Origin: Bacteroidales bacterium
GTDB lineage: Bacteria; Bacteroidota; Bacteroidia; Bacteroidales; F082
DNA length: 64,000 bases
Assembly (NCBI GenBank): GCA_030683155.1
Contig: JAUXMV010000079.1
Span: 62,001-126,000, forward strand
Reading direction: 5' to 3'
Shown: positions 1 to 64,000 of the stretch, one piece after another
How positions within the stretch are numbered: the stretch's first letter is position 1
Layout of the letters: the number at the start of each line of letters is the position of its first letter
Translations under genes and position numbers: made by a program
The notes under the pieces: model-generated
Database searches by the model: none
What the model saw: only the letters and a program-made list of their open reading frames with translations
Told to the model about the DNA's origin: nothing

Positions 1-219
1 TTAATCTTTAAATTCAATATAGTTATGGGTTCCATCGCAAAATGGTTTTTTGTGCGATCCACCGCAACGACAGAAGGCTGTCAGGTCGGATGTCTCGAAC
101 TTATTTCCATGTTGATCAATCAAAGTAACTCTTCCCTTCAAATAAAGCGGGCCGTTGGGCGAAACCTGCACTACAACCTGATTTTTCATGGATTTTTCTG
201 GCAATTCTTCCTTATTCAT
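1..219 (-). CDS. CDGSH-type iron-sulfur domain protein
   Basis: A 72-residue protein with one CDGSH zinc-finger-like motif near its C-terminus: Cys50, Cys52, Cys61 and His65 (CxC, eight residues, CDGTH). In this family these four residues hold a redox-active, pH-labile [2Fe-2S] cluster. The N-terminal half resembles the short beta-rich extension common in bacterial single-CDGSH proteins. There is no signal peptide or membrane segment, so it is probably cytosolic. The stop codon lies exactly at the window edge, so the gene is complete. The cellular role is not known from sequence; electron transfer or Fe-S/redox sensing is inferred from family. It stands alone, divergent from the tRNA gene that follows. 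Confidence 0.9.
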   Translation of the reverse strand: MNKEELPEKSMKNQVVVQVSPNGPLYLKGRVTLIDQHGNKFETSDLTAFCRCGGSHKKPFCDGTHNYIEFKD

Positions 220-360
220 GGGGTATAAAAGTTATGGATTCTAACGATGATCATTAAACCCTGACAAATCTGCAACTAAAATAGTGATTTTTTCTTACTT
301 GCAATCACAGAAATAAAAACCACAAATAAAACCCAGGAAGGATTTTTTAAAAAATATGGA

Positions 361-389
361 TTGTTGCTATGAAAAATATATTAATTTTG
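361..389 (+). promoter_or_regulatory. Bacteroidetes-type promoter of tRNA-Leu
   Basis: A TAATTTTG element at 382-389 fits the Bacteroidetes -7 consensus TAnnTTTG. A TTG at 361-363 lies 18 bases upstream, roughly at the -33 position. The tRNA begins 25 bases after the -7 box, as expected for a short leader. Assigned by motif and position only. Confidence 0.55.
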
Positions 390-414
390 CACCCCTGTAG
401 TTCATTTACATGAT

Positions 415-498
415 GCCCGGATGGCGGAATTGGTAGACGCGCTGGTCTCAAAAACCAGTGAGGTTACACTCGTGCCGGTTCGATCCCGGCTCCGGGTA
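415..498 (+). tRNA. tRNA-Leu (anticodon CAA)
   Basis: The sequence folds as a class II tRNA. The seven-base acceptor stem pairs GCCCGGA with TCCGGGT (first pair G-T). The D-arm contains TTGGTAGACGC. A five-base anticodon stem CTGGT/ACCAG closes the loop CTCAAAA, giving anticodon CAA, which reads TTG. A long variable arm of the leucine type follows, then a T-loop GTTCGATCC. The discriminator base is A, as needed for leucine. The terminal CCA is not encoded and must be added after transcription. Confidence 0.97.
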
Positions 499-501
499 CT
501 T

Positions 502-545
502 AAAAAACCCTTTGAAATCATTTTTTCAAAGGGTTTTTGTTTTTT
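502..545 (+). terminator. Rho-independent terminator after tRNA-Leu
   Basis: Stem AAACCCTTTGAA / TTCAAAGGGTTT with a short T-rich loop, followed by a T tract (TTTTTGTTTTTT). It starts four bases after the tRNA, so the tRNA is a single-gene transcript. Confidence 0.85.
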
Positions 546-726
546 AAAGTATCGGGCATTTTTTGAAATGAAAAATTAAATTAAATGGTTTTGAAGTTCG
601 GAAAGCATTGTTCTGACGCTAATAACGAATGTGTTATGGTCAAATCAAGCGCATGTGATAGACAATTTACCATTTCAAATTCAGGTATAATATCCCTGAA
701 TCTGGCTGCCTTTCGTTTTTGTTTCC

Positions 727-734
727 TATTTTTG
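727..734 (+). promoter_or_regulatory. Candidate -7 element upstream of first antiporter
   Basis: TATTTTTG fits TAnnTTTG and lies 33 bases before the start codon at 768. No good -33 TTTG is found at the usual spacing. Apart from this, I see nothing supported in the 546-767 gap. Confidence 0.3.
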
Positions 735-767
735 AGCACTTATTAGTAGCCGACATGACCAAATAAC

Positions 768-2906
768 ATGATTGAACTTATCACGCACGAATTTCAAAGA
801 CCACTTGGTAATCCAGTGTTGTCATTTTCTGTGATTTTGCTCATCATACTTTTATCTCCGATTGTTTTGCGAAGGCTTAAAATTCCTGGCATTGTCGGAC
901 TGATTATTTCCGGCGTCATTGTTGGACCTTATGGTTTGAATTTAATTGAACGCAATTCAGCTGTTGACCTTTTTTCTACCATCGGCCTTCTTTATATCAT
1001 GTTTATTGCAGGCCTGGAACTGGATTTGAATGAGTTTCGAAAGCAACGCAACAAGAGTCTCATATTCGGTTTTCTGACATTTACCGTTCCACTTGCAATC
1101 GGCTATCCTGTATGTTATTACCTGCTTGGATACGATTTTTACGCAAGTCTTTTGATCGCCAGTATGTTCAGCACCCACACGCTTGTTGCCTATCCGATTG
1201 TCAGCAGGATGGGTGTGTCAAAAAATCAGGCGGTGGCCATCACTGTGGGTGGCACCATCCTTACTGACACAGCTGTACTTATATTGCTGGCAGTAATTAT
1301 GAGTTCAAGCAAAGGAAGTCTGGAATCAGGTTTCTGGATTCAATTGGCTGTTTCTGTTGCTATTTTTTCAGCCATAATGTTTTATCTCATTCCGCGTATT
1401 GCTGAATGGTTTTTCAAAAAACTTGAAAGCGAAAAACACTCACACTATATTTTTGTGCTTGCGGTTGTGTTTTTTGCTGCTTTTCTTGCCGAAATAGCAG
1501 GCGTTGAACCAATTATCGGTGCTTTCGTTTCGGGTCTGGTTTTGAACAGACTTATCCCTCAATCTTCAGCGTTGATGAACCGCATTGAATTTATAGGAAG
1601 CTCACTTTTTATACCTTTCTTCCTCATAAGTGTAGGAATGTTGGTTGATGTCAGTATTATTCTCAAAGGGCCGGAAGCCGTTTATATTGCAGCAACACTC
1701 ACAGTCGTGGCATTATTGGGCAAGTGGCTTGCAGCAAAAGGAACGCAGTTTTTATTTAAATATTCAAACGCACAGGGTCAGCTGATTTTTGGTTTAAGCA
1801 GTTCACATGCTGCTGCCACTATTGCTGTGATTTTAGTCGGTTTTCAGAATGGTCTTTTAGATGAAAATATTCTGAACGGCACTATCATTCTTATTCTTGT
1901 GACATGTATTGTCGCTTCGGTAGTAACCGAGAATGCTGCAAAAAAAGTACTGATCAGTGCTGAAGAATCAGCAGCTGACCTGGAAACATCTGTGTTGATT
2001 TCAGAGAAGATTTTGATGCCTATTGCCAACCTTGCCAATATTGAAAAACTGCTTGAGTTTGGGTCCTTCATTAAAGATAAGAAATCAGAACTTCCGATCA
2101 CAATTCTATCGGTTGTTCCCAACAACACTGAGGCTGAGCAAAACCTTCAAAAGGCAAGAAAAATGCTTCAAAGCATCGAGCATCATGCATCTGCGTCCGA
2201 AACCAATGTGGCTTTAATGACAACAATTGACCATAATGCTTCAGGCGGCATTGTACGCACAGCAAAAGAAACATTGGCCAATATAGTGCTTTTAGGATGG
2301 CCTCAACGTGCAGGTTTGATCGAGAATTTAATTGGCAATAAAATGGATAGCATCATTCATAATGTTGACAAAACTATTTTCATTTGTCATTTCTCCAAAC
2401 CTTTGGTATCGCATAAACGTCTTGTGATGGCCGTTCCGCCTTTAGCAGAGCTTGAGCAAGGTTTCGATATCTGGTCTTTCAAAATCATTCAGCTGGCTTC
2501 AGAGCTTGGTATATCAGTGCATTATTTTTGCAATCCCGAAAGCGAAAAGGCTCTGCGCAACAATAACAACAAACTATTAATTTTTGTCAAAACTTCTTTT
2601 GAGCATTTTGACACTTGGGAGGAGGTGCTTTCACTATCAGGAAAGGTTAATGAAGATGATATTCTGGTGCTTGTTTCAGCGCGTAAAGGAGCAGTTTCCT
2701 ATTTCATTACACTCGACAATCTTCCGTTGAAAATCGAAAAACAGTTCGAATCATACAGCCGTGTCATTGTCTTTCCTCAGCAGCCTCACATTGATTATAT
2801 CAACGAAAGATACAGAGACCTTGATGCTGCGTCGATTCTGAGAGGAGTGGAAACACTTGGTAAACTAAAAGAAGTAGGTGGCTTTTTCCGTTGGGTGCAA
2901 GGCTGA
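768..2906 (+). CDS. CPA2-family cation/H+ antiporter with C-terminal cytosolic domain
   Basis: A 712-residue membrane protein. Residues ~15-395 form about 12 hydrophobic helices with typical monovalent cation:proton antiporter-2 features: LKIPGIVGLIISG after the first helix, GLLYIMFIAGLELD, a conserved AEIAGVEPIIGAFVSGL segment, and a SSSHAAATIAVILVG helix. The last ~300 residues are soluble and resemble two degenerate universal-stress-protein-like domains, a layout seen in several bacterial Na+(K+)/H+ exchangers. The expected role is exchange of Na+ or K+ for protons at the inner membrane for pH and ion homeostasis; the ion cannot be told from sequence. A paralogue of the same length and domain order follows 50 bases downstream but has its own -7 element and different base composition. 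Confidence 0.88.
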   Translation: MIELITHEFQRPLGNPVLSFSVILLIILLSPIVLRRLKIPGIVGLIISGVIVGPYGLNLIERNSAVDLFSTIGLLYIMFIAGLELDLNEFRKQRNKSLIFGFLTFTVPLAIGYPVCYYLLGYDFYASLLIASMFSTHTLVAYPIVSRMGVSKNQAVAITVGGTILTDTAVLILLAVIMSSSKGSLESGFWIQLAVSVAIFSAIMFYLIPRIAEWFFKKLESEKHSHYIFVLAVVFFAAFLAEIAGVEPIIGAFVSGLVLNRLIPQSSALMNRIEFIGSSLFIPFFLISVGMLVDVSIILKGPEAVYIAATLTVVALLGKWLAAKGTQFLFKYSNAQGQLIFGLSSSHAAATIAVILVGFQNGLLDENILNGTIILILVTCIVASVVTENAAKKVLISAEESAADLETSVLISEKILMPIANLANIEKLLEFGSFIKDKKSELPITILSVVPNNTEAEQNLQKARKMLQSIEHHASASETNVALMTTIDHNASGGIVRTAKETLANIVLLGWPQRAGLIENLIGNKMDSIIHNVDKTIFICHFSKPLVSHKRLVMAVPPLAELEQGFDIWSFKIIQLASELGISVHYFCNPESEKALRNNNNKLLIFVKTSFEHFDTWEEVLSLSGKVNEDDILVLVSARKGAVSYFITLDNLPLKIEKQFESYSRVIVFPQQPHIDYINERYRDLDAASILRGVETLGKLKEVGGFFRWVQG

Positions 2907-2922
2907 GACCGACAGTATTTCG

Positions 2923-2930
2923 TATCTTTG
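2923..2930 (+). promoter_or_regulatory. -7 element of the second antiporter gene
   Basis: TATCTTTG is a strong match to TAnnTTTG. It lies in the 50-base gap between the two antiporter genes, 26 bases before the ATG at 2957. No clear -33 TTTG at ~20 bases. It suggests the second gene can be transcribed independently. Confidence 0.5.
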
Positions 2931-2956
2931 GAAGAATTAAAATAAATTGACAGATT

Positions 2957-5098
2957 ATGATTTTATTAAATATTTTTGAGACAACATTACCTTTGACTAA
3001 TCCAGTACTGAAATTTCTGGTTATTCTAATTATTATATTATCAGCCCCGATTCTTTTAAATAAGCTTAAAATACCTCATATTCTTGGGCTTATTATAGCA
3101 GGAGCCGTAATTGGTCCTAATGGATTTAATCTTTTGTTGCGAGACAGCAGTATAATATTATCAGGCACAGCAGGCTTGTTGTATATTATGTTTCTCGCAG
3201 GCTTGGAGATAGATTTGGGAGAATTCAAAAAGAATAGTGCTAAAAGTTTGTTGTTCGGACTATATACTTTTTTGATACCCATGACCCTCGGCACATTGTC
3301 AGGTATTTATATTCTTGATTTTTCAATTCTCACATCCGTTTTGCTTGCCAGTATGTTTGCATCACATACATTAATTGTTTATCCAATACTCAGCAAATTA
3401 GGAGTAACAAAAAATCGTGCTGTAAATATTGCCGTTGGTGGTACAATGATTACTGACACCCTTGCGCTTTTAGTTCTTGCCGTTATAGTTGGTATGACAA
3501 AAGGTGAAGTAAACTCTGCATTTTGGACTAAACTTTCAATTTCAATTTTAGTTTTTGGTTTAATTGTAATGTTTCTTTTTCCAATCATTGGTCGTTGGTT
3601 TCTTAAAAGGTATGAAGACAATGTTTCACAATATATTTTTGTTCTTGTAATGGTTTTTCTTGGCGCTGTACTTGCCGAGGCAGCAGGTATAGAGGCGATT
3701 ATTGGTGCATTTTTATCAGGCTTGGCACTTAATCGCCTAATTCCTTCTACATCATCGTTAATGAACAGGATTGAGTTTGTAGGAAATGCAGTTTTTATAC
3801 CATTTTTCCTTATCGGTGTTGGAATGCTTGTTGACTATCGAGCGTTCTTTAACGACTTTGAAACAATAAAAGTAGCAGCTGTAATGACAATAGTTGCTAC
3901 TTCTGCAAAATTCATCGCTGCATGGCTTACTCAAAAGTCATTTAAGTTTTCAATTGACGAACGCAGATTAATCTTTGGATTGAGTAATGCACAGGCAGCA
4001 GCCACCCTTGCGGCTGTTTTGGTTGGCTATAATGTTATAATCGGGGAAACTGCCAACGGTGAGCCAATTCGCTTATTAAGCGAAAGCATCTTAAACGGAA
4101 CAATTATAATGATCCTTATTACTTGCACTATAGCATCATTTGCTGCTCAAAAAGGTGGTAAGAATATTTCATTACAAGAATCATCTGCGGTTGAAAACGA
4201 GAATGTTGAATACTCTGAAAGAATATTAATTCCTATTAGCAATTCAGAAACTATTGATGAATTAATTAATCTAAGTTCGATGCTTAAATCAAAAGGAAAT
4301 CAAAAAGGATTGTTTGCCCTTAACGTTGTTAATAATGATTCCTCGGAATCTAATAATCAGGCAAAAAAGGTACTCGACAAAGCTGTTTTTACAGCTTCAG
4401 CAAATGACATACAATTAAATAAACTATTGAGATATGATATAAATCCAACAAATGGAATAATTGGTGTTATTAAAGAGCATGATATTAGTGACTTAGTTTT
4501 AGGACTTCATGTAAACAAAGGTGTTTCAAAATCATTTCTTGGAGAATTAACTGAAAGTATTTTGACAAAATGCAATACAACTACATTTGTTTATAAACCA
4601 TTACAGCCCATTTCTACCATAAAAAGACATGTTATAATCATTCCGGAAAATGCAGAGAAAGAAATAGGTTTTCCATTTTGGTTGTCGAAAATATGGAATA
4701 TTCCCAAAAATACAGGTGCAAAAATTGTTTTCTATGCCAATGAAGCAGCACTTGCATATATTAAGAAAATTCATTTAAAACACCCAATTGAAGCAGATTT
4801 TAAATTTTTTGACAATTGGAATGACTTTTTGATTATTTCACGGGATATTAGAACTGACGATAATTTATTAATAGTTTTAAGCAGGGCAAATAAACTTTCC
4901 TACAATGTAAATATGAGCAATATCCCTACATATTTGAATAAATATTTTCAGGGAAATAGTTTTATTCTTATTTATCCAATGCAGCAAGGAGTTGTTGATA
5001 ACGAAGTGATAGACCTAAATAATCCATCATTGATTGAACCAATTGAAAAAATTGATGAAATAGGGAAAAATATTATGAAATTATTCAGGCGAAAATAA
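2957..5098 (+). CDS. CPA2-family cation/H+ antiporter, AT-rich paralogue
   Basis: A 713-residue protein collinear with the preceding antiporter over its whole length. Both share NPVL near the start, LKIPxIxGLII, GLLYIMFxAGLE, an AE(I/A)AGIEAIIGAFLSGLALNRLIP segment and the soluble C-terminal half. About 12 membrane helices are followed by a ~300-residue cytosolic region. It is expected to exchange a monovalent cation for protons. Compared with its neighbour the codons are clearly more AT-rich (many AAA, ATT, TTA, AAT). This fits either relaxed selection after an old duplication or separate acquisition of a related gene. An inverted-repeat element follows 18 bases after the stop codon, which favours acquisition but does not prove it. 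Confidence 0.87.
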   Translation: MILLNIFETTLPLTNPVLKFLVILIIILSAPILLNKLKIPHILGLIIAGAVIGPNGFNLLLRDSSIILSGTAGLLYIMFLAGLEIDLGEFKKNSAKSLLFGLYTFLIPMTLGTLSGIYILDFSILTSVLLASMFASHTLIVYPILSKLGVTKNRAVNIAVGGTMITDTLALLVLAVIVGMTKGEVNSAFWTKLSISILVFGLIVMFLFPIIGRWFLKRYEDNVSQYIFVLVMVFLGAVLAEAAGIEAIIGAFLSGLALNRLIPSTSSLMNRIEFVGNAVFIPFFLIGVGMLVDYRAFFNDFETIKVAAVMTIVATSAKFIAAWLTQKSFKFSIDERRLIFGLSNAQAAATLAAVLVGYNVIIGETANGEPIRLLSESILNGTIIMILITCTIASFAAQKGGKNISLQESSAVENENVEYSERILIPISNSETIDELINLSSMLKSKGNQKGLFALNVVNNDSSESNNQAKKVLDKAVFTASANDIQLNKLLRYDINPTNGIIGVIKEHDISDLVLGLHVNKGVSKSFLGELTESILTKCNTTTFVYKPLQPISTIKRHVIIIPENAEKEIGFPFWLSKIWNIPKNTGAKIVFYANEAALAYIKKIHLKHPIEADFKFFDNWNDFLIISRDIRTDDNLLIVLSRANKLSYNVNMSNIPTYLNKYFQGNSFILIYPMQQGVVDNEVIDLNNPSLIEPIEKIDEIGKNIMKLFRRK

Positions 5099-5116
5099 GC
5101 CCAGCGCCCAGCATCG

Positions 5117-5222
5117 TATATAAAACATTTTGCAGTCAGTGGGTTATCGAGCATTTCCGTCCGTATCAAAAGTACTTGTAACTTGACAGGAATGTGCTTC
5201 GAAATGCCAAACGTTTCATATA
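5117..5222. repeat. Inverted-repeat element downstream of AT-rich antiporter
   Basis: The arms 5117-5134 (TATATAAAACATTTTGCA) and 5205-5222 (TGCCAAACGTTTCATATA) pair at 15 of 18 positions. A nested shorter pair, GCATTTC (5151-5157) and GAAATGC (5201-5207), lies inside. The element is more GC-rich than the upstream gene, encodes nothing obvious, and has no T tract to make it a normal terminator. The long folded non-coding tail directly behind one gene recalls recombination sites of gene-cassette type, but no integrase is present and this identity is only inferred. Confidence 0.5.
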
Positions 5223-5320
5223 TGTAACCGAAAAGGTGAATATTGATTTTTTTTAGAATCAAAAAGAAAAACGGAGTTTTAAGTTTGTTTCAACAATGCA
5301 ATTTCATTGAACTGTCATCA

Positions 5321-6691
5321 CTATAGCAACACATTAGCCAGATTTGCAAGTTCTGAACGTTCGCCTTTTTCGAGGCGCACATGTGCATAAATACCGTGAT
5401 GTTTTATTTTATCGATCAGGTATGAAAGGCCATTGGAATGGGCATCGAGGTAAGGTGTGTCAATCTGGAAGATGTCGCCGGTGAAAATAATTTTTGTGTT
5501 TTCACCTGCCCGTGTAATAATTGTTTTCACTTCATGGGGTGTAAGATTCTGCGCTTCATCAACGATAAAAATCACATTTGAAATACTACGTCCGCGAATG
5601 TATGCCAAAGGTGTAATCACAAGTTTTTCTTTTTCGACGGCCTCAGTGATGCGCTTATACTCCTTGTCCTCCTCACCATATTGGTTTTGAATAAATTTCA
5701 GATTGTCCCAAAGAGGCTCCATATACGGATTGAGCTTAGATTTAATATCGCCCGGAAGGTAGCCAATATCTTTGTTGCTCAGCGGTACAATTGGTCGTGC
5801 CAGATAAACCTGCTTGAAATTGCGGCGTTGTTCCCAGGCCGCTGCCAGCGCAAGGAGCGTTTTACCAGTTCCTGCAATTCCTTGAATTGTAACCAGTTTC
5901 ACTTCGGGGTTGAGCAGTGCATGCAAAGCAAAAACCTGTTCGGCATTCCGGGGCATGATACGCGAAATCGCTTGCTTTTCGATACGTTCAACACGCTCTG
6001 TAATAGGGTTGAAGAAGGCAAGTGTAGAGCTCTTTAAGCTTTTAAGGACAAAATAATGGTTTGGGATTGCTTTCGTCAATCCTATGTCTGAAAGAGAGCA
6101 AAACCCTTCGCGGTAAAGCTTGTCAATCACTTCCGGATTCACTTCATCAAGATATGTTTTTCCAGTATAAAGCTGCTCTACGTCTTTGATTTTGCCAGTT
6201 TCATAATCTTCTGCATGCAGGCTCAAAGATTTGGCTTTCAACCGCAGGTTTACGTCTTTGCTCACAAGAATAACTTTGTGGTCAGGATACTCTTCAGCCA
6301 ATCGCAGTGCTGCATTCAATATGCGGTGATCGGGCTTGTCTGCACCAAAAATCTCACAGGCATCAGGCGTGCTTTTTTCTTCCATCAGCACTTTAAAACG
6401 ACCTTTTGTTGGGCCATTGAGGCGACGCCAGTTTTTCATTGTCGTTTTTCCTGAAATTTTATCCATGAACCGAATAAACTCACGAGCCTCATAATTTTTG
6501 TTGTCGTTACCCTTTTTGAAATTGTCCAATTCCTCGAAAACAGTGATGGGTATCGCCACATCATTCTCTTCAAAAGTATTGATGGCATTGTGATTGTAGA
6601 TGATGACAGATGTGTCGAGCACGAAAATCTTCTTGGGCTTAGCTTTTTTTACCGGCATAATGGGTAGTTTTTTAAGTTCAGATTGGAGCAT
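5321..6691 (-). CDS. PhoH family protein with N-terminal PIN domain
   Basis: A 456-residue protein with two domains. Residues ~20-165 form a PIN ribonuclease-like domain with acidic residues Asp26, Glu54, Asp121 and Asp146 in LDTSV, FEELD, PDHRI and SKDVNLR. Residues ~245-450 form a PhoH ATPase with Walker A GIAGTGKT (271-278) and Walker B IFIVDEAQN. PIN-PhoH (PhoH2-type) proteins are linked to RNA unwinding and cleavage. The cellular role in Bacteroidetes is not settled. The first ATG gives MLQSEL; Met12 (ATG at 6656-6658) is an equally likely start, since the conserved domain begins just after it and neither has a Shine-Dalgarno site. It is a single gene, convergent with the antiporters. 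Confidence 0.92.
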   Translation of the reverse strand: MLQSELKKLPIMPVKKAKPKKIFVLDTSVIIYNHNAINTFEENDVAIPITVFEELDNFKKGNDNKNYEAREFIRFMDKISGKTTMKNWRRLNGPTKGRFKVLMEEKSTPDACEIFGADKPDHRILNAALRLAEEYPDHKVILVSKDVNLRLKAKSLSLHAEDYETGKIKDVEQLYTGKTYLDEVNPEVIDKLYREGFCSLSDIGLTKAIPNHYFVLKSLKSSTLAFFNPITERVERIEKQAISRIMPRNAEQVFALHALLNPEVKLVTIQGIAGTGKTLLALAAAWEQRRNFKQVYLARPIVPLSNKDIGYLPGDIKSKLNPYMEPLWDNLKFIQNQYGEEDKEYKRITEAVEKEKLVITPLAYIRGRSISNVIFIVDEAQNLTPHEVKTIITRAGENTKIIFTGDIFQIDTPYLDAHSNGLSYLIDKIKHHGIYAHVRLEKGERSELANLANVLL

Positions 6692-6921
6692 AAAATTAAC
6701 TGGTTGTTATTCAAACTTTAATCATATTCGAAACAACTTATCAACATGGAGTTGTTGAATCCTTTCAAAAAAACTCGCTTTTTAATTAAAGTTCCGCAAT
6801 CTCGGTTTAACAGCAATTTTTAGTCTGCCACGACGTTTTCATAAAGTGCTGGATATTTGTTTGTTTCAGTATTTTCTTATTCAAATACCTCAATTTAGAC
6901 TGTTTCTAAAATTTTAAGCTA

Positions 6922-6951
6922 TTGTCTTTCACAAAAACAACTATACTTTTG
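6922..6951 (+). promoter_or_regulatory. Bacteroidetes-type promoter of the aminotransferase operon
   Basis: TTG at 6922-6924, 19 bases, then TACTTTTG at 6944-6951 fits the -33/-7 pattern TTTG-N19-21-TAnnTTTG. The start codon at 6983 lies 31 bases after the -7 box. The rest of the gap 6692-6921 is AT-rich with nothing else supported. Confidence 0.6.
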
Positions 6952-6982
6952 TATTTGTCGATTTTTCATTTAACACGATATT

Positions 6983-8140
6983 ATGCCTTCATTTAAAGGA
7001 CAAATTTTTTCAAAACTACCGAATGCCGGCACCTCCATATTCGCTGTAATGTCGAAAATGGCTGCAGATTTTAATGCCGTCAATTTATCACAAGGCTTTC
7101 CTGATTTTGCTATTTCAGAAAAACTTATCGCCCGTGTGAATCATTACATGAAAAAAGGTTTTAACCAATATGCTCCCATGCCCGGTGTTTCTTCACTGCG
7201 CAATGCTATTGCAAAAAAAGTGGAAACGACTTACGGTGTGCGTTACAATCCCGAAACAGAAATCACAATCACGGCAGGCGCCACCCAAGGGCTCTACACA
7301 GCTATTTCAACTTTTGTAAAAGATAGCGATGAGGTGATTATTTTTGAGCCTGCCTATGACAGCTATGCTCCGGCGGTGAAGGCCAATGGTGGTTTGGTGA
7401 AGTACGCTGAACTTAAGGCCCCCTTTTTTAAGATCGACTGGAATTCGGTTAAAAGATTGGTTTCGAACCGAACCAGAATGATTATAATCAACAGCCCGCA
7501 CAACCCCACCGGCAGCCTTCTGACTGCTGAAGACATGCAGCAGTTGGATCTGTTGACGCGCAACACCGATATCATTGTACTCAGCGATGAAGTTTATGAA
7601 CATTTGATTTTTGACGGAATACCCCATCAAAGCGTTTGTCTTTATCCTGAACTGCTGAGCCGAAGTTTTGTGATCGGCTCCTTTGGTAAAACCTTTCATG
7701 CCACAGGCTGGAAGACTGGCTTTGTGCTTGCACCTGAAGAACTAACCAAAGAGTTCAGAAAACTTCATCAGTTTGTTGTTTTTGCAGCAAATACCCCTAT
7801 TCAGCATGCTATAGCTGATTTTATTGCCGATCCTCAAAACTATGATGGGCTACCTGCTTTTTATCAGGCTAAACGTGATTTTTTCGTTTCAGGCCTTGCC
7901 CAATCACGTTTCAAAATTATCCCTTGCTATGGCACCTATTTTCAGCTACTCGATTACTCAGCCATATCTGATGAATTAGAAATGGCTTTTGCTGAGCGAC
8001 TTGTGAAAGAAAACGGCATTGCTGTTATTCCGGTAGCGCCTTTTTACCACAACCAGCTCAATCAGCAGTTGATAAGGGTCTGTTTTGCTAAAACAGAAGA
8101 AACACTCGCCAAAGCCACCGAAATTTTATGCAAGATTTAA
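6983..8140 (+). CDS. ybdL: Methionine/glutamine-type aminotransferase (class I, PLP)
   Basis: A 385-residue fold-type I PLP enzyme. The Schiff-base lysine is Lys236 in SFGKTFHATGWK; other cofactor residues are Asn174 (SPHNPTG), Asp202 and Tyr205 (SDEVYEH). N-terminal motifs VNLSQGFPDF and GFNQYAPMPG match the YbdL/kynurenine-aminotransferase-like group that uses methionine and glutamine. The 3' end overlaps the next gene, an omega-amidase, by 13 bases. Glutamine (or methionine-cycle 2-oxoacids) and an omega-amidase make up the glutaminase II pathway: transaminate glutamine, then hydrolyse the 2-oxoglutaramate formed to 2-oxoglutarate and ammonia. This link to methionine salvage is an inference from pairing and family. 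Confidence 0.85.
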   Translation: MPSFKGQIFSKLPNAGTSIFAVMSKMAADFNAVNLSQGFPDFAISEKLIARVNHYMKKGFNQYAPMPGVSSLRNAIAKKVETTYGVRYNPETEITITAGATQGLYTAISTFVKDSDEVIIFEPAYDSYAPAVKANGGLVKYAELKAPFFKIDWNSVKRLVSNRTRMIIINSPHNPTGSLLTAEDMQQLDLLTRNTDIIVLSDEVYEHLIFDGIPHQSVCLYPELLSRSFVIGSFGKTFHATGWKTGFVLAPEELTKEFRKLHQFVVFAANTPIQHAIADFIADPQNYDGLPAFYQAKRDFFVSGLAQSRFKIIPCYGTYFQLLDYSAISDELEMAFAERLVKENGIAVIPVAPFYHNQLNQQLIRVCFAKTEETLAKATEILCKI

Positions 8141-8934
8141 AAATCGCATATTTTCAATCCGATCTTCAATGGGAAAACCCTGAAGCCAATCGAAATCATT
8201 TCGACAAGATGTTTGCTTCGATGAAGCAGCAAAATGATTTGATTGTTCTGCCCGAAACTTTTAACACCGGTTTTCCTGTTGATCCAGCACATTTTGCCGA
8301 AACTGATCAAGGCGCTACTATTGAGTGGATGCGAAAACGTGCTGCTGATTTCAATGCTGTTATCTGCGGAAGTATTTTGCTTTCGGAAGGCGAAAAGTTT
8401 TACAACACCCTGATCTGGATGCGTCCGGATGGAACTTTTGAAACCTATTACAAAAGGCATGTGTTTCGTATGGGCGGGGAACATAAACTGATTGAACCTG
8501 GAAGAGAATTGCTTTCGGTTGAATTGAAAGGCTGGAAAATAAGGCCATTGATATGCTATGACCTGCGTTTCCCTGTATGGAGTAAAAACAATTATATTGA
8601 TGGAAGCTGGGATTATGATTTGCTTATCTACATTGCCAACTGGCCTGCAGTGCGGGCTCTTCCATGGAAACAACTTTTAATTGCACGCGCAATAGAAAAC
8701 CAAAGCTATGTGTTGGGAGTGAACCGCATCGGCAAGGATGGACCCGGAAACCTTTATTCAGGCGATTCCTGTTTGCTTGATGCAAAAGGACTGATTTTGT
8801 CGCAAGCGTCTGCGGAAAAAGAGATGACCATTGAATCCGTCTTAAACTACTCTGAATTGTTGATTTTCAGAGAGAAATTTAATGTGGGACTTGATTGGGA
8901 TCGTTTTAATATTCTACTTTTACCGCCTGATTAA
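8128..8934 (+). CDS. yafV: Omega-amidase, nitrilase superfamily (YafV-like)
   Basis: A 268-residue carbon-nitrogen hydrolase with the full catalytic set: Glu43 in LPETFNTGF, Lys109 in YYKRHVF and Cys143 in LICYDLRFP. Length and motifs fit the omega-amidase (Nit2/YafV) branch, which hydrolyses 2-oxoglutaramate and 2-oxosuccinamate to the dicarboxylic acid plus ammonia. The start overlaps the aminotransferase gene by 13 bases, so the two are translationally coupled. The product removes the amide made by its neighbour and makes the transamination effectively irreversible. Cytosolic, no signal peptide. Confidence 0.87.
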   Translation: MQDLKIAYFQSDLQWENPEANRNHFDKMFASMKQQNDLIVLPETFNTGFPVDPAHFAETDQGATIEWMRKRAADFNAVICGSILLSEGEKFYNTLIWMRPDGTFETYYKRHVFRMGGEHKLIEPGRELLSVELKGWKIRPLICYDLRFPVWSKNNYIDGSWDYDLLIYIANWPAVRALPWKQLLIARAIENQSYVLGVNRIGKDGPGNLYSGDSCLLDAKGLILSQASAEKEMTIESVLNYSELLIFREKFNVGLDWDRFNILLLPPD

Positions 8935-8945
8935 GAATTCATTCT

Positions 8946-10286
8946 ATGAACATCATTATTGCCGGCGATGGCGAAGTTGGCTTACATCTTGCCGAATCGC
9001 TTGTTAACAGCAACCATAACATCACCATTATTGATCCTAACGAGGACCTTCTGAAAATGGTTGAGTCTCATTCTGATCTTATGACAATCAATGGCGACTC
9101 TACCTCCATCAGCGTTCTGCAACGAGCCAATGTACGAAAGTCAGATCTTTTAATTTCTGTTGTTCATGAGGAGCACATCAATCTGATGACTTGTATCCTT
9201 GCAAAAAAACTTGGAGCCAAAAAAGTAATTGCGCGCGTGAATACAATGGAAAACCTGAGTATCGAAAACAGAAAGATTTATCAGGAGCTGGGTATTGATG
9301 CATTGATTTCGCCTGAAGACATTGCAGCACAAGAAATAATTTCACTGCTCAAGCAAACCGCAGCAACGGAAGTTTTTGATTTTTCTGATGGCAAGCTTCA
9401 GCTATTTATGATCAAACTAGAATCTTCCGCTCCGGTTATCGATAAGTCTTTAAATGAAATTGCCAGCCAAAACAAAAACCTTGAATTCCGCGCTGTTGCT
9501 GTACACCGAAACAGAAAGACATTTATTCCAAGAGGAGAAGACACTTTTCTGAGTGGCGACCTTGCTTATGTAATTACAAAACCTGCTGCTATCGAACATT
9601 TGTTGAAGCTTGGTGGAAAAGTGCAGCACGACATCCATAATGTTATGATCATTGGCGGAGGACGTGTAGGACGTATTACAGCAAAAAAGCTTGAGAAAGA
9701 AATGAATATTAAGCTGATTGAGAGTGACAAGGAACGTTGTATGGTTCTTACAGATTATCTCGAAGAAACGCTTATCGTGAACGGTGACGCCCGCCACATT
9801 CAGTTACTCGAAGACGAAGATATCAGGAGTATGGACGCTTTCATTGCTGTTACGAACAACACCGAAACCAATATTTTAACCTGTTTGCATGCGCGAACAA
9901 ATGGCGTTAAAAAAACGATAGCACTCGTAGAAAACATTGATTATATTGATATTTCACAAAATATTGGTATTGATACAATTATAAACAAAAAACTGATTGC
10001 TGCAAGCTATATGGTGCGCTATACCATGGGCGCCGAGGTGACTTCGCTCAAATGCCTCAGTGGAATTGATGCAGATGCAATGGAGCTTATCGCACGGCCA
10101 GGTTCGGCGGTAACGAAAAAACCCATACATAAGCTCAGCATACCCGATGGAGCAATCATTGGCGGCCTTGTCCGTGGTGAGAAATCAATTATTGCCACAG
10201 GAGATGTTCAAATCCAGGAAAATGATAAGGTAGTAGTCTTTGCGCTTCCCGAAGCCTTGCATAAGGTTGAGAAACTCTTTCATTAA
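8946..10286 (+). CDS. trkA: Trk potassium uptake system NAD-binding subunit TrkA
   Basis: A 446-residue cytosolic protein made of two tandem RCK units. The first starts with a Rossmann motif MNIIIAGDGEVGLHLAESL, the second with MIIGGGRVGRITAKKLE near residue 235. Each is followed by a TrkA-C domain (SLNEIASQNKNLEFRAVAV and HKLSIPDGAIIGGLVRGE). It gates the TrkH potassium channel in response to NAD(H) and nucleotides. The gene starts 11 bases after the omega-amidase stop and 22 bases before trkH, so all four genes 6983-11772 may be one operon. Confidence 0.94.
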   Translation: MNIIIAGDGEVGLHLAESLVNSNHNITIIDPNEDLLKMVESHSDLMTINGDSTSISVLQRANVRKSDLLISVVHEEHINLMTCILAKKLGAKKVIARVNTMENLSIENRKIYQELGIDALISPEDIAAQEIISLLKQTAATEVFDFSDGKLQLFMIKLESSAPVIDKSLNEIASQNKNLEFRAVAVHRNRKTFIPRGEDTFLSGDLAYVITKPAAIEHLLKLGGKVQHDIHNVMIIGGGRVGRITAKKLEKEMNIKLIESDKERCMVLTDYLEETLIVNGDARHIQLLEDEDIRSMDAFIAVTNNTETNILTCLHARTNGVKKTIALVENIDYIDISQNIGIDTIINKKLIAASYMVRYTMGAEVTSLKCLSGIDADAMELIARPGSAVTKKPIHKLSIPDGAIIGGLVRGEKSIIATGDVQIQENDKVVVFALPEALHKVEKLFH

Positions 10287-10308
10287 TGCCTGAAAAACCT
10301 GCCAACCC

Positions 10309-11772
10309 ATGAGAAGTTTTTTTCGCGAAATTAACTTTGCTCTGATAGTTCGTATCATTGGATTTCTTTTGATGGTTGAAGGTGCATTTATGCTTTCTGC
10401 AGCTCCAGTTGAATGGTATTTCAGTGGTTATGACTCAAATAATCTTTTAATTTCGGGAATAGTAACATTAATTTCAGGGGCGCTGTTTTTCTTTTTGAAC
10501 GGGCGTACAAATAAAAACCTTGGGAAGCGTGAAGGCTACATCATTGTAACGTTCAGCTGGCTATTCATTTCTTTGTTTGGTTCTCTCCCCTATTATCTTG
10601 GAGCTGACATTCCGCGTTTCACAAATGCATTTTTTGAAACAATCTCTGGTTTTACGACCACAGGAGCCAGTATTCTTACTGACATCGAAGCCATGCCAAA
10701 AGGACTTTTATACTGGCGAAGTCTGACACACTGGATCGGGGGAATGGGAATCATCGTGCTTTCTGTTGCTATACTTCCGATACTTGGCATTGGTGGCATG
10801 CAGTTGTTTATGGCCGAGATGCCCGGCATCACCTATGACAAGTTGCATCCGCGAATCACATCAACAGCAAAGCGACTATGGGCAATTTATGTGCTACTGA
10901 CAGCGATGCAGTTTTTTATGCTTTGGGCAGGTGAAATGGATTGGTTTGAAGCCATTTGTCACACTTTTTCAACAATGGCTACAGGAGGATTTTCAACACG
11001 AAACAACAGTGTTGCAGCCTTTGGAGCTTATAGTCAGTATGTGATTATTGTTTTTATGTTTCTTGCAGGAACCAATTTTACACTGCACTATTTTGCCCTG
11101 CATGGTCAATTGAAAAAAGTTTTCACCAACGAGGAATTCAAGGGTTATATGTCGATCATTGGTGTTGTAACGATCATCGCAGCCATAGGATTGATAATCA
11201 GCCGGTCACTTACGCCAGAAACAGCTTTCAGAGACGCTCTTTTCACCGTTGTATCGATCCTTACAACCACAGGTTTTGCTACAGCAGACTACCTTTTATG
11301 GCCTGTAATTCTTTGGGTTATGATTTTCCTTTTGATGTTTATAGGTGGCAGCGCCGGATCAACCGGAGGTGGGATGAAGATTATCCGGCAAATGCTTTTG
11401 CTCAAAAACTCATATATGGAGCTGCGCCGTTCAATACATCCCAATGCGGTGTTGCCAGTAAAATTTAACAGAAAAAGTGTTCCTCAGGATATCATCTATA
11501 AAGTAATGGCTTTCTTTCTGATGTATATTTTGATTTTTGCTTTTGGTGTGCTTTTTCTGGCTGCGATTGGCATCGATTTTGAAACAGCCATTGGTGCATC
11601 CATTGCCAGTTTAGGTAATATCGGGCCAGGAATCGGCATGGTAGGACCTGTAGAGAATTTTGCTTTCATGCCCGATGCAGCCAAATGGTTTTTGTCATTA
11701 CTAATGTTGCTTGGCCGATTGGAGCTGTTTACTGTGTTGATGCTTTTCTCACCACATTTCTGGAGAAAATAA
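10309..11772 (+). CDS. trkH: Trk-type potassium transporter membrane subunit TrkH
   Basis: A 487-residue inner-membrane protein with about ten hydrophobic helices. The selectivity-filter repeats are visible as SGFTTTGASIL, STMATGGFSTRNNS, TTTGFATADY and SLGNIGPGIGMVG. The glycine-rich loop GGSAGSTGGGMKIIR, which forms the intramembrane gate, is intact. Length matches the family. It lies 22 bases after trkA; together they take up K+ and are K+ homeostasis partners to the antiporters upstream. The gene ends 17 bases before the convergent hypothetical gene. Confidence 0.95.
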   Translation: MRSFFREINFALIVRIIGFLLMVEGAFMLSAAPVEWYFSGYDSNNLLISGIVTLISGALFFFLNGRTNKNLGKREGYIIVTFSWLFISLFGSLPYYLGADIPRFTNAFFETISGFTTTGASILTDIEAMPKGLLYWRSLTHWIGGMGIIVLSVAILPILGIGGMQLFMAEMPGITYDKLHPRITSTAKRLWAIYVLLTAMQFFMLWAGEMDWFEAICHTFSTMATGGFSTRNNSVAAFGAYSQYVIIVFMFLAGTNFTLHYFALHGQLKKVFTNEEFKGYMSIIGVVTIIAAIGLIISRSLTPETAFRDALFTVVSILTTTGFATADYLLWPVILWVMIFLLMFIGGSAGSTGGGMKIIRQMLLLKNSYMELRRSIHPNAVLPVKFNRKSVPQDIIYKVMAFFLMYILIFAFGVLFLAAIGIDFETAIGASIASLGNIGPGIGMVGPVENFAFMPDAAKWFLSLLMLLGRLELFTVLMLFSPHFWRK

Positions 11773-11789
11773 ATCATGATGAAAAGGCA

Positions 11790-12182
11790 CTAAAGCTTTT
11801 CGGTTTCTTTCTTATTGTTTTCGGCATTGTTATTAAACTGAGCCTGATCATTTGAATAATCTTCAAGAATGGCAGACCTTAAAGCGTCAATTTGATTGGT
11901 AAGTTTATTGGTATGTGCCTCATTGCCAGCAATTCTTTCCGATATTTCTGACAAATGCTGCATAAGTCCCTTTTTGAATTTTTGAAGCTGCTCCTCGGTT
12001 TTGGAGTATATGACCGAATCATGTTCATGCATCTTTTCCTCAAGATCATTCATTTTTTGCTGATTATTTCGTCTGTGAATCGAAAATAAAACAAGACCAA
12101 ACAAAGAGGAAATTGTTGCTAAAAGCGTTACTATCCATGGAATCCAGGATAATTCGTTGAAGTTGAAATATAGCATCGACAT
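11790..12182 (-). CDS. Small membrane-anchored coiled-coil protein
   Basis: A 130-residue protein I do not recognise. Residues ~12-34 form one membrane helix (WIPWIVTLLATISSLFGLVL), with the basic patch HRRN behind it on the cytosolic side. Residues ~40-110 are charged with heptad-like hydrophobic spacing and probably form a coiled coil. The tail is Asn/Gln/Lys-rich. The start may be Met1 or Met3; no Shine-Dalgarno site decides. It lies alone on the minus strand between trkH and the glycosyltransferase genes. Function unknown; a membrane-tethered scaffold is only a guess. Confidence 0.6.
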   Translation of the reverse strand: MSMLYFNFNELSWIPWIVTLLATISSLFGLVLFSIHRRNNQQKMNDLEEKMHEHDSVIYSKTEEQLQKFKKGLMQHLSEISERIAGNEAHTNKLTNQIDALRSAILEDYSNDQAQFNNNAENNKKETEKL

Positions 12183-12409
12183 GGTTAGGAAATTTTTAAA
12201 AGCAAAGTAATGAGAAGACCAAAATTAAGGAGAATTTTGGATAATCATTGTAATTTTCTTTTTAAGTCGTTTCCATTCTTTCAGTTAGCAGGAAACAATA
12301 AAACAATTGACCCCTCTAAAAGTGCCTCTATACTTAATTTGAAAAGCTTTTGCTGCTTATGTCTGGGACTTGTCAATAAAACCAGTGTTTAGGGAGCAAA
12401 TCTTTTTTC

Positions 12410-12417
12410 TACTTTTG
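12410..12417 (+). promoter_or_regulatory. -7 element upstream of glycosyltransferase gene
   Basis: TACTTTTG matches TAnnTTTG, 17 bases before the ATG at 12435. No clear -33 box. The remaining gap 12183-12409 shows nothing else supported. Confidence 0.45.
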
Positions 12418-12434
12418 ATGACCGAAATTTGCTT

Positions 12435-13214
12435 ATGAAGTCATTATCAGTCGCAGTTATCACACTTAACGAAGAAAAAAACATCCGGCGTTGTCTTTCA
12501 TCGATTGTCCATTTGGCTGATGAAATTGTGGTGATCGACTCATTTTCGACTGACCAAACAGAAGCAATTTGTTCTGAATTTAGTGTTCAATTTGAAAAAC
12601 ATGTTTTTGAAGGGTATATCCAGCAAAAAAATTACGCGTTGAGCCGTTGCAAAAATGATTTTGTACTCTCACTTGATGCCGACGAAGCAATTTCAGAAAA
12701 GCTTGCACATTCAATTTTTGAAGAAAAAAAGAAAGGCTTTCCTTACAGTGCTTATAGCATGAACCGGCTTACGAACTACTGCGGCCAATGGATAAGGCAC
12801 TGCGGATGGTATCCTGATGTGAAACTACGGCTTTTTGACAAACAAATTGGACACTGGGGCGGCACCAATCCGCACGATAAATTTATTTTGAAAAACCTTA
12901 ATACTGAGATTTCACATCTAAGCGGCGATATTTTACATTACTCCTATTACAAAATTGAAGAACACTATAAGCAAGCCGGCCATTTTGCAACCGTTGCGGC
13001 TAAAGCACTTCATTCAAATGGAAAACGTTCATCCCTGCCTTTGGCTACAATTAAAACCATTGCAAAATTTATCCGCAATTATTTTATCAAGGCAGGCTTT
13101 TTAGATGGTAAAAACGGCTTCACAATCAGTAAAATCAGCGCGCTTGAAACATGGTGGAAATATACCCGACTGATCCGTTTAAACAATAAAAATCTCGTTA
13201 ATGACAAAGGTTAA
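12435..13214 (+). CDS. Family 2 glycosyltransferase (WaaE/KdtX-like)
   Basis: A ~259-residue cytosolic GT-A enzyme. It has the N-terminal SVAVITLNEEKNIRRCL, a nucleotide-binding VVIDSFSTD, the metal-binding DAD in LSLDADEAI, and WYPDVKLRLFDK typical of the LPS core beta-1,4-glucosyltransferase (WaaE/KdtX) group. It is expected to add a sugar to lipid A core or a related envelope glycan. I place the start at the ATG at 12435; an in-frame TTG six bases upstream is less likely. Its 3' end overlaps the next gene by 14 bases. Confidence 0.85.
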   Translation: MKSLSVAVITLNEEKNIRRCLSSIVHLADEIVVIDSFSTDQTEAICSEFSVQFEKHVFEGYIQQKNYALSRCKNDFVLSLDADEAISEKLAHSIFEEKKKGFPYSAYSMNRLTNYCGQWIRHCGWYPDVKLRLFDKQIGHWGGTNPHDKFILKNLNTEISHLSGDILHYSYYKIEEHYKQAGHFATVAAKALHSNGKRSSLPLATIKTIAKFIRNYFIKAGFLDGKNGFTISKISALETWWKYTRLIRLNNKNLVNDKG

Positions 13215-14406
13215 AAGGATCATTGATAAAAATCCGGGGTTTAAAGCTATTTACCTTTTGTACTTTGCTGTTGTATTGCTCGCAAGCCTCCATAAGCTGT
13301 ACTTTACCGAAACACCTTTCAATAATTTTGAGATTTTTCGCTATTCATTTTACCATTTATTGCAAAACAATGATCCATATTTAGCATACCCCGAATTCTA
13401 TTTCGATCTTTTCAAATACAATCCCAGCTTTGCTTTGCTAATGGCGCCATTCTGGCACCTTCCCAAATCCATTGGTGTAATCATTTGGAATCTGATAAAT
13501 GCCCTTTTGCCTGTTTTTGCTATCGATCGATTAAAGCTTGAAACAAAAGAGAAAGTCTTTTTTTCACTTTTTATCCTCATCGAAATGATCACATCAATTC
13601 AAAATGCACAAAGCAATGGCTTGATGCTTGGACTGATGATGCTAACCTTTGTTTTTCTTGAAAAAAACAAGCCGCTTTATGCTGCAATTGTCATGCTGCC
13701 GGGCTTTTTCATCAAGTTATTTGCCGCTGGGGTTTCACTCATTGCTTTCCTTAAACCTGCACCCAAAACGTTTATCCTTTGGTCGATTATTTTAGGAGTT
13801 CTCATCGGCTTGGCTCCTGCGATGTTTATTGGTTTCGACGGACTTTTACATCAATACCAAAGTTGGTTGAAACTTTTGGCTACCGACAAGGCTCATGAAC
13901 TGAATTACTCGCTGATGACTTTTGCAGAACGTAGTTTGGGCATCATATTACCACATTATTTTTATCTGGCCGGCGGACTTATCTTGCTTTTACTGCCTTT
14001 GATTAAAATTAACAATTACAAAAACACAAACTGGCGAATGACCTATCTATCAGCAATTTTGGTTTGGGTAGTAATATTTAACCACAAAGCTGAGTCCCCT
14101 ACATTTGTGATTGCTATGGCAGGTGCTGCGCTTTGGTTTATCGCTTCCGGAAAAAATTATTTCAGATTAAGCATGATTATTATTGTATTCATTTTCACTG
14201 GCTTAACTGCAACTGACCTATTTCCTTATGAGATACGCGAAAATTTTATTAAACCATTCGCTATAAAAGTTTTACCTTGCATCATGTTGTTCATTTTTAT
14301 ACTGTTCGATTTGCTTTCCGGCAACTTTTCCGGTCAAGTACAAAATGATGATTTGGGTCAGAAAACAGCGGATGAAAATGAAAATGCTGATTTAATATAC
14401 AAATAG
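13201..14406 (+). CDS. Multi-spanning GT-C-like protein (GT87/DUF2029 type)
   Basis: A 401-residue membrane protein with roughly ten hydrophobic helices. The segment FEIFRYSFYHLLQNNDPYLAYP and the downstream FKYNPSFALLMAPFWHLP resemble the GT87/DUF2029 family of polyprenyl-phosphate-sugar mannosyltransferases, in which the extracytoplasmic loop after helix 1 carries the acidic active-site residue. The overlap with the family 2 glycosyltransferase suggests the two act on the same envelope glycan. The donor and acceptor cannot be told from sequence. The C-terminal ~20 residues are acidic and hydrophilic. Confidence 0.75.
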   Translation: MTKVKRIIDKNPGFKAIYLLYFAVVLLASLHKLYFTETPFNNFEIFRYSFYHLLQNNDPYLAYPEFYFDLFKYNPSFALLMAPFWHLPKSIGVIIWNLINALLPVFAIDRLKLETKEKVFFSLFILIEMITSIQNAQSNGLMLGLMMLTFVFLEKNKPLYAAIVMLPGFFIKLFAAGVSLIAFLKPAPKTFILWSIILGVLIGLAPAMFIGFDGLLHQYQSWLKLLATDKAHELNYSLMTFAERSLGIILPHYFYLAGGLILLLLPLIKINNYKNTNWRMTYLSAILVWVVIFNHKAESPTFVIAMAGAALWFIASGKNYFRLSMIIIVFIFTGLTATDLFPYEIRENFIKPFAIKVLPCIMLFIFILFDLLSGNFSGQVQNDDLGQKTADENENADLIYK

Positions 14407-14426
14407 ATTTTTTAAATAAACCCTGC

Positions 14427-15425
14427 ATGAAAGAAACTGATAAATGGCTGGTGGTTGTTAATCCAAAAGCTGGAACAGGCAAATGTGAAAAAGACTGGCC
14501 GCAAATTCGGGAGTTACTTGTTAAAGAAGGTTTTTCTTTTATAAGTGTTTTGACAGAACATCAATTTCATGCCATCGAAATAACCCGAAATATGGTCAAT
14601 GAGCTTGGCTTCACAAAAGTAATTGCTGTGGGTGGCGATGGAACTTTGAATGAAGTCGTAAACGGCATTTTTCAACAAACACGTTTTGCCACAACGGATA
14701 TCACATTGGGAATGATTACTGTAGGCACAGGAAATGATTGGGGACGCATGTATCAGTTTCCTTTAAAATATGAAAAAGCCATCCGTATTTTGCGAAATCA
14801 ACGGACATTTATTCAGGATGTAGGAAAAGTAAAATACCGCTATGAAGCAGAAGACAAAAGCCGTTATTTCATCAATATGGCAGGCATGGGCTATGACGCT
14901 CTTGTAGCAAAAAAAACAAACTTGATGAAAGCAAAGGGTAAAGGTGGTGCCTTAACCTACCTTTTCAATCTGGTGACAGGATTATTTCAGTACGAAAATG
15001 TTCAGCTCAGCATTATTATTGATGGCGTAGAAGCGGTAAACGATAAGGTCTTCAGCATGAGCATCGGTATTTGCAGATACAATGGAGGAGGCATGATGCA
15101 GTTGCCAAAAGCCATTCCCGATGATGGTCTTTTTGATATGACAGTAATTCGTCAGACAACCAAAATGCGGGTTGTCAGAAACCTTAAAAAGCTTTATGAC
15201 GGTACCTTTATCAGCATGCCTGAGGTAGATACATTCACTGGAAAGCAAATCAGCATTACTTCCACACCAAGGCATTCCATTTTTCTGGAAACTGATGGCG
15301 AATCTCTCGGCAGTTCACCCCTCGACTTTACCATTGTGCCGGCTGGCGTGAAATTGATTGTTCGCAAGAAAGCCCTGAAAGCCTTTGGGAAACAAATAAC
15401 TGAAGAAGAAGAAAAAGAAGACTAA
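14427..15425 (+). CDS. Diacylglycerol kinase-family lipid kinase (YegS/DgkB-like)
   Basis: A 332-residue protein with the diacylglycerol kinase catalytic fold: phosphate-binding VVNPKAGTGK at the N-terminus and the signature AVGGDGTLNEVVNGIF near residue 70. Further conserved segments are GMITVGTGNDWGR and TDGESLGSSPLDF. It phosphorylates a lipid such as diacylglycerol or a related membrane lipid using ATP. The C-terminus is short and highly charged (EEEEKED). It follows the GT87-like gene by 20 bases and likely shares its transcript; diacylglycerol recycling from envelope glycan synthesis is a plausible link. Confidence 0.88.
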   Translation: MKETDKWLVVVNPKAGTGKCEKDWPQIRELLVKEGFSFISVLTEHQFHAIEITRNMVNELGFTKVIAVGGDGTLNEVVNGIFQQTRFATTDITLGMITVGTGNDWGRMYQFPLKYEKAIRILRNQRTFIQDVGKVKYRYEAEDKSRYFINMAGMGYDALVAKKTNLMKAKGKGGALTYLFNLVTGLFQYENVQLSIIIDGVEAVNDKVFSMSIGICRYNGGGMMQLPKAIPDDGLFDMTVIRQTTKMRVVRNLKKLYDGTFISMPEVDTFTGKQISITSTPRHSIFLETDGESLGSSPLDFTIVPAGVKLIVRKKALKAFGKQITEEEEKED

Positions 15426-15608
15426 AACTGTATTCATCACCCTGTCAAAGCAGAAAATTGGATTCGGAAATTGCTTTAATTTAAGGCATGAACATAAGCA
15501 ATTAAAAAAATCTTGAATTAAATAAATGCGCTATTTTTTTTCGCAACCGATTGCTATTCAAATCTACTTTAATTAACTGATTAGCTATTTTTGCTCCTTT
15601 GGTTTTTG

Positions 15609-15616
15609 TAAATTTG
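15609..15616 (+). promoter_or_regulatory. Candidate -7 element of the GT-C / pgk transcript
   Basis: TAAATTTG fits TAnnTTTG, 22 bases before the ATG at 15639. A TTTTTG run at 15588-15593 lies at 15 bases, shorter than usual for -33. The rest of 15426-15608 is AT-rich without other signals. Confidence 0.4.
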
Positions 15617-15638
15617 TAGCGCTGAAATAGGGCAGTGC

Positions 15639-17624
15639 ATGAACGAAAAAAAATCCGTATCAGTCAATAAAACAGAACTTAGTATAGTATTTCTGATATT
15701 ATCAGCACTTAGCATTGTATTTTTCAGCGCTAGCATTTTTCAGTTTCCATCACACCTTCATGCCTGGACACAAAGTGACCGCTATGCACTTGCCATCGGA
15801 TATGTGGATAATGGCATGGCACTTTTTTTACCCTCCACCAACAACCTGCACCCAAAATATCCTCCTGCAAAGCCACTTAATAATCCAAAAGGAATTACCA
15901 AAGCTGACCTGCCTGTCGTAGAATATATCAGTGCTGCAGTAATGAAAATCACTGGTAAAAACCATCCTTTCATATTCAGAATCACTACTTTACTTATTGG
16001 TCTGGCTGGCTTAATGTTTCTCTTTGCGCTCTTTCGAAAAAGTGGCGGAAGCTTTATACTTTCATTGTTGACTGTGCTCTTTGCCTTTTTTGCCCCGGCA
16101 TTCACATACTACCTCAATGGTTTTATTCCAAGTATTCCGGCTTTATCTTTTGCGTTGGCAGCAATTTTCTTCTATACATCCTATCTGCAAAACAACCGTT
16201 TCAGCAATTTTGCCATCTCTGTGGGTCTTTTCTGTCTGGCAGCACTCATCCGACCGCCATTTATCATGCCATTGATTGCTGTAATAATGGTTCAGATTTT
16301 TTTCGGCTTCAGAAAAGGCAAAAATCTAAAAAATGAAATCATTGCTGCAACTTCGGGTTTATTTGTTTTTGGCGTTTTTCAAATTTATAATTTTTGGTTG
16401 GGACAAAATTTTGGATCACTTTTTATCAGCAATCTGATGCCTGCCGGTAATATTGCCGAATTCATTGATCTGACAGCTTTATCTTGGAATAAATGGAAGT
16501 TTGAGTATTTCAGCGAAGTTCACTATGCGCTTATGATTACTGCGGGCTTGCTGCTTTTTCTGTTTCGTAAGAAACTAAAAGACAAAGTTTTTGGAAGATT
16601 GGCGCTTATAGCAACACTAACTTTGCTGGCCTCTTTTGTTTATCTTTTTGCCATGGCGCTGCAATTTCCAAACCATGATTACTATTTTCTTGACAGCTTT
16701 TTCCTTCCATTGATTTTGCTCACCGGAACCGGATTTGCATTGCCGGCATCAGATTCAATTTTAAGAAAAATCATTCTTACACTTGTCACCATTGTTGCCG
16801 GTATCTTAATGTTCAATGCAAGTAGAGCGGTTCAAAAAGCCCGTTACACAACACACAGCTGGGACAGAACAGAAATGATCCGTCAGCTTTTTGAAGGCAG
16901 TTCTGATTTGCTTGCAGAAAATCAAATCCCTCTCGATGCCAAAATACTTGTTTTGGACGCATATACCAGCAATGTGCCCTTGCTTTTGCTCAACCGCAAA
17001 GGCTATACTGTCATTAACACCGATTCTACGGAATTAGCCGAAGGCTTAAAAAGCATTTTTGACTATATCGCCATTCCAAACAGAACCCTCGCAAGTGATG
17101 TGATCAGAAATTACCCGAGCTTATCACAATGGCTTGTTCCTGTGGCCAACAATGGAAAAATCGGCCTGTTTTCTCTTGATAAATCTGCTGCAGAAAAACC
17201 ATTCATTGAGCTGCTTATGCCAGACAAACTTCATTTGGTTTATGCTGAACAAGACAGCACAATGTCTTGCCTTAAACCTGATGATGCTTTTCTTCCATTG
17301 ATTGACACAACATTTTCATTTCAGAATAATAGTGACTTTTCGATCCTGTTCGAAAGTTTTGCCACTTCAGAACAAGCAATAAACGGACTTCATTTTGTGC
17401 TGGATATAACTTCAGAAGATGGCTCCCGCCATTACGACAGCTTCCCTCTTTCACCTTTTTTTGAGGGGAATAAGTCTGTCGCAAAGATGGAGGTGTTTCT
17501 CAATATTCCATCAATAAATCAAGTAGATACAAAATTAAAATGTTACATTTGGAACCCCGGTAAAAACGAAATTTGTTTCAACAAAAACAGGCTATATTTT
17601 ACAAAATACGATTCACATAAATAA
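15639..17624 (+). CDS. Large multi-spanning glycosyltransferase-like membrane protein
   Basis: A 661-residue protein. Residues ~15-400 hold about ten membrane helices. The first loop HAWTQSDRYALAIGYVDNG has the position and Asp residues typical of GT-C enzymes of the GT39/GT83 (PMT/ArnT) superfamily. The C-terminal ~250 residues are soluble, probably periplasmic, and of no family I recognise. A role in transferring a sugar from a polyprenyl-phosphate donor to an envelope glycan is inferred. It starts a likely two-gene transcript with pgk, only 10 bases downstream, an odd pairing of envelope and glycolysis genes. Confidence 0.7.
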   Translation: MNEKKSVSVNKTELSIVFLILSALSIVFFSASIFQFPSHLHAWTQSDRYALAIGYVDNGMALFLPSTNNLHPKYPPAKPLNNPKGITKADLPVVEYISAAVMKITGKNHPFIFRITTLLIGLAGLMFLFALFRKSGGSFILSLLTVLFAFFAPAFTYYLNGFIPSIPALSFALAAIFFYTSYLQNNRFSNFAISVGLFCLAALIRPPFIMPLIAVIMVQIFFGFRKGKNLKNEIIAATSGLFVFGVFQIYNFWLGQNFGSLFISNLMPAGNIAEFIDLTALSWNKWKFEYFSEVHYALMITAGLLLFLFRKKLKDKVFGRLALIATLTLLASFVYLFAMALQFPNHDYYFLDSFFLPLILLTGTGFALPASDSILRKIILTLVTIVAGILMFNASRAVQKARYTTHSWDRTEMIRQLFEGSSDLLAENQIPLDAKILVLDAYTSNVPLLLLNRKGYTVINTDSTELAEGLKSIFDYIAIPNRTLASDVIRNYPSLSQWLVPVANNGKIGLFSLDKSAAEKPFIELLMPDKLHLVYAEQDSTMSCLKPDDAFLPLIDTTFSFQNNSDFSILFESFATSEQAINGLHFVLDITSEDGSRHYDSFPLSPFFEGNKSVAKMEVFLNIPSINQVDTKLKCYIWNPGKNEICFNKNRLYFTKYDSHK

Positions 17625-17634
17625 TTAAATCACA

Positions 17635-18831
17635 ATGAAAAACATTGATCAGTACAATCTCAAGGGCAAGCGCGTAATTGTTCGGGTTGATTTCAACGTT
17701 CCGCTGAACGAAAAATTTGAAATCACCGATGACACACGCATCAGAGCTGCCATTCCTACAATCAAGAAAATCCTTTCAACAGGAGGTTCTGTCATTCTTA
17801 TGTCGCATTTTGGCCGTCCGAAAGATGGTCCGGACGACAAATATTCTTTGCGTCACATCCTTGCAGATCTTGAAGCCAAATTAGGTTTGAAAGTTAAGTT
17901 TGCTGACGACTGCGTTGGTGCTCAAGCAATGGAAATGGCAGAAAAACTTCAGTCTGGCGAAGTAATGCTGCTCGAAAATCTTCGTTTTCACAAAGAAGAA
18001 ACCAAAGGAGATGAAGTATTCGCCAAGAAACTGGCATTGCTTGCAGACGTATACATTAATGATGCTTTCGGAACAGCACACCGCGCTCATGCCTCAACAG
18101 CCATTATCGCTAGATTTTTCCCGGGAGCGAGTCTTTTCGGATATCTCATGCAGGACGAGGTTTCAAACCTTGAAAAAGTCACTAAAAATCCTGAGAGGCC
18201 TTTCACAGCAGTGCTCGGCGGCGCAAAAGTTTCGGGCAAAATTGAAATCATCAATAACCTGCTCGATAAAGTTGATAATTTAATTATTGGCGGCGGCATG
18301 ATGTTTACTTTCATCAAAGCAATGGGAGGCAAAGTTGGTAACTCATTGGTTGAAGAAGACCTTGTAGAAACTGCCCTCAACGCAATCAATAAAGCCAAAG
18401 CCAACGGCGTTAATCTTTTGATTCCAACCGACACTATCGCTGCCAATGCTTTCAGCAATGATGCCGAATACAAAACATGCAAGGCCGGCGAAATACCTGA
18501 TGGATGGATGGGACTGGATATCGGACATGATACCATAAAAACCTTCACAGAAACAATTGTAAATTCAAAAACTATTCTCTGGAACGGCCCGATGGGCGTG
18601 TTTGAGTTCACGAATTTTGCTACAGGAACAAGAGATATTGCAAATGCTATTGCAAAGGCTACTGCAAGCGGAACATATTCCCTTGTCGGCGGTGGTGATT
18701 CAGTTGCAGCTGTAAACAAATATGATCTTGCGGACAAAGTGAGCTATGTTTCAACTGGTGGTGGCGCAATGCTCGAATATATTGAAGGGAAAGAACTTCC
18801 GGGCGTGAAAGCCATTCTCGAAGGCGTATAG
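17635..18831 (+). CDS. pgk: Phosphoglycerate kinase
   Basis: A 398-residue enzyme of normal length that transfers a phosphate from 1,3-bisphosphoglycerate to ADP in glycolysis. Substrate residues appear in [17 protein letters not shown] and [14 protein letters not shown]. Nucleotide-binding motifs are [11 protein letters not shown] and the C-terminal GGGDSVAAV with [13 protein letters not shown]. It is cytosolic. It ends in a strong bidirectional terminator shared with hydE. A long antisense open frame covers 18087-18737 but is only a shadow of this gene. Confidence 0.98.
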
Positions 18832-18853
18832 AAAGACCCCTTTTTATAAAAAA

Positions 18854-18886
18854 ACACGGGACATTCTTTTTGTTCCGTGTTTTTTT
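18854..18886. terminator. Bidirectional terminator between pgk and hydE
   Basis: ACACGGGACA (18854-18863) pairs with TGTTCCGTGT (18871-18880), one G-U pair, eight-base loop or less. It is followed by seven Ts on the plus strand and preceded by a run of As, which is a T tract on the minus strand. It can end both the pgk transcript and the hydrogenase maturation transcript coming from the right. Confidence 0.85.
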
Positions 18887-18918
18887 CGTTTTCAAAAAAG
18901 CCCTTTGCTCCGGGATAG

Positions 18919-20034
18919 TTACTTTGGGCTAATATTTTTCTGATTTTTAGCCACTCTTTTCAAAAAATGTTTTGAATCCCCCGGCTGGTTAAAACAAATT
19001 GTTTCGCCAATTGACGAGATAACCTGATTTAATGTAACGGTACTTAGCGAAGCATCTTTATCAAGATTAGGCTTGTTGTTGTAGAGCTGATAGTTTTTTC
19101 TGTTTGTTACAGGGGTAAGATTGGGCATTACAACATTGGCTCCGGCCAGAATTCCTTTTTGCCTCCCAAGCGGATCGAGGGTTTCAAGTGCTGTGGAAGC
19201 AGCAATGTTTATCAAAGGCATGTTAAGCCGCAACAACGCAATCATCAAAAGTCCTTTCATGAAGCGCTCTTCAGCTGGCCAAAGTTCATGTGCATAGGCA
19301 AAAAGCGGTGTTTCAGCATGCTCGATATACGGTCCCATCCCCACCATATCTATATCCAAAGAGCGGAAAAAGATCAAATCATCGGCAAGGTCTTCAAGCG
19401 TTTGTCCGGGGAGTCCAATCATCACGCCTGTACCAACCTGAAAGCCTGTTTTTTTTAAATTTTCCAGTGAATCAATCCGGTTTTCCCAGGCATGGTTTTT
19501 ATCATTTGGATGTATTTTATAATACAATTCCTTGTTGGTGGTTTCAATGCGCAAAAGATAGCGATCAGCACCAGCCTGCTTCCACCGGCGGTATACCTCT
19601 TCAGCTTGTTCACCACAACTGAGCGTGATGGTGAGCTCGCTGTTGGTTTGTTCATGAATTTTATTCAAAAGCCGTTCAATATGATCAGCAAAACCTTGTC
19701 CTGTCTGTTCTCCTGTTTGAATAACGAGTGAGCCAAAACCTTGTTTCCATGCAAAATCTGCGCAGCTTAAGACCTCTTCATCGCTAAGTGTATAACGTTC
19801 TACATTTTTATTGCCTGCCCTGATGCCGCAGTAATAGCAGTTTTTACTGCATATATTCGATAATTCAATGAGTCCTCTCAAATACACCTTTCGACCAACA
19901 GCTGACTCCTTCATTTGGAGTGCTTTATCGAGTATCAGTGCTGTTTCATCGTCAGATTTAACTGAAAGCAATTCAACAAGTTCATCCTTGCTATGGTGTT
20001 TTTTTTCTAAAAGCGCTGTAATCCGCAGGCTCAT
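18919..20034 (-). CDS. hydE: [FeFe]-hydrogenase H-cluster radical SAM maturase HydE
   Basis: A 371-residue radical SAM enzyme. The CxxxCxxC motif is Cys62, Cys66 and Cys69 in LSNICSKNCYYCGIR; it binds the [4Fe-4S] cluster that cleaves S-adenosylmethionine. Further family segments are GFGSLVIQTGEQT, YLLRIETTN and GVMIGLPGQT. In the pathway, HydE acts on the HydG-derived iron-cysteine-CO-CN complex towards the two-iron subcluster that HydF carries to HydA. The start overlaps the end of hydF by four bases (ATGA), so translation is coupled. It is the last gene of the hydrogenase cluster. Confidence 0.95.
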   Translation of the reverse strand: MSLRITALLEKKHHSKDELVELLSVKSDDETALILDKALQMKESAVGRKVYLRGLIELSNICSKNCYYCGIRAGNKNVERYTLSDEEVLSCADFAWKQGFGSLVIQTGEQTGQGFADHIERLLNKIHEQTNSELTITLSCGEQAEEVYRRWKQAGADRYLLRIETTNKELYYKIHPNDKNHAWENRIDSLENLKKTGFQVGTGVMIGLPGQTLEDLADDLIFFRSLDIDMVGMGPYIEHAETPLFAYAHELWPAEERFMKGLLMIALLRLNMPLINIAASTALETLDPLGRQKGILAGANVVMPNLTPVTNRKNYQLYNNKPNLDKDASLSTVTLNQVISSIGETICFNQPGDSKHFLKRVAKNQKNISPK

Positions 20035-21239
20035 GATTCGATGTTTAAAAACGGTTCCATAACTCGGTCGAAAATGCCATTCAGGTAGGCAATTGTCATT
20101 CCATAGTTGCTCACAGGAATATTGGCATCCACAGCAGGTTTAAGCCTGTTAAGAAGTTGTTTGCGTGTCACAACACAACCGCCGCATTGAACTACGAGCT
20201 TATATTGCTGTATATCAACTACTGTTGAAAGTCCGGCTACAATATCAAAACCGATGTTTTTCTGCGTGAACTCCCCTATCCATTTCGGAAGCTTGTGCCG
20301 TCCGATATCTTCGCAGCTTACCTGATGTGCGCAGGATTCAAGTATCAGAACCTTATCACCTTCCTGAAGTTTTGATAACATTGGTGTTCCTGCAATATAA
20401 TGATCAAAATCGCCCCTGAGCCGGGCAAAAACGATGCTAAAACTTGTAAGCGGGACGTCGGCCGGTACGATAGAATTTACAAAAGCAAAAGCCTGACTGT
20501 CGGTAACAACAAGCTGAGGGCGTGGCATGTTTTGTTCAAAATACTGCTTAAGGTGCGTTTCTTTTAAAACGACACAAATACAATCATTGTCGAGCACATC
20601 ACGAATGGCCATTACCTGCGGCAAAATCATGCGCCCGTCAGGTGCTTCTGAGTCAATCGGTGTGACGAGAAGTACGACACCATCGGGTTTCACAATACCT
20701 CCGAGAAGAGAAGGTTTTTGCCATGTAGTTTCAGGAATGGTGCGCTTCAATTCTTCGATCAGTTCGTTGAGCTGACCGCTGTGTGTAGTTGTAAAATCGA
20801 GCACCGTTGCTTTACTGAATTCACGGATTTTTTCGCGGGTGATAGGCTCAACAGGACTTACATCTGATTTATTGTGAACGATTACATAAGGTACGGCATA
20901 TTCGCGCAATTGCGTGATGAGTTCTTTTTCATAAAACCCAAACTCGTTGTTAGTAATAACAAGAATAGCGCAATCCATTGCCTTGAGTGCATCATAGGTT
21001 TTTTTCACCCTTTTTTCGCCCAGTTCACCTGTATCATCGATTCCGGCAGTATCAACAATAATGGCAGGACCGATTCCGAATATCTCGATGGATTTTTTTA
21101 CGGGATCGGTCGTAGTGCCGGGTTCTGGTGAAACTATCGCAACATCCTGATTCACCATAAGGTTTATGATTGAGCTTTTTCCGTTGTTACGTCTGCCAAA
21201 AATTCCAATATGTGGTTTTAAATCTCTTCCTTTTGCCAT
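20031..21239 (-). CDS. hydF: [FeFe]-hydrogenase H-cluster maturation GTPase HydF
   Basis: A 402-residue scaffold protein. The N-terminal GTPase domain has Walker A GRRNNGKSS (15-23), G3 VDTAGIDD and G4 HNKSD. A dimerisation domain follows. The C-terminal cluster domain has the cysteines CAH and CGGC that hold a [4Fe-4S] cluster. In many HydF proteins a His precedes CGGC; here it is Gln (VVQCGGC), a variant seen in part of the family. HydF assembles the two-iron subcluster with HydE and HydG and delivers it to HydA. Gap to hydG upstream is 85 bases. Confidence 0.96.
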   Translation of the reverse strand: MAKGRDLKPHIGIFGRRNNGKSSIINLMVNQDVAIVSPEPGTTTDPVKKSIEIFGIGPAIIVDTAGIDDTGELGEKRVKKTYDALKAMDCAILVITNNEFGFYEKELITQLREYAVPYVIVHNKSDVSPVEPITREKIREFSKATVLDFTTTHSGQLNELIEELKRTIPETTWQKPSLLGGIVKPDGVVLLVTPIDSEAPDGRMILPQVMAIRDVLDNDCICVVLKETHLKQYFEQNMPRPQLVVTDSQAFAFVNSIVPADVPLTSFSIVFARLRGDFDHYIAGTPMLSKLQEGDKVLILESCAHQVSCEDIGRHKLPKWIGEFTQKNIGFDIVAGLSTVVDIQQYKLVVQCGGCVVTRKQLLNRLKPAVDANIPVSNYGMTIAYLNGIFDRVMEPFLNIES

Positions 21240-21324
21240 GGTTTTTATTGTTTTTGTTTTTTCGCTGTTTCAGCAAGCTTAGATATTTCTGTTTTGTCCT
21301 TTAATATGCCGGGAAAGGTGAATA

Positions 21325-22752
21325 TTAGAAATACAAGTCTCTTTCTCCCTGTTTGATTCGACTGATGCGATCGCGTACCTGGATAACATAGCGGTCGTCT
21401 TCCATCTCGTTCAGACTCTTTTCGATAAGTGTCCAGCCTTTGGCAGCAGTGGTTTCAGTGGCGTAATCCTCGATATATTCAGCCAAGGTGAGCAATGCAT
21501 TGGGTGTACAGAATTTTTTAATAAATCCGGGCACACTGAATTCCATGAAATGCTGTCCAGTGCGGCCTTTTCTGTAGCAGGCTGTACAAAAAGATGGTAT
21601 ATAATCACTTTCAATGAGCTCATCAATCACCTCATTGAGGGTGCGGTCGTCATTGATTTTGAACTGCTCTTTTGTAAGGTTTTGATCTATTTCAGGATTT
21701 TCGGCATAGGCGCCAATTTCAAGTTTCGTTCCGGCATCAATTTGTGAACAGCCGAAAGCAAGCACTTCGCGGCGGATGTGATGTGGTTCACGCGCAGTAA
21801 GTATCAATCCGGTGTAGGGAACGGCAAGGCGCAAAATGGCAACCAAACGCGTGAATTCTTCATCGCTAACCTGATGCTTATTGTCAAGGTCGTATTCAAG
21901 TGCATCCTGAATTCTTGGAAATGAAATTGTGTGCGGACCAACATTGTAGCAAGCTTCAAGGTGATTCACATGCCTGAGCAGCGCAAGCACTTCAAACCGC
22001 CAGTCGTAAAGACCAAATAATGCACCAATGCCAACATCGTCAATTCCTGCTTCCATGGCCCTGTCAAGTGCGGTAAGCCTGTAGTTGTAGTCTGATTTTT
22101 TACCCGAAACATGGCAGACGGCATAGGTTTCGTGATGATAAGTCTCCTGAAAAACCTGATAAGTTCCGATACCGGATTCATGAATTATTTTGAAACCTTC
22201 TATGTCGAAAGGCGCTGCATTGATGTTAACTCTGCGGATTTCACCATGGTCTTTTTTTACTTTATACACTTCACGGACGGTGTCGGCAATAAATTCAGCG
22301 TTATAGGTACGGTGTTCGCCAAAAACCAGAATAAGACGTTTCTGGCCATGCTCTTCCAGTGCCTTTACGTTTTCAATAAGCTCTTCTTTGGTAAGGGTTT
22401 TGCGGATTGCATCCTTGTTGGAAGCCTTAAAACCACAGTAACGACAATTGTTTGAGCAATAATTTCCTACATAAAGCGGTGCAAAAAGCACTATTCTTTT
22501 TCCGTAGACTTTTTCTTTGAGTTCGCGGGCTCCCTGCTTGATGAGCTCAATCATTTCCGGCTCACAGGCCTGAAGCAAAACAGCAGTTTCAGCCATGTTG
22601 AGCCTGTTTTTGTTCAAAGATTTCTGTACGATTGCTTCAACAAGCTCAGCTGTTGGCTTTGCCTGATTGATAAAATCCCATATTTCGTCGTCGTCGATAA
22701 AGGGCTGCATTGAAACATCAGGCAGCTTATATTTTTCAGGAGTGAATTTCAT
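21325..22752 (-). CDS. hydG: [FeFe]-hydrogenase H-cluster radical SAM maturase HydG
   Basis: A 475-residue tyrosine lyase of the ThiH type. The radical SAM cluster is held by Cys99, Cys103 and Cys106 in NYCSNNCRYCGF. The C-terminal auxiliary cluster motif is CTACYRKGRTGQHFM (Cys389, Cys392), with a further Cys in KKFCTPN about 20 residues on. HydG splits tyrosine into p-cresol, CO and cyanide and builds the Fe(CO)2(CN) unit used for the H-cluster. It is on the same strand as the signalling genes upstream (137-base gap) and hydF downstream, so it may be part of one long transcript. Confidence 0.97.
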   Translation of the reverse strand: MKFTPEKYKLPDVSMQPFIDDDEIWDFINQAKPTAELVEAIVQKSLNKNRLNMAETAVLLQACEPEMIELIKQGARELKEKVYGKRIVLFAPLYVGNYCSNNCRYCGFKASNKDAIRKTLTKEELIENVKALEEHGQKRLILVFGEHRTYNAEFIADTVREVYKVKKDHGEIRRVNINAAPFDIEGFKIIHESGIGTYQVFQETYHHETYAVCHVSGKKSDYNYRLTALDRAMEAGIDDVGIGALFGLYDWRFEVLALLRHVNHLEACYNVGPHTISFPRIQDALEYDLDNKHQVSDEEFTRLVAILRLAVPYTGLILTAREPHHIRREVLAFGCSQIDAGTKLEIGAYAENPEIDQNLTKEQFKINDDRTLNEVIDELIESDYIPSFCTACYRKGRTGQHFMEFSVPGFIKKFCTPNALLTLAEYIEDYATETTAAKGWTLIEKSLNEMEDDRYVIQVRDRISRIKQGERDLYF

Positions 22753-22889
22753 TTTTTATGATGCTTTATTTATGCATTGATGACGGATTCAGGTTCTTCA
22801 TTACCTGTTTAAATTTTGTTTTTTAGTCAGACCCTGCAATTGTATTCAACTTTAGGTTGCCGGTTAGTTTCTTGTTTGAAATGAAAGTG

Positions 22890-24011
22890 TTATTGACGCG
22901 GCAAAGATACTGTGAAAGTTGTTCCTTCGTCAACAATGCTTTCAACACTGATGGTGCCATTGTATTGTTCCACCATTTTTTTTGCAATCGAAAGGCCAAG
23001 TCCGCTGCCTGTAATGGCTTTGGTCTTGCTGTTTTTGATACGCACAAAATCTTCAAATATTTTGGTAACATCTTCGCTGTTCATGCCAATTCCAGTATCT
23101 TTAACAACAACACAAAGGCTTTGTTTTTTATCTTCAATCAAAATATCAACTTTGCCATTGTCTTTGTTGTATTTCACAGCGTTTGAAACGAGATTGTTAA
23201 AAATTATCTCCATTTCATCGGCATCGGCTAAAACGTAGGTATTTCCAATGACTTTAAGTGTCATTTTCACATTTTTCTGAATAGAATAGGGTTCCATGGT
23301 ATCCATCGATGTTCGTGATATGGCAGCCAGGTCAATTTCACGCATTTTGCGTTCCTTTTTTCCTGATTCCATTTTGGTGAGATCGAGTAAATCCATGATG
23401 AGGTTGCGCATTCCTTTGAGCCTTGAAAGTGAACGGTCGATCATTTTCTCATAGTCCTCAATTTTGTCGCCCATTTGTTTCTCCTGCATCATTTTCAAAT
23501 AGCCTTCAATAGCATTGATCGGCGATTTGAGTTCGTGTGACAAGACGGACAGAAATTGAAAGCGGATTTGCTTCCCCTCTTTTTGCATTTTGAGGGTCAT
23601 TCGCTTCAGAAAAAGGTGTTTGGCTACATTTTCTATTGTTGCTCTGAGTTCTTGCGGCGTGAAAGGCTTAGGCATAAAATTATATGCGCCGTTTTTAGTT
23701 GCTTTTATGGCCAAATCAAGTGAAGCATAAGAAGTAATCATCATAACGGCCACATCAAACTGCTGTTTGTTGATATATTCTAGTACCTCAATCCCGTCCA
23801 TACCGGGAAGTTTGTTGTCGAGCAAAACTACATCAACATGCTGCTTATTGAGTATCTCGACCGCTTCTTCCCCGGTGCCTGCTTCGATGAGATTGAAGTC
23901 GAAGTCTTCGTCCATAAAGGGATAGCCAACAGTGTAGTTTCCCAGGATGCGTGTAATGCCTGAGCGAATGCCAGGTTCGTCATCCACAACAAGAACATGA
24001 AGTGTTGCCAT
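22890..24011 (-). CDS. Receiver-histidine kinase hybrid protein
   Basis: A 373-residue cytosolic signalling protein. Residues 5-125 form a receiver domain with acidic pocket Asp10/Asp11, phospho-acceptor Asp65 (VVLLDNKLPG) and Lys115. Residues ~150-215 form a HisKA dimerisation domain with His159 in LSVLSHELKSP. The C-terminal HATPase domain shows DTGIGM and GSGLGLSIAKKMVEQ. It has no membrane segment and no input domain other than the receiver, so it most likely relays phosphate from an upstream kinase, such as the H-cluster kinase of the same cluster, to another regulator. It lies between the small receiver gene and hydG. Confidence 0.9.
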   Translation of the reverse strand: MATLHVLVVDDEPGIRSGITRILGNYTVGYPFMDEDFDFNLIEAGTGEEAVEILNKQHVDVVLLDNKLPGMDGIEVLEYINKQQFDVAVMMITSYASLDLAIKATKNGAYNFMPKPFTPQELRATIENVAKHLFLKRMTLKMQKEGKQIRFQFLSVLSHELKSPINAIEGYLKMMQEKQMGDKIEDYEKMIDRSLSRLKGMRNLIMDLLDLTKMESGKKERKMREIDLAAISRTSMDTMEPYSIQKNVKMTLKVIGNTYVLADADEMEIIFNNLVSNAVKYNKDNGKVDILIEDKKQSLCVVVKDTGIGMNSEDVTKIFEDFVRIKNSKTKAITGSGLGLSIAKKMVEQYNGTISVESIVDEGTTFTVSLPRQ

Positions 24012-24065
24012 TATTTCCGTTTTTAGTTTAAATATTTTTACTCATTGTTTGTCAGCAAAATGATG

Positions 24066-24114
24066 TACACCAACAGAAATCACCATTTCTATACTGGCAA
24101 AATCTGTTGGTGTA
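24066..24114. repeat. Perfect 12-bp inverted repeat with an overlapping inner hairpin
   Basis: TACACCAACAGA (24066-24077) is the exact reverse complement of TCTGTTGGTGTA (24103-24114), with a 25-base loop. A second perfect hairpin AGAAAT-CACC-ATTTCT (24075-24090) shares three bases with the left arm, so the two folds exclude each other. It sits in the 121-base gap between two signalling genes of the hydrogenase cluster. No T tract follows on the minus strand, so it is not a standard terminator; attenuator, processing site or protein-binding operator are possible. Confidence 0.6.
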
Positions 24115-24132
24115 AACGGCTGGAAAAGTGTC

Positions 24133-24528
24133 TTACAATTTCAACAATTTGTTGATCTCGCGATGTAACTGATCACTCCGGATACCTTTTTCAAGGTAAA
24201 GGTCAGCTTTTATCCAGTTCTTATTATTTTCGTTGTACAGGTCGAAATTGAACCCTGTTTCTGCAGTTGCAGCTGATGCCATGATGATAGGCATGTCGGG
24301 GTATTTGCGTTTTGCTTTGTAAGCCAGAATGAAACCACTGTCTTCCTGTTCCATCATCAGGTCAAAGATGGCCAGGTCAGGTTTTATGGTTTCAAGTACT
24401 TTCTCAGCTTCGGCCTGACCTTCAGCAGTTTTAACGCGGAAACCAAGATTTTTGACCATCAATTCCATTTGAAATAAATAGTCTGCATCATCATCGACAA
24501 TTAAAATCAATTTAAGCTCGTTGCTCAT
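24133..24528 (-). CDS. Single-domain response regulator (receiver only)
   Basis: A 131-residue receiver domain with no output domain. The acidic pocket is VDDDAD (Asp12-14), the phospho-acceptor is Asp56 in LAIFDLMME. The region between beta4 and beta5 is atypical (SAATAETGFNFDLYNENNKNWIKADLYLEKG), with an insertion before the conserved Lys. Stand-alone receivers usually act by protein contact or as phosphate relays. Its gene starts 32 bases after the H-cluster kinase, the best candidate for its phosphodonor. Confidence 0.88.
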   Translation of the reverse strand: MSNELKLILIVDDDADYLFQMELMVKNLGFRVKTAEGQAEAEKVLETIKPDLAIFDLMMEQEDSGFILAYKAKRKYPDMPIIMASAATAETGFNFDLYNENNKNWIKADLYLEKGIRSDQLHREINKLLKL

Positions 24529-24560
24529 TTTATTAGAAATTTTATCTGATTAATAATAAT

Positions 24561-26546
24561 TTATGCTGGGTTTCGTGGTAGAGTAATGATGAAAGTGGTG
24601 CCTGTAGGCCCATTTTCAGGTATGCTGTTGGAAACAATATTTATTTTTCCCTGATGCATTTTCACAATACCATAGCAAAGTGGTAAACCCAAACCTGTTC
24701 CTTTGCCCAATTCCTTTGTTGTAAAAAACGGAGTAAAAATTTTCTCCATATTTTCTTCTGAAATACCCGTTCCGTTATCTTTTATGTGAATTTCAACTTC
24801 ATCACGTTTTTCTTTCAGTTCGATAGTCAGCACTCCCCCACCGGGCATGGCCTCAACAGCATTTTTTTCAAGATTAGTCAATACCTGCATCATCTGATCG
24901 GAATCAATATATACAAATGGATCGTTCATCTCTATTTTCATTTCGACAGTAATGTTTTCGGGCAAAACAACCGATTGAATGCTTCGTGTGGCAAACTTTT
25001 CGAGATGCGTTTCGACATGACGAACCTGATTTTTTCTTGCAAAATTAAGCAGTCCACCAACAATTTTCCTGCATCTGTCGGCTTGTTCCACAATAAGCTC
25101 CAGATCACCACGAGCTGTAGTGTCCTTTGTTTCGTCGAGCAAAAGATTGCTATACATAGTAATTACACCAAGCGGATTGTTTAGTTCGTGGGCGATACCA
25201 GCCGAAAGCTGACCCATATGTGCAAGCTTTTCCGACTGCTTCAATGCTTCACGCGCACTTGCCAGTTCCAAATTAGACAGGTTGAGCTTTTCTACCGATT
25301 GATGCAGTTTTTCAATGGCAAATGGAAGACACATTTCGTTTTCTGCCAACCCTTGCACAATGGCAATAGCGTGCTCAATGCATGTGTCGTAGCCACACGC
25401 ACCGCAGTCCAGATAGTCTGATGCATCATTTTTACCCATACTGAAAAGCACTTCTGCAATTCTTTCAGAAGATGGTTTCTGCAGCCTTCTATCCATTGGA
25501 GAAAAGCTATTGCTCAGGTCAATTGCTTGCGCTTCGGCCATGTCATTTTGCCATTGCTCTGCATCGAGATTTTCCATCTTTTGTGCAACATACTTCGAAA
25601 TACAGGAACGGCGCTCGTATTTATTTCCGTTTTTTGACATCCCAGGTCCCATGATACACCCTTCGCAGCAAAGCAGTTCAAGGTGTCGGACCTGCAGTTT
25701 TCCCAAAGCAAATTCTGTGATAGCATCTTTGAAGTTTACCCTTCCTTCGGCCACAATTACATCGCCTTTGGTGAGATCGTGTTCCACATCCATATTTTGC
25801 AGCAAGCCATGACTGATAGGAAAAACTGAACCTCTTCCGGCATGCGGAGGGTCGAATTCACGTGGTTCAACCTTCTCCCGCCGAATTCCTTTTTGCTCAA
25901 AAAGTCCTCTCAGTTCACTGAATGTAATGGCATAATGAACATCGTCTGATTCTGCTTTTTTCGCAATACAAGGGCCAACAAAAACGATCTGAAGATCATC
26001 ACCATGTTTTTGCTTCAAAAAACGTGAAACAGCGACCATGGGCGAAACAACCGGCGCAAGATTGGAAACCAACTCGGGCTGGTAGTGCTCAATATAAAAA
26101 ACAATGGCCGGACAATCGGAAGTAATAATACCCTTATCTTCGTTTTTTTCATAAAGTTCACGATACGCCACTGCTGCCATGTCAGCCCCAAATCCAACCT
26201 CAGTTACAAGATCAAAACCGAGTGTTTTAACCATACTAACCAAAATTCTGTAATCCTCGATCTCTGTAAATTCGGCCGGAAAACTTGGTGCCAGACATGC
26301 CGCAGTGCGTTTGCCGCTTTGGAGTAACTCCAAAACTTCATCACTTTGTTTCAAATATACTTTAGCTTCCTGACGACATACCCTCACACAATTGCCACAT
26401 CCAATGCAACGTTCGCTGATAACCTCAGCCTGTCCGTTAACCATTTTGATTGCTTTCACCGGACATTCGCGCACACAGGTAAAGCATACCCTGCAAAGGT
26501 CTTTTACCGTAAAAACAAGCTGTTTATGTTTAGTATTATGTGCCAT
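24561..26546 (-). CDS. Hydrogenase-like H-cluster sensor histidine kinase
   Basis: A 661-residue soluble fusion. Residues 15-60 hold two [4Fe-4S] ferredoxin motifs (Cys18/21/24/28 and Cys47/50/53/57). Residues ~75-320 form an [FeFe]-hydrogenase H-cluster domain: TSDCP with Cys145, VGPCIAKK with Cys193, and LLCCEGC with Cys293 and Cys297. These four align with the H-cluster ligands of catalytic enzymes. Asp144 replaces the proton-relay cysteine, and Gly191 replaces the Met before PC. Residues 381-406 are a further CxxCx4C...C iron-sulfur motif. Residues ~440-660 form a histidine kinase: His453 in [11 protein letters not shown], then DNGTGI and [13 protein letters not shown]. It resembles sensory group C [FeFe]-hydrogenases. 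Sensing H2 or redox state and phosphorylating the neighbouring receivers is inferred. It lies between hydA and the receiver gene. Confidence 0.88.
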
Positions 26547-26598
26547 TTCAGGAATATACGGGCGAGAAGAAGTGTTTACAACTTTTCGCCCTTGTTAA

Positions 26599-28320
26599 CT
26601 AATTCACTTCTCTTTTTTGATAGTGCGTATGGAGCAAATGATGACTCTTATGTCCCAGTGGCTTACCAAGGAATTTATCGTACAATTCAACGATATAAGG
26701 GTTTTTATGCGATGCTTTGATTGCATCTTTTTCATCAATATCGTAAAGTGTTGCCATACGCGCTTTCACAGCTTCTTCATCTGTTCCTATTGGCTGACCG
26801 CCACCATTGATACAACCTCCGGGGCAAGCCATCACCTCAATAAAATGAATGTCGTCGCGTCCGTTTCTCACTTCTTCAAGCAGTTCGGCAGCATTCTTTA
26901 ATCCGCTAACTACAGCAACACCAACATTCAGATCACCGATCTGAATATGTGCTTCTTTGCGTCCCTGTAATCCACGAAGGGCTTTAACCTGAAACTTAAC
27001 CATTTCCTTTCCAGTAATCAAATAATGTGCAGTGCGTATCGCCGCTTCCATCACACCGCCCGAGGATCCAAATATTTTGCCTGCAGAAGAGCGCGTTCCC
27101 AGCGGAGAATCAGCAAGTTCAGGTTCCATCTTGTGAATATCTATACCATACATGCGAATCAAACGTGCCAGCTCGCGGGTTGTGAGAACCGCGTCAACAT
27201 CCGAAATACCGTTTTGGGTCATCTCCTCACGTTGCTGCTCGAATTTTTTGGCCGTACAAGGCATCACCGAAACAGAATAAATATTTTCAGGCGCGATGCC
27301 TTCTGATTCAGCAAAGTAGCTTTTTATTATGGCACCCATCATCTGCTGTGGCGATTTGCATGAAGATAGGTTGGGGAGAATATCATGTCCAAACTCTTCG
27401 GCATATTTAACCCATCCCGGACAGCAGCTGGTAATCATTGGAAGAACACCACCGTTTGTGACGCGATGCACCAATTCTGAAGCCTCTTCCATGATCGTGA
27501 GGTCTGCCGAAAATGAAGTGTCGAACACAAAATTGAATCCAATTCTGCGCAAAGCAGCATTCATCAACCCGATAATATTTTGTCCGGGCTTAAAACCAAA
27601 CTCTTCTGCCAATGAAACCGAAATAGATGGTGCATACTGCACTACAACAACTTTATCCGGATTGCTCAGGTTATTTTTAATCTCATTGATATGTGGCTTT
27701 TCTTTTAAAGCACCTGTTGGACAGACCATGATACATTGTCCGCAATTTACACAGCTGGAGAGGTTTAGGCCATGATTAAAAGATGTGTCGATGAAAGTTT
27801 TGCTTCCACGGCCAACAAATTCAATGGCTGTAACACCTTCTATCTCTTCGCAAACCCTTACACAGCGGCCGCAAAGGATACACTTGGCCGGATCGCGGAC
27901 GATACTTGTACTTGATACGTCAAGTTTATAGTTATTCTTGTTTCCGCTTATCCGGCGCTCGCGTACATTGAGATCTTCCGAAAGTTTCTGAAGTTCGCAA
28001 CTACCGTTTCTTTCGCAGTACAGACAGTCGTCCGGGTGATTAGAAAGCAGCAGTTCTACAATTGTTTTCCTTGATTCGATAACACGCATGGAGTGTGTCA
28101 TGATTTTCATGCCATCCAAAACAGGCTCGGAGCAAGCCGTAACAAGATTGCGCCGGCCTTCAACTTCCACCACACACATGCGACAAGATCCTGTTGGAAA
28201 AAGCCCCTTCATATAACATAGTGTAGGAACTTTCATCCCGTTGCGACTCAGCACATCAAGAATAGTTTCGCCCTGACTGGCCTGTAATGTGTTATTATTA
28301 ACTTCTATCGTGAGGTTCAT
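26599..28320 (-). CDS. hydA: [FeFe]-hydrogenase catalytic subunit HydA (NADH-linked, trimeric type)
   Basis: A 573-residue enzyme with the order of a trimeric/HndD-type catalytic subunit. N-terminal [2Fe-2S] domain (Cys35, Cys46, Cys49, Cys63). HC3-type [4Fe-4S] site (His95, Cys99, Cys102, Cys108). Two [4Fe-4S] ferredoxin motifs (147-157 and 190-200). H-cluster domain with TSCCPGW (Cys299, Cys300), VMPCTAKKFE (Cys355) and EVMACPGGC (Cys499, Cys503), all canonical. A small-subunit domain closes the C-terminus. It reduces protons to H2, or oxidises H2, with electrons from NADH and ferredoxin via HydB/HydC. Gap to hydB is 34 bases. Cytosolic; no Tat signal. Confidence 0.97.
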   Translation of the reverse strand: MNLTIEVNNNTLQASQGETILDVLSRNGMKVPTLCYMKGLFPTGSCRMCVVEVEGRRNLVTACSEPVLDGMKIMTHSMRVIESRKTIVELLLSNHPDDCLYCERNGSCELQKLSEDLNVRERRISGNKNNYKLDVSSTSIVRDPAKCILCGRCVRVCEEIEGVTAIEFVGRGSKTFIDTSFNHGLNLSSCVNCGQCIMVCPTGALKEKPHINEIKNNLSNPDKVVVVQYAPSISVSLAEEFGFKPGQNIIGLMNAALRRIGFNFVFDTSFSADLTIMEEASELVHRVTNGGVLPMITSCCPGWVKYAEEFGHDILPNLSSCKSPQQMMGAIIKSYFAESEGIAPENIYSVSVMPCTAKKFEQQREEMTQNGISDVDAVLTTRELARLIRMYGIDIHKMEPELADSPLGTRSSAGKIFGSSGGVMEAAIRTAHYLITGKEMVKFQVKALRGLQGRKEAHIQIGDLNVGVAVVSGLKNAAELLEEVRNGRDDIHFIEVMACPGGCINGGGQPIGTDEEAVKARMATLYDIDEKDAIKASHKNPYIVELYDKFLGKPLGHKSHHLLHTHYQKREVN

Positions 28321-28354
28321 GTTTCTCGTAGTTTTAAGTTTTTTAAGCGTAGTT

Positions 28355-30295
28355 TTAGCTAACCTTTACAGCATCGAAATTACATGCTTCCAAACAGGCT
28401 CCGCAACTTATACATTTATCTGGTATGATAAAATGTGGCTGTTTTCTACCGCCGATAATTGCGTTGGTAGGACACTTTTTGGCGCAAATTGTGCATCCGG
28501 TGCATTTCTCAACATCAATGCTGTAATCACGTAAGTTTTGGCAAACACCGGCCCTGCATTTTTTGTCAAATACATGCTCTTCATATTCTTCCTTAAACCA
28601 TGTAAGGGTGCTGAGTACCGGATTAGGCGCTGTTTGTCCAAGTCCGCAAAGAGAAGTGTCTTTGATAACTTTAGCCAGACTTTCAATCTGCAAAACACCT
28701 TTGAAACGGGCTAATGGCTCATGGGTTTCGCGGTCTTTTGGTTTTGAGGTGATGCTTTCAAGAATTTCGAGCATACGACGTGTACCTTCGCGGCAAGGGA
28801 TACATTTTCCACAACTTTCACGTTGAATGAAATCCATGAAAAATTTAGCCACATCAACCATACAAGTATCTTCGTCCATCACAACCATACCTCCTGAACC
28901 CATCATCGCGCCAACATTGACCAGGTTTTCGTAGTCAACCTCAATGTCAAGATTCGCTTCGGTAACACAGCCTCCCGAGGGACCACCCATTTGAACGGCC
29001 TTAAATTTCTTTCCGTTGGCGATGCCTCCGGCAATTTTATAAATGATATCACGGATTGTTGTTCCCATTGGAATTTCAACAAGTCCGGTAGTGGCAATTT
29101 TTCCTGAAAGCGCAAAAACCTTGGTTCCCTTACTTGTAGCAGTTCCCATCGATCCAAACCAATCGGCACCTTTATTTACAATTGTAGTAAGGTTGGAAAG
29201 TGTCTCAACATTGTTGATGATTGTCGGCTTGCCAAACAATCCGCTCACTGCAGGAAAGGGCGGGCGTGGACGTGGCATACCACGTTTACCTTCGATGCTG
29301 TGGATAAGCGCGGTTTCTTCTCCGCAAACAAAGGCGCCTGCGCCTTTTTTAATGACGATATCAAGGTCGATGCCTGTTTCAAAAATATTTTTTCCAAGCA
29401 ATCCATATTCTTTTGATTGCGCAATTGCAATCACAAGCCTTTCGATTGCCAGCGGATATTCTGCACGGATGTATACATACGCTTTGGTAGCTCCAATGGC
29501 ATATGCGGCCAAAGCCATGCCTTCAAGCAATCTGTGAGGATCGCCTTCGATAACAGCGCGATCCATGAAAGCACCCGGGTCACCTTCATCGGCATTGCAA
29601 ATAAGGTATTTCTGATCGGCTTCGGTGCCTAGTGCAAACTTCCATTTTTTACCTGTTGGAAAGCCCCCGCCGCCACGACCGCGTAAACCACTTTTTTCGA
29701 TATAATCGCAAAGTTCGGCACGGCTGAAAATTTTCAATGCATTGAGATAAGCTTTGTAACCTCCTCTTGCAATGTATTCTTCGATGCTTTCAGGATTTAT
29801 TACACCACAGTTTTCGAGCACTATGCGCACCTGAGGCTTAAAGAAAGAATGCTCATCCAGATAAGATACACCTTCCCAGTCCGACTGTTTTTCCTGTTCT
29901 CTGAATTGTCCTAAAACAGGGTGCTCAGGCAGCTTTTTATCAAAAATACTGTTAAGTATTGTTTCTACTTTATCGCCAGTAACCGCTTCAAAAGATATGC
30001 GTTTTTTTCCGGGCAACTTAATATCCATGATCGGTTCTGAAGAACAAAGACCAATACAGCCGACAGGTATAATATCTGCTTTAATTTTGTGCTCTTCAAT
30101 ATATTCTTTTGCCTTTTTAATGGTTTCGGTTGCTCCTGCTCCCAGACCGCAAGTTCCGGCACCCACAAAAATTACTGCATAATCCTTTTCCTCATTACGC
30201 ACAACGCTTAATTGACTAAGTGTTTCTGCACTTAGTATTTCTTTTTCGCTTTTTTGTAAAACGTTTTTTACTAAAAATGATTTCTCTGCAATCAT
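28355..30295 (-). CDS. hydB: NADH-dependent [FeFe]-hydrogenase subunit HydB (NuoF-like)
   Basis: A 646-residue flavoprotein. Residues ~35-125 form a thioredoxin-like [2Fe-2S] domain with cysteines in GTCGLGAG and GCIGLCSSEP. The NuoF core has the FMN/NADH glycine-rich loop LRGRGGGGFPTGKKW, the NAD-binding CNADEGDPGAFMDR and the [4Fe-4S] motif SCGKCIPCREG. The C-terminus adds two [4Fe-4S] ferredoxin motifs (CTGCTICAKKCP and CISCGACLEAC). It exchanges electrons with NAD(H). Trimeric HydABC enzymes of this type can bifurcate or confurcate electrons between NADH and ferredoxin; that is family knowledge. Start overlaps hydC by four bases (ATGA) with a good Shine-Dalgarno-like AGGGAGGT at 30302-30309. 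Confidence 0.96.
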   Translation of the reverse strand: MIAEKSFLVKNVLQKSEKEILSAETLSQLSVVRNEEKDYAVIFVGAGTCGLGAGATETIKKAKEYIEEHKIKADIIPVGCIGLCSSEPIMDIKLPGKKRISFEAVTGDKVETILNSIFDKKLPEHPVLGQFREQEKQSDWEGVSYLDEHSFFKPQVRIVLENCGVINPESIEEYIARGGYKAYLNALKIFSRAELCDYIEKSGLRGRGGGGFPTGKKWKFALGTEADQKYLICNADEGDPGAFMDRAVIEGDPHRLLEGMALAAYAIGATKAYVYIRAEYPLAIERLVIAIAQSKEYGLLGKNIFETGIDLDIVIKKGAGAFVCGEETALIHSIEGKRGMPRPRPPFPAVSGLFGKPTIINNVETLSNLTTIVNKGADWFGSMGTATSKGTKVFALSGKIATTGLVEIPMGTTIRDIIYKIAGGIANGKKFKAVQMGGPSGGCVTEANLDIEVDYENLVNVGAMMGSGGMVVMDEDTCMVDVAKFFMDFIQRESCGKCIPCREGTRRMLEILESITSKPKDRETHEPLARFKGVLQIESLAKVIKDTSLCGLGQTAPNPVLSTLTWFKEEYEEHVFDKKCRAGVCQNLRDYSIDVEKCTGCTICAKKCPTNAIIGGRKQPHFIIPDKCISCGACLEACNFDAVKVS

Positions 30296-30762
30296 GGTTG
30301 TACCTCCCTGCTTTTGTAATCCTGGAAAATAGTTTTGATAGTTTCGCTTGAAACTTTGGCATGAAACTCACCGTTGATGCTTATTACAGGTGCAAGGCCA
30401 CAAGCGCCGATACATGCTACAACTTCAAGACTAAATAGTTTGTCGCGAGTAGTTTGGCCTGATTTTATCTTCAGATTCTTTTCAATTTCATCAAGAACCG
30501 TGGCCGAACCGAGAACATGACAAGCAGTGCCTCTGCACACCTGTACATGGTATTTTCCTGGCTGAGTGAACCGAAACTGATTGTAAAAAGTTGCCACACC
30601 AAATATTTTGCTTGCAGGCATTTTTAAATATTTGCTCACTTCAACCACTGATTCCTCGGATAAAAATCCCATTTTTTCCTGCACATGCTGCAAGATTGGA
30701 ATGAGGCTGTCATAGCCGGCATTGGGGTATTCTTTCAGAATTTCCTGAACTATACTTTTCAT
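30292..30762 (-). CDS. hydC: NADH-dependent [FeFe]-hydrogenase subunit HydC (NuoE-like)
   Basis: A 156-residue thioredoxin-like [2Fe-2S] protein of the NuoE/24-kDa family. Cluster ligands are in VCRGTACHVLGS (Cx4C) and VACIGACGLAP (Cx3C), the normal spacing. The N-terminal helical part has the family segment ILQHVQEKMGFL and FGVATFYNQFRF. It is the first of the three structural genes hydCBA and passes electrons to the NuoF-like subunit. Length is typical. The 127-base gap upstream separates it from a response regulator gene on the same strand. Confidence 0.95.
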   Translation of the reverse strand: MKSIVQEILKEYPNAGYDSLIPILQHVQEKMGFLSEESVVEVSKYLKMPASKIFGVATFYNQFRFTQPGKYHVQVCRGTACHVLGSATVLDEIEKNLKIKSGQTTRDKLFSLEVVACIGACGLAPVISINGEFHAKVSSETIKTIFQDYKSREVQP

Positions 30763-30889
30763 TTTTTGTGTATTTTAATTTCCAACAGACTCGATCTTAC
30801 CGAAGTTCAATGCTTGTTTAGCATTTTTTATCGGAGATTAATGCGTTGATTTTTAGTTTTTACAAACTCGTTATCCTTTCAGGAGTCAA

Positions 30890-31408
30890 TCAGGCTTGCT
30901 GATGTTGGTTCTTTTTAGCAAGAACGCGCTCTATTTCAGGTAATAAGCGGCTTTTGTCAACTGGCTTGCGAATGAAGCCATCAACAGGAACCCATACTGA
31001 CCTGCCGTCTTCAGCACGATAATCGATGCCGGCATTTCCGGTAACGATATCACGAATCAGAATCACCTGAAGCTCCTTGTAATTCGGGTCGTTGCGAAAC
31101 TCACGGGCCATTGCCTGAACGCTTGGTTTGGTAGTCATCAAAACCTCTATGGATGTCTCCATAATTGTTGGGATGCTGCGTAGTTCAGGATTGTCAACAA
31201 ACTCGCGTGCCATTTCGAAACCTTCGTAATGCGTAGTCATCATTACGTCGAGGATAGCTAAATCAGGTTTTTCTTTAAGTGCAAGTTCTATTCCTTCCTC
31301 TTTGTTAAAGGCTGAAATTACTTCATATCCTTCGTTTCCGAGCATTTGTTCAAGAACGGTGATAACATCCATGTCATCATCAACAACGAGAATTTTTGCA
31401 TTTTTCAT
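30890..31408 (-). CDS. Response regulator with expanded receiver domain
   Basis: A 172-residue protein read from the ATG at 31406-31408; a longer frame upstream has no receiver similarity and includes the likely promoter. The receiver has Asp10-12, phospho-acceptor Asp54 (LAILDVMM) and Lys148 (GFIRKPV). Between beta4 and beta5 an extra ~45 residues are present. This insert repeats the preceding helix: EMAREFVDNPELRSIP (65-80) resembles AMAREFRNDPNYKELQV (99-115). There is no DNA-binding domain. It precedes hydC and is a candidate partner of the H-cluster kinase or the hybrid kinase. Confidence 0.85.
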   Translation of the reverse strand: MKNAKILVVDDDMDVITVLEQMLGNEGYEVISAFNKEEGIELALKEKPDLAILDVMMTTHYEGFEMAREFVDNPELRSIPTIMETSIEVLMTTKPSVQAMAREFRNDPNYKELQVILIRDIVTGNAGIDYRAEDGRSVWVPVDGFIRKPVDKSRLLPEIERVLAKKNQHQQA

Positions 31409-31463
31409 GATATTCGATTTTAGTGGTTTATGATCAATTGTGATATTAATAACAATCAGGATA

Positions 31464-31471
31464 CAAAAATA
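31464..31471 (-). promoter_or_regulatory. Candidate -7 element of the hydrogenase cluster
   Basis: On the minus strand TATTTTTG fits TAnnTTTG, 55 bases upstream of the response regulator start at 31408. No clear -33 box. It could drive the response regulator and hydCBA. The rest of 31472-31699 holds an AT-rich 9-bp hairpin (31686-31708) over the stop codon of the LuxR-type regulator. Confidence 0.4.
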
Positions 31472-31699
31472 AACATAATATATAAGGTGCATCACGTATA
31501 TTGTTACTGATTTCACAATAGAGTTTTTACGCATTAAGGAAATAAAACCAGTAATTTTACGCAAAAGAGACTGCGCTAAAGAGAAGGGTTAAAATAATTT
31601 CATTGTGGTCGGGTTTGTCTTTTTACCGGTTAAAAGATTTGTAATTTCAGACTTATAACCCTTGGTTTAAGAAGTGCATCATAGAAATATATAGGTCAT

Positions 31700-32347
31700 C
31701 TATATATTAATCAACCCATTACGAATAGCATACGCAAGCATTGACACAGTGTTTTTGGTGTTTGTTTTTGCCATTAGGTTGCTTTTATGCCCAACAATTG
31801 TGCGTTCGCTTACAAACAAACGATCCGCGATCTCTTTATTATTCAAACCTTCTGCAAGCAAAGCAAGCACTTCCATCTCACGGCGGGTGAGACTAAGATC
31901 GCTTTCATTTTTTTCCTCTTTGGTAACTGACTTAGTAAAATAATCCCAAAGTTCTTCACTATAATAAGTCTTGCCGTTGTAAACAGCCTGTAAAGCCCTG
32001 TCTAACACTTCCTTCCGGATGTTTTTTATAAGAAACCCTTTCACTCCAGCTTCAATCATGCTTTGGATGTAGGCATCTTCTTTGAACATGGTAAGTGCTA
32101 TGATTTTGATTCCGGGATATTTTTCGATAGCTTTGCGGGTGGCTTCAACACCATTCATTACAGGCATTTCAATATCCATCAGCACCAGATCGGTTTCTTC
32201 CTGCTCAAGCAGCCTAAGAAATTCTGCTCCATCGGCAGCTTCAGCCACTACTTTGGCATAACCCAGTTTATTGATCACCATTTTAAGTCCACTTCGGAAT
32301 ATTTCGTGGTCATCAACAATAATGACACGAATTATAGGCTCAGTCAT
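31700..32347 (-). CDS. NarL/LuxR-family response regulator
   Basis: A 215-residue two-domain regulator. The receiver (1-125) has acidic pocket DDHE, phospho-acceptor Asp in LVLMDIEMPVMNG, and the conserved Thr and Lys positions (ALTMFKE, GFLIKNI). The C-terminal LuxR helix-turn-helix (~148-210) reads LTRREMEVLALLAEGLNNKEIADRLF and SERTIVGHKSNL. It is the only DNA-binding regulator in the cluster, so it is the best candidate for the output of the hydrogenase phosphorelay. This is inferred from position. It has its own -7 element 22 bases upstream. Confidence 0.92.
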   Translation of the reverse strand: MTEPIIRVIIVDDHEIFRSGLKMVINKLGYAKVVAEAADGAEFLRLLEQEETDLVLMDIEMPVMNGVEATRKAIEKYPGIKIIALTMFKEDAYIQSMIEAGVKGFLIKNIRKEVLDRALQAVYNGKTYYSEELWDYFTKSVTKEEKNESDLSLTRREMEVLALLAEGLNNKEIADRLFVSERTIVGHKSNLMAKTNTKNTVSMLAYAIRNGLINI

Positions 32348-32368
32348 TCAGTGTTTATTTAATAACAG

Positions 32369-32376
32369 CAAAGGTA
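32369..32376 (-). promoter_or_regulatory. -7 element of the LuxR-type regulator gene
   Basis: TACCTTTG on the minus strand, followed by C, matches the Bacteroidetes -7 consensus, 21 bases before the ATG at 32347. No good -33 box seen. Confidence 0.5.
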
Positions 32377-32737
32377 AGGTTTTTTGGGATTGTTAAATTT
32401 AATTTTTGAGGTGGGTCCAAGTAAAAAGAGCCAGGCAAAAAGTATAAAGATTCAAGTAAATGGAGGGTGAGGGGTTCAGGAAGAAGAGTCATCAAAATCA
32501 CGAAAATCAGCGAAAATCCGCATCTTAAATCTGTGAAAATTCGCTATAAATAAAGGTGTAAGAAATCAAGAACCTTTAGATGAAATTATAATGTATGATA
32601 AGATGCAATCTTGCCCCGATGATATTGATGGCTTATTGGCGGTTCAGAAAAAATTATGTTGAATACCGCAGAAACAGCAGTTTATTGCAAAACAAGGGAA
32701 TAACTTATTGAAAAATGATTGTCAATATGGATCCGAT
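32377..32737. other. Intergenic region with a possible acetyltransferase remnant
   Basis: No intact gene is visible. A short frame at 32603-32662 reads MQSCPDDIDGLLAVQKKLC and stops. It resembles the N-terminus of GNAT acetyltransferases (PxDIDGLLAVQKK). It is too short to be certain; the rest shows no structure I can name. Confidence 0.3.
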
Positions 32738-32771
32738 TTGTTGGAAGATATATCGTTAAAACTTACTTTTG
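32738..32771 (+). promoter_or_regulatory. Promoter of the MORN lipoprotein gene
   Basis: TTTGTTG around 32738-32743, then 20 bases, then TACTTTTG (32764-32771). Both boxes and the spacing fit the Bacteroidetes consensus. The ATG follows at 32791. Confidence 0.65.
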
Positions 32772-32790
32772 CTAGGTAAAACTCTTCGTT

Positions 32791-33561
32791 ATGAAAACCA
32801 AATGCATCAACAAGTTGAAATTGCTTTTTCTTTCATTTTTTATACTCAGTTTTTTGGGGGCTTGTCAATTCTTTAAAAAGAACGATGGCAACAATGCTGA
32901 TCTGGATAAAAATGTAAAGAAGAGCTACCGTAAAGACGGTACATTGCTGGCCACAGTATATTATAAAGACAGTTTGCGGCATGGTTTGGCCCGTAACTAT
33001 TACACAAATGGGAAAGTACAGCTTGAAATAAATTACATGGAGGGCAAAAAGCACGGTTTTGCAACGCAATATTACGAAAATGGGGATGTCTATTTGAAGA
33101 CCCAATACGAAAATGACAAGCAAAATGGAATTCAGTTGAAATATTACGAAAAAAATATTCTTATGGCAGAAATTCCCTATCGTGACAATCAATTGATGCC
33201 AGGTTTAAAGGAATATGACAAACAGGGCAAGTTGATTACTAAACCCAATGGAATTAAATTTAAGCTAAAAGACATGATGGCATTTGACAATCAACTTGAC
33301 CTGGAAATGACCCTGGCCGACGGATCAAAAAATGTACAATTTATGGTAGTTTCAGAACCTGAGCAATCAGGAAACCAAAAAGATCTTTATTATGTGGCCA
33401 CTAAGAATGGAGTAGGTGTTGAAACCTTTTATGTGCTGCCTGGCTATGCCATCAGAAAAACAATTCACTACAAGGCCGAAAGAAAAACACGACTTGGACA
33501 TACTGAAATACACTACGAAACCTATGTTCTGAATTTTACCAACATGAAACGTTTCGATTGA
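32791..33561 (+). CDS. MORN-repeat lipoprotein
   Basis: A 256-residue predicted lipoprotein. Signal peptide with lipobox LGAC near residue 25, so the mature N-terminus is lipidated Cys. Residues ~50-145 hold four or five toxin-antitoxin/MORN-like repeats of the form Y-x-N/D-G-x-x-x-x-x-x-Y-x-x-G-x-x-H/N-G (for example YYTNGKVQLEINYMEGKKHG and YYENGDVYLKTQYENDKQNG). The remaining C-terminal part is beta-rich without a known domain. It is envelope-located. Function unknown; such repeats usually serve as structural modules. It stands alone with its own promoter. Confidence 0.8.
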   Translation: MKTKCINKLKLLFLSFFILSFLGACQFFKKNDGNNADLDKNVKKSYRKDGTLLATVYYKDSLRHGLARNYYTNGKVQLEINYMEGKKHGFATQYYENGDVYLKTQYENDKQNGIQLKYYEKNILMAEIPYRDNQLMPGLKEYDKQGKLITKPNGIKFKLKDMMAFDNQLDLEMTLADGSKNVQFMVVSEPEQSGNQKDLYYVATKNGVGVETFYVLPGYAIRKTIHYKAERKTRLGHTEIHYETYVLNFTNMKRFD

Positions 33562-33711
33562 TATCGTGTCATAATTGGTTCATTATTAATAATATAAGTC
33601 TTACATTGTTGGTTGCTGTGAAACCGCATCATTCCGTTTTTCAGGATGCTCGCATGCAGTTTGCTGGCTTACACCCATTTGGAAAATTAAACTCATAATC
33701 AAAATGTTTGC

Positions 33712-35283
33712 TTACCGTAATGCTTTCTTTTTTGTCTGAAGGTCGTAGCTGTCGGGAACATACTTCAATCCACTGTCAATAATTGCTTTGGCACGGACTT
33801 TTTGGTTATTTCGATAAAAAAGCAAAGCAGCCGTTGAATATGCAGCATCAAGATAATTAAGAACATAATGATCGGTAACTTCCTCCGGATTGAATTGTGA
33901 GTCAAACAGTTTTCTCATTTCATCCGCTTTGGCAAAATTGCTGCGCTCAATATGGTACTTTACCATGTCGATTGCACTGTATTGCAGCATGTTTCTAAAT
34001 TCCTGAATATCGTTCAGATGCACGAAGTCCTGCTTACAGTTAAGCAGATAATCGTAAACACGTGGAGGCGAAATGTTTGAGGCGATTTCCTTTCTGATAA
34101 TTTCCAACATCAGCATTCCGGGTGTATTGTCATCTTTGGCATGTGGAATTGAATGATCGAAATCAGTCAATGCATCTTTGAGTTTCATCTTACGATAGTT
34201 TTCAATGCCGCGATTATAGTAGTAGAAATAACTGATTTCCTGAAGAATATTGGGATTTGTGAAACCCGATTCAAGACATTTAAAAGCCTCGTCGTATTTC
34301 TTGATTCCTTCTTGCTGCAATGCATTGGTGAGGTTTATTTGACCTTGTTCGATCAGCATTCTGTTACTTACCGTGAAAATGTTAAACCGTTCAAAATCAG
34401 TTGTAATTCTGCAAATCGTAGGAAAGTCATTGGTTTCCATTGACAGATAAGTGGCTCCGTTTACGATCATTAAGCCGTAAACAAGGCGTTTTGGGAAAAA
34501 GACCACTGATTTCTTTAAGGCTTCGTAGGAATCGGCAAATAGCATACGATCACCGAAATTGCTGGATATGTTAAAATATAGTGAACCAATTAATTGATGC
34601 AGGCTGGGAGTATCAGTTGAGAGGTAATACTCGGTATAAACCCTGTCAATTCCTTTGATGTTTACTTCTTCGGCGCTAACCAATTTCGAGTTGATCAGGT
34701 CCTGAACTGCTCTTGATTTGCTTCTGCTGTCAATAAGCAGAGTGGCACCTTTTAGTGGATTGGTTGTTTCGACCACAATGGCTCCCTGTGTTGGATAAGC
34801 TAAAAGGTAAACATGTTGGGGCTGCTGGATGATTTCGTATGGGATCTCAAGATGATCAAAAGCCAAAGCATACAACATAGAAGCCGTTAGGCAATTAAAA
34901 CGGCCGCTTGAAAATATTTCGCTGAAAAGGGGGGCACTTGGGTCATACAGTTTGAAATATTGGTCGTGAATAGCCTTGAATACAAATTTTACCTGCTGAC
35001 GCGGTTTGCTTGCATAGCGCTTGTTCTTTCTTACTTCTTCCAGAAAGCCATAAAACCTGCTGTGCTCATTCTCAGCTAACTCTTGGGCCATGTTGGCATC
35101 AGTGGCCATTGCCATTTTAAAATAGTCAACAGCAGCATCGCTGGCGAGCATTTTGAACTTGTTGGCCTCAAATTCCGAGTGCGGAAAAATGTCATTGAAG
35201 GAAAATAGCCTTAAGCTGTCGGGTTTGGAAAAAAGTGCTGATTGCAAAAAGATGAATGTAAAAAAGATGAAAAATGCTTTCAT
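33712..35283 (-). CDS. Secreted transglutaminase-like protein with TPR-like C-terminus
   Basis: A 523-residue protein with an N-terminal signal peptide (~19 residues, ending near SALFSKP). Residues ~95-175 look like a transglutaminase-like core: Cys131 in RFNCLTASML, His157 in QHVYLLA and Glu172/nearby polar residue in VVETTNP, in the order and spacing of the SirB1/Transglut_core2 group. The C-terminal ~290 residues are helical with TPR-like pairs (YYYNRGIENYRKMKLKDALTDFDHSI). It is probably periplasmic. A protease or transglutaminase activity is inferred only from the catalytic triad; no substrate is suggested by the neighbours. Confidence 0.65.
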   Translation of the reverse strand: MKAFFIFFTFIFLQSALFSKPDSLRLFSFNDIFPHSEFEANKFKMLASDAAVDYFKMAMATDANMAQELAENEHSRFYGFLEEVRKNKRYASKPRQQVKFVFKAIHDQYFKLYDPSAPLFSEIFSSGRFNCLTASMLYALAFDHLEIPYEIIQQPQHVYLLAYPTQGAIVVETTNPLKGATLLIDSRSKSRAVQDLINSKLVSAEEVNIKGIDRVYTEYYLSTDTPSLHQLIGSLYFNISSNFGDRMLFADSYEALKKSVVFFPKRLVYGLMIVNGATYLSMETNDFPTICRITTDFERFNIFTVSNRMLIEQGQINLTNALQQEGIKKYDEAFKCLESGFTNPNILQEISYFYYYNRGIENYRKMKLKDALTDFDHSIPHAKDDNTPGMLMLEIIRKEIASNISPPRVYDYLLNCKQDFVHLNDIQEFRNMLQYSAIDMVKYHIERSNFAKADEMRKLFDSQFNPEEVTDHYVLNYLDAAYSTAALLFYRNNQKVRAKAIIDSGLKYVPDSYDLQTKKKALR

Positions 35284-35468
35284 AATTGGTCACTAATTAG
35301 GGTTTGTTTTAACGCATCAAAGATAAAAATTCTCCTGATTTTTTCTGCTAAAATTGATTTTTTTGAAAGCCAGAACAAAACTTCCGTCAATCGAAAAAAC
35401 ATTAAACACCGCATCAGATGCTTTAAAAACTAATTGAAAGTAACATCAAAACAATTTTTTTAACTCAA

Positions 35469-35501
35469 TTTGCAACCGTCTGTTTTTCGGCCTGTCATTT
35501 G
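35469..35501 (+). promoter_or_regulatory. Promoter of the ECF sigma factor operon
   Basis: TTTG (35469-35472), 21 bases, then GTCATTTG (35494-35501), an imperfect TAnnTTTG. The position rules out the TTG at 35470 as a start codon, since it lies upstream of the predicted transcript start near 35507. Confidence 0.4.
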
Positions 35502-35532
35502 TAGGTGTAGATTGGAAAGAAAAAATCCGCTG

Positions 35533-36087
35533 GTGGAGAAAACTGAACTGAACATCCATAGGGAACTCATTGAGCAGTGCATGCAGGGCAACCGCAAAGC
35601 GCAGTACAGTCTTTATCAACTGTATTCAAAAGCGATGCTGAATGTTTGTTTCCGGATGATGCAAAACAAGGAGGATGCAGAGGACATGATGCAGGATGCT
35701 TTTACAGATGCATTTCGCAGAATGTCGGGATTCAGGTTCGAGAGCACTTTTGGGGCATGGCTGAAGCGGATTATGATCAATCGTTGCATCAACGAGATGC
35801 GAAGAAAAAAAGCCAATCTGCAGTTCTTTGACGATATGCATGTGTTTGCACAGAAAGCTGAGGAAGAAAGCAATGATTATGGCCTCACAGTTGATCAGGT
35901 GCGGAAAGCAATGAAAGATCTGCCTTCAGGCAGTCGAATGATTTTTTCACTTTACCTTCTTGAAGGCTACGACCATAACGAGATTTCAGAAATCCTTGAT
36001 ATTTCTGTTTCAAACTCAAAAACGCAATACATGCGTGCACGTCATCGCATAAAAGAGATACTAACACAATCAAGTTATGAAAACTGA
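35533..36087 (+). CDS. ECF-type RNA polymerase sigma factor
   Basis: A ~184-residue sigma factor with region 2 (ELIEQCMQGNRKAQYSLYQLY, CFRMMQNKEDAEDMMQDAF, TFGAWLKRIMINRCINEMRRKK) and region 4 (LPSGSRMIFSLYLLEGYDHNEISEIL, SNSKTQYMRARHRIKEIL). No ATG lies near the conserved start. The best candidate is GTG at 35533, giving VEKTELNIHRELIEQ; I chose this over a TTG at 35470 because the likely promoter lies between them. It directs polymerase to its own regulon, probably including the genes behind it. Its end overlaps the membrane-anchored gene by 11 bases. Confidence 0.9.
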   Translation: MEKTELNIHRELIEQCMQGNRKAQYSLYQLYSKAMLNVCFRMMQNKEDAEDMMQDAFTDAFRRMSGFRFESTFGAWLKRIMINRCINEMRRKKANLQFFDDMHVFAQKAEEESNDYGLTVDQVRKAMKDLPSGSRMIFSLYLLEGYDHNEISEILDISVSNSKTQYMRARHRIKEILTQSSYEN

Positions 36088-36643
36088 TCCTTTGGAAAAA
36101 TTCGTTCGCAGTCATCGGGATTTGTTCGACGAACTGGAACCTGAACCAAGGCTTTGGCCTCAGATCGAAGCAAGAATTCAAGCTCCAAAAATTAGCCTTT
36201 GGAAAAATCATTTGATCAAAGTTGCTGCTGTTGCTGCCATCTTCATCGCAGGATACTTCTTTAGTTTTATTGTCAACAAAGTTGAAAAAAACGAAACACA
36301 ACAGAGCATGATTGTACAATCGCCTGAAATACAGGAACTGCTTGAGGCTAAAGCCTATTATACCAGTCAGATAGACGAACGCAGCAAGATGGTTTTTAAA
36401 CTGGCATCGAATAATCCGGCAATAAAAGCTGAAATCAGCAATGAATTCAGTCAGATGGAAGAAGCTTATAACCAATTGCAACACGATCTTGCCGATGAGG
36501 TAGCAAGCGAAGTTGTCATTGAGGCCATGATTCAGCATTACAGGCTTAAACTGGAATTGCTCGAAGATATTCTGCAACAGCTTCAGGCTGCGGCACCAGA
36601 AAAAGATACAGATTTAGAGAAGGAGGTACATTATGTGTTATAG
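36077..36643 (+). CDS. Single-span membrane protein, probable anti-sigma factor
   Basis: A 188-residue protein. Residues 1-43 are cytosolic (LEKFVRSHRDLFDELEPEPRLWPQIEARI), a pattern common in proteins encoded behind Bacteroidetes ECF sigma factors. Residues ~46-66 form one membrane helix. The remaining ~120 residues are acidic, alpha-helical and probably periplasmic. There is no clear zinc motif HxxxCxxC. Overlap with the sigma gene (11 bases) and with the next gene (11 bases) makes a tightly coupled operon. Anti-sigma function is inferred from position and topology. Confidence 0.7.
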   Translation: MKTDPLEKFVRSHRDLFDELEPEPRLWPQIEARIQAPKISLWKNHLIKVAAVAAIFIAGYFFSFIVNKVEKNETQQSMIVQSPEIQELLEAKAYYTSQIDERSKMVFKLASNNPAIKAEISNEFSQMEEAYNQLQHDLADEVASEVVIEAMIQHYRLKLELLEDILQQLQAAAPEKDTDLEKEVHYVL

Positions 36644-37724
36644 AAAACTTTTGCTTGCCATGTTTTTTGCATCAATAAGCATTGAAGCTGTATGGGCGCA
36701 AACAAATGAAAAAACCAAGCGCTACGACAAAAGTTTTGCCATTCAGAAAAGTACAGAAGTGAATGTTAACAACAAATATGGAAACATTCATATCATCAAC
36801 TGGGAGAAAGACTCTGTCCGTTTTGAAGTAGAACTTACTTTTCGCTCTGCCAAAGCAGGGAGGGCAGAGAAGTTATTCAACGAAATAGATGTCAGATTCA
36901 CTCAAACAGCCTATTATGTCACCGCTGTTTCTACTTTCCCAAACACTGGCAAACTTTGGTCAGAAATAGCCGATGTCACCAAATCTGTCATTCAATCAGG
37001 CAATGAAGCTGAAATCAATTACACCATTTACATTCCAAAGTGGGTAAGACTGAAAGTGGAAAACCGATTTGGCAATATTTATACCACTGACCACACCGGA
37101 GAAACTGAATTCAGACTTTCGAACGGGGTTTTACAAGCCAACCATCTTGAAGGAAAAACAAGGGTTGTCGTTTCTTTTGGCAGTGCCAATATTGCAAGGA
37201 TAGATGAGGGTGTGGCCGATCTGAACTATTCGGATCTGGATCTCAGAAAAACAGGAAAACTGCGCCTTTCCAGCCGGTCGTCCAACATGTATATTGCTGA
37301 AGCAAAACATGTTCATCTTGATTCTCGCCGCGATAAAATTACTGTCGAAAAACTGGAATCGCTGACTGGCGAAAGCTCATTCTCACGAATCGTTCTTTCA
37401 AACCTCGAAAATGATCTGTTGCTCAACACCAATTATGGCAACCTGAACATGTTGAAAATTGGTAACAACATGAAGTTTCTGCAGCTCAACGCAAGCTATA
37501 CCAGCATTCAACTGTTTGTTCATCCTCAGCTTTCAGCAGATCTTGAGATACAATATTCCAAGAAAACAAAACTTAGCTACCCCCAAACACTGACAATTCA
37601 AGAACAAGTTTCAACCCTTTCAGATAATGAACCCAATATAATGCGGGGAAAAATCGGCAAGGAAAAAGGATTTAGTCTAAAATTAAATTTAACGGGTGGC
37701 GATCTGAGTATCATGGAAAAGTAG
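36633..37724 (+). CDS. Secreted beta-helix adhesin-like protein (DUF4097-like)
   Basis: A 363-residue protein with a signal peptide ending near AVWAQ (residue ~23). The mature part has repeated beta-strand stretches such as VNVNNKYGNIHIINW, LKVENRFGNIYTTDH and LLLNTNYGNLNML, each N-x-[YF]-G-N-[IL], typical of DUF4097/putative adhesin beta-helices. It is surface or periplasmic. The start overlaps the probable anti-sigma gene by 11 bases, so it is likely expressed with the sigma factor. Function unknown beyond a structural or adhesive role. Confidence 0.75.
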   Translation: MCYRKLLLAMFFASISIEAVWAQTNEKTKRYDKSFAIQKSTEVNVNNKYGNIHIINWEKDSVRFEVELTFRSAKAGRAEKLFNEIDVRFTQTAYYVTAVSTFPNTGKLWSEIADVTKSVIQSGNEAEINYTIYIPKWVRLKVENRFGNIYTTDHTGETEFRLSNGVLQANHLEGKTRVVVSFGSANIARIDEGVADLNYSDLDLRKTGKLRLSSRSSNMYIAEAKHVHLDSRRDKITVEKLESLTGESSFSRIVLSNLENDLLLNTNYGNLNMLKIGNNMKFLQLNASYTSIQLFVHPQLSADLEIQYSKKTKLSYPQTLTIQEQVSTLSDNEPNIMRGKIGKEKGFSLKLNLTGGDLSIMEK

Positions 37725-37785
37725 AAACAGTTAAAAGAGAAAATAACATTTAAAATTTATTATATCATTTGAAAACAACAAAGTC

Positions 37786-38520
37786 ATGAAACAAATACTA
37801 AAAACCAACAAGCTTTTGCTACTGCTTTTTGTAGGAATTACAATGCTTTTACTGAGCAGTTGTTATAAAGAAGGAACCTGCATTCGCGGCAATGGAAGGC
37901 CTGAAATTGAAACAAGAATAACCGGTACTTTTAATGAAGTAGTAAACAATGGCTCTTTTGAGGTGCATATTTTGCCTGGTGACCGCCATGAAGTACAGAT
38001 AGATGCAGAATCAAATCTTTTGCCTTACATCAGGACAAATGTTTCCGGAAGAAGATTGTTTATTGAAACAGCCACTAACCGCTGTATCAACAACACGATG
38101 TCAATTATTGTGACAGTTTATACACCTTATGTTGACGGAATTGAACTGAATGGCTCCGGCTATGTTTCCGTCTATGATCTTTATCTGGATGAACTCAGCA
38201 TCAGGCTTAACGGATCAGGCGATATTATTGCCGATGCGGATGCATTGAACATAAACGCAAATATTACTGGTTCCGGAACAATAGAACTTTCAGGCATTAC
38301 CGAAACAACAAACCTAAATATAAGTGGTTCAGGACAAATCAAAGCCTATAGCCTCAATCAAAGACGATGTTATTCCACCATCAGCGGTTCAGGCAGCATG
38401 TATGTGCGTGTAAGTGATTTGCTTGATGCGGTCATTTCGGGCAGCGGAAACATCTATTACAGAGGCAATCCCAATGTAATTCAACGGATTTCGGGGAGCG
38501 GCAGAGTCATTCGGCAGTGA
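37786..38520 (+). CDS. DUF2807 (GIN domain) lipoprotein
   Basis: A 244-residue lipoprotein. The lipobox is LLSSC near residue 26. The rest is a GIN-domain beta-solenoid with repeated NGSG/SGSG turns: IELNGSGYVSV, RLNGSGDIIAD, ITGSGTIELSG, ISGSGQIKAY, ISGSGSMYV, ISGSGNIYY and ISGSGRV. The family is common in Bacteroidetes surfaces, of unknown function (often called putative auto-transporter adhesin head). It lies 61 bases after the DUF4097-like gene, likely in the same operon. Confidence 0.88.
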   Translation: MKQILKTNKLLLLLFVGITMLLLSSCYKEGTCIRGNGRPEIETRITGTFNEVVNNGSFEVHILPGDRHEVQIDAESNLLPYIRTNVSGRRLFIETATNRCINNTMSIIVTVYTPYVDGIELNGSGYVSVYDLYLDELSIRLNGSGDIIADADALNINANITGSGTIELSGITETTNLNISGSGQIKAYSLNQRRCYSTISGSGSMYVRVSDLLDAVISGSGNIYYRGNPNVIQRISGSGRVIRQ

Positions 38521-38639
38521 TTTTTTTGAGGTTCAGCTGAGTAATCATTTCGTGGTTTAGACATTTGATATGGTTTCTCAATCCTTTAAGAATTAAGCTC
38601 TTTAAAAAACAATCTTTTAGCAATCGTAATCTACTCGTT

Positions 38640-39143
38640 ATGAAATTTCATTTTATACTAGTCTTTCTGCTTGTCAGTATATCCGTTTCCGGACAATCTT
38701 TGAAAAATGCGGCGGGTGTTCGTGGAGGCATCAGCAGCGGTATCACATATCAACATTTTTATTCTACAATGGATGACTTCAAGCTTCTGCTGAGTTTTCG
38801 CGATAATGGCATGCAGTTTACGGCCTTAATGGAACATTATGAGCCTGTTATGATCAGTTATCAGGATCAGTTTTTTATGTATTATGGCGCAGGAGTTCAT
38901 TTGGGATACACACGCAAACTGAAATCTGACTGCGACAATTATCCATCAAGCATGCAAAATCAATATTATTCTGTGACCAGGCCTGTTTTTGGAGCCGATG
39001 CCATTATCGGTATTGAATACCGCATTGAATCTGTCCCAATCGCTTTTGGCATCGATTACAAACCTTTCTTCGAGTTTTTTGGCAACAGGTTTTTCAGGCT
39101 TTCACTCGGAGACCTGGCTTTTACAATGAAATATCAATTTTAA
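38640..39143 (+). CDS. Small outer-membrane beta-barrel-like protein
   Basis: A 167-residue protein from the ATG at 38640; a longer frame from 38565 adds 25 residues without signal-peptide character. Signal peptide MKFHFILVFLLVSISVSGQ (cleavage after GQ or before S). The rest shows alternating beta strands with aromatic residues and ends in Phe (MKYQF), as outer-membrane barrels do. No named family recognised. It lies between the GIN lipoprotein and another similar small gene, so it may belong to the same envelope operon. Confidence 0.7.
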   Translation: MKFHFILVFLLVSISVSGQSLKNAAGVRGGISSGITYQHFYSTMDDFKLLLSFRDNGMQFTALMEHYEPVMISYQDQFFMYYGAGVHLGYTRKLKSDCDNYPSSMQNQYYSVTRPVFGADAIIGIEYRIESVPIAFGIDYKPFFEFFGNRFFRLSLGDLAFTMKYQF

Positions 39144-39159
39144 ACTAATCCATATTTAT

Positions 39160-39789
39160 ATGAAATACCTAAAAATCATCATCGCATTTTTGCTGATCAG
39201 TCATATTGCAATCAGTCAGGAAAGCAACAGAAGCGACTATCGTACTGTTTTTGGCAACAACAAAAAAGTTTCTCACGGTGGGTATGGCGCTTTGACCTTC
39301 GGAATAGGCCAAATTGACGGCAGTCAGGCAATATTTACCGGAATCAAAGGTGGATGGCTGATTGATCACCGATTGACACTTGGCATCGCAGGAACCGGAT
39401 TTGTAAACAATCTGCACATTGATTATGGACCAGGAAGTGTAAGTTCAGGTCTTTCAGGAGGTTATGGCGGGCTCCTTATCGAACCCATTCTTGCACCTTT
39501 TTCACCCGTCCATTTAACTTTTCCTATTATTATTGGTGCAGGTGGCATAGCGTATGTGGATCGGTATTACTGGGACAATCACTCCTCCTATGATCCCTGG
39601 GTGACTGATGCCGATGCTTTCTTTGTTTTTGAGCCGGGCATAGAACTTGAAATGAATCTGTTACGCTTTCTTCGTTTATCAGTCGGCGCCTCCTACAGAC
39701 TAACCTCCGATATAAAAATGGAAAACGCGAAAAGCGACGCCTTAAATGGTTTGGCGGGAAGCTTTAGTCTGAAATTCGGGAAATTTTAA
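39160..39789 (+). CDS. Small outer-membrane protein (hypothetical)
   Basis: A 209-residue protein with a signal peptide (MKYLKIIIAFLLISHIAIS, cleaved before QE). The mature part is rich in glycine and aromatic residues in beta-strand patterns (GYGALTFGIGQIDGS, GGLLIEPILAPF, LRLSVGASYRL) and ends KFGKF with terminal Phe, typical of outer-membrane barrels. Family not recognised. It is 16 bases after the preceding similar gene and is followed by a strong terminator, so it is probably the last gene of the sigma-factor operon. Confidence 0.72.
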   Translation: MKYLKIIIAFLLISHIAISQESNRSDYRTVFGNNKKVSHGGYGALTFGIGQIDGSQAIFTGIKGGWLIDHRLTLGIAGTGFVNNLHIDYGPGSVSSGLSGGYGGLLIEPILAPFSPVHLTFPIIIGAGGIAYVDRYYWDNHSSYDPWVTDADAFFVFEPGIELEMNLLRFLRLSVGASYRLTSDIKMENAKSDALNGLAGSFSLKFGKF

Positions 39790-39844
39790 AAAAAGCAAAC
39801 CTTTATCGATCAAGGTGTAAATCACAGCAAATTATAATAATCAA

Positions 39845-39884
39845 CCCCTGAAGTGCATTCGTAAAACACTTCAGGGGTTTTTTT
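39845..39884 (+). terminator. Rho-independent terminator of the ECF operon
   Basis: CCCCTGAAGTG (39845-39855) pairs perfectly with CACTTCAGGGG (39867-39877), loop of 11 bases, followed by seven Ts. Confidence 0.95.
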
Positions 39885-39961
39885 ATACCGAAAACTGATT
39901 CTTCGGTAAATAAGGAAAATTTCTTTCTACTTTAGCCTGCGAATCAAAAAACTATTCTTCT

Positions 39962-41566
39962 ATGAAAAACCGTTTATTTCTGCTTTTTACGGCATTGCTT
40001 TTTGCAGCAACAAACATTATGGCTCAGGTACAAAAGTCAGATCCTTGGTTTGGCGAAAGTTGCACAAGCATCATGGTCGGTAAAAAAGCTTCAGCTGATG
40101 GCTCTGTATTTACCTCGCATACATGCGATGGAAACTATCGCACTTGGCTCCGCATGGAACCAGCAAAAGACCATCCTGATACTGCCGTCCACGAAGTTTA
40201 CAAAGGCACCTTGCACACCGAAACTCCATGGGATATGCGCAACGTGAAGCTGGCAGGCACTATTCCGCAGGTGAAGCGCACTTTTGCCTATCTGAATACA
40301 GCCTACCCAAGTTTTAACGAGAAACAACTGGCAATTGGAGAAACAACTTTTGTGGGTCCAGATACGCTTGTCAACAAAAACGGGATGTTCCTCATTGAAG
40401 AATTGCAACGACTTGCGCTACAACGTTGCGACAATGCCAGAGATGCCATTCGTCTGATCGGAAGGCTGATCAAAGATTATGGCTATGGCGACTGGGGAGA
40501 ATGTATAACCATTGCAGATAAAAAAGAAGTCTGGCAAATGGAAATTCTGGGAGAAGGTCCGGCACGTATCGGCGGAGTATGGGCTGCACAACGTATTCCG
40601 GATGATCATGTAGGTATTTCTGCAAACATCTCACGTATTGGCGTTATTGACAGAAATAATCCCAACTTCTTTATGGCATCTGATAATATTGAATCTGTTG
40701 CCAAAGAATTTGGTTTGTGGGACGGCGAAGGGGTTTTCAAATTCTGGAAAGCTTATGCAAACCAGGAGAAGCCTTTCAAAATAAGGGAATTTTTTGTTTT
40801 AAGCAGTCTGGCTCCCTCGCTCAATCTTTCGATGGACATGGATGAACTGCCCTTTTCAGTTAAGCCGGAGCAAAAAATCACTGTCGAAAAACTCATGGAA
40901 CTTTATCGGGCTACCTATGAAGGAACCGAATTTGATATGACTCAAAATGTGAAATACATCAAAAAGAAGTTTGACGACAACCGCAAAGAAATCGGGCAGG
41001 ATACCTTGATCAGTCCTGTTGCCAATCCATGGCTTACAACAGATATGCGCAACACTTTAAATTTTATTGCTGATGGAACGATCGATTTTCAACGTACAGT
41101 ATCTGTTTCATGGTGTTCCTATTCGTTTATAGCTCAGTTGCGCGATTGGATGCCTGATGCTGTTGGAGGCATTTCATGGTTTTCGTTCGACAATCCGGGT
41201 GAAAGTCCTCGCATACCAATTTTTGCAGGAACCACAAAACTGCCTGAAGGCTATGAATTCTGCGGACAAAAACGTTATCGGGAAGATGCCGCCCTATGGC
41301 ATTATCGCCGTGCAAACAAGCTTGCCACAGTCAGCTGGGGAAAAACCAAAGATATTATGTTGAAAAACGTCAAAGATTTCGAGAAAAAAGCCTTTGATGA
41401 ACTTCCATTAATCGAGAAAAAAGCCGTCATGATGCAGAAAGAAGGTAAGCTTGAAGATTTGCCCCGTTATCTGAATCTATATAGCAGTGATTTTTCGGGT
41501 GCAACCATACAGCGCTGGAAAGAACTTGAACATCAGTTCTGGGGCATGTTTGGAAGAGGATTCTAA
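39962..41566 (+). CDS. C69-family dipeptidase
   Basis: A 534-residue secreted peptidase. A signal peptide (residues 1-21, ending NIMAQ) precedes the conserved N-terminus. The likely nucleophile is Cys34 in ESCTSIMVGKKASADGSV, the hallmark of C69 peptidases, which are Ntn-hydrolases. Further family segments are IGETTFVG, EWGECITIADKKEVWQMEIL-like and SANISRIG. It probably cleaves dipeptides in the periplasm for amino-acid uptake. It stands between two terminators as a single-gene transcript. A short extra C-terminal helix is present. Confidence 0.9.
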   Translation: MKNRLFLLFTALLFAATNIMAQVQKSDPWFGESCTSIMVGKKASADGSVFTSHTCDGNYRTWLRMEPAKDHPDTAVHEVYKGTLHTETPWDMRNVKLAGTIPQVKRTFAYLNTAYPSFNEKQLAIGETTFVGPDTLVNKNGMFLIEELQRLALQRCDNARDAIRLIGRLIKDYGYGDWGECITIADKKEVWQMEILGEGPARIGGVWAAQRIPDDHVGISANISRIGVIDRNNPNFFMASDNIESVAKEFGLWDGEGVFKFWKAYANQEKPFKIREFFVLSSLAPSLNLSMDMDELPFSVKPEQKITVEKLMELYRATYEGTEFDMTQNVKYIKKKFDDNRKEIGQDTLISPVANPWLTTDMRNTLNFIADGTIDFQRTVSVSWCSYSFIAQLRDWMPDAVGGISWFSFDNPGESPRIPIFAGTTKLPEGYEFCGQKRYREDAALWHYRRANKLATVSWGKTKDIMLKNVKDFEKKAFDELPLIEKKAVMMQKEGKLEDLPRYLNLYSSDFSGATIQRWKELEHQFWGMFGRGF

Positions 41567-41571
41567 AAAAA

Positions 41572-41612
41572 AATCCATAAAACCCTTGGATAATAAAAGG
41601 GTTTTGTGGATT
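41572..41612 (-). terminator. Terminator of ppa (convergent with C69 gene)
   Basis: AATCCATAAAACCCTT and AAAAGGGTTTTGTGGATT form a long stem. On the minus strand it is followed by a run of nine Ts (plus-strand As at 41565-41573), which suits termination of ppa; it may also act on the plus strand, less efficiently. Confidence 0.75.
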
Positions 41613-41632
41613 AAATCAACTTGAAAAGCTTT

Positions 41633-42301
41633 CTATACCTCAGAAAGAAAGCTGTCGAGATTGTCAAACTTATGATGATAATCATCCATTGAGCGTCGGA
41701 TAACTTCGTGCGCTTCTTCGATTCCATAAACGTGCGTAACTTCAACTTTGCTTTCACGTCCCGGAAGATCTTTATAGGTGAGGAAATAATGTCTCAATCT
41801 GTCAAGCACAAGCGGCGGACAGTCGCTGATGTCCTTGTATGCGCCATAAACAGCGTCATTGTCAAGTACAGCAACGATCTTATCATCTGCTTCGTTGCCG
41901 TCGATCATCCTGAAACCACCTAAAGGCCTTACGCGAACAAGAATATCGCCATGGGTGATGTCTTTTTCGGTAAGCACACAGATATCCAACGGATCGCGGT
42001 CGCCTTTGATGTCTGTACGATCAGTTTTTTCGTTACAATAAGCCGCAACTCTTTCAGCACAAAAAGTTTGTGGAATAAATCCATAAAGAGCAGGCACTAC
42101 ATTCGAGTATTTCTGCGGCCTGTCAAGACGCAGATACCCTGACACTTTATCCACCTCATATTTAACTGTATCGGTGGGTACCATTTCGATGAAGCAAGTA
42201 AGCACTTGTGGTGCATCAGGGCCTAATTCAACACCGTGCCAAGGGTGTGATTTATACCTTAAACCCATCAACCGGCCAATGGGATCCATTATTTTTGACA
42301 T
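41633..42301 (-). CDS. ppa: Inorganic pyrophosphatase (family I)
   Basis: A 222-residue soluble enzyme that hydrolyses pyrophosphate to two phosphates, pulling biosynthetic reactions forward. The metal-binding signature is visible as DRDPLDICVL with its aspartates, plus VDKVSGYLRLDRPQ, YGFIPQTF and DNDAVYG. Length and sequence are typical of the longer Bacteroidetes form. It has its own -7 element and a terminator, so it is a single-gene transcript. Confidence 0.95.
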   Translation of the reverse strand: MSKIMDPIGRLMGLRYKSHPWHGVELGPDAPQVLTCFIEMVPTDTVKYEVDKVSGYLRLDRPQKYSNVVPALYGFIPQTFCAERVAAYCNEKTDRTDIKGDRDPLDICVLTEKDITHGDILVRVRPLGGFRMIDGNEADDKIVAVLDNDAVYGAYKDISDCPPLVLDRLRHYFLTYKDLPGRESKVEVTHVYGIEEAHEVIRRSMDDYHHKFDNLDSFLSEV

Positions 42302-42351
42302 ATTCTTAAATTTTATTGATATATGAAGATTTGATCGACTGATTCAGGCGG

Positions 42352-42359
42352 CAAAGTTA
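42352..42359 (-). promoter_or_regulatory. -7 element of ppa
   Basis: TAACTTTG on the minus strand, followed by C, matches the Bacteroidetes -7 consensus, 50 bases before the ppa ATG. The -33 box is not clear. Confidence 0.5.
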
Positions 42360-42543
42360 AGTGATTTATGGGTATAAGATCATAGATTTTGTTGCATGAT
42401 TTGGCAAGTCAGCGTTCATTCAATCTGCTTTACTTGTTTCAAAGGCTAAAGCAGATCAAAATGATAGAGACAAATTTGTAAATGAAATTTTCAGTTAACC
42501 ATTTAATTGCAAAGAAGTCAGTTTCGAAAACCGCTTCACCTGC

Positions 42544-43038
42544 CTACTTACCAATATTGACATGAGCCGGAATTGAAAGATGGCCCTGAACCATTTTCCA
42601 TGCATTGTCTTCGTTTTTGATCAAAACACCTGTGAAGCGTAAGCCTTCAAAACTGTGTGCAACACTGTCATAGATGAAATTGTAATTCATGCGCTGCGAA
42701 AACCAGGCAGTATTGGCAGAACAATTAATTCTGATATACTGATCCTGCACTGAAATATAGGTATCGCTGAGCAAATCAAACTGTTTTCTGTAGGCATTGC
42801 GAATGCTTTTCCATCCCATCAGGCGCTCATGAGAATCTGTGCCTAGCATCATCGTGCTATCGCCTGTCTCCCATATGTTTTCTATCATCAGATAGTCTTC
42901 GTTTTCGATGGCAATCACATACTTTTCGAGTACATTTTCAACTTTCGTTATTTCATCTGTTTTAACTTCATCCTTTGGGCAGCGCTCGCATGCGAAAAGT
43001 GCAAAAAGAACCGCAATACTTAAAATTATGTTTCTCAT
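42544..43038 (-). CDS. SnoaL/NTF2-like lipoprotein
   Basis: A 164-residue protein. The N-terminus is a lipoprotein signal with lipobox LFAC (Cys17). The rest fits a SnoaL/DUF4440 NTF2-like cone fold: VLEKYVIAIENEDYLMIENIW, GWKSIRNAYRKQF, AWFSQRMNYNF and WKMVQGHLS. These folds bind small ligands or act as enzymes; no catalytic set is evident. It lies alone between ppa and the ATP synthase genes. Confidence 0.72.
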   Translation of the reverse strand: MRNIILSIAVLFALFACERCPKDEVKTDEITKVENVLEKYVIAIENEDYLMIENIWETGDSTMMLGTDSHERLMGWKSIRNAYRKQFDLLSDTYISVQDQYIRINCSANTAWFSQRMNYNFIYDSVAHSFEGLRFTGVLIKNEDNAWKMVQGHLSIPAHVNIGK

Positions 43039-43287
43039 AGCATCAAAATATTAAGGTTTGGCATAAAACAATTCAAATTTTTGATGAAATTACGAAATTT
43101 ATGTATCAAAATCCACTAAAATCGTATTATTTGGAATCATTATAATTTAAGATAAACCAGAATTAGCGCCCATTTTAGCGGAATTCGCTGTAAGTCAATT
43201 GAATTATTTTTTCTGAAAATGACTGTTATTTGGGGATTCTTGCGTAAAATTGCACTCTGAAATGAATAAGCAGAACATTACTGATTA

Positions 43288-44400
43288 ATGATCAAAATAT
43301 TTAGAAAAAGGAACATGACCTTAAAATCTATCCTTCTCCTTCTTTTACTTTTTTTTGCCGGTGCTGACATTGTTTCGGCCGGCCCCTCAAAGACCAACGA
43401 ACATGGCGAAAAAGAGGCTTTCGATGCCGGCAAAATGATCGTTGATCATATTGTTGATTCCTACGAATGGCATATAGCAACTATCGGCGAAACACATATC
43501 AGCGTGTACTTTCCTGTGATTCTTTACGATGAAGGCGCGTGGCATATCTTCATGTCATCAAAGTTTCATCACGGACATGAATCCTATAAAGGTTACGAAA
43601 TTGCTTCCGACGGACAAATGAAAGGCAAAATTATCCGGCCGTTACCCGACGGCACTTTTGTAAGGCCTATCGACTTGTCAATCACAAAAAATGTGTTTGC
43701 AATTTTTGTTTCATCCATCATTTTGATACTGGTTTTTCTGCATGTTGCGAATGCTTACAAAAGAACCAAAAAACATGCTCCAAAAGGATTTCAGTCTTTA
43801 ATTGAGCCACTTATTCTTTTTATCCGCGACGAAATTGCCCGTTCTTCTATTGGAGAGAAACATTATGAAAAGTTTCTGCCCTATTTACTGACGGTATTCT
43901 TTTTCATCTTTTTTAACAACATTTTTGGGCTTATTCCAATATTTCCCTTAGGTGCAAACGTAACAGGAAACATCGCAGTTACAGGTGTTCTGGCGTTTTT
44001 CACCTTTATGATGACCATCGTAATGTCGAATAAATATTACTGGCAGCATATTTTTAATACGCCCGGAGTTCCGTGGTGGTTAAAACTGCCCTTGCCTTTG
44101 ATGCCTATCATTGAAGTTGTTGGTATGTTTACCAAGCCTTTTGTCCTTATGGTTCGCTTGTTTGCCAACATTACCGCAGGGCATATCATTATTCTCGGCT
44201 TCATGAGTCTGATTTTTGTGTTTAGTCAGGCCAGTATTTATGCCGGATATGGCATGTCGTTGCTATCAGTGACTTTGGTGATTTTCATGAATTTCCTCGA
44301 GTTGCTGGTTGCATTCATTCAGGCATATGTATTTACATTGTTGTCAGCAATCTTTTTAGGCATGGCTGTTGAAGAGCATGCCCATGAGGAGCATCATTAA
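43288..44400 (+). CDS. atpB: F-type ATP synthase subunit a
   Basis: A 370-residue membrane protein of the F0 stator. After a hydrophobic N-terminal segment (signal-like, ~residues 10-30) there is a ~100-residue extracytoplasmic extension containing HIVDSYEWHIATIG, as in other Bacteroidetes. The following helices include FFNNIFGLIPIFP and the essential arginine Arg290 in LMVRLFANITAGH. This Arg faces the c-ring carboxylate during proton transfer. The C-terminus is His-rich (EEHAHEEHH). The start at 43288 may be nine codons upstream of a second ATG (MTLKS). First gene of atpBEFHAG. Confidence 0.95.
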   Translation: MIKIFRKRNMTLKSILLLLLLFFAGADIVSAGPSKTNEHGEKEAFDAGKMIVDHIVDSYEWHIATIGETHISVYFPVILYDEGAWHIFMSSKFHHGHESYKGYEIASDGQMKGKIIRPLPDGTFVRPIDLSITKNVFAIFVSSIILILVFLHVANAYKRTKKHAPKGFQSLIEPLILFIRDEIARSSIGEKHYEKFLPYLLTVFFFIFFNNIFGLIPIFPLGANVTGNIAVTGVLAFFTFMMTIVMSNKYYWQHIFNTPGVPWWLKLPLPLMPIIEVVGMFTKPFVLMVRLFANITAGHIIILGFMSLIFVFSQASIYAGYGMSLLSVTLVIFMNFLELLVAFIQAYVFTLLSAIFLGMAVEEHAHEEHH

Positions 44401-44463
44401 CTATAGAATTTAGAAAAAACAGTTTCACAAGAACCTGATTAATTAACCTAATATTTTAAAATC

Positions 44464-44724
44464 ATGGATTTATTAACTATTTTGTTACAAGCCGCAACCG
44501 ATCTCACTCCCATTGCAAAGATGGTAGCAGGTCTGGCAGCCAGTATTGCTGTTATTGGAGCAAGTATGGGCATCAGCGCCATCGGTCGCAGCTCAGTGGA
44601 ATCTATCGCACGTCAGCCGGAAGCTGCCGGTGATATCCGTTCCAGCATGATTGTATCAGCCGCACTCATCGAAGGCGTTGCCTTCTTTGCAATCGTAGTG
44701 TGTCTGCTGATCGTTTTCATGTAA
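44464..44724 (+). CDS. atpE: F-type ATP synthase subunit c
   Basis: An 86-residue hairpin of two membrane helices joined by the polar loop ARQPEA. The ion-binding carboxylate is Glu70 in ALIEGVAFF. The residue after Glu is Gly and the first helix has Ala/Ser where sodium-type rings have Gln, so this is a proton-type c-ring. It lies between atpB and atpF. Confidence 0.95.
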   Translation: MDLLTILLQAATDLTPIAKMVAGLAASIAVIGASMGISAIGRSSVESIARQPEAAGDIRSSMIVSAALIEGVAFFAIVVCLLIVFM

Positions 44725-44807
44725 GCAAATCTTTAGCCTGCGTTGCAACGGTTGGTTGCAACAGCAGGTTTTTTTTAAAAATTCTGAAAACTTAAACAGG
44801 AATAATT

Positions 44808-45299
44808 ATGGAATTGGTAAACCCGGGAATCGGACTGATATTCTGGATGATTATTGCTTTCGGAACGGTTTTTTTCATCCTCAAAAAGTTTGCATGGCCC
44901 TCCATTGTGCAAGCTTTGAAAGAAAGAGAGCAACACATTGAGGAAGCACTCAGGGCGGCAGATATTGCCTACGAGGAGATGAAAAAACTCAAGATTGACA
45001 ACGAACTTCTGCTCAAAGAAGCCAAGGAAGAACGGGATATCATTATGAGCGAAGCGCGAAAGATACGCGAAAAGATACTGGATGATGCACGTGTCAAAGC
45101 CAATGAAGAAGCCGACCGCATCGTAGAAAGCGCCAGAGTCCGCATACAGAGTGAACGGATGGCAGCTATCACTGATATCAAGAATCAAATCGCTGAAATT
45201 TCTATCGATGTGGCTGAAAAAATCATCAGGCAAAAACTACAGGAGCCAAAAGAGCATCAGGCTTATATCGATAAAGTGATTGAAAGCAAGCCGTTCTAA
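44808..45299 (+). CDS. atpF: F-type ATP synthase subunit b
   Basis: A 163-residue peripheral-stalk subunit. Residues ~8-26 are a single membrane helix (GLIFWMIIAFGTVFFILKKF). The rest is a long charged helix for b-b coiled-coil pairing (EREQHIEEALRAADIAYEEMKKL and on). It links F0 to the delta subunit. It sits between atpE and atpH in the expected order. Confidence 0.95.
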   Translation: MELVNPGIGLIFWMIIAFGTVFFILKKFAWPSIVQALKEREQHIEEALRAADIAYEEMKKLKIDNELLLKEAKEERDIIMSEARKIREKILDDARVKANEEADRIVESARVRIQSERMAAITDIKNQIAEISIDVAEKIIRQKLQEPKEHQAYIDKVIESKPF

Positions 45300-45320
45300 A
45301 AAACCATCCGAAACAGCGCA

Positions 45321-45881
45321 ATGAAGAAAAATAGCATACTTGCCAAACGTTACGCGAAAGCACTGTTTGAAATGGCCCTCGAAAATGGGATTATCGACAG
45401 GGTGAATACCGACATGGAACTGGTGGCCAATGTAGTAGGCGAAAACAGGGAACTCCGTCAATTGATGGTCAATCCTGTTGTTACATCCCTTCGAAAGCAA
45501 AAGATTTTCAAATCTGTTTTTGAAAAGCATCTCGACAAACTTTCGATCAGTTTTTTAAACATTTTGATCAGAAAAGGACGCGAATATGAAGTGCCTGAAA
45601 TTGCACACCAATATCTGCAACTTTATCTGGAACATGAAAATATTGTGGTTGCTGAAGTTGTGACCGCTATTGCTGTAAGTGAAGAAACAAGCAACCGGAT
45701 AAAAAATCTTGTTGCCTATCTCACCAAAAAAGAAATTAGAGTTAAGTCAAAGATCGACCCTGCGATTATTGGAGGGTTTAAAATCAATATGGAAGATTAT
45801 CAGTACGATGCAAGTATCCGAAAAGTAATCTACAATATGCACAAGGAATTTGACAAGAATTTGTTTATCAAAAGAATTTAA
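45321..45881 (+). CDS. atpH: F-type ATP synthase subunit delta
   Basis: A 186-residue stalk subunit with family segments ILAKRYAKALFEMALENG near the N-terminus, FLNILIRKGRE and the C-terminal VKSKIDPAIIGGFKI. It anchors the b dimer to the top of the F1 alpha subunits. It is 21 bases after atpF and 17 before atpA. Confidence 0.94.
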   Translation: MKKNSILAKRYAKALFEMALENGIIDRVNTDMELVANVVGENRELRQLMVNPVVTSLRKQKIFKSVFEKHLDKLSISFLNILIRKGREYEVPEIAHQYLQLYLEHENIVVAEVVTAIAVSEETSNRIKNLVAYLTKKEIRVKSKIDPAIIGGFKINMEDYQYDASIRKVIYNMHKEFDKNLFIKRI

Positions 45882-45898
45882 CAACACCTTTATAGAAT

Positions 45899-47482
<1,584 letters not shown>

Positions 47483-47506
47483 CAAGGCAAAAAAGCCCAA
47501 TAAAGC

Positions 47507-48388
47507 ATGCCAAGTTTAAAAGAAGTAAGAACAAGAATTGAATCCGTCAATTCGACCAGACAGATCACGAGTGCCATGAAAATGGTGGCGGCATCGAAGC
47601 TCCGCAAGGCGCAGAATTCCATCATCACCATGAGGCCTTATGCTGCCAAGCTGCACGAATTGATGCAAAATATTGCGACTAACCTTGAATCCAGTTCTCA
47701 GGGAAAATTTTCTGTTGTCAGGCCTTTAGAACGCATCCTCATTGTACCCGTAACTTCCAACAGAGGTCTGTGCGGTGCCTTCAACGCCAATGTTATCAGG
47801 CAGACGAATAAAATTATCAACGAAAAATACAGCTCTCAACTGGAAGCTGGAAATGTTTCACTTTATTGCATCGGCAAAAAAGGTCTGGAGTTTTTTCGTA
47901 AATCAAAAATTACCATCCTTGACTCAGAAATCAATGTTTTTGACAAACTAAGTTTCGAAACAGTGGTGCCACTCGCCGAAAAGCTGATGAAGCATTTTGA
48001 AGATGCCAGCTTCGACAGAATAGTATTTGTTTACAATCAATTTAAAAATGCAGGCTCGCAAACACTTATTGAAGAGCAACTTCTGCCAATTGAACTTCCG
48101 GCTAAAGTTGAAAGCGATAACGTTGAAGGCCCTGAATTCATCTTCGAACCTGACAAAGTGCAAATTCTTGATCAGTTGATTCCGCGCACATTAAAAATGC
48201 AGGTTTATAAAATGCTGCTCGACAGTTACGCTTCTGAGCACGGAGCACGCATGATTGCCATGCATAAAGCCACTGACAACGCATCAGAAATGCTGAAAGA
48301 GTTAAAGCTGACCTACAATAAAGCACGCCAAGCCTCGATAACGAAAGAAATTCTGGAAATTGTAGGTGGTGCAGATGCACTGACTTAA
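47507..48388 (+). CDS. atpG: F-type ATP synthase subunit gamma
   Basis: A 293-residue central-shaft subunit. The N-terminal helix RTRIESVNSTRQITSAMKMVAASKLRKAQ and C-terminal helix SEHGARMIAMHKATDNASEML match the coiled-coil shaft; SNRGLCGAFNANV is the conserved Rossmann-core segment. It couples c-ring rotation to catalysis. Last gene of atpBEFHAG; atpC and atpD lie elsewhere, on the opposite strand. Confidence 0.96.
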   Translation: MPSLKEVRTRIESVNSTRQITSAMKMVAASKLRKAQNSIITMRPYAAKLHELMQNIATNLESSSQGKFSVVRPLERILIVPVTSNRGLCGAFNANVIRQTNKIINEKYSSQLEAGNVSLYCIGKKGLEFFRKSKITILDSEINVFDKLSFETVVPLAEKLMKHFEDASFDRIVFVYNQFKNAGSQTLIEEQLLPIELPAKVESDNVEGPEFIFEPDKVQILDQLIPRTLKMQVYKMLLDSYASEHGARMIAMHKATDNASEMLKELKLTYNKARQASITKEILEIVGGADALT

Positions 48389-48475
48389 AATCAGAAATCG
48401 TGTTGATTTAAACAAATTATTTGAACCAGAAGCATTATTAATTGTTATAAAGTTAAAAATAAAACCTTTAAAACT

Positions 48476-48991
48476 ATGATTAAGAAAACAGTTGAATCTG
48501 CAATAAACGAACAGATTAAAAGAGAAGAATTTTCTTCACGACTATATCTCTCAATGGCTATTTGGTGTGAATCGAGTGGTTTTCCGGGCGCAGCAGCCTT
48601 TTTGTACCGCCAATCAGACGAAGAGCGCATGCATCAGCTGAAGCTCGTTCATTATGTAAATGATCGCGGAGGAAAGGCTGCTTTGATGTCGTTAAGTGCG
48701 CCTGAAGCAAATTTTGGAACCCTTAAAGAAGTTTTTGAGCAGGTGATGGAACACGAGCGTTACATAACCTCTTCAATTAACGATCTTTATGAAGTTACAC
48801 TTAACGAAAAAGACTATACCACAGGAAATTTCCTTCAGTGGTATATAACCGAACAAATTGAGGAAGAAAGCACTATGTCGACCATACTTGATAAAATCAG
48901 CCTTGTTGGCAGCGATAAGTCAGGAATGTTTCACATCGATAAAGAACTCAGTGCCATGGCCGCTGCAGCACCAGTTGTCGGTGCCGAATAA
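48476..48991 (+). CDS. ftnA: Ferritin (iron storage)
   Basis: A 171-residue four-helix ferritin of the bacterial FtnA type. Di-iron ligands appear in REEFSSRLYLSMA, SDEERMHQLKLVHYVNDRGG and MEHERYITSSINDL, QIEEES. The C-terminus is a small Ala-rich tail (MAAAAPVVGAE). It oxidises and stores Fe2+, useful near many Fe-S and hydrogenase genes and for oxidative defence. It sits 87 bases after atpG and before the shared terminator; whether co-transcribed with atp genes is not clear. Confidence 0.92.
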   Translation: MIKKTVESAINEQIKREEFSSRLYLSMAIWCESSGFPGAAAFLYRQSDEERMHQLKLVHYVNDRGGKAALMSLSAPEANFGTLKEVFEQVMEHERYITSSINDLYEVTLNEKDYTTGNFLQWYITEQIEEESTMSTILDKISLVGSDKSGMFHIDKELSAMAAAAPVVGAE

Positions 48992-49017
48992 GCATCTCAC
49001 TGAATCAAATTCCATAA

Positions 49018-49052
49018 AAAAACCCTGAGGCCGTTAGCTTCAGGGTTTTTTT
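49018..49052. terminator. Bidirectional terminator between ferritin and atpC
   Basis: AAACCCTGAGGC / GCTTCAGGGTTT forms the stem, with T tract after (TTTTTTT) and A tract before. It ends both convergent transcripts, ferritin from the left and atpDC from the right. Confidence 0.85.
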
Positions 49053-49070
49053 GTTATTCGATCAGTAAAT

Positions 49071-49307
49071 CTATTCTGACAAAACCAGTACTTTGTTGTC
49101 AAGCACTTCAAGAACGCCTCCGTTGATTTCAAAATACTGAAGTTTATTGTTTTCATTTTCAATCTTGACGCGCCCTTTTCCAAGTGCAGCAATCATCGGA
49201 GCGTGATTGTTGAGTATCTCAAACAAACCATCAACTCCGGGTAGCTGAACCAACTGAACTTCTCCGGAAAAAATGGTTTTATCAGGTGTAATGATTTCCA
49301 GTTTCAT
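49071..49307 (-). CDS. atpC: F-type ATP synthase subunit epsilon (short)
   Basis: A 78-residue protein with only the N-terminal beta-sandwich of epsilon: LEIITPDKTIFSGEV, LPGVDGLFEILNNHAPMIAAL, and GGVLEVLDNKVLVLSE. The C-terminal helical hairpin that can inhibit the enzyme is missing, as in other Bacteroidetes. It lies 20 bases after atpD on the minus strand. Confidence 0.93.
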   Translation of the reverse strand: MKLEIITPDKTIFSGEVQLVQLPGVDGLFEILNNHAPMIAALGKGRVKIENENNKLQYFEINGGVLEVLDNKVLVLSE

Positions 49308-49327
49308 TTATGTTCTTCTTTTATTAA

Positions 49328-50905
<1,578 letters not shown>

Positions 50906-50943
50906 TTAAAGGCTAAAGCAACTTTTTCAGGAAAACATTGAAT

Positions 50944-51561
50944 TTAAATTCCCTTCAAAAATTTTCTTTCAAAAAGTAAAAGCCAAAATACGCCAGTTGT
51001 AATTGCGGCGTCTGCAATGTTAAAAACAGGCCTGAAAAAGATAAAATATCCATCGCGGCCGAAGATTAAATCAGGAACCCATGCAGGGGCTTCTGCTTGC
51101 TTAAGCACAATGAGCGGAAAGTAGAACATGTCGACTACTTTTCCATGCAGGAAGCTTGAATATCCGCCTGCTTCAGGCATAAACTGCGCAACAGAATGAT
51201 AGGTGCTGTTGCTGAAAATCATTCCATAAAAAGCGCTGTCGATAATATTTCCGATTGCACCGGCCATTATCATCGAAATTCCAAAAACAGGGCCAAAACC
51301 AACACGTTTTTTTGAGAGCAGGTAAAGGTATATTCCAATGGCTATGACAGCAAGAATGCGGAAAATACTCAATGAGAGCTTGCCCCATTCTCCTGCAAAC
51401 TGGAACCCAAAAGCCATTCCGTTGTTTTCAGTAAAATGAATAATGAACCAATCTCCCAGCACTGCATATTCCTGACCGATGGTCATGGTTAGTTTGATGT
51501 ATACTTTGAGAATCTGATCGAACAGTAAAACAAAAAAGACTATTAGAAAAGGTTTTTTCAC
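50944..51561 (-). CDS. lspA: Lipoprotein signal peptidase (LspA)
   Basis: A 205-residue inner-membrane aspartic peptidase with about four to five helices. The two catalytic aspartates are in AGAIGNIIDSAFYGMIF and FNIADAAITTGVF. It cleaves the signal peptide of lipidated prolipoproteins, of which this window encodes several. It is longer than the E. coli enzyme because of a loop with PEAGGYSSFLHGKVVDM, common in Bacteroidetes. It lies in the order ileS, DksA-like, lspA. Confidence 0.93.
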   Translation of the reverse strand: MKKPFLIVFFVLLFDQILKVYIKLTMTIGQEYAVLGDWFIIHFTENNGMAFGFQFAGEWGKLSLSIFRILAVIAIGIYLYLLSKKRVGFGPVFGISMIMAGAIGNIIDSAFYGMIFSNSTYHSVAQFMPEAGGYSSFLHGKVVDMFYFPLIVLKQAEAPAWVPDLIFGRDGYFIFFRPVFNIADAAITTGVFWLLLFERKFLKGI

Positions 51562-51658
51562 TTTTTTTTCAGACGTAAAAGTTCATAAAACATCACCCCT
51601 GGCCGTATTCCGGTCAGGGATGAAATTATTTTCATATTCAGAGAAGATTCCTGTATTC

Positions 51659-52075
51659 TCAACCATTGCTTCCCTGCTGCAACTTTGCTTCAATGCTGAG
51701 GGTGGCATGTGGAACAATCCTCAGGCGCTCTTTTGCAATGAGCTTTCCTGTTGCACGACAAATACCGTAAGTTTTGTTTTCAATACGAATAAGTGCGTTT
51801 TCAAGGTTGTTGATAAACTTCTGCTGACGCGCCGCAAGCCTGCCATTTTCCTCTTTGGAGAGCACCTGATAGCCTTCTTCAAGAACTTTAAATGTGGGTG
51901 AAGTATCATTTGTTCCGTTTTCTCCATCATTTGAAAGTGCTTCGGTAAGAAGTTTAAGGTCAGATCTGGCTTTCTCAAGCTTCTTTAATATTATTTCTCT
52001 GAATTCCTCTAGTTCCTCATCAGAATACCTGTTTTTTCTGGCATCGGTTTCCTGTAAATTTTCATTCTCTTTCAT
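51659..52075 (-). CDS. TraR/DksA-family protein with degenerate zinc finger
   Basis: A 138-residue protein. N-terminal coiled-coil (SDEELEEFREIILKKLEKARSDL), then the DksA C4 finger region NKTYGICRATGKLIAKERLRIVPHAT, in which three of the four zinc cysteines are absent (only GICR keeps Cys). DksA-like proteins enter the RNA polymerase secondary channel and modulate initiation. The loss is common in Bacteroidetes homologues encoded between ileS and lspA. Here the role is inferred by order and fold. Confidence 0.87.
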   Translation of the reverse strand: MKENENLQETDARKNRYSDEELEEFREIILKKLEKARSDLKLLTEALSNDGENGTNDTSPTFKVLEEGYQVLSKEENGRLAARQQKFINNLENALIRIENKTYGICRATGKLIAKERLRIVPHATLSIEAKLQQGSNG

Positions 52076-52176
52076 AGCCTTAGATGTTAGTTTTCTCTCA
52101 ACAATTCATTTCATGAATCCGGTATAAATTTAGTATAATTTCTTAAAACAAACATAAAAAACGGTTAAAAAATCAT

Positions 52177-55100
52177 TTATTTCAATTTTGACACCCTGAT
52201 TCTTGCTGTTTTCGATTCTGTAAGTTCATTGTCAAACACATCCGGGCTATCAACTAAGGGCTTAACTTCAAGCTTGGCCAGGGTTTCAGAGCAGATATAT
52301 TCTTCATAGTTTCTTATTGCTTCCACAACATCTTGTGCAGCATCCACCTCAAGTAAAATATGGTCGGTTACTTCAAGACCTGTATCTTTCCTGAGGTTTT
52401 GAACCCTGTTCACAAGTTCGCGAGCCATGCCTTCCTGCAGCAATTCCGGTGTAAGCGTCATGTCCAAAGCCACAGTAAGCTTATCCTGAGCTGTAACTGT
52501 CCAGCCGGGGATATCTTCTGTAAGGATTTCAACGTCTTCCTGTGTGAGTTCTACTGTCTGACCTTCAATTTCAAGATTAATGCCGCCATTAACCTCAATC
52601 TGCCTGATATCATATTGTGAAAATCCAGTAAGAACAAGAGAAATCTGCTTCATCAGCTTACCATATTTTGGCCCAAGGGTTTTAAAATTGGGTTTGATTT
52701 TCTTGATAAGTACACCAGCTTCATCACTCAGGTAATTGATCTCTTTCACATTTACTTCCGATAAAATCAGGTTTTCAACGCCTTGCAGCTGACGGCGCAT
52801 TTTTTCGTCGGTGACGGGAATCATAATTGAATTCAGCGGCTGACGAACGCGAATATTGGCCTTTTTGCGAAGTGACAACACCATAGAAGAAAACTTTTGT
52901 GCCATTTCCATGCGCTCTTCCAAATCTTTATCGATCATAGCAGCATTGGATTCGGGGAACATCGTGAGATGCACTGATTCTTCTGTTTTGCGACCGGTAA
53001 CTTTATTCAGGTCCATGAACAACTGTTCGCTGAAAAATGGAGCAATCGGTGATGCCAGCTGAGCAATGGTCTCGAGACAAGTATAGAGTGTCTGATAGGC
53101 CGAAATTTTGTCAGCTGTGTACTGACCTTTCCAGAAACGGCGGCGTGAAAGACGCACATACCAGTTGCTCAGATGTTCGTCAACAAACTCCTGTATTGCA
53201 CGTCCGGCGCGTGTTGGCTCAAAAGTGCGGTATGATTCATCAACAATCTGAATCAATGAATTGAGCTCTGAAAGTATCCATCGATCAATCTCTGAACGCT
53301 CATTCAGGGCAATATCCTCTTCAGCGTATTTAAAGCCGTCAATATTGGCGTAAAGGGCAAAAAAGGCATAGGTATTGTAAAGAGTTCCGAAAAATTTCCT
53401 TCTCACCTCATCTATTCCGCTGAGATCAAATTTGAGGTTGTCCCATGGCTGTGCATTGGTAATCATGTACCAACGGGTCGCATCAGGGCCATATTTTTCA
53501 ATGGTTTCGAAAGGATCAACAGCATTGCCCAGACGCTTTGACATTTTGTTTCCGTTTTTATCCAGAACAAGGCCATTGGAGACCACAGTTTTGAAAGCAA
53601 CTGAATCGAAAAGCATTACAGCAATGGCGTGCAAAGTAAAGAACCAACCGCGGGTTTGATCAACACCCTCTGCAATGAAATCGGCAGGAAAATTAGCATG
53701 GAATGTCTCTGCATTTTCGAAAGGATAATGCATCTGGGCATAAGGCATGGCTCCGGAATCAAACCAAACATCGATAAGGTCAGGATCACGGAACATCGGC
53801 TTGCCGGATGGAGATATTAATGTAATTCTATCTGCATAAGGCCTGTGAAGGTCAAAAGTGTTGTAATTTTCTTCGCTGTTGTCGCCGGGGACATAATTCT
53901 GGAATGGATTTTCTTCCATTAAACCAGCTTTGACTGAGGCATCAACGGCTTCTTTAAGCTCGGCAGCAGAGCCAAAACAACGTTGCTCGGTTTTGTCTTC
54001 TGTTGTCCAGATTGGCAGTGGCACACCCCAATAGCGTGAACGTGAAAGATTCCAGTCAACAAGATTTTCGAGCCAGTTGCCAAAACGACCTTCGCCGGTG
54101 GCTTTTGGTTTCCAGTTGATGGTTTTGTTCAGTTCGAGCATCCTATCCTTCAAAGCTGTGGTGCGAATAAACCAGCTGTCCATCGGGTAATACAAAACAG
54201 GCTTGTCAGTGCGCCAGCAATGCGGGTAGCTATGCACATATTTTTCAATTCTGAAAGCCTTGTTTTCCTTTTTCAGCATCACTGAGATGTCTACATCGAG
54301 AGAAGCGGCGTCTGCAGGAATCGTTTCATCGTATTCGTTCTTGACAAAACGTCCGGCAAATTCGCGATAGGTTTCCACATCAACAAAGTTCTCCACAAAC
54401 TCTTTATCGAGTGCTTCAATGGCATAAAAACGACCCTGCAAATCCACCATCGGACGACGGACACCTTCATTGTCAATTAAAAGCAGCGGCACTATTCCGG
54501 ATGCTTTACCGGCACGGTCGTCATCGGCTCCAAAAGTGGGAGCAATATGCACAATGCCTGTACCATCGCTTGTAGTTACAAAATCGCCTTCGATCACTCT
54601 GAAAGCATCTCCCATAGGGCGAACCCAGGGTATAAGCTGTTTGTAACGAAGTCCGGCAAGTTCTCTTCCCTTGAATTCAGAAATTATTGAATATGGTATC
54701 TTTTTGTCGCCGGCTTTGTAATCATTCATTTCTGCATCAAGCATTTTCTCATCGAAATGAGCTGCCACAAGCTCTTTCGCCAGAATAAGCTGAACGGGCA
54801 ATGCAGTATATGGATTGAAAGTTTTCAGCAGGACATAGTCGATATTTGCGCCAACAGCAAGTGCTGTGTTGGAAGGCAAGGTCCAGGGTGTTGTTGTCCA
54901 GGCGAGTATGAAAAGCGGCAGATTGTCATCAGCATTGAGAAAAGCTGTTTTTTCGTCCTGTATAAGTTCAAACTGTGCTGTGGCGGAAGTATCTTTAACA
55001 TCGCGGTAACAACCCGGCTGATTCAGTTCGTGTGTGCTGAGACCGGTACCGGCGGCAGGTGAATAAGGCTGAATGGTGTAACCTTTGTAAAGCAATCCTT

Positions 55101-55614
55101 TATCATAAAGTTTTGAAAGCAAATGCCAAACCGTTTCAATGTATTTATTGTCAAATGTAATATATGGATGATCCAGGTCGACCCAATAGCCCATTTTTCG
55201 GGTCAGGTCATCCCAAAGATCCTTGTATTTCATCACCTCCCTGCGGCAGGCCAGATTGTATTCTTCGACAGTAATTTTTTTACCGATATCTTCTTTGGTG
55301 ATCCCCAAAGTTTTTTCTACACCAATTTCCACAGGAAGTCCATGCGTATCCCAGCCTGCTTTGCGCTCAACAAATTTACCTTTCAGGGTTTGATAGCGGC
55401 AGAAAATATCTTTGATTGCACGTGCCATCACATGGTGAATACCCGGAACGCCATTGGCTGAAGGGGGGCCTTCATAGAAAACGAAAGCTTCACCGTTTTT
55501 ACGTGAATCAAGACTCTTCTTGAAAATATCCTGCTCTTCCCAGAACTTCTGAACCTCTTTACCTGTCTTGGTGAGATCGAGCTGTTTGTATTCTTTGTAC
55601 TTCACTTTGGTCAT
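52177..55614 (-). CDS. ileS: Isoleucyl-tRNA synthetase
   Basis: A 1145-residue class I enzyme that charges tRNA-Ile. The HIGH-like motif is GIHH (residues 58-61, in NGVPGIHHVMARA) and the KMSKS-like motif is NKMSKRLGN near residue 690. CP1 editing-domain segments such as TTPWTLPSNTAL and GTGIVHIAPTFGADD are present. Length and motif variants place it with the eukaryotic-like type. It starts the ileS, DksA-like, lspA group on the minus strand, with a -7 element 38 bases upstream. Confidence 0.97.
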   Translation of the reverse strand: MTKVKYKEYKQLDLTKTGKEVQKFWEEQDIFKKSLDSRKNGEAFVFYEGPPSANGVPGIHHVMARAIKDIFCRYQTLKGKFVERKAGWDTHGLPVEIGVEKTLGITKEDIGKKITVEEYNLACRREVMKYKDLWDDLTRKMGYWVDLDHPYITFDNKYIETVWHLLSKLYDKGLLYKGYTIQPYSPAAGTGLSTHELNQPGCYRDVKDTSATAQFELIQDEKTAFLNADDNLPLFILAWTTTPWTLPSNTALAVGANIDYVLLKTFNPYTALPVQLILAKELVAAHFDEKMLDAEMNDYKAGDKKIPYSIISEFKGRELAGLRYKQLIPWVRPMGDAFRVIEGDFVTTSDGTGIVHIAPTFGADDDRAGKASGIVPLLLIDNEGVRRPMVDLQGRFYAIEALDKEFVENFVDVETYREFAGRFVKNEYDETIPADAASLDVDISVMLKKENKAFRIEKYVHSYPHCWRTDKPVLYYPMDSWFIRTTALKDRMLELNKTINWKPKATGEGRFGNWLENLVDWNLSRSRYWGVPLPIWTTEDKTEQRCFGSAAELKEAVDASVKAGLMEENPFQNYVPGDNSEENYNTFDLHRPYADRITLISPSGKPMFRDPDLIDVWFDSGAMPYAQMHYPFENAETFHANFPADFIAEGVDQTRGWFFTLHAIAVMLFDSVAFKTVVSNGLVLDKNGNKMSKRLGNAVDPFETIEKYGPDATRWYMITNAQPWDNLKFDLSGIDEVRRKFFGTLYNTYAFFALYANIDGFKYAEEDIALNERSEIDRWILSELNSLIQIVDESYRTFEPTRAGRAIQEFVDEHLSNWYVRLSRRRFWKGQYTADKISAYQTLYTCLETIAQLASPIAPFFSEQLFMDLNKVTGRKTEESVHLTMFPESNAAMIDKDLEERMEMAQKFSSMVLSLRKKANIRVRQPLNSIMIPVTDEKMRRQLQGVENLILSEVNVKEINYLSDEAGVLIKKIKPNFKTLGPKYGKLMKQISLVLTGFSQYDIRQIEVNGGINLEIEGQTVELTQEDVEILTEDIPGWTVTAQDKLTVALDMTLTPELLQEGMARELVNRVQNLRKDTGLEVTDHILLEVDAAQDVVEAIRNYEEYICSETLAKLEVKPLVDSPDVFDNELTESKTARIRVSKLK

Positions 55615-55651
55615 ATTACACTACTCAAAACCTTTATTAAAAAATTGGGTG

Positions 55652-55659
55652 CAAAGGTA
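55652..55659 (-). promoter_or_regulatory. -7 element of ileS
   Basis: TACCTTTG followed by C on the minus strand, 37 bases before the ileS ATG; a good Bacteroidetes -7 match. The rest of the gap up to 55902 shows nothing else I can support. Confidence 0.55.
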
Positions 55660-55902
55660 GTAAAATTTGATACCAAGGCGAAAGCGTAAAAGTCGAAGAA
55701 TGAAGCTAAAACGTAAAATTAATAGCCAAAATTGGTTCACTTGTTAGAACATACACGCTATCATCGCTTTACTAAGTTACTGGAAAAAAGTTACCTATCT
55801 CGGTCAATCATTGACAAATTGAAAGCTTAAATAGTTAATAAATAACTATTTGCGTGTGGTAAAACAAAATTTTACTGCCTTATATAAATAAAAAATTCGG
55901 AT

Positions 55903-56739
55903 TTATCCCATGATATTGTAACCGCCATCAACATGTCTGATTTCGCCGGTTATTCTTCCACCCGGACGGAATAAATGCACAACTTCGTTGGCAAGATCGT
56001 CAGGAGTGGCGTTGCCGAGAGGGCTGATTTCATCAGAGGTATCGACAACGTTTTCAGTGAGCGTGGCATTTCCGGCTTTGCTTCCCATATAGGGTGAAAA
56101 ACGGATGGCATTGACACGTGTTCTGTTCAGGCGGCCCAGCTCGTCAGCAAGCTCAATGGTGATACGCTCCAGCGCAGCCTTTGCAATGCTGATATTGCGG
56201 TATGGGTGAAAAGTTACTTTTGCTGCGGCAATATAACTCAACGAGCAAATGGATGAGTCCGGCTGAAGAATGTCGTATTTGAGCATATAATGTGTAAGTC
56301 TGATAAGTGAGTAGGCTGAAACATCCATGGTGTCGCAAAACTCACTTTTTGTGACCTCAATCAAAGGCTTCACTTCTTTCTGGCGAATGGTTTTATCCAT
56401 GGCAATGGCATGAAGGAAGCCACTAAGTTGGATGTTTTTTTCTTTCATCAATACAGCAAACGCTTCAATGCTTTCGTCTATGCTGACGTCCAGAACAGTG
56501 GTCAATGTATCTGCACCCAACTCATTTTGTACCGCTTCAACAAAATCATGGTGATTCTTATTTAGGAATGCTGCTGCTTTTTCGGATAGGTTTATATGGA
56601 AAGGACTAACTCCTAATCCGGTGCAGACGACTTCTCCGCCGTTTTCTTTGATCTTTTTCGCAACATACATTGCCAGCGAATTTTTGTCGGCTATACCGGT
56701 GATCAAAAAGGTTCTTCCCGAGAATAATTGACTATTCAT
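55903..56739 (-). CDS. fabI: Enoyl-[acyl-carrier-protein] reductase (FabI-like SDR)
   Basis: A 278-residue short-chain dehydrogenase/reductase. NAD-binding start: FLITGIADKNSLAMYVAKKI, matching the FabI pattern Gx5SxA. Active-site region SLSYIAAAKVTFHPYRNISIAKAALER has the FabI Tyr...Tyr...Lys arrangement (last Tyr to Lys is seven residues), with one residue more than usual between the two Tyr. It reduces enoyl-ACP in fatty-acid elongation. It lies 51 bases after fabH and is probably co-transcribed. Whether it is the main FabI or a dedicated copy cannot be told here. Confidence 0.83.
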   Translation of the reverse strand: MNSQLFSGRTFLITGIADKNSLAMYVAKKIKENGGEVVCTGLGVSPFHINLSEKAAAFLNKNHHDFVEAVQNELGADTLTTVLDVSIDESIEAFAVLMKEKNIQLSGFLHAIAMDKTIRQKEVKPLIEVTKSEFCDTMDVSAYSLIRLTHYMLKYDILQPDSSICSLSYIAAAKVTFHPYRNISIAKAALERITIELADELGRLNRTRVNAIRFSPYMGSKAGNATLTENVVDTSDEISPLGNATPDDLANEVVHLFRPGGRITGEIRHVDGGYNIMG

Positions 56740-56790
56740 ATTGATGTTTTTTTAATAAATAAATTCAAATAATTGTTCTAAATCAGCCTA

Positions 56791-57762
56791 TTACCATTTG
56801 TATAAAGCTGTTCCCCATGTCCAGCCTGCGCCAACGGCTGCAAAAAGCAGCATGTCATTTGGCTTGAACGTATTACTGCGGTGCAGCTCATCCAACAAGA
56901 TCGGAATTGTACCACCGGAAGTGTTGGCATAGCGGTCCATATTGGTTTTCACCTTTTCAAAGGGCATATTGACGCGCCTTGCAATCTCCTGCAAAATCCT
57001 TATGCTTGGCTGATGAGGCAGCATATAATCAATCTGGTCTATAGAGAAATTGTTTTTGGCAAGGATTTCGATAATGCTTTTTGGTACAACATCTACAGCT
57101 GTATTGAAAACTTCCTGACCATTCATTTGAAAATAGTGCTGCTTTTTGTCGATCGTTTCCTGGTTTGCCGGATTTTCTGAGCCACCACCGGGAATGGTAA
57201 AATGTTCTTTTCCACGCCCATCTGAATGCAAAACAAAATCCAGAAACCCTTTATCTTCCTCAGTATATGACAAAACCATTGCTCCCGCACCATCGCCAAA
57301 GAAGACGGAATCTCTTCTGCTCCAATCCGTTATAGTCGAAAAAGTATCTGCACCAATGACAAGCACATTGTTGTACATTCCTGATTTGATGTATTGCACA
57401 CCGACTGAAATGGTAAACAAGGCACCGGAGCAAACTGCAGCCACATCGAAAGCAACCGTATTGAATGCTTCCATTTTTTCCTGAATAAAGCAGGCACATG
57501 ATGGAGCCTGACGGTCGGGTGTTGCAGTTGCAACAATCATCAAATCGATGTCATTGACTGTAAGGCCTGCATTTTCAATTGCAAGCAAGCCAGCTTTATA
57601 GCCAAGGTCGCTGGTGGTTTCACCGGTTGAAATTCTTCTTTCTCTTATCCCAAGGCGGTCAAAAATCCATTCGTCGGAAGAACCAACTTTTTCAAAAAAA
57701 TCATTCTTCACAATGTTTGCCGGAGCATAAGAACCTGTTCCTTTTATATAAACATTACGCAT
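56791..57762 (-). CDS. fabH: 3-oxoacyl-[acyl-carrier-protein] synthase III
   Basis: A 323-residue thiolase-fold enzyme that condenses an acyl-CoA primer with malonyl-ACP to start fatty acid synthesis. The catalytic triad is Cys111 (VAAVCSGALF), His in LPHQPSIRIL and Asn in ANTSGGTIP. Other segments are GSSDEWIFDRLGIRERRI and FGDGAGAMVLSYTE. It has a Shine-Dalgarno site, unusual in this window. Paired with fabI downstream. Confidence 0.94.
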   Translation of the reverse strand: MRNVYIKGTGSYAPANIVKNDFFEKVGSSDEWIFDRLGIRERRISTGETTSDLGYKAGLLAIENAGLTVNDIDLMIVATATPDRQAPSCACFIQEKMEAFNTVAFDVAAVCSGALFTISVGVQYIKSGMYNNVLVIGADTFSTITDWSRRDSVFFGDGAGAMVLSYTEEDKGFLDFVLHSDGRGKEHFTIPGGGSENPANQETIDKKQHYFQMNGQEVFNTAVDVVPKSIIEILAKNNFSIDQIDYMLPHQPSIRILQEIARRVNMPFEKVKTNMDRYANTSGGTIPILLDELHRSNTFKPNDMLLFAAVGAGWTWGTALYKW

Positions 57763-57769
57763 TGTGTCA

Positions 57770-57776
57770 CTCCTTT
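57770..57776 (-). promoter_or_regulatory. Shine-Dalgarno site of fabH
   Basis: AAAGGAG on the minus strand with a seven-base spacer before ATG at 57762. One of the few good matches in this Bacteroidetes-like window; it fixes the start. Confidence 0.65.
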
Positions 57777-58006
57777 AAATGATTACTAAAATTGCTTTTC
57801 TTTTTGGTATTTCGAATCTTAATCACTGATAATTAATGATATAAAAGTCATTTACTTGTCAATTCTTCAGTAATCAGGTATCTGTATACCACTTTAAACA
57901 GCCGCCAAATGTATTACATTTTAATAACCGCCAACAGAAAAAATGTGTTTTTAACCCGGCATTGAAAGAAAACCCATCATTGGAATCTGGCAAAAAAGGC
58001 TGAAAA

Positions 58007-58046
58007 TGAAAAGAAAAACCTTCAAGAATTTAATAGTCCTGAAGGT
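58007..58046 (-). terminator. Candidate terminator of the two-component operon
   Basis: ACCTTCA (58018-58024) pairs with TGAAGGT (58040-58046); on the minus strand the stem is followed by TTTTTCTTTTC. Weak stem with a 15-base loop. It lies beyond the palindromic element, 260 bases after the regulator stop codon. Confidence 0.4.
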
Positions 58047-58064
58047 GAAAAATTAATCAATAAA

Positions 58065-58305
58065 GGTCCAAAATCATTGATGTCCGGTTAAAATTATCTC
58101 TCGTCCCTACGGGACTTCTTTTTAATTGGGGTTACTTTTTATCTTCTACCAATCTTTCGTCCCTCTGGGACTGTCCCGTTAGGGACAATAGATTGGTAGT
58201 AGTTAATAAGATAAGAATCATTAAAAAGAAGTCCCGTAGGGACGAGAGATATCAGGCATTACAGAACATTTCATAAAATTTAACCGGACAACAGCGGTCC
58301 AAAAT
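58065..58305. repeat. Flanking 10-bp direct repeats around the palindromic element
   Basis: GGTCCAAAAT occurs at 58065-58074 and again at 58296-58305, outside the inverted-repeat element by six and five bases. This looks like a target-site duplication, although the repeats do not abut the inverted-repeat ends exactly. Confidence 0.45.
58081..58290. mobile_element. 210-bp nested palindromic MITE/REP-like element
   Basis: A non-coding element built of nested inverted repeats. Outer ends TGTCCGGTTAAA (58081) and TTTAACCGGACA (to 58290). Then perfect 31-bp arms at 58096-58126 and 58220-58250, beginning ATCTCTCGTCCC. Then CTACCAATCT (from 58147) with AGATTGGTAG, around an inner GTCCCT ... AGGGAC core. 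Copies of GTCCC/GGGAC recur throughout. It has no reading frame. Such structures are made and moved by a transposase elsewhere; a MITE or a RAYT-type REP element is likely, but copy number in the genome is unknown. Confidence 0.7.
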
Positions 58306-58306
58306 A

Positions 58307-59062
58307 TCAAAAATCGAGTTCCCTTTTGAGGTCTTTTATGCGGCTTTTGCTTACGCTGACCTGATTGCCGTTTTTGAGAATGAGCAAATAGCTCTCCTTG
58401 CCATATTGTTCGATTCGTTGAATCTGCGAGACATTTACGATATGTGAGCGATGTATGCGGATGAAACTATCTTCAGGTAGATTTTGCTCCATGGAAGCCA
58501 TCGTTTCTTTTTTCATGAAACGGCCCTGCGCCGTATGAATCATCACATAGTCGTCCTGCGCTTCCAACTGCTCGATATCCTGAATAGGAATTACATGAAT
58601 TTTTGAGCCTGATTTCACCACAATTCTTTCCAAAGGCCTTGCTTTTTGGTGCATCTGCTCAACAAGTTGCGAAACTTTTTCTTTTCCGGAAGATTTTATC
58701 CGAAAACGTTCAATGACTTTATCGACAGCCTGACGAAGGCGCTGCTTTGAGAAAGGCTTCATCAGGTAATCTACTGCATTCAGATCAAAGGCTTTGAGGG
58801 CATATTCGTCGTAGGCAGTCGTAAAAACAATTTCCGGAATATCATCGAGTAGTTCAAGTAACTCAAAGCCTGTCAGCCGGGGCATTTGTATGTCAAGAAA
58901 AACAAGATCAGGCTGAAGCTCGTTGATCGTTTTCAGTCCGCTGAATCCGTCGCTGCATTCACCTATCAGGTCAATTTCATCGAAACTTTCAAGAAAGGTA
59001 CGAAGCAGGTTGCGTGCAGGTTCTTCATCTTCGATAATGAGGGTGCGTATTTTGGCTGTCAT
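58307..59062 (-). CDS. LytTR-family response regulator
   Basis: A 251-residue regulator. Receiver domain with pocket EDEEP, phospho-acceptor Asp57 in LVFLDIQMPRLTG and KPF at ~103. The C-terminal LytTR DNA-binding domain (~150-250) shows IVVKSGSKIHVIPIQDIEQLEAQDDYVMIHT and FIRIHRSHIVNVSQIQRIEQYGKESYLLILKNG. It is encoded with the LytS-type kinase (four-base overlap). Such pairs often govern envelope or extracellular polymer genes; the LiaF-like gene upstream fits that. Confidence 0.94.
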   Translation of the reverse strand: MTAKIRTLIIEDEEPARNLLRTFLESFDEIDLIGECSDGFSGLKTINELQPDLVFLDIQMPRLTGFELLELLDDIPEIVFTTAYDEYALKAFDLNAVDYLMKPFSKQRLRQAVDKVIERFRIKSSGKEKVSQLVEQMHQKARPLERIVVKSGSKIHVIPIQDIEQLEAQDDYVMIHTAQGRFMKKETMASMEQNLPEDSFIRIHRSHIVNVSQIQRIEQYGKESYLLILKNGNQVSVSKSRIKDLKRELDF

Positions 59063-60117
59063 GCTTGTGGGTTTTTTGGGATGCGTAAAATTACTTCAAA
59101 TTCTATTTTACCAAGCTTGATTTGAAGCAGATCGTTGCGATGGTAGAGCAATTGAAGTCTGTTGCGAATATTTTTCAGTCCAATACCTTCACCTTTCGGG
59201 CGCGTACCTTCCGGGTCGAAGTCGTTCAGAACATGCAGTTGTATGTAATTTTCTGATGGCTCGCAACGCAGTTCGATAAGCACCTCTTCGGTACTGTTGT
59301 GCACGCCGTGTTTGATTGCATTTTCGAGCAAAGGCTGAAGAATCATATTAGGGATAGAAAAATCAAGGCAGGCTTCCGGCACATTTGATACATACCTCAA
59401 TCGCTTCCCAAAACGAACTTTTTCGATATCGAGATACCGTTGTGCATTTTCAAGTTCACGCCTCAGACTTGTGGTTTCGTTGCGGTCGTGGCTCAATGAG
59501 TAGCGCATAAAATCAGACAGTTTGATGACCATTTCCTGCGCTTTGTCGGGATCGGTCATTGTGAGTGAACTGATTGAATTGAGACTGTTGAACAAAAAAT
59601 GTGGATTTATCTGCGATTTCAACGCATTGAGTTCTGCTTCCCTGACAAGGTTGTTGAGCTCTGCTTCAATTCGCATTTTCTGCTGAATGTCTTCATTATA
59701 GAGCATCATATAATAGATGAGAATAAAAATGAGGTAGATGAAACAACCTATGATGGCCCGCCAGGGAAGCGACATATTCAAAAAAGTGAGATAATCTGCG
59801 TTGGCGCTTTCAAGTGATAAAAGGAGATAGTATCCCGAAATCAGCCAAATGGCAATGGTAATAATAGCAGCAAGGAGATGGTTAATGATCAGGTCGAAAA
59901 GACTTTGATGGTCTTTGAGATTAAACTTGAGTACGTACCAGAGATTAAATCCTATGAGTGCCAGAATTCCGTTGAAGACAGCCGCATCTGTGATACTTGC
60001 CAGCAGATCAATGTCCTGATAATAGTTCAGAATGACTGTCTGGATGACTATAATCATCATCCAGACAGCCAGATATGTAATAAAATAATTGCGGTTTTTA
60101 ACAAATGGGTTCAGCAT
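59059..60117 (-). CDS. LytS-type sensor histidine kinase
   Basis: A 352-residue kinase with about four membrane helices in residues ~12-140. No recognised extracytoplasmic sensor domain. A coiled linker leads to the His_kinase domain with His173 in SQINPHFLFNSLNSISSL. HATPase follows with NMILQPLLENAIKHGVHNS and GIGLKNIRNRLQLLY. It overlaps the LytTR regulator gene by four bases, so the two are a cognate pair. Confidence 0.92.
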   Translation of the reverse strand: MLNPFVKNRNYFITYLAVWMMIIVIQTVILNYYQDIDLLASITDAAVFNGILALIGFNLWYVLKFNLKDHQSLFDLIINHLLAAIITIAIWLISGYYLLLSLESANADYLTFLNMSLPWRAIIGCFIYLIFILIYYMMLYNEDIQQKMRIEAELNNLVREAELNALKSQINPHFLFNSLNSISSLTMTDPDKAQEMVIKLSDFMRYSLSHDRNETTSLRRELENAQRYLDIEKVRFGKRLRYVSNVPEACLDFSIPNMILQPLLENAIKHGVHNSTEEVLIELRCEPSENYIQLHVLNDFDPEGTRPKGEGIGLKNIRNRLQLLYHRNDLLQIKLGKIEFEVILRIPKNPQA

Positions 60118-60263
60118 ATGAACAGACTTTTAAATGAAAGATTGTGTGGTTTGGACGTCAGTGCCAATGCTTTTGTTACCATAAAGATAATTTTTTTTGA
60201 AAGGAATGCCCGTTAAGGCATTTCCGCTTTCACAGCTTTTGAAGCCGTGTAGGATCTTGAGAT

Positions 60264-60998
60264 TTAATAGCTTTTGATTTCTACTCCGCCAAAGAGCACC
60301 ATTCCTTTGATCAGTAATTGTTTTTCAGGATTGCTTACAACGGGCAACATACGTTTGTCGCTGTATCCGCCAAAGATGGAAACAACTTCCGATTTAATCT
60401 GCCAATCATCCGGAATAATGAGGTTTGTACCACCGAAAAGCATAAAGGTGTCAATAGCACAGCCGTCTTTTGAAGGTGTTGAAGACATCATATTGATATC
60501 GGAACCACCAAAAATTGCTGTTATTTTTCCGCCTTTGAAGTTGGGGGAAATGATCTTTGTATTTCCTCCGCCAAAAATGGCCATTTCGTCGATAAAATCT
60601 TCTGGATTCACATGGTCGCGGTTGCTGCCTGCAAAAACATGTTTGTTTTTTTGGTAATTTTCACCTTTAGGTGTTGACCGGCGGGTAATAACAATCAAAC
60701 CAATACCGATGAGCACGGCTGGCCAGAAGATTGCACTCATGCGAATGCGGTAGTCGAGCAGTTCGGGCATCCAGAAAAGAAGGCCGATTCCAATGAGTAT
60801 CCATCCTGTAGTGCGGTTTTCACGGTTCGATAAAGTGATAAGACCAATACCAATAAGAAGGGTCTTCCATGAAATTAAGTAGTGGCGCAAGTCGAAAGGA
60901 AGCAGGTCGGCGCTGTCGAGCAGCAGCAAACCACCGGCGAGGATTAAAAGAACCCCTGCAACCATCCTTCTGTCTAATGAAGTGTTTTTCGTTTCCAT
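60264..60998 (-). CDS. LiaF-like membrane protein
   Basis: A 244-residue protein. About four membrane helices in residues ~12-105 (VAGVLLILAGGLLLLDS, WKTLLIGIGLITL, ILIGIGLLFW, FWPAVLIGIGLIVI). The C-terminal cytosolic part has repeated FGG turns (AIFGGGNTKIISPNF, AIFGGSDINM, LFGGTNLII, SIFGGYSDKR, LFGGVEI), a beta-rich LiaF/DUF5668-like fold. LiaF proteins dampen or tune a neighbouring envelope-stress two-component system. It precedes the kinase by 146 bases, on the same strand, which fits such a role. Confidence 0.82.
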   Translation of the reverse strand: METKNTSLDRRMVAGVLLILAGGLLLLDSADLLPFDLRHYLISWKTLLIGIGLITLSNRENRTTGWILIGIGLLFWMPELLDYRIRMSAIFWPAVLIGIGLIVITRRSTPKGENYQKNKHVFAGSNRDHVNPEDFIDEMAIFGGGNTKIISPNFKGGKITAIFGGSDINMMSSTPSKDGCAIDTFMLFGGTNLIIPDDWQIKSEVVSIFGGYSDKRMLPVVSNPEKQLLIKGMVLFGGVEIKSY

Positions 60999-61046
60999 GA
61001 GCTTTAGTATTTAAGTAGTGTTAAAATTATTAATGTTTATCTGAAG

Positions 61047-61054
61047 CAAAAATA
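61047..61054 (-). promoter_or_regulatory. -7 element of the LiaF-like / LytS operon
   Basis: TATTTTTG followed by C on the minus strand, 48 bases before the LiaF-like ATG. Good -7 match, no clear -33. Confidence 0.45.
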
Positions 61055-61199
61055 GTTCAGGATTGCAAGCAGGAAAATACTTATTAGGCGAACAGGGGAA
61101 TCGGGTCGGTGAATGGAGGTTGAATGACGATAAACTGAAAGCCTGTAGGGCTTGATCAAAATCATCCTTCTGTACTTTCTACTGATTTAAAAGACCAAA

Positions 61200-61237
61200 G
61201 ACTGTGTCCGCCTTTGGAGGGCTGTGTCCGCCTTTGG
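61200..61237 (+). repeat. Two tandem ~20-bp repeats
   Basis: CTGTGTCCGCCTTTGG occurs at 61202-61217 and 61222-61237, a 20-bp period. Part of an otherwise non-coding gap (61055-61336) with low-complexity short repeats such as CTAAACCA and AATCAA. No gene is visible here. Confidence 0.7.
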
Positions 61238-61336
61238 TGAATCAAGCACGATTAACGCTAAACCATCTAAACCACTCTAAACTAACGCTCAACGAATCAA
61301 AGTGCCAACAAATCAACCTTATCCTCACAATTGTTG

Positions 61337-61344
61337 TATATTTG
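61337..61344 (+). promoter_or_regulatory. -7 element of the polyvalent kinase pseudogene
   Basis: TATATTTG matches TAnnTTTG and lies only five bases before the ATG at 61350 (another in-frame-unrelated ATG at 61346). Transcription would start at or near the start codon, a leaderless arrangement. Confidence 0.4.
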
Positions 61345-61349
61345 CATGA

Positions 61350-61988
61350 ATGAATACCAGTTTAAAGAAGCAAATTTATGATGTCATTGCAGGAAAGGGC
61401 CAGGTTAGGCATGGAGCAATTATCCAAACAATCACCCGTTACCTTGGAGATTGCGCGCAAACAAGCAGAGAAACTGAAAGTCCAAAGCAAGTCAGGAAAC
61501 AGGAAACACAGAATTTAGAAGTCTGGATAACTGATCAAAACCTGTGGATTGACGCGATTGATTTGTCCAAATTTGTAAGCGAAGGAGCTGAGCAGCGGGT
61601 TTACCTGAAAGACACAAGCCATGTGATCAAACTCAACGACAGCATCTATTATCAAAGCTGGAGAGATTACTTTCACAGTTTACTGCTTCATAATTTTTTC
61701 TTTGAAGATACGACCTATCGCTTAGCGGGTTTCGTCAAAGAATAAGAAGTCTTGTTTGCAGTTGTTGAGCAGCCATATGTTTCCATTACTTCTTTGACTG
61801 ATTTAGAACAGCTGAAACATTTCATGGCTATCAATGGTTTTGAAAACACCCGAAACAATGATTATATAAATCCGGGACTTGGCATTATTCTGGAAGATTT
61901 GCATGACGAAAATGTTCTGACCCGCAACAATCTCTTTTACTTTATTGATACCGTATTCTACCTCACGCCGGATTTTTACACAAGCTGA
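61350..61988 (+). pseudogene. Polyvalent-protein-type kinase, broken by one in-frame stop
   Basis: Two frames in the same phase, 61350-61745 and 61746-61988, form one protein of ~212 residues interrupted by TAA at 61743-61745. The first part has an ATP-binding-like strand FVSEGAEQRVYLKDTSHVIKLND and a helix YYQSWRDYFHSLLLHNFFF; the second has VVEQPYVSI, then DLHDENVLTRNNLFYFIDTVF. This is the layout of the polyvalent-protein kinase (PolyVal) family, in which LHDENV is the catalytic loop. The family is found in mobile elements. The gene is dead unless the stop is read through; the rest of the sequence is not eroded, so the mutation is recent or a sequencing error. Confidence 0.75.
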
Positions 61989-62199
61989 TTCATTAAAGTT
62001 ATACCAAAGTGAATTATTGATAAATCCAAAAGCTGTAATGGTATAATGCCGATGGATAGAAATGTTAGGCCAATTAGTGAGCGAAAAATGGACTGTTACA
62101 TTTCTTCTTGGTATAATAAGGGACAGCCTGATCGTTGTAGTAGGCTATTGGTCTGCGCAAGCATAACAAATAAACAAATCAACGAATCAACCCACTATC

Positions 62200-63681
62200 C
62201 TATTTCTTCACCCATTTTCCGCTTTCACTCAGGCCGGTGGACCCTGTGAGTTGATAAAGGTAAACGCCTGAAAGCAAATGTGTTGTTTCAACAAGACTCT
62301 CGGGTTGGGTGAGTTGTTGCTGCAATACAAGTCGTCCGTATTGGTCGAACAGGCTGAGTAATGCCTGCGAATGCTGCGCTGCCAAACGGATGTTGAGCTG
62401 ATGGCCAGGGTTTGGATAGACAATTGAGAAACGATCGTTCATCGAAATTTCACGCTCCCACACGATTAAGCCATCGCCGTTTACCTTTACGATATACACA
62501 TCCCGTTCCTGATTTTGGGTTTGGTCGTCATAACGGTTACCAACCATGATGCAACCTCCATCGCGGGTGGCGAGGATGTTATACATAAAATAATAGGCAT
62601 CCCCACCAAACCATTTCTCCCAAACCATTGATAAATCGGCGTTTACCTTGACCAAATGAAACCATGAGTTCTGACTACTCCAAAATGGATTCCCTATATC
62701 AAAATTTGAAATACCACCCACAAAGATATTGTCGCCAAATTTGCTTATGCCATTTTTCATTGGAGGTTGCTCACGGTAGGGTTCTTTTTTAAAATGATTG
62801 GTGTTGATGATTTCACCAGCTTCATTATGGATTGCAATGACATGATGACGGGGATAATCTCCCATGCCTTTACCGCTTATGAGCACATCTGTTTCGTTGA
62901 GATACACCGGAGAGTTAGGGTCATACATATAGAAAGGTATTGGCTCAATGGCAATGCTATCGAGGTTTTTGTCAAGTGTAAGGCGCTGGCTGTCATATTC
63001 GGTAACACCAGATATAAAATGGCTTACGTAGGCATAATAATTTGATTTGTCGGTGCTTTCAATGATATCAAATGAAAAATGCCAGGGTATATCGGAGGTA
63101 TAAAAATGCGAAGCCAAAGAATCACCTTCCAAACTTATTTTATAAAAGAAGGCATCGTGATTATGAAATACAACTCCGCCGGGGGTTGTATCGTTTCTGG
63201 TAGCATATCCGGTCAAAACAAAATTGGTATCGGAATCAACGATGGAATTGATGTAGGAAAACCATCTTTTCATTGGCAAGGGGAAAGTCTTTTGATCCAC
63301 TACCTGCAAATCCGGATTGAGTTTTAAATACCATAACCTATCATCTTTTGGATCCATAGTTTCTTTTATTGTCCCTAATAAGTAGTAATTACCATTAATT
63401 TTATATACAGAAGAGAACCATGAATAATCACCAACGGGAAAGCTGGTAGATTCGAACAAAATGTTACCAAAACTATCTAATTGAAGTATATATCCAGAAA
63501 TACTTGAACTTTCATTGATTATACTTCTTCCTGCTAAAAGAAAGTTCCCGTTTTCTTCTTCAATAATATCCTGAATTGTTTCGTCTTTAGAATTTGAAAT
63601 CAGTTTCTCAAAGGTTTGCTGAGAAAAGGTTGGTTGACTTATAATTAAAGTCAAAAAAAGAAAAAAGATTGCTTTATTCAT
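62200..63681 (-). CDS. Secreted protein with T9SS type A sorting domain
   Basis: A 493-residue secreted protein. Signal peptide 1-20 (MNKAIFFLFLTLIISQPTFS). The body is repeat-like with beta-propeller character, with residues such as NGNFLLAGRS, NGNYYLLGTI, DTNFVLTGYA, GDNIFVGGIS and DGGCIMVGNR, each resembling one blade. The last ~80 residues are a type IX secretion sorting domain: FSIVYPNPGHQLNIRL, LFDQYGRLVLQQQL and LLSGVYLYQLTGSTG. It is thus expected on the cell surface. Function of the propeller unknown. Confidence 0.87.
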   Translation of the reverse strand: MNKAIFFLFLTLIISQPTFSQQTFEKLISNSKDETIQDIIEEENGNFLLAGRSIINESSSISGYILQLDSFGNILFESTSFPVGDYSWFSSVYKINGNYYLLGTIKETMDPKDDRLWYLKLNPDLQVVDQKTFPLPMKRWFSYINSIVDSDTNFVLTGYATRNDTTPGGVVFHNHDAFFYKISLEGDSLASHFYTSDIPWHFSFDIIESTDKSNYYAYVSHFISGVTEYDSQRLTLDKNLDSIAIEPIPFYMYDPNSPVYLNETDVLISGKGMGDYPRHHVIAIHNEAGEIINTNHFKKEPYREQPPMKNGISKFGDNIFVGGISNFDIGNPFWSSQNSWFHLVKVNADLSMVWEKWFGGDAYYFMYNILATRDGGCIMVGNRYDDQTQNQERDVYIVKVNGDGLIVWEREISMNDRFSIVYPNPGHQLNIRLAAQHSQALLSLFDQYGRLVLQQQLTQPESLVETTHLLSGVYLYQLTGSTGLSESGKWVKK

Positions 63682-63739
63682 TTTATGTATTTATATTTAA
63701 ATGACAGAGGGGAAAATCACCCCTCTGTCAGTTGCGAGT

Positions 63740-64000
63740 TTAATTTAATTCTGCAGGCGGATTGTTGCTGGTGTGCCAGATTGCATATTTTATTTCTACA
63801 TAATGACACATATCCCATGTATCAACTCCACTATTCGAACCATAGGCTGTCGCGTCCTCCACAAGAAAACTAATAATGCTTTTATTGCTTGGTTTATACA
63901 TGTTTCCGATTTCAATAATACGATTTCTGTAATAATTGATCTCCTCTGGAGATAAACATCTATGAATTAAAGTGCCGGCCTGAAAATCGTGGAAAAGCAT
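63740..64000 (-). CDS. Hypothetical protein, possibly cut by the window edge
   Basis: The last frame, 86 residues from an ATG at the window's final bases (MLFHDFQAGTLIH), ending at 63740. No family is recognised, no signal peptide or membrane helix. The real start may lie beyond the window. The segment LSPEEINYYRNRIIEIGNMY looks helical. Confidence 0.4.
   Translation of the reverse strand: MLFHDFQAGTLIHRCLSPEEINYYRNRIIEIGNMYKPSNKSIISFLVEDATAYGSNSGVDTWDMCHYVEIKYAIWHTSNNPPAELN

Follow-up and report, generated by a model that had tools for sequence, protein, structure and literature searches.

What does a histidine kinase sense when its sensor domain resembles an [FeFe]-hydrogenase, and what does it mean that this domain carries an aspartate where the catalytic hydrogenase encoded next door carries its proton-relay cysteine? 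The question is raised by one gene in the window (the whole 64,000-nucleotide stretch of a Bacteroidales contig that was analysed). The predicted protein has the following parts, all encoded on the minus strand:

24561..26546, minus strand: HydS-type sensor histidine kinase (kinase-bearing BfuT), 661 amino acids, ATG start
26376..26507, minus strand: N-terminal two-[4Fe-4S] ferredoxin domain, residues 14-57 (Pfam Fer4_10, 9e-09)
25644..26309, minus strand: H-cluster domain, residues 80-301 (Pfam Fe_hyd_lg_C, 5e-43), ligands by alignment Cys145, Cys193, Cys294 and Cys297
26115..26117, minus strand: codon of Asp144 at the proton-relay position (CpI Cys299), read from the sequence, motif TSDCP
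25668..25670, minus strand: codon of Cys293, an additional Cys characteristic of the Asp clade
25665..25667, minus strand: codon of Cys294, most likely the third-motif ligand, forming CxxC with Cys297; Cys in 111/112 relatives
25323..25412, minus strand: C-terminal Fe-S domain Cx2Cx4Cx16C, residues 379-408 (Pfam FeS, 3e-07)
25029..25217, minus strand: HisKA with phospho-acceptor His453, residues 444-506 (Pfam, 5.2e-14)
24570..24905, minus strand: HATPase_c catalytic domain, residues 548-659 (Pfam, 8.3e-26)

By Pfam, the domains run from the N to the C terminus as ferredoxin, iron-hydrogenase large-subunit domain, FeS, HisKA, and HATPase_c. We compared the protein with 156 distinct group-C-like ORFs from 144 loci, 112 of which carry a kinase (phmmer, >100 bits). 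The survey draws on the best 80 of 570 confirmed matches and, for the other loci, on best matches only; the retention of 80 out of 570 means that the sample leans to near relatives. Counts over the 112 kinase-linked sensors include near-identical copies (for example L006, at 96%), and ORFs at or below 150 bits and exact duplicates were dropped. In the AlphaFold alignment, 107 of the 112 satisfied the filters on length and letters, of which 92 were retained, making 93 rows with the window protein; Pfam counts were made on 70 of these 93. Outside all counts stands a broken copy of the sensor (L029:1501-3288) from a same-family relative, G015; this copy has 15 stops inside the match and adjoins a HydA with intact motifs.

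A first-pass annotation, made from the sequence alone, had described two ferredoxin motifs, a third Fe-S motif at residues 381-406, and an intact HisKA/HATPase kinase with His453, all of which were borne out. The eight ferredoxin Cys are retained in 111 of the 112 kinase-linked relatives (the remaining one gives no residues there). The C-terminal Fe-S ligands Cys381, Cys384, Cys389, and Cys406 are invariant in the 93 aligned sensors, as are His453 and the HATPase_c residues N562, D590, G592, G594, G616, G618, and G620. Structure prediction, which the annotation had proposed as a check, gave a hydrogenase fold: the AlphaFold model has a mean pLDDT of 88.1 and a pTM of 0.67, and the top 18 structural matches to its first ~350 residues are solved [FeFe]-hydrogenases (Z 40.5-36.8, rmsd 2.2-2.9, 338-364 aligned residues, all from re-alignment of Foldseek matches). 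Chains of CbA5H (Z 40.5, rmsd 2.2, 338 residues) and CpI are among the best rows, their Z scores spanning 40.5-36.8 with 338-348 residues aligned. None of the 70 scanned kinase-linked sensors, the window protein included, has a PAS match (Pfam, E 0.001), and the Fe-S domain would thus run into HisKA via a helix. Such a helix is predicted at residues 407-472, with pLDDT below 50 at 434-447, which makes its continuity unsure.

The genes around the sensor, also on the minus strand, encode hydrogenase subunits, maturases and receiver proteins:

31700..32347, minus strand: NarL/LuxR-type response regulator, candidate transcriptional output (RespRegMctR, 1.7e-44, below the curated cut-off)
30890..31564, minus strand: RR2, receiver protein upstream of HydC (Response_reg, 3.4e-14)
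30292..30762, minus strand: HydC, NuoE-like (2Fe-2S_thioredx, 6.7e-49)
28355..30295, minus strand: HydB, NuoF-like flavoprotein (Complex1_51K, 9.6e-47)
26599..28320, minus strand: HydA, catalytic subunit of an NADH-dependent/bifurcating-type [FeFe] hydrogenase (NF040763, 831 bits, cut-off 765)
24133..24528, minus strand: RR1, receiver-only response regulator with Asp56 (Pfam Response_reg, 8.8e-14), a conserved cassette member
22890..24011, minus strand: RRHK, hybrid of receiver and HisKA/HATPase with Asp65 and His159 (Pfam)
21325-22752, minus strand: HydG maturase
20031-21239, minus strand: HydF maturase
18919-20034, minus strand: HydE maturase

The maturase block (18919..22752) scores above the cut-offs of TIGR03955, TIGR03918, and TIGR03956 (for HydG, HydF, and HydE). 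The same-strand order in the window is HydC, HydB, HydA, sensor, RR1, RRHK, HydG, HydF, HydE, with the sensor gene directly downstream of hydA/bfuA in the CBA cluster. HydA passes the NCBIfam model for group A6 NADH-dependent [FeFe] hydrogenases and has the motif TSCCP where the sensor has TSDCP, so that Asp144 replaces Cys299 as the annotation had read. The cassette HydC-HydB-HydA-sensor-receiver-receiver/kinase occurs in several phyla. Among best-match sensor loci with at least 5 kb upstream and at least 2.5 kb downstream, and with RR1 accepted on either side of the sensor, 25 of the 26 Asp-type loci have the full set of six genes (HydC, HydB, HydA, sensor, RR1, RRHK), as do 16 of the 24 others. 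The Asp-type exception, L043, does have a HydA, but one overlapping the called sensor start. Among the 24 non-Asp loci, HydA is found in 21, RR1 in 19, and RRHK in 22, and eight are without at least one cassette gene by the criteria used. Asp56 of RR1 (57 rows) and Asp65 and His159 of RRHK (70 rows) are conserved at 93% or more, the window's rows included.

Pfam finds no DNA-binding domain in RR1, RR2, or RRHK, and a crude motif search, which is weak evidence, found no sigma-54 activator as a partner in the fetched loci. RR2-like ORFs lie upstream of HydC in several Bacteroidota loci. What makes the NarL-type gene our candidate output is that no fewer than six related loci (L035, L038, L042, L045, L055, L058) have a comparable ORF upstream. 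In some Bacteroidota, the HydA beside the sensor is itself without the relay Cys (SSDCP, GDCP, ATHCP, or ISACP; L103:6243-7967, L111:6238-7962, L050:6251-7975, L023:1-1482, and L046:4661-6382), so the partner hydrogenase may be altered in those five loci.

By these features, the protein is classed as a predicted H-cluster-type sensor kinase of the group C kind, as the annotation had proposed, and its architecture is already published: the kinase-bearing BfuT of sub-type V BfuABC, a group C H-domain joined to a histidine kinase and encoded downstream of bfuA (PMC11406978). Like other group C (HydS) proteins, it has four H-cluster Cys, no relay Cys, the small residue Gly191 for CpI Met353, and the C-terminal Cx2Cx4Cx16C domain (a criterion from PMC8163306); like kinase-bearing BfuT, it has fused HisKA and HATPase_c domains and a gene adjoining hydA/bfuA. 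HydABC and HydEFG are encoded alongside it in the window. The replacement of Met by Gly191, also noted in the annotation, extends to all 112 kinase-linked sensors. The HydDB table calls C1 "histidine kinase-linked" (PMC5037454), whereas kinase-bearing BfuT is filed under C3 in PMC11406978; the two sources use these labels differently, and we use group C only. Kinase-bearing BfuT is known from Hydrogenedentota, Calditrichota, and Bacteroidota (PMC11406978). Perlabentimonas gracilis is among the Bacteroidota named there, and its locus (L109) belongs to the Asp clade described below. The passages on BfuT in that paper mention neither the relay residue of the sensor, nor the CxxC third motif, nor the two receiver genes, and "response regulator" does not occur in its main text; in the open-licence literature we found BfuT in no other paper. 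What is useful beside the known architecture is the detail on the Asp and the CxxC motif.

Two characterised sensory proteins offer further comparison. TmHydS of Thermotoga maritima (group C; PMC10055695) likewise is without the relay Cys (Ala131), has Gly at the Met353 position (as do ~51% of sensory enzymes in that paper) and a C-terminal Fe-S domain, and shares an operon with a hydrogenase. It differs in having a PAS domain where the window sensor has the fused kinase, Ala rather than Asp, and Ser at the Met497 position; the window sensor is without the PAS domain that marks M2f, the TmHydS-type group C. TamHydS (group D/M2e; PMC8163306, PMC10407848) also is without the relay Cys, has Leu at the Met497 position and a Cx2Cx4Cx16C domain, and is encoded upstream of a bifurcating hydrogenase, but it has no fused kinase, a proposed relay in Glu252, and Ser instead of Gly at Met353. 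Sensing by groups C and D is still described as putative; for TsHfsB and RaHydS, a regulatory role has some backing from genetics (PMC8924675).

Membership in catalytic group A was rejected, given the motif TSDCP, a TIGR02512 score of 94.9 bits against a cut-off of 405.95, and a position outside the HydA rows. The last point bears on the phylogenetic check that the annotation had proposed: on a tree with nine HydA rows as the outgroup, the sensors fall outside them (SH-aLRT 99). The tree was built by a quick method without bootstrap, and 58 of its 140 inner branches are weakly supported. Rows at least 85% identical to a kept row were removed (162 to 143), and L004 (identical to the window), L069, and rows shorter than 180 residues (the second ORFs of L047 and L099, and the HydA of L134) were dropped. 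Two rows, L136 and L034, are long, and L136 meets the HydA rows. That the protein is a slow catalytic hydrogenase merely carrying a kinase seems to us extremely improbable. Engineered enzymes with Asp at this position are active (PMC6226526, PMC9563086), and TamHydS and TmHydS do turn over H2 slowly (PMC10055695 for TmHydS); the tree position and the score far below the group A cut-off speak against such a role, however, as does the full catalytic HydA encoded by the next gene.

Does the domain hold an H-cluster? The annotation had named Cys145, Cys193, Cys293, and Cys297 as ligands. Three of these stand, and Cys293 was rejected, since position 293 varies among the 112 kinase-linked sensors (C in 70, with the ligand of L088 counted here, F in 27, A in 9, S in 5, T in 1) while Cys occupies position 294 in 111 of them, all but L088, which has CxxxC. 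The acid four residues ahead of the ligand in the HydA motif EVMAC is found four residues ahead of position 294 in 106/112 and ahead of position 293 in 1/112. Given this conservation of Cys294 and of the acid, the ligands are most likely Cys145, Cys193, Cys294, and Cys297. In the same register, Leu292 occupies the CpI Met497 position in 111/112. Kinase-linked sensors, as aligned, use CxxC, a third motif one residue shorter than the CxxxC of HydA, which is retained in all 12 PAS-type relatives; we found no account of such a CxxC motif in the open-licence literature searched. Within the Asp clade, 96% of members have Cys293; among the remaining kinase-linked sensors, the share is 32%.

Counting the CxxxC of L088, all four ligand positions are retained in 112/112 kinase-linked sensors. 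This weighs against a purely structural H-domain that binds no H-cluster in vivo, a reading prompted by a sister paralogue in many Bacteroidota loci. Its fourth ligand Cys is lost in 7 of 24 kinase-less ORFs (D, N, H, or T instead; L050 is also without two others), so these seven may be H-cluster-free and decay does happen nearby. With ligand loss in none of the kinase-linked sensors, we hold this reading very unlikely for the window protein. The paralogue count leaves out L069, a truncated kinase-linked sensor (25 with it). The kinase-less paralogue usually adjoins a SpoIIE-like phosphatase gene (L041:1799-3748, L039:1792-3669, L077:1744-3621, L027:1453-3348, L054:1300-3171, L060:1339-3192, L050:1260-3119).

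A bound H-cluster need not make H2 the signal. The kinase could instead use its Fe-S chain to sense cell redox (ferredoxin/NADH) or CO/O2, and any turnover of H2 would then be incidental. By phmmer, many cassettes contain a Rex-type gene (NADH/NAD+ repressor), two ORFs having been checked with Pfam: it directly follows RRHK in 22 Bacteroidota loci (L041:11629-12270, which is CoA_binding plus Put_DNA-bind_N by Pfam, and 21 others matching this ORF) and in other phyla is found ahead of HydC, on its upstream side, for example in L064, L065, L083, and L092. The near-universal retention of the eight ferredoxin Cys would also fit redox sensing. On the other hand, the conserved H-cluster ligands would be superfluous in a plain Fe-S redox sensor, HydEFG are encoded in the same cluster, and no Rex-like ORF was found in the window, its own cassette included. 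We regard this reading as rather doubtful, and the readings weighed here do overlap with the one we prefer, an H2- or redox-responsive kinase.

At position 144, the 112 kinase-linked sensors have D in 52, T in 20, S in 16, A in 13, P in 9, and N in 2, and none has C. On a tree with the relay column masked, the D sensors form one clade (SH-aLRT 99, two changes minimum) of 42 rows after reduction, 41 with D and one with N (L026); with near-copies included, 52 of 53 members have D. Members with D reach down to 53% identity with the window protein. Another 30 loci of the window's order, all best-scoring matches and at least four of them from genomes already sampled (G000, G049, G056, G060), have D without exception; in this order, 128 of 295 sampled genomes match at E 1e-120, including genomes with only the kinase-less paralogue. 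Non-Asp Bacteroidota sensors exist: Ser is found in L060 and L062, both from records titled Bacteroidales, Asn in L026, and A, S, or P in L100, L105, L108, L110, and those loci of L116-L132 that are kinase-linked. The remaining non-D sensors belong to records whose titles name Planctomycetes, Myxococcota, Deltaproteobacteria, Hydrogenedentota, Lentisphaerae, Ignavibacteria, Elusimicrobia, WOR-3, and others. In the sampled sequences, Asp144 is thus a trait of one Bacteroidota clade and not a peculiarity of the window gene. We found no account of a natural Asp clade in the open-licence literature searched; Asp may already figure in the supplementary residue survey of PMC10055695, as about one-fifth of its sensory sequences have residues that the text leaves unnamed.

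The Asp could also be neutral, frozen by ancestry at a position that is unconstrained in sensory enzymes. The six residues found there in kinase-linked sensors favour this reading, as does the lower activity of TmHydS A131C compared with wild type (PMC10055695), from which the position may not be a relay in group C at all. The same paper reports Cys in 17%, Ala in ~43%, Pro in ~10%, and Ser in ~10% of sensory enzymes. Against neutrality stands the persistence of D through the clade, and in the further, partly overlapping best matches, despite the low identities reached. Moreover, of 422 positions, eight (15, 144, 200, 291, 293, 307, 323, 415) distinguish the 53 clade members from the other 59 sensors, Asp144 most sharply. 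Four of the eight lie within seven residues of a ligand (P ~0.007; 3/8 with windows of 5 and 6, P 0.024 and 0.036), and this clustering is a hint only, since the rows are related and we chose the cut-offs by hand. All told, a neutral Asp remains a credible reading, though one we lean against. One of the eight positions, His415 (25302-25304), lies just past the C-terminal Fe-S domain, close to where the signalling helix begins, and is found in 98% of the Asp clade vs 7% elsewhere.

If Asp144 is not neutral, engineered group A enzymes (C299D, C298D, C169D; PMC6226526, PMC9563086) suggest what it might do. They carry Asp at the same motif position beside the H-cluster ligand; they are laboratory catalytic variants with the remaining proton path intact, while the Asp of the window is natural and sits in a sensor. 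By analogy, the Asp144 sensor is best read as a natural counterpart of C299D. In CpI C299D, the Asp hydrogen-bonds the adt amine, and C299D and the algal C169D retain 30-80% of H2 release (PMC6226526); relay-Cys substitutions are said to cripple prototypical enzymes, with Asp alone exempted (PMC10055695). The annotation's suggestion that an Asp could still carry protons draws a lead from this retained H2 release. It fares less well with H2 oxidation, which in tabulated C-to-D enzymes falls to 0.02-4% of wild type with a bias toward H2 evolution (PMC9563086), an awkward property for an H2 detector that counts against the explanation we favour. In addition, counting across by hand without gaps, we find Ala124, Ala127, and Leu131 where the proton path of CpI has Glu279, Glu282, and Arg286, which would leave an Asp relay without its usual continuation. 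CaI C298D retains Hox under reducing conditions (PMC9563086). Since the engineered enzymes lose most H2 oxidation, lean to H2 evolution and in one case keep Hox under H2, the Asp clade may respond only at higher H2.

With the domains, the ligand and kinase residues, the cassette, and the clade-wide Asp read from sequence, we think it likely that the core of the explanation is a cytosolic, H-cluster-bearing kinase that responds to H2 or redox state. It would report H2 or a linked redox state to the phosphorelay encoded with the hydrogenase, which it probably regulates. HydEFG from the same cluster would insert the H-cluster, held by the four Cys named above. For the next step we offer a tentative proposal: H2 would slowly reduce the H-cluster, and Asp144, placed beside the adt amine as in C299D, would shift protonation and potential such that the oxidised resting state is favoured and a response follows only at fairly high H2. 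The change would then be passed to the kinase by conformation. The signalling route of sensory [FeFe]-hydrogenases is unsettled, and the C-terminal cluster of TamHydS is not reduced by H2 (PMC13104023); a redox change of that cluster is thus unlikely as the signal and a conformational route is favoured. His453 would phosphorylate RR1 and/or RRHK, and a DNA-binding regulator, for which the NarL-type gene is our guess, would act on the hydrogenase genes.

As sensor, kinase, two receivers, hydrogenase, and maturases adjoin, H2-dependent phosphorylation is directly testable, and with the natural D, T, S, A, and P versions, nature already supplies the variants needed to ask if the H2 threshold is set at the relay position. 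Speculatively, a Bacteroidota clade would have fixed the C-to-D change and the extra Cys293, together with the CxxC motif common to kinase-linked sensors, and so gained a kinase switch with a shifted H2 set-point; changes at the hypervariable relay position (D/T/S/A/P) would then be the means by which evolution tunes H2 thresholds across kinase-linked sensors.

Two kinase-linked sensors also occur on one contig titled Hydrogenedentota (L091:1967-4168 and 6190-8127), with Ala and Asn at the relay position. The window's genome itself has a second hydrogenase operon on another contig (L145:1338-9669), with a Rex-like repressor, HydC, HydB, HydA, a PAS-type H-cluster sensor (Ala at the relay position), and a SpoIIE/PP2C phosphatase; SpoIIE is not mentioned in 12 open-licence papers searched for the term. 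As judged from its predicted genes, one bacterium thus has two sensors, one kinase-linked and the other of PAS type with a phosphatase gene beside it, and each adjoins its own hydrogenase.
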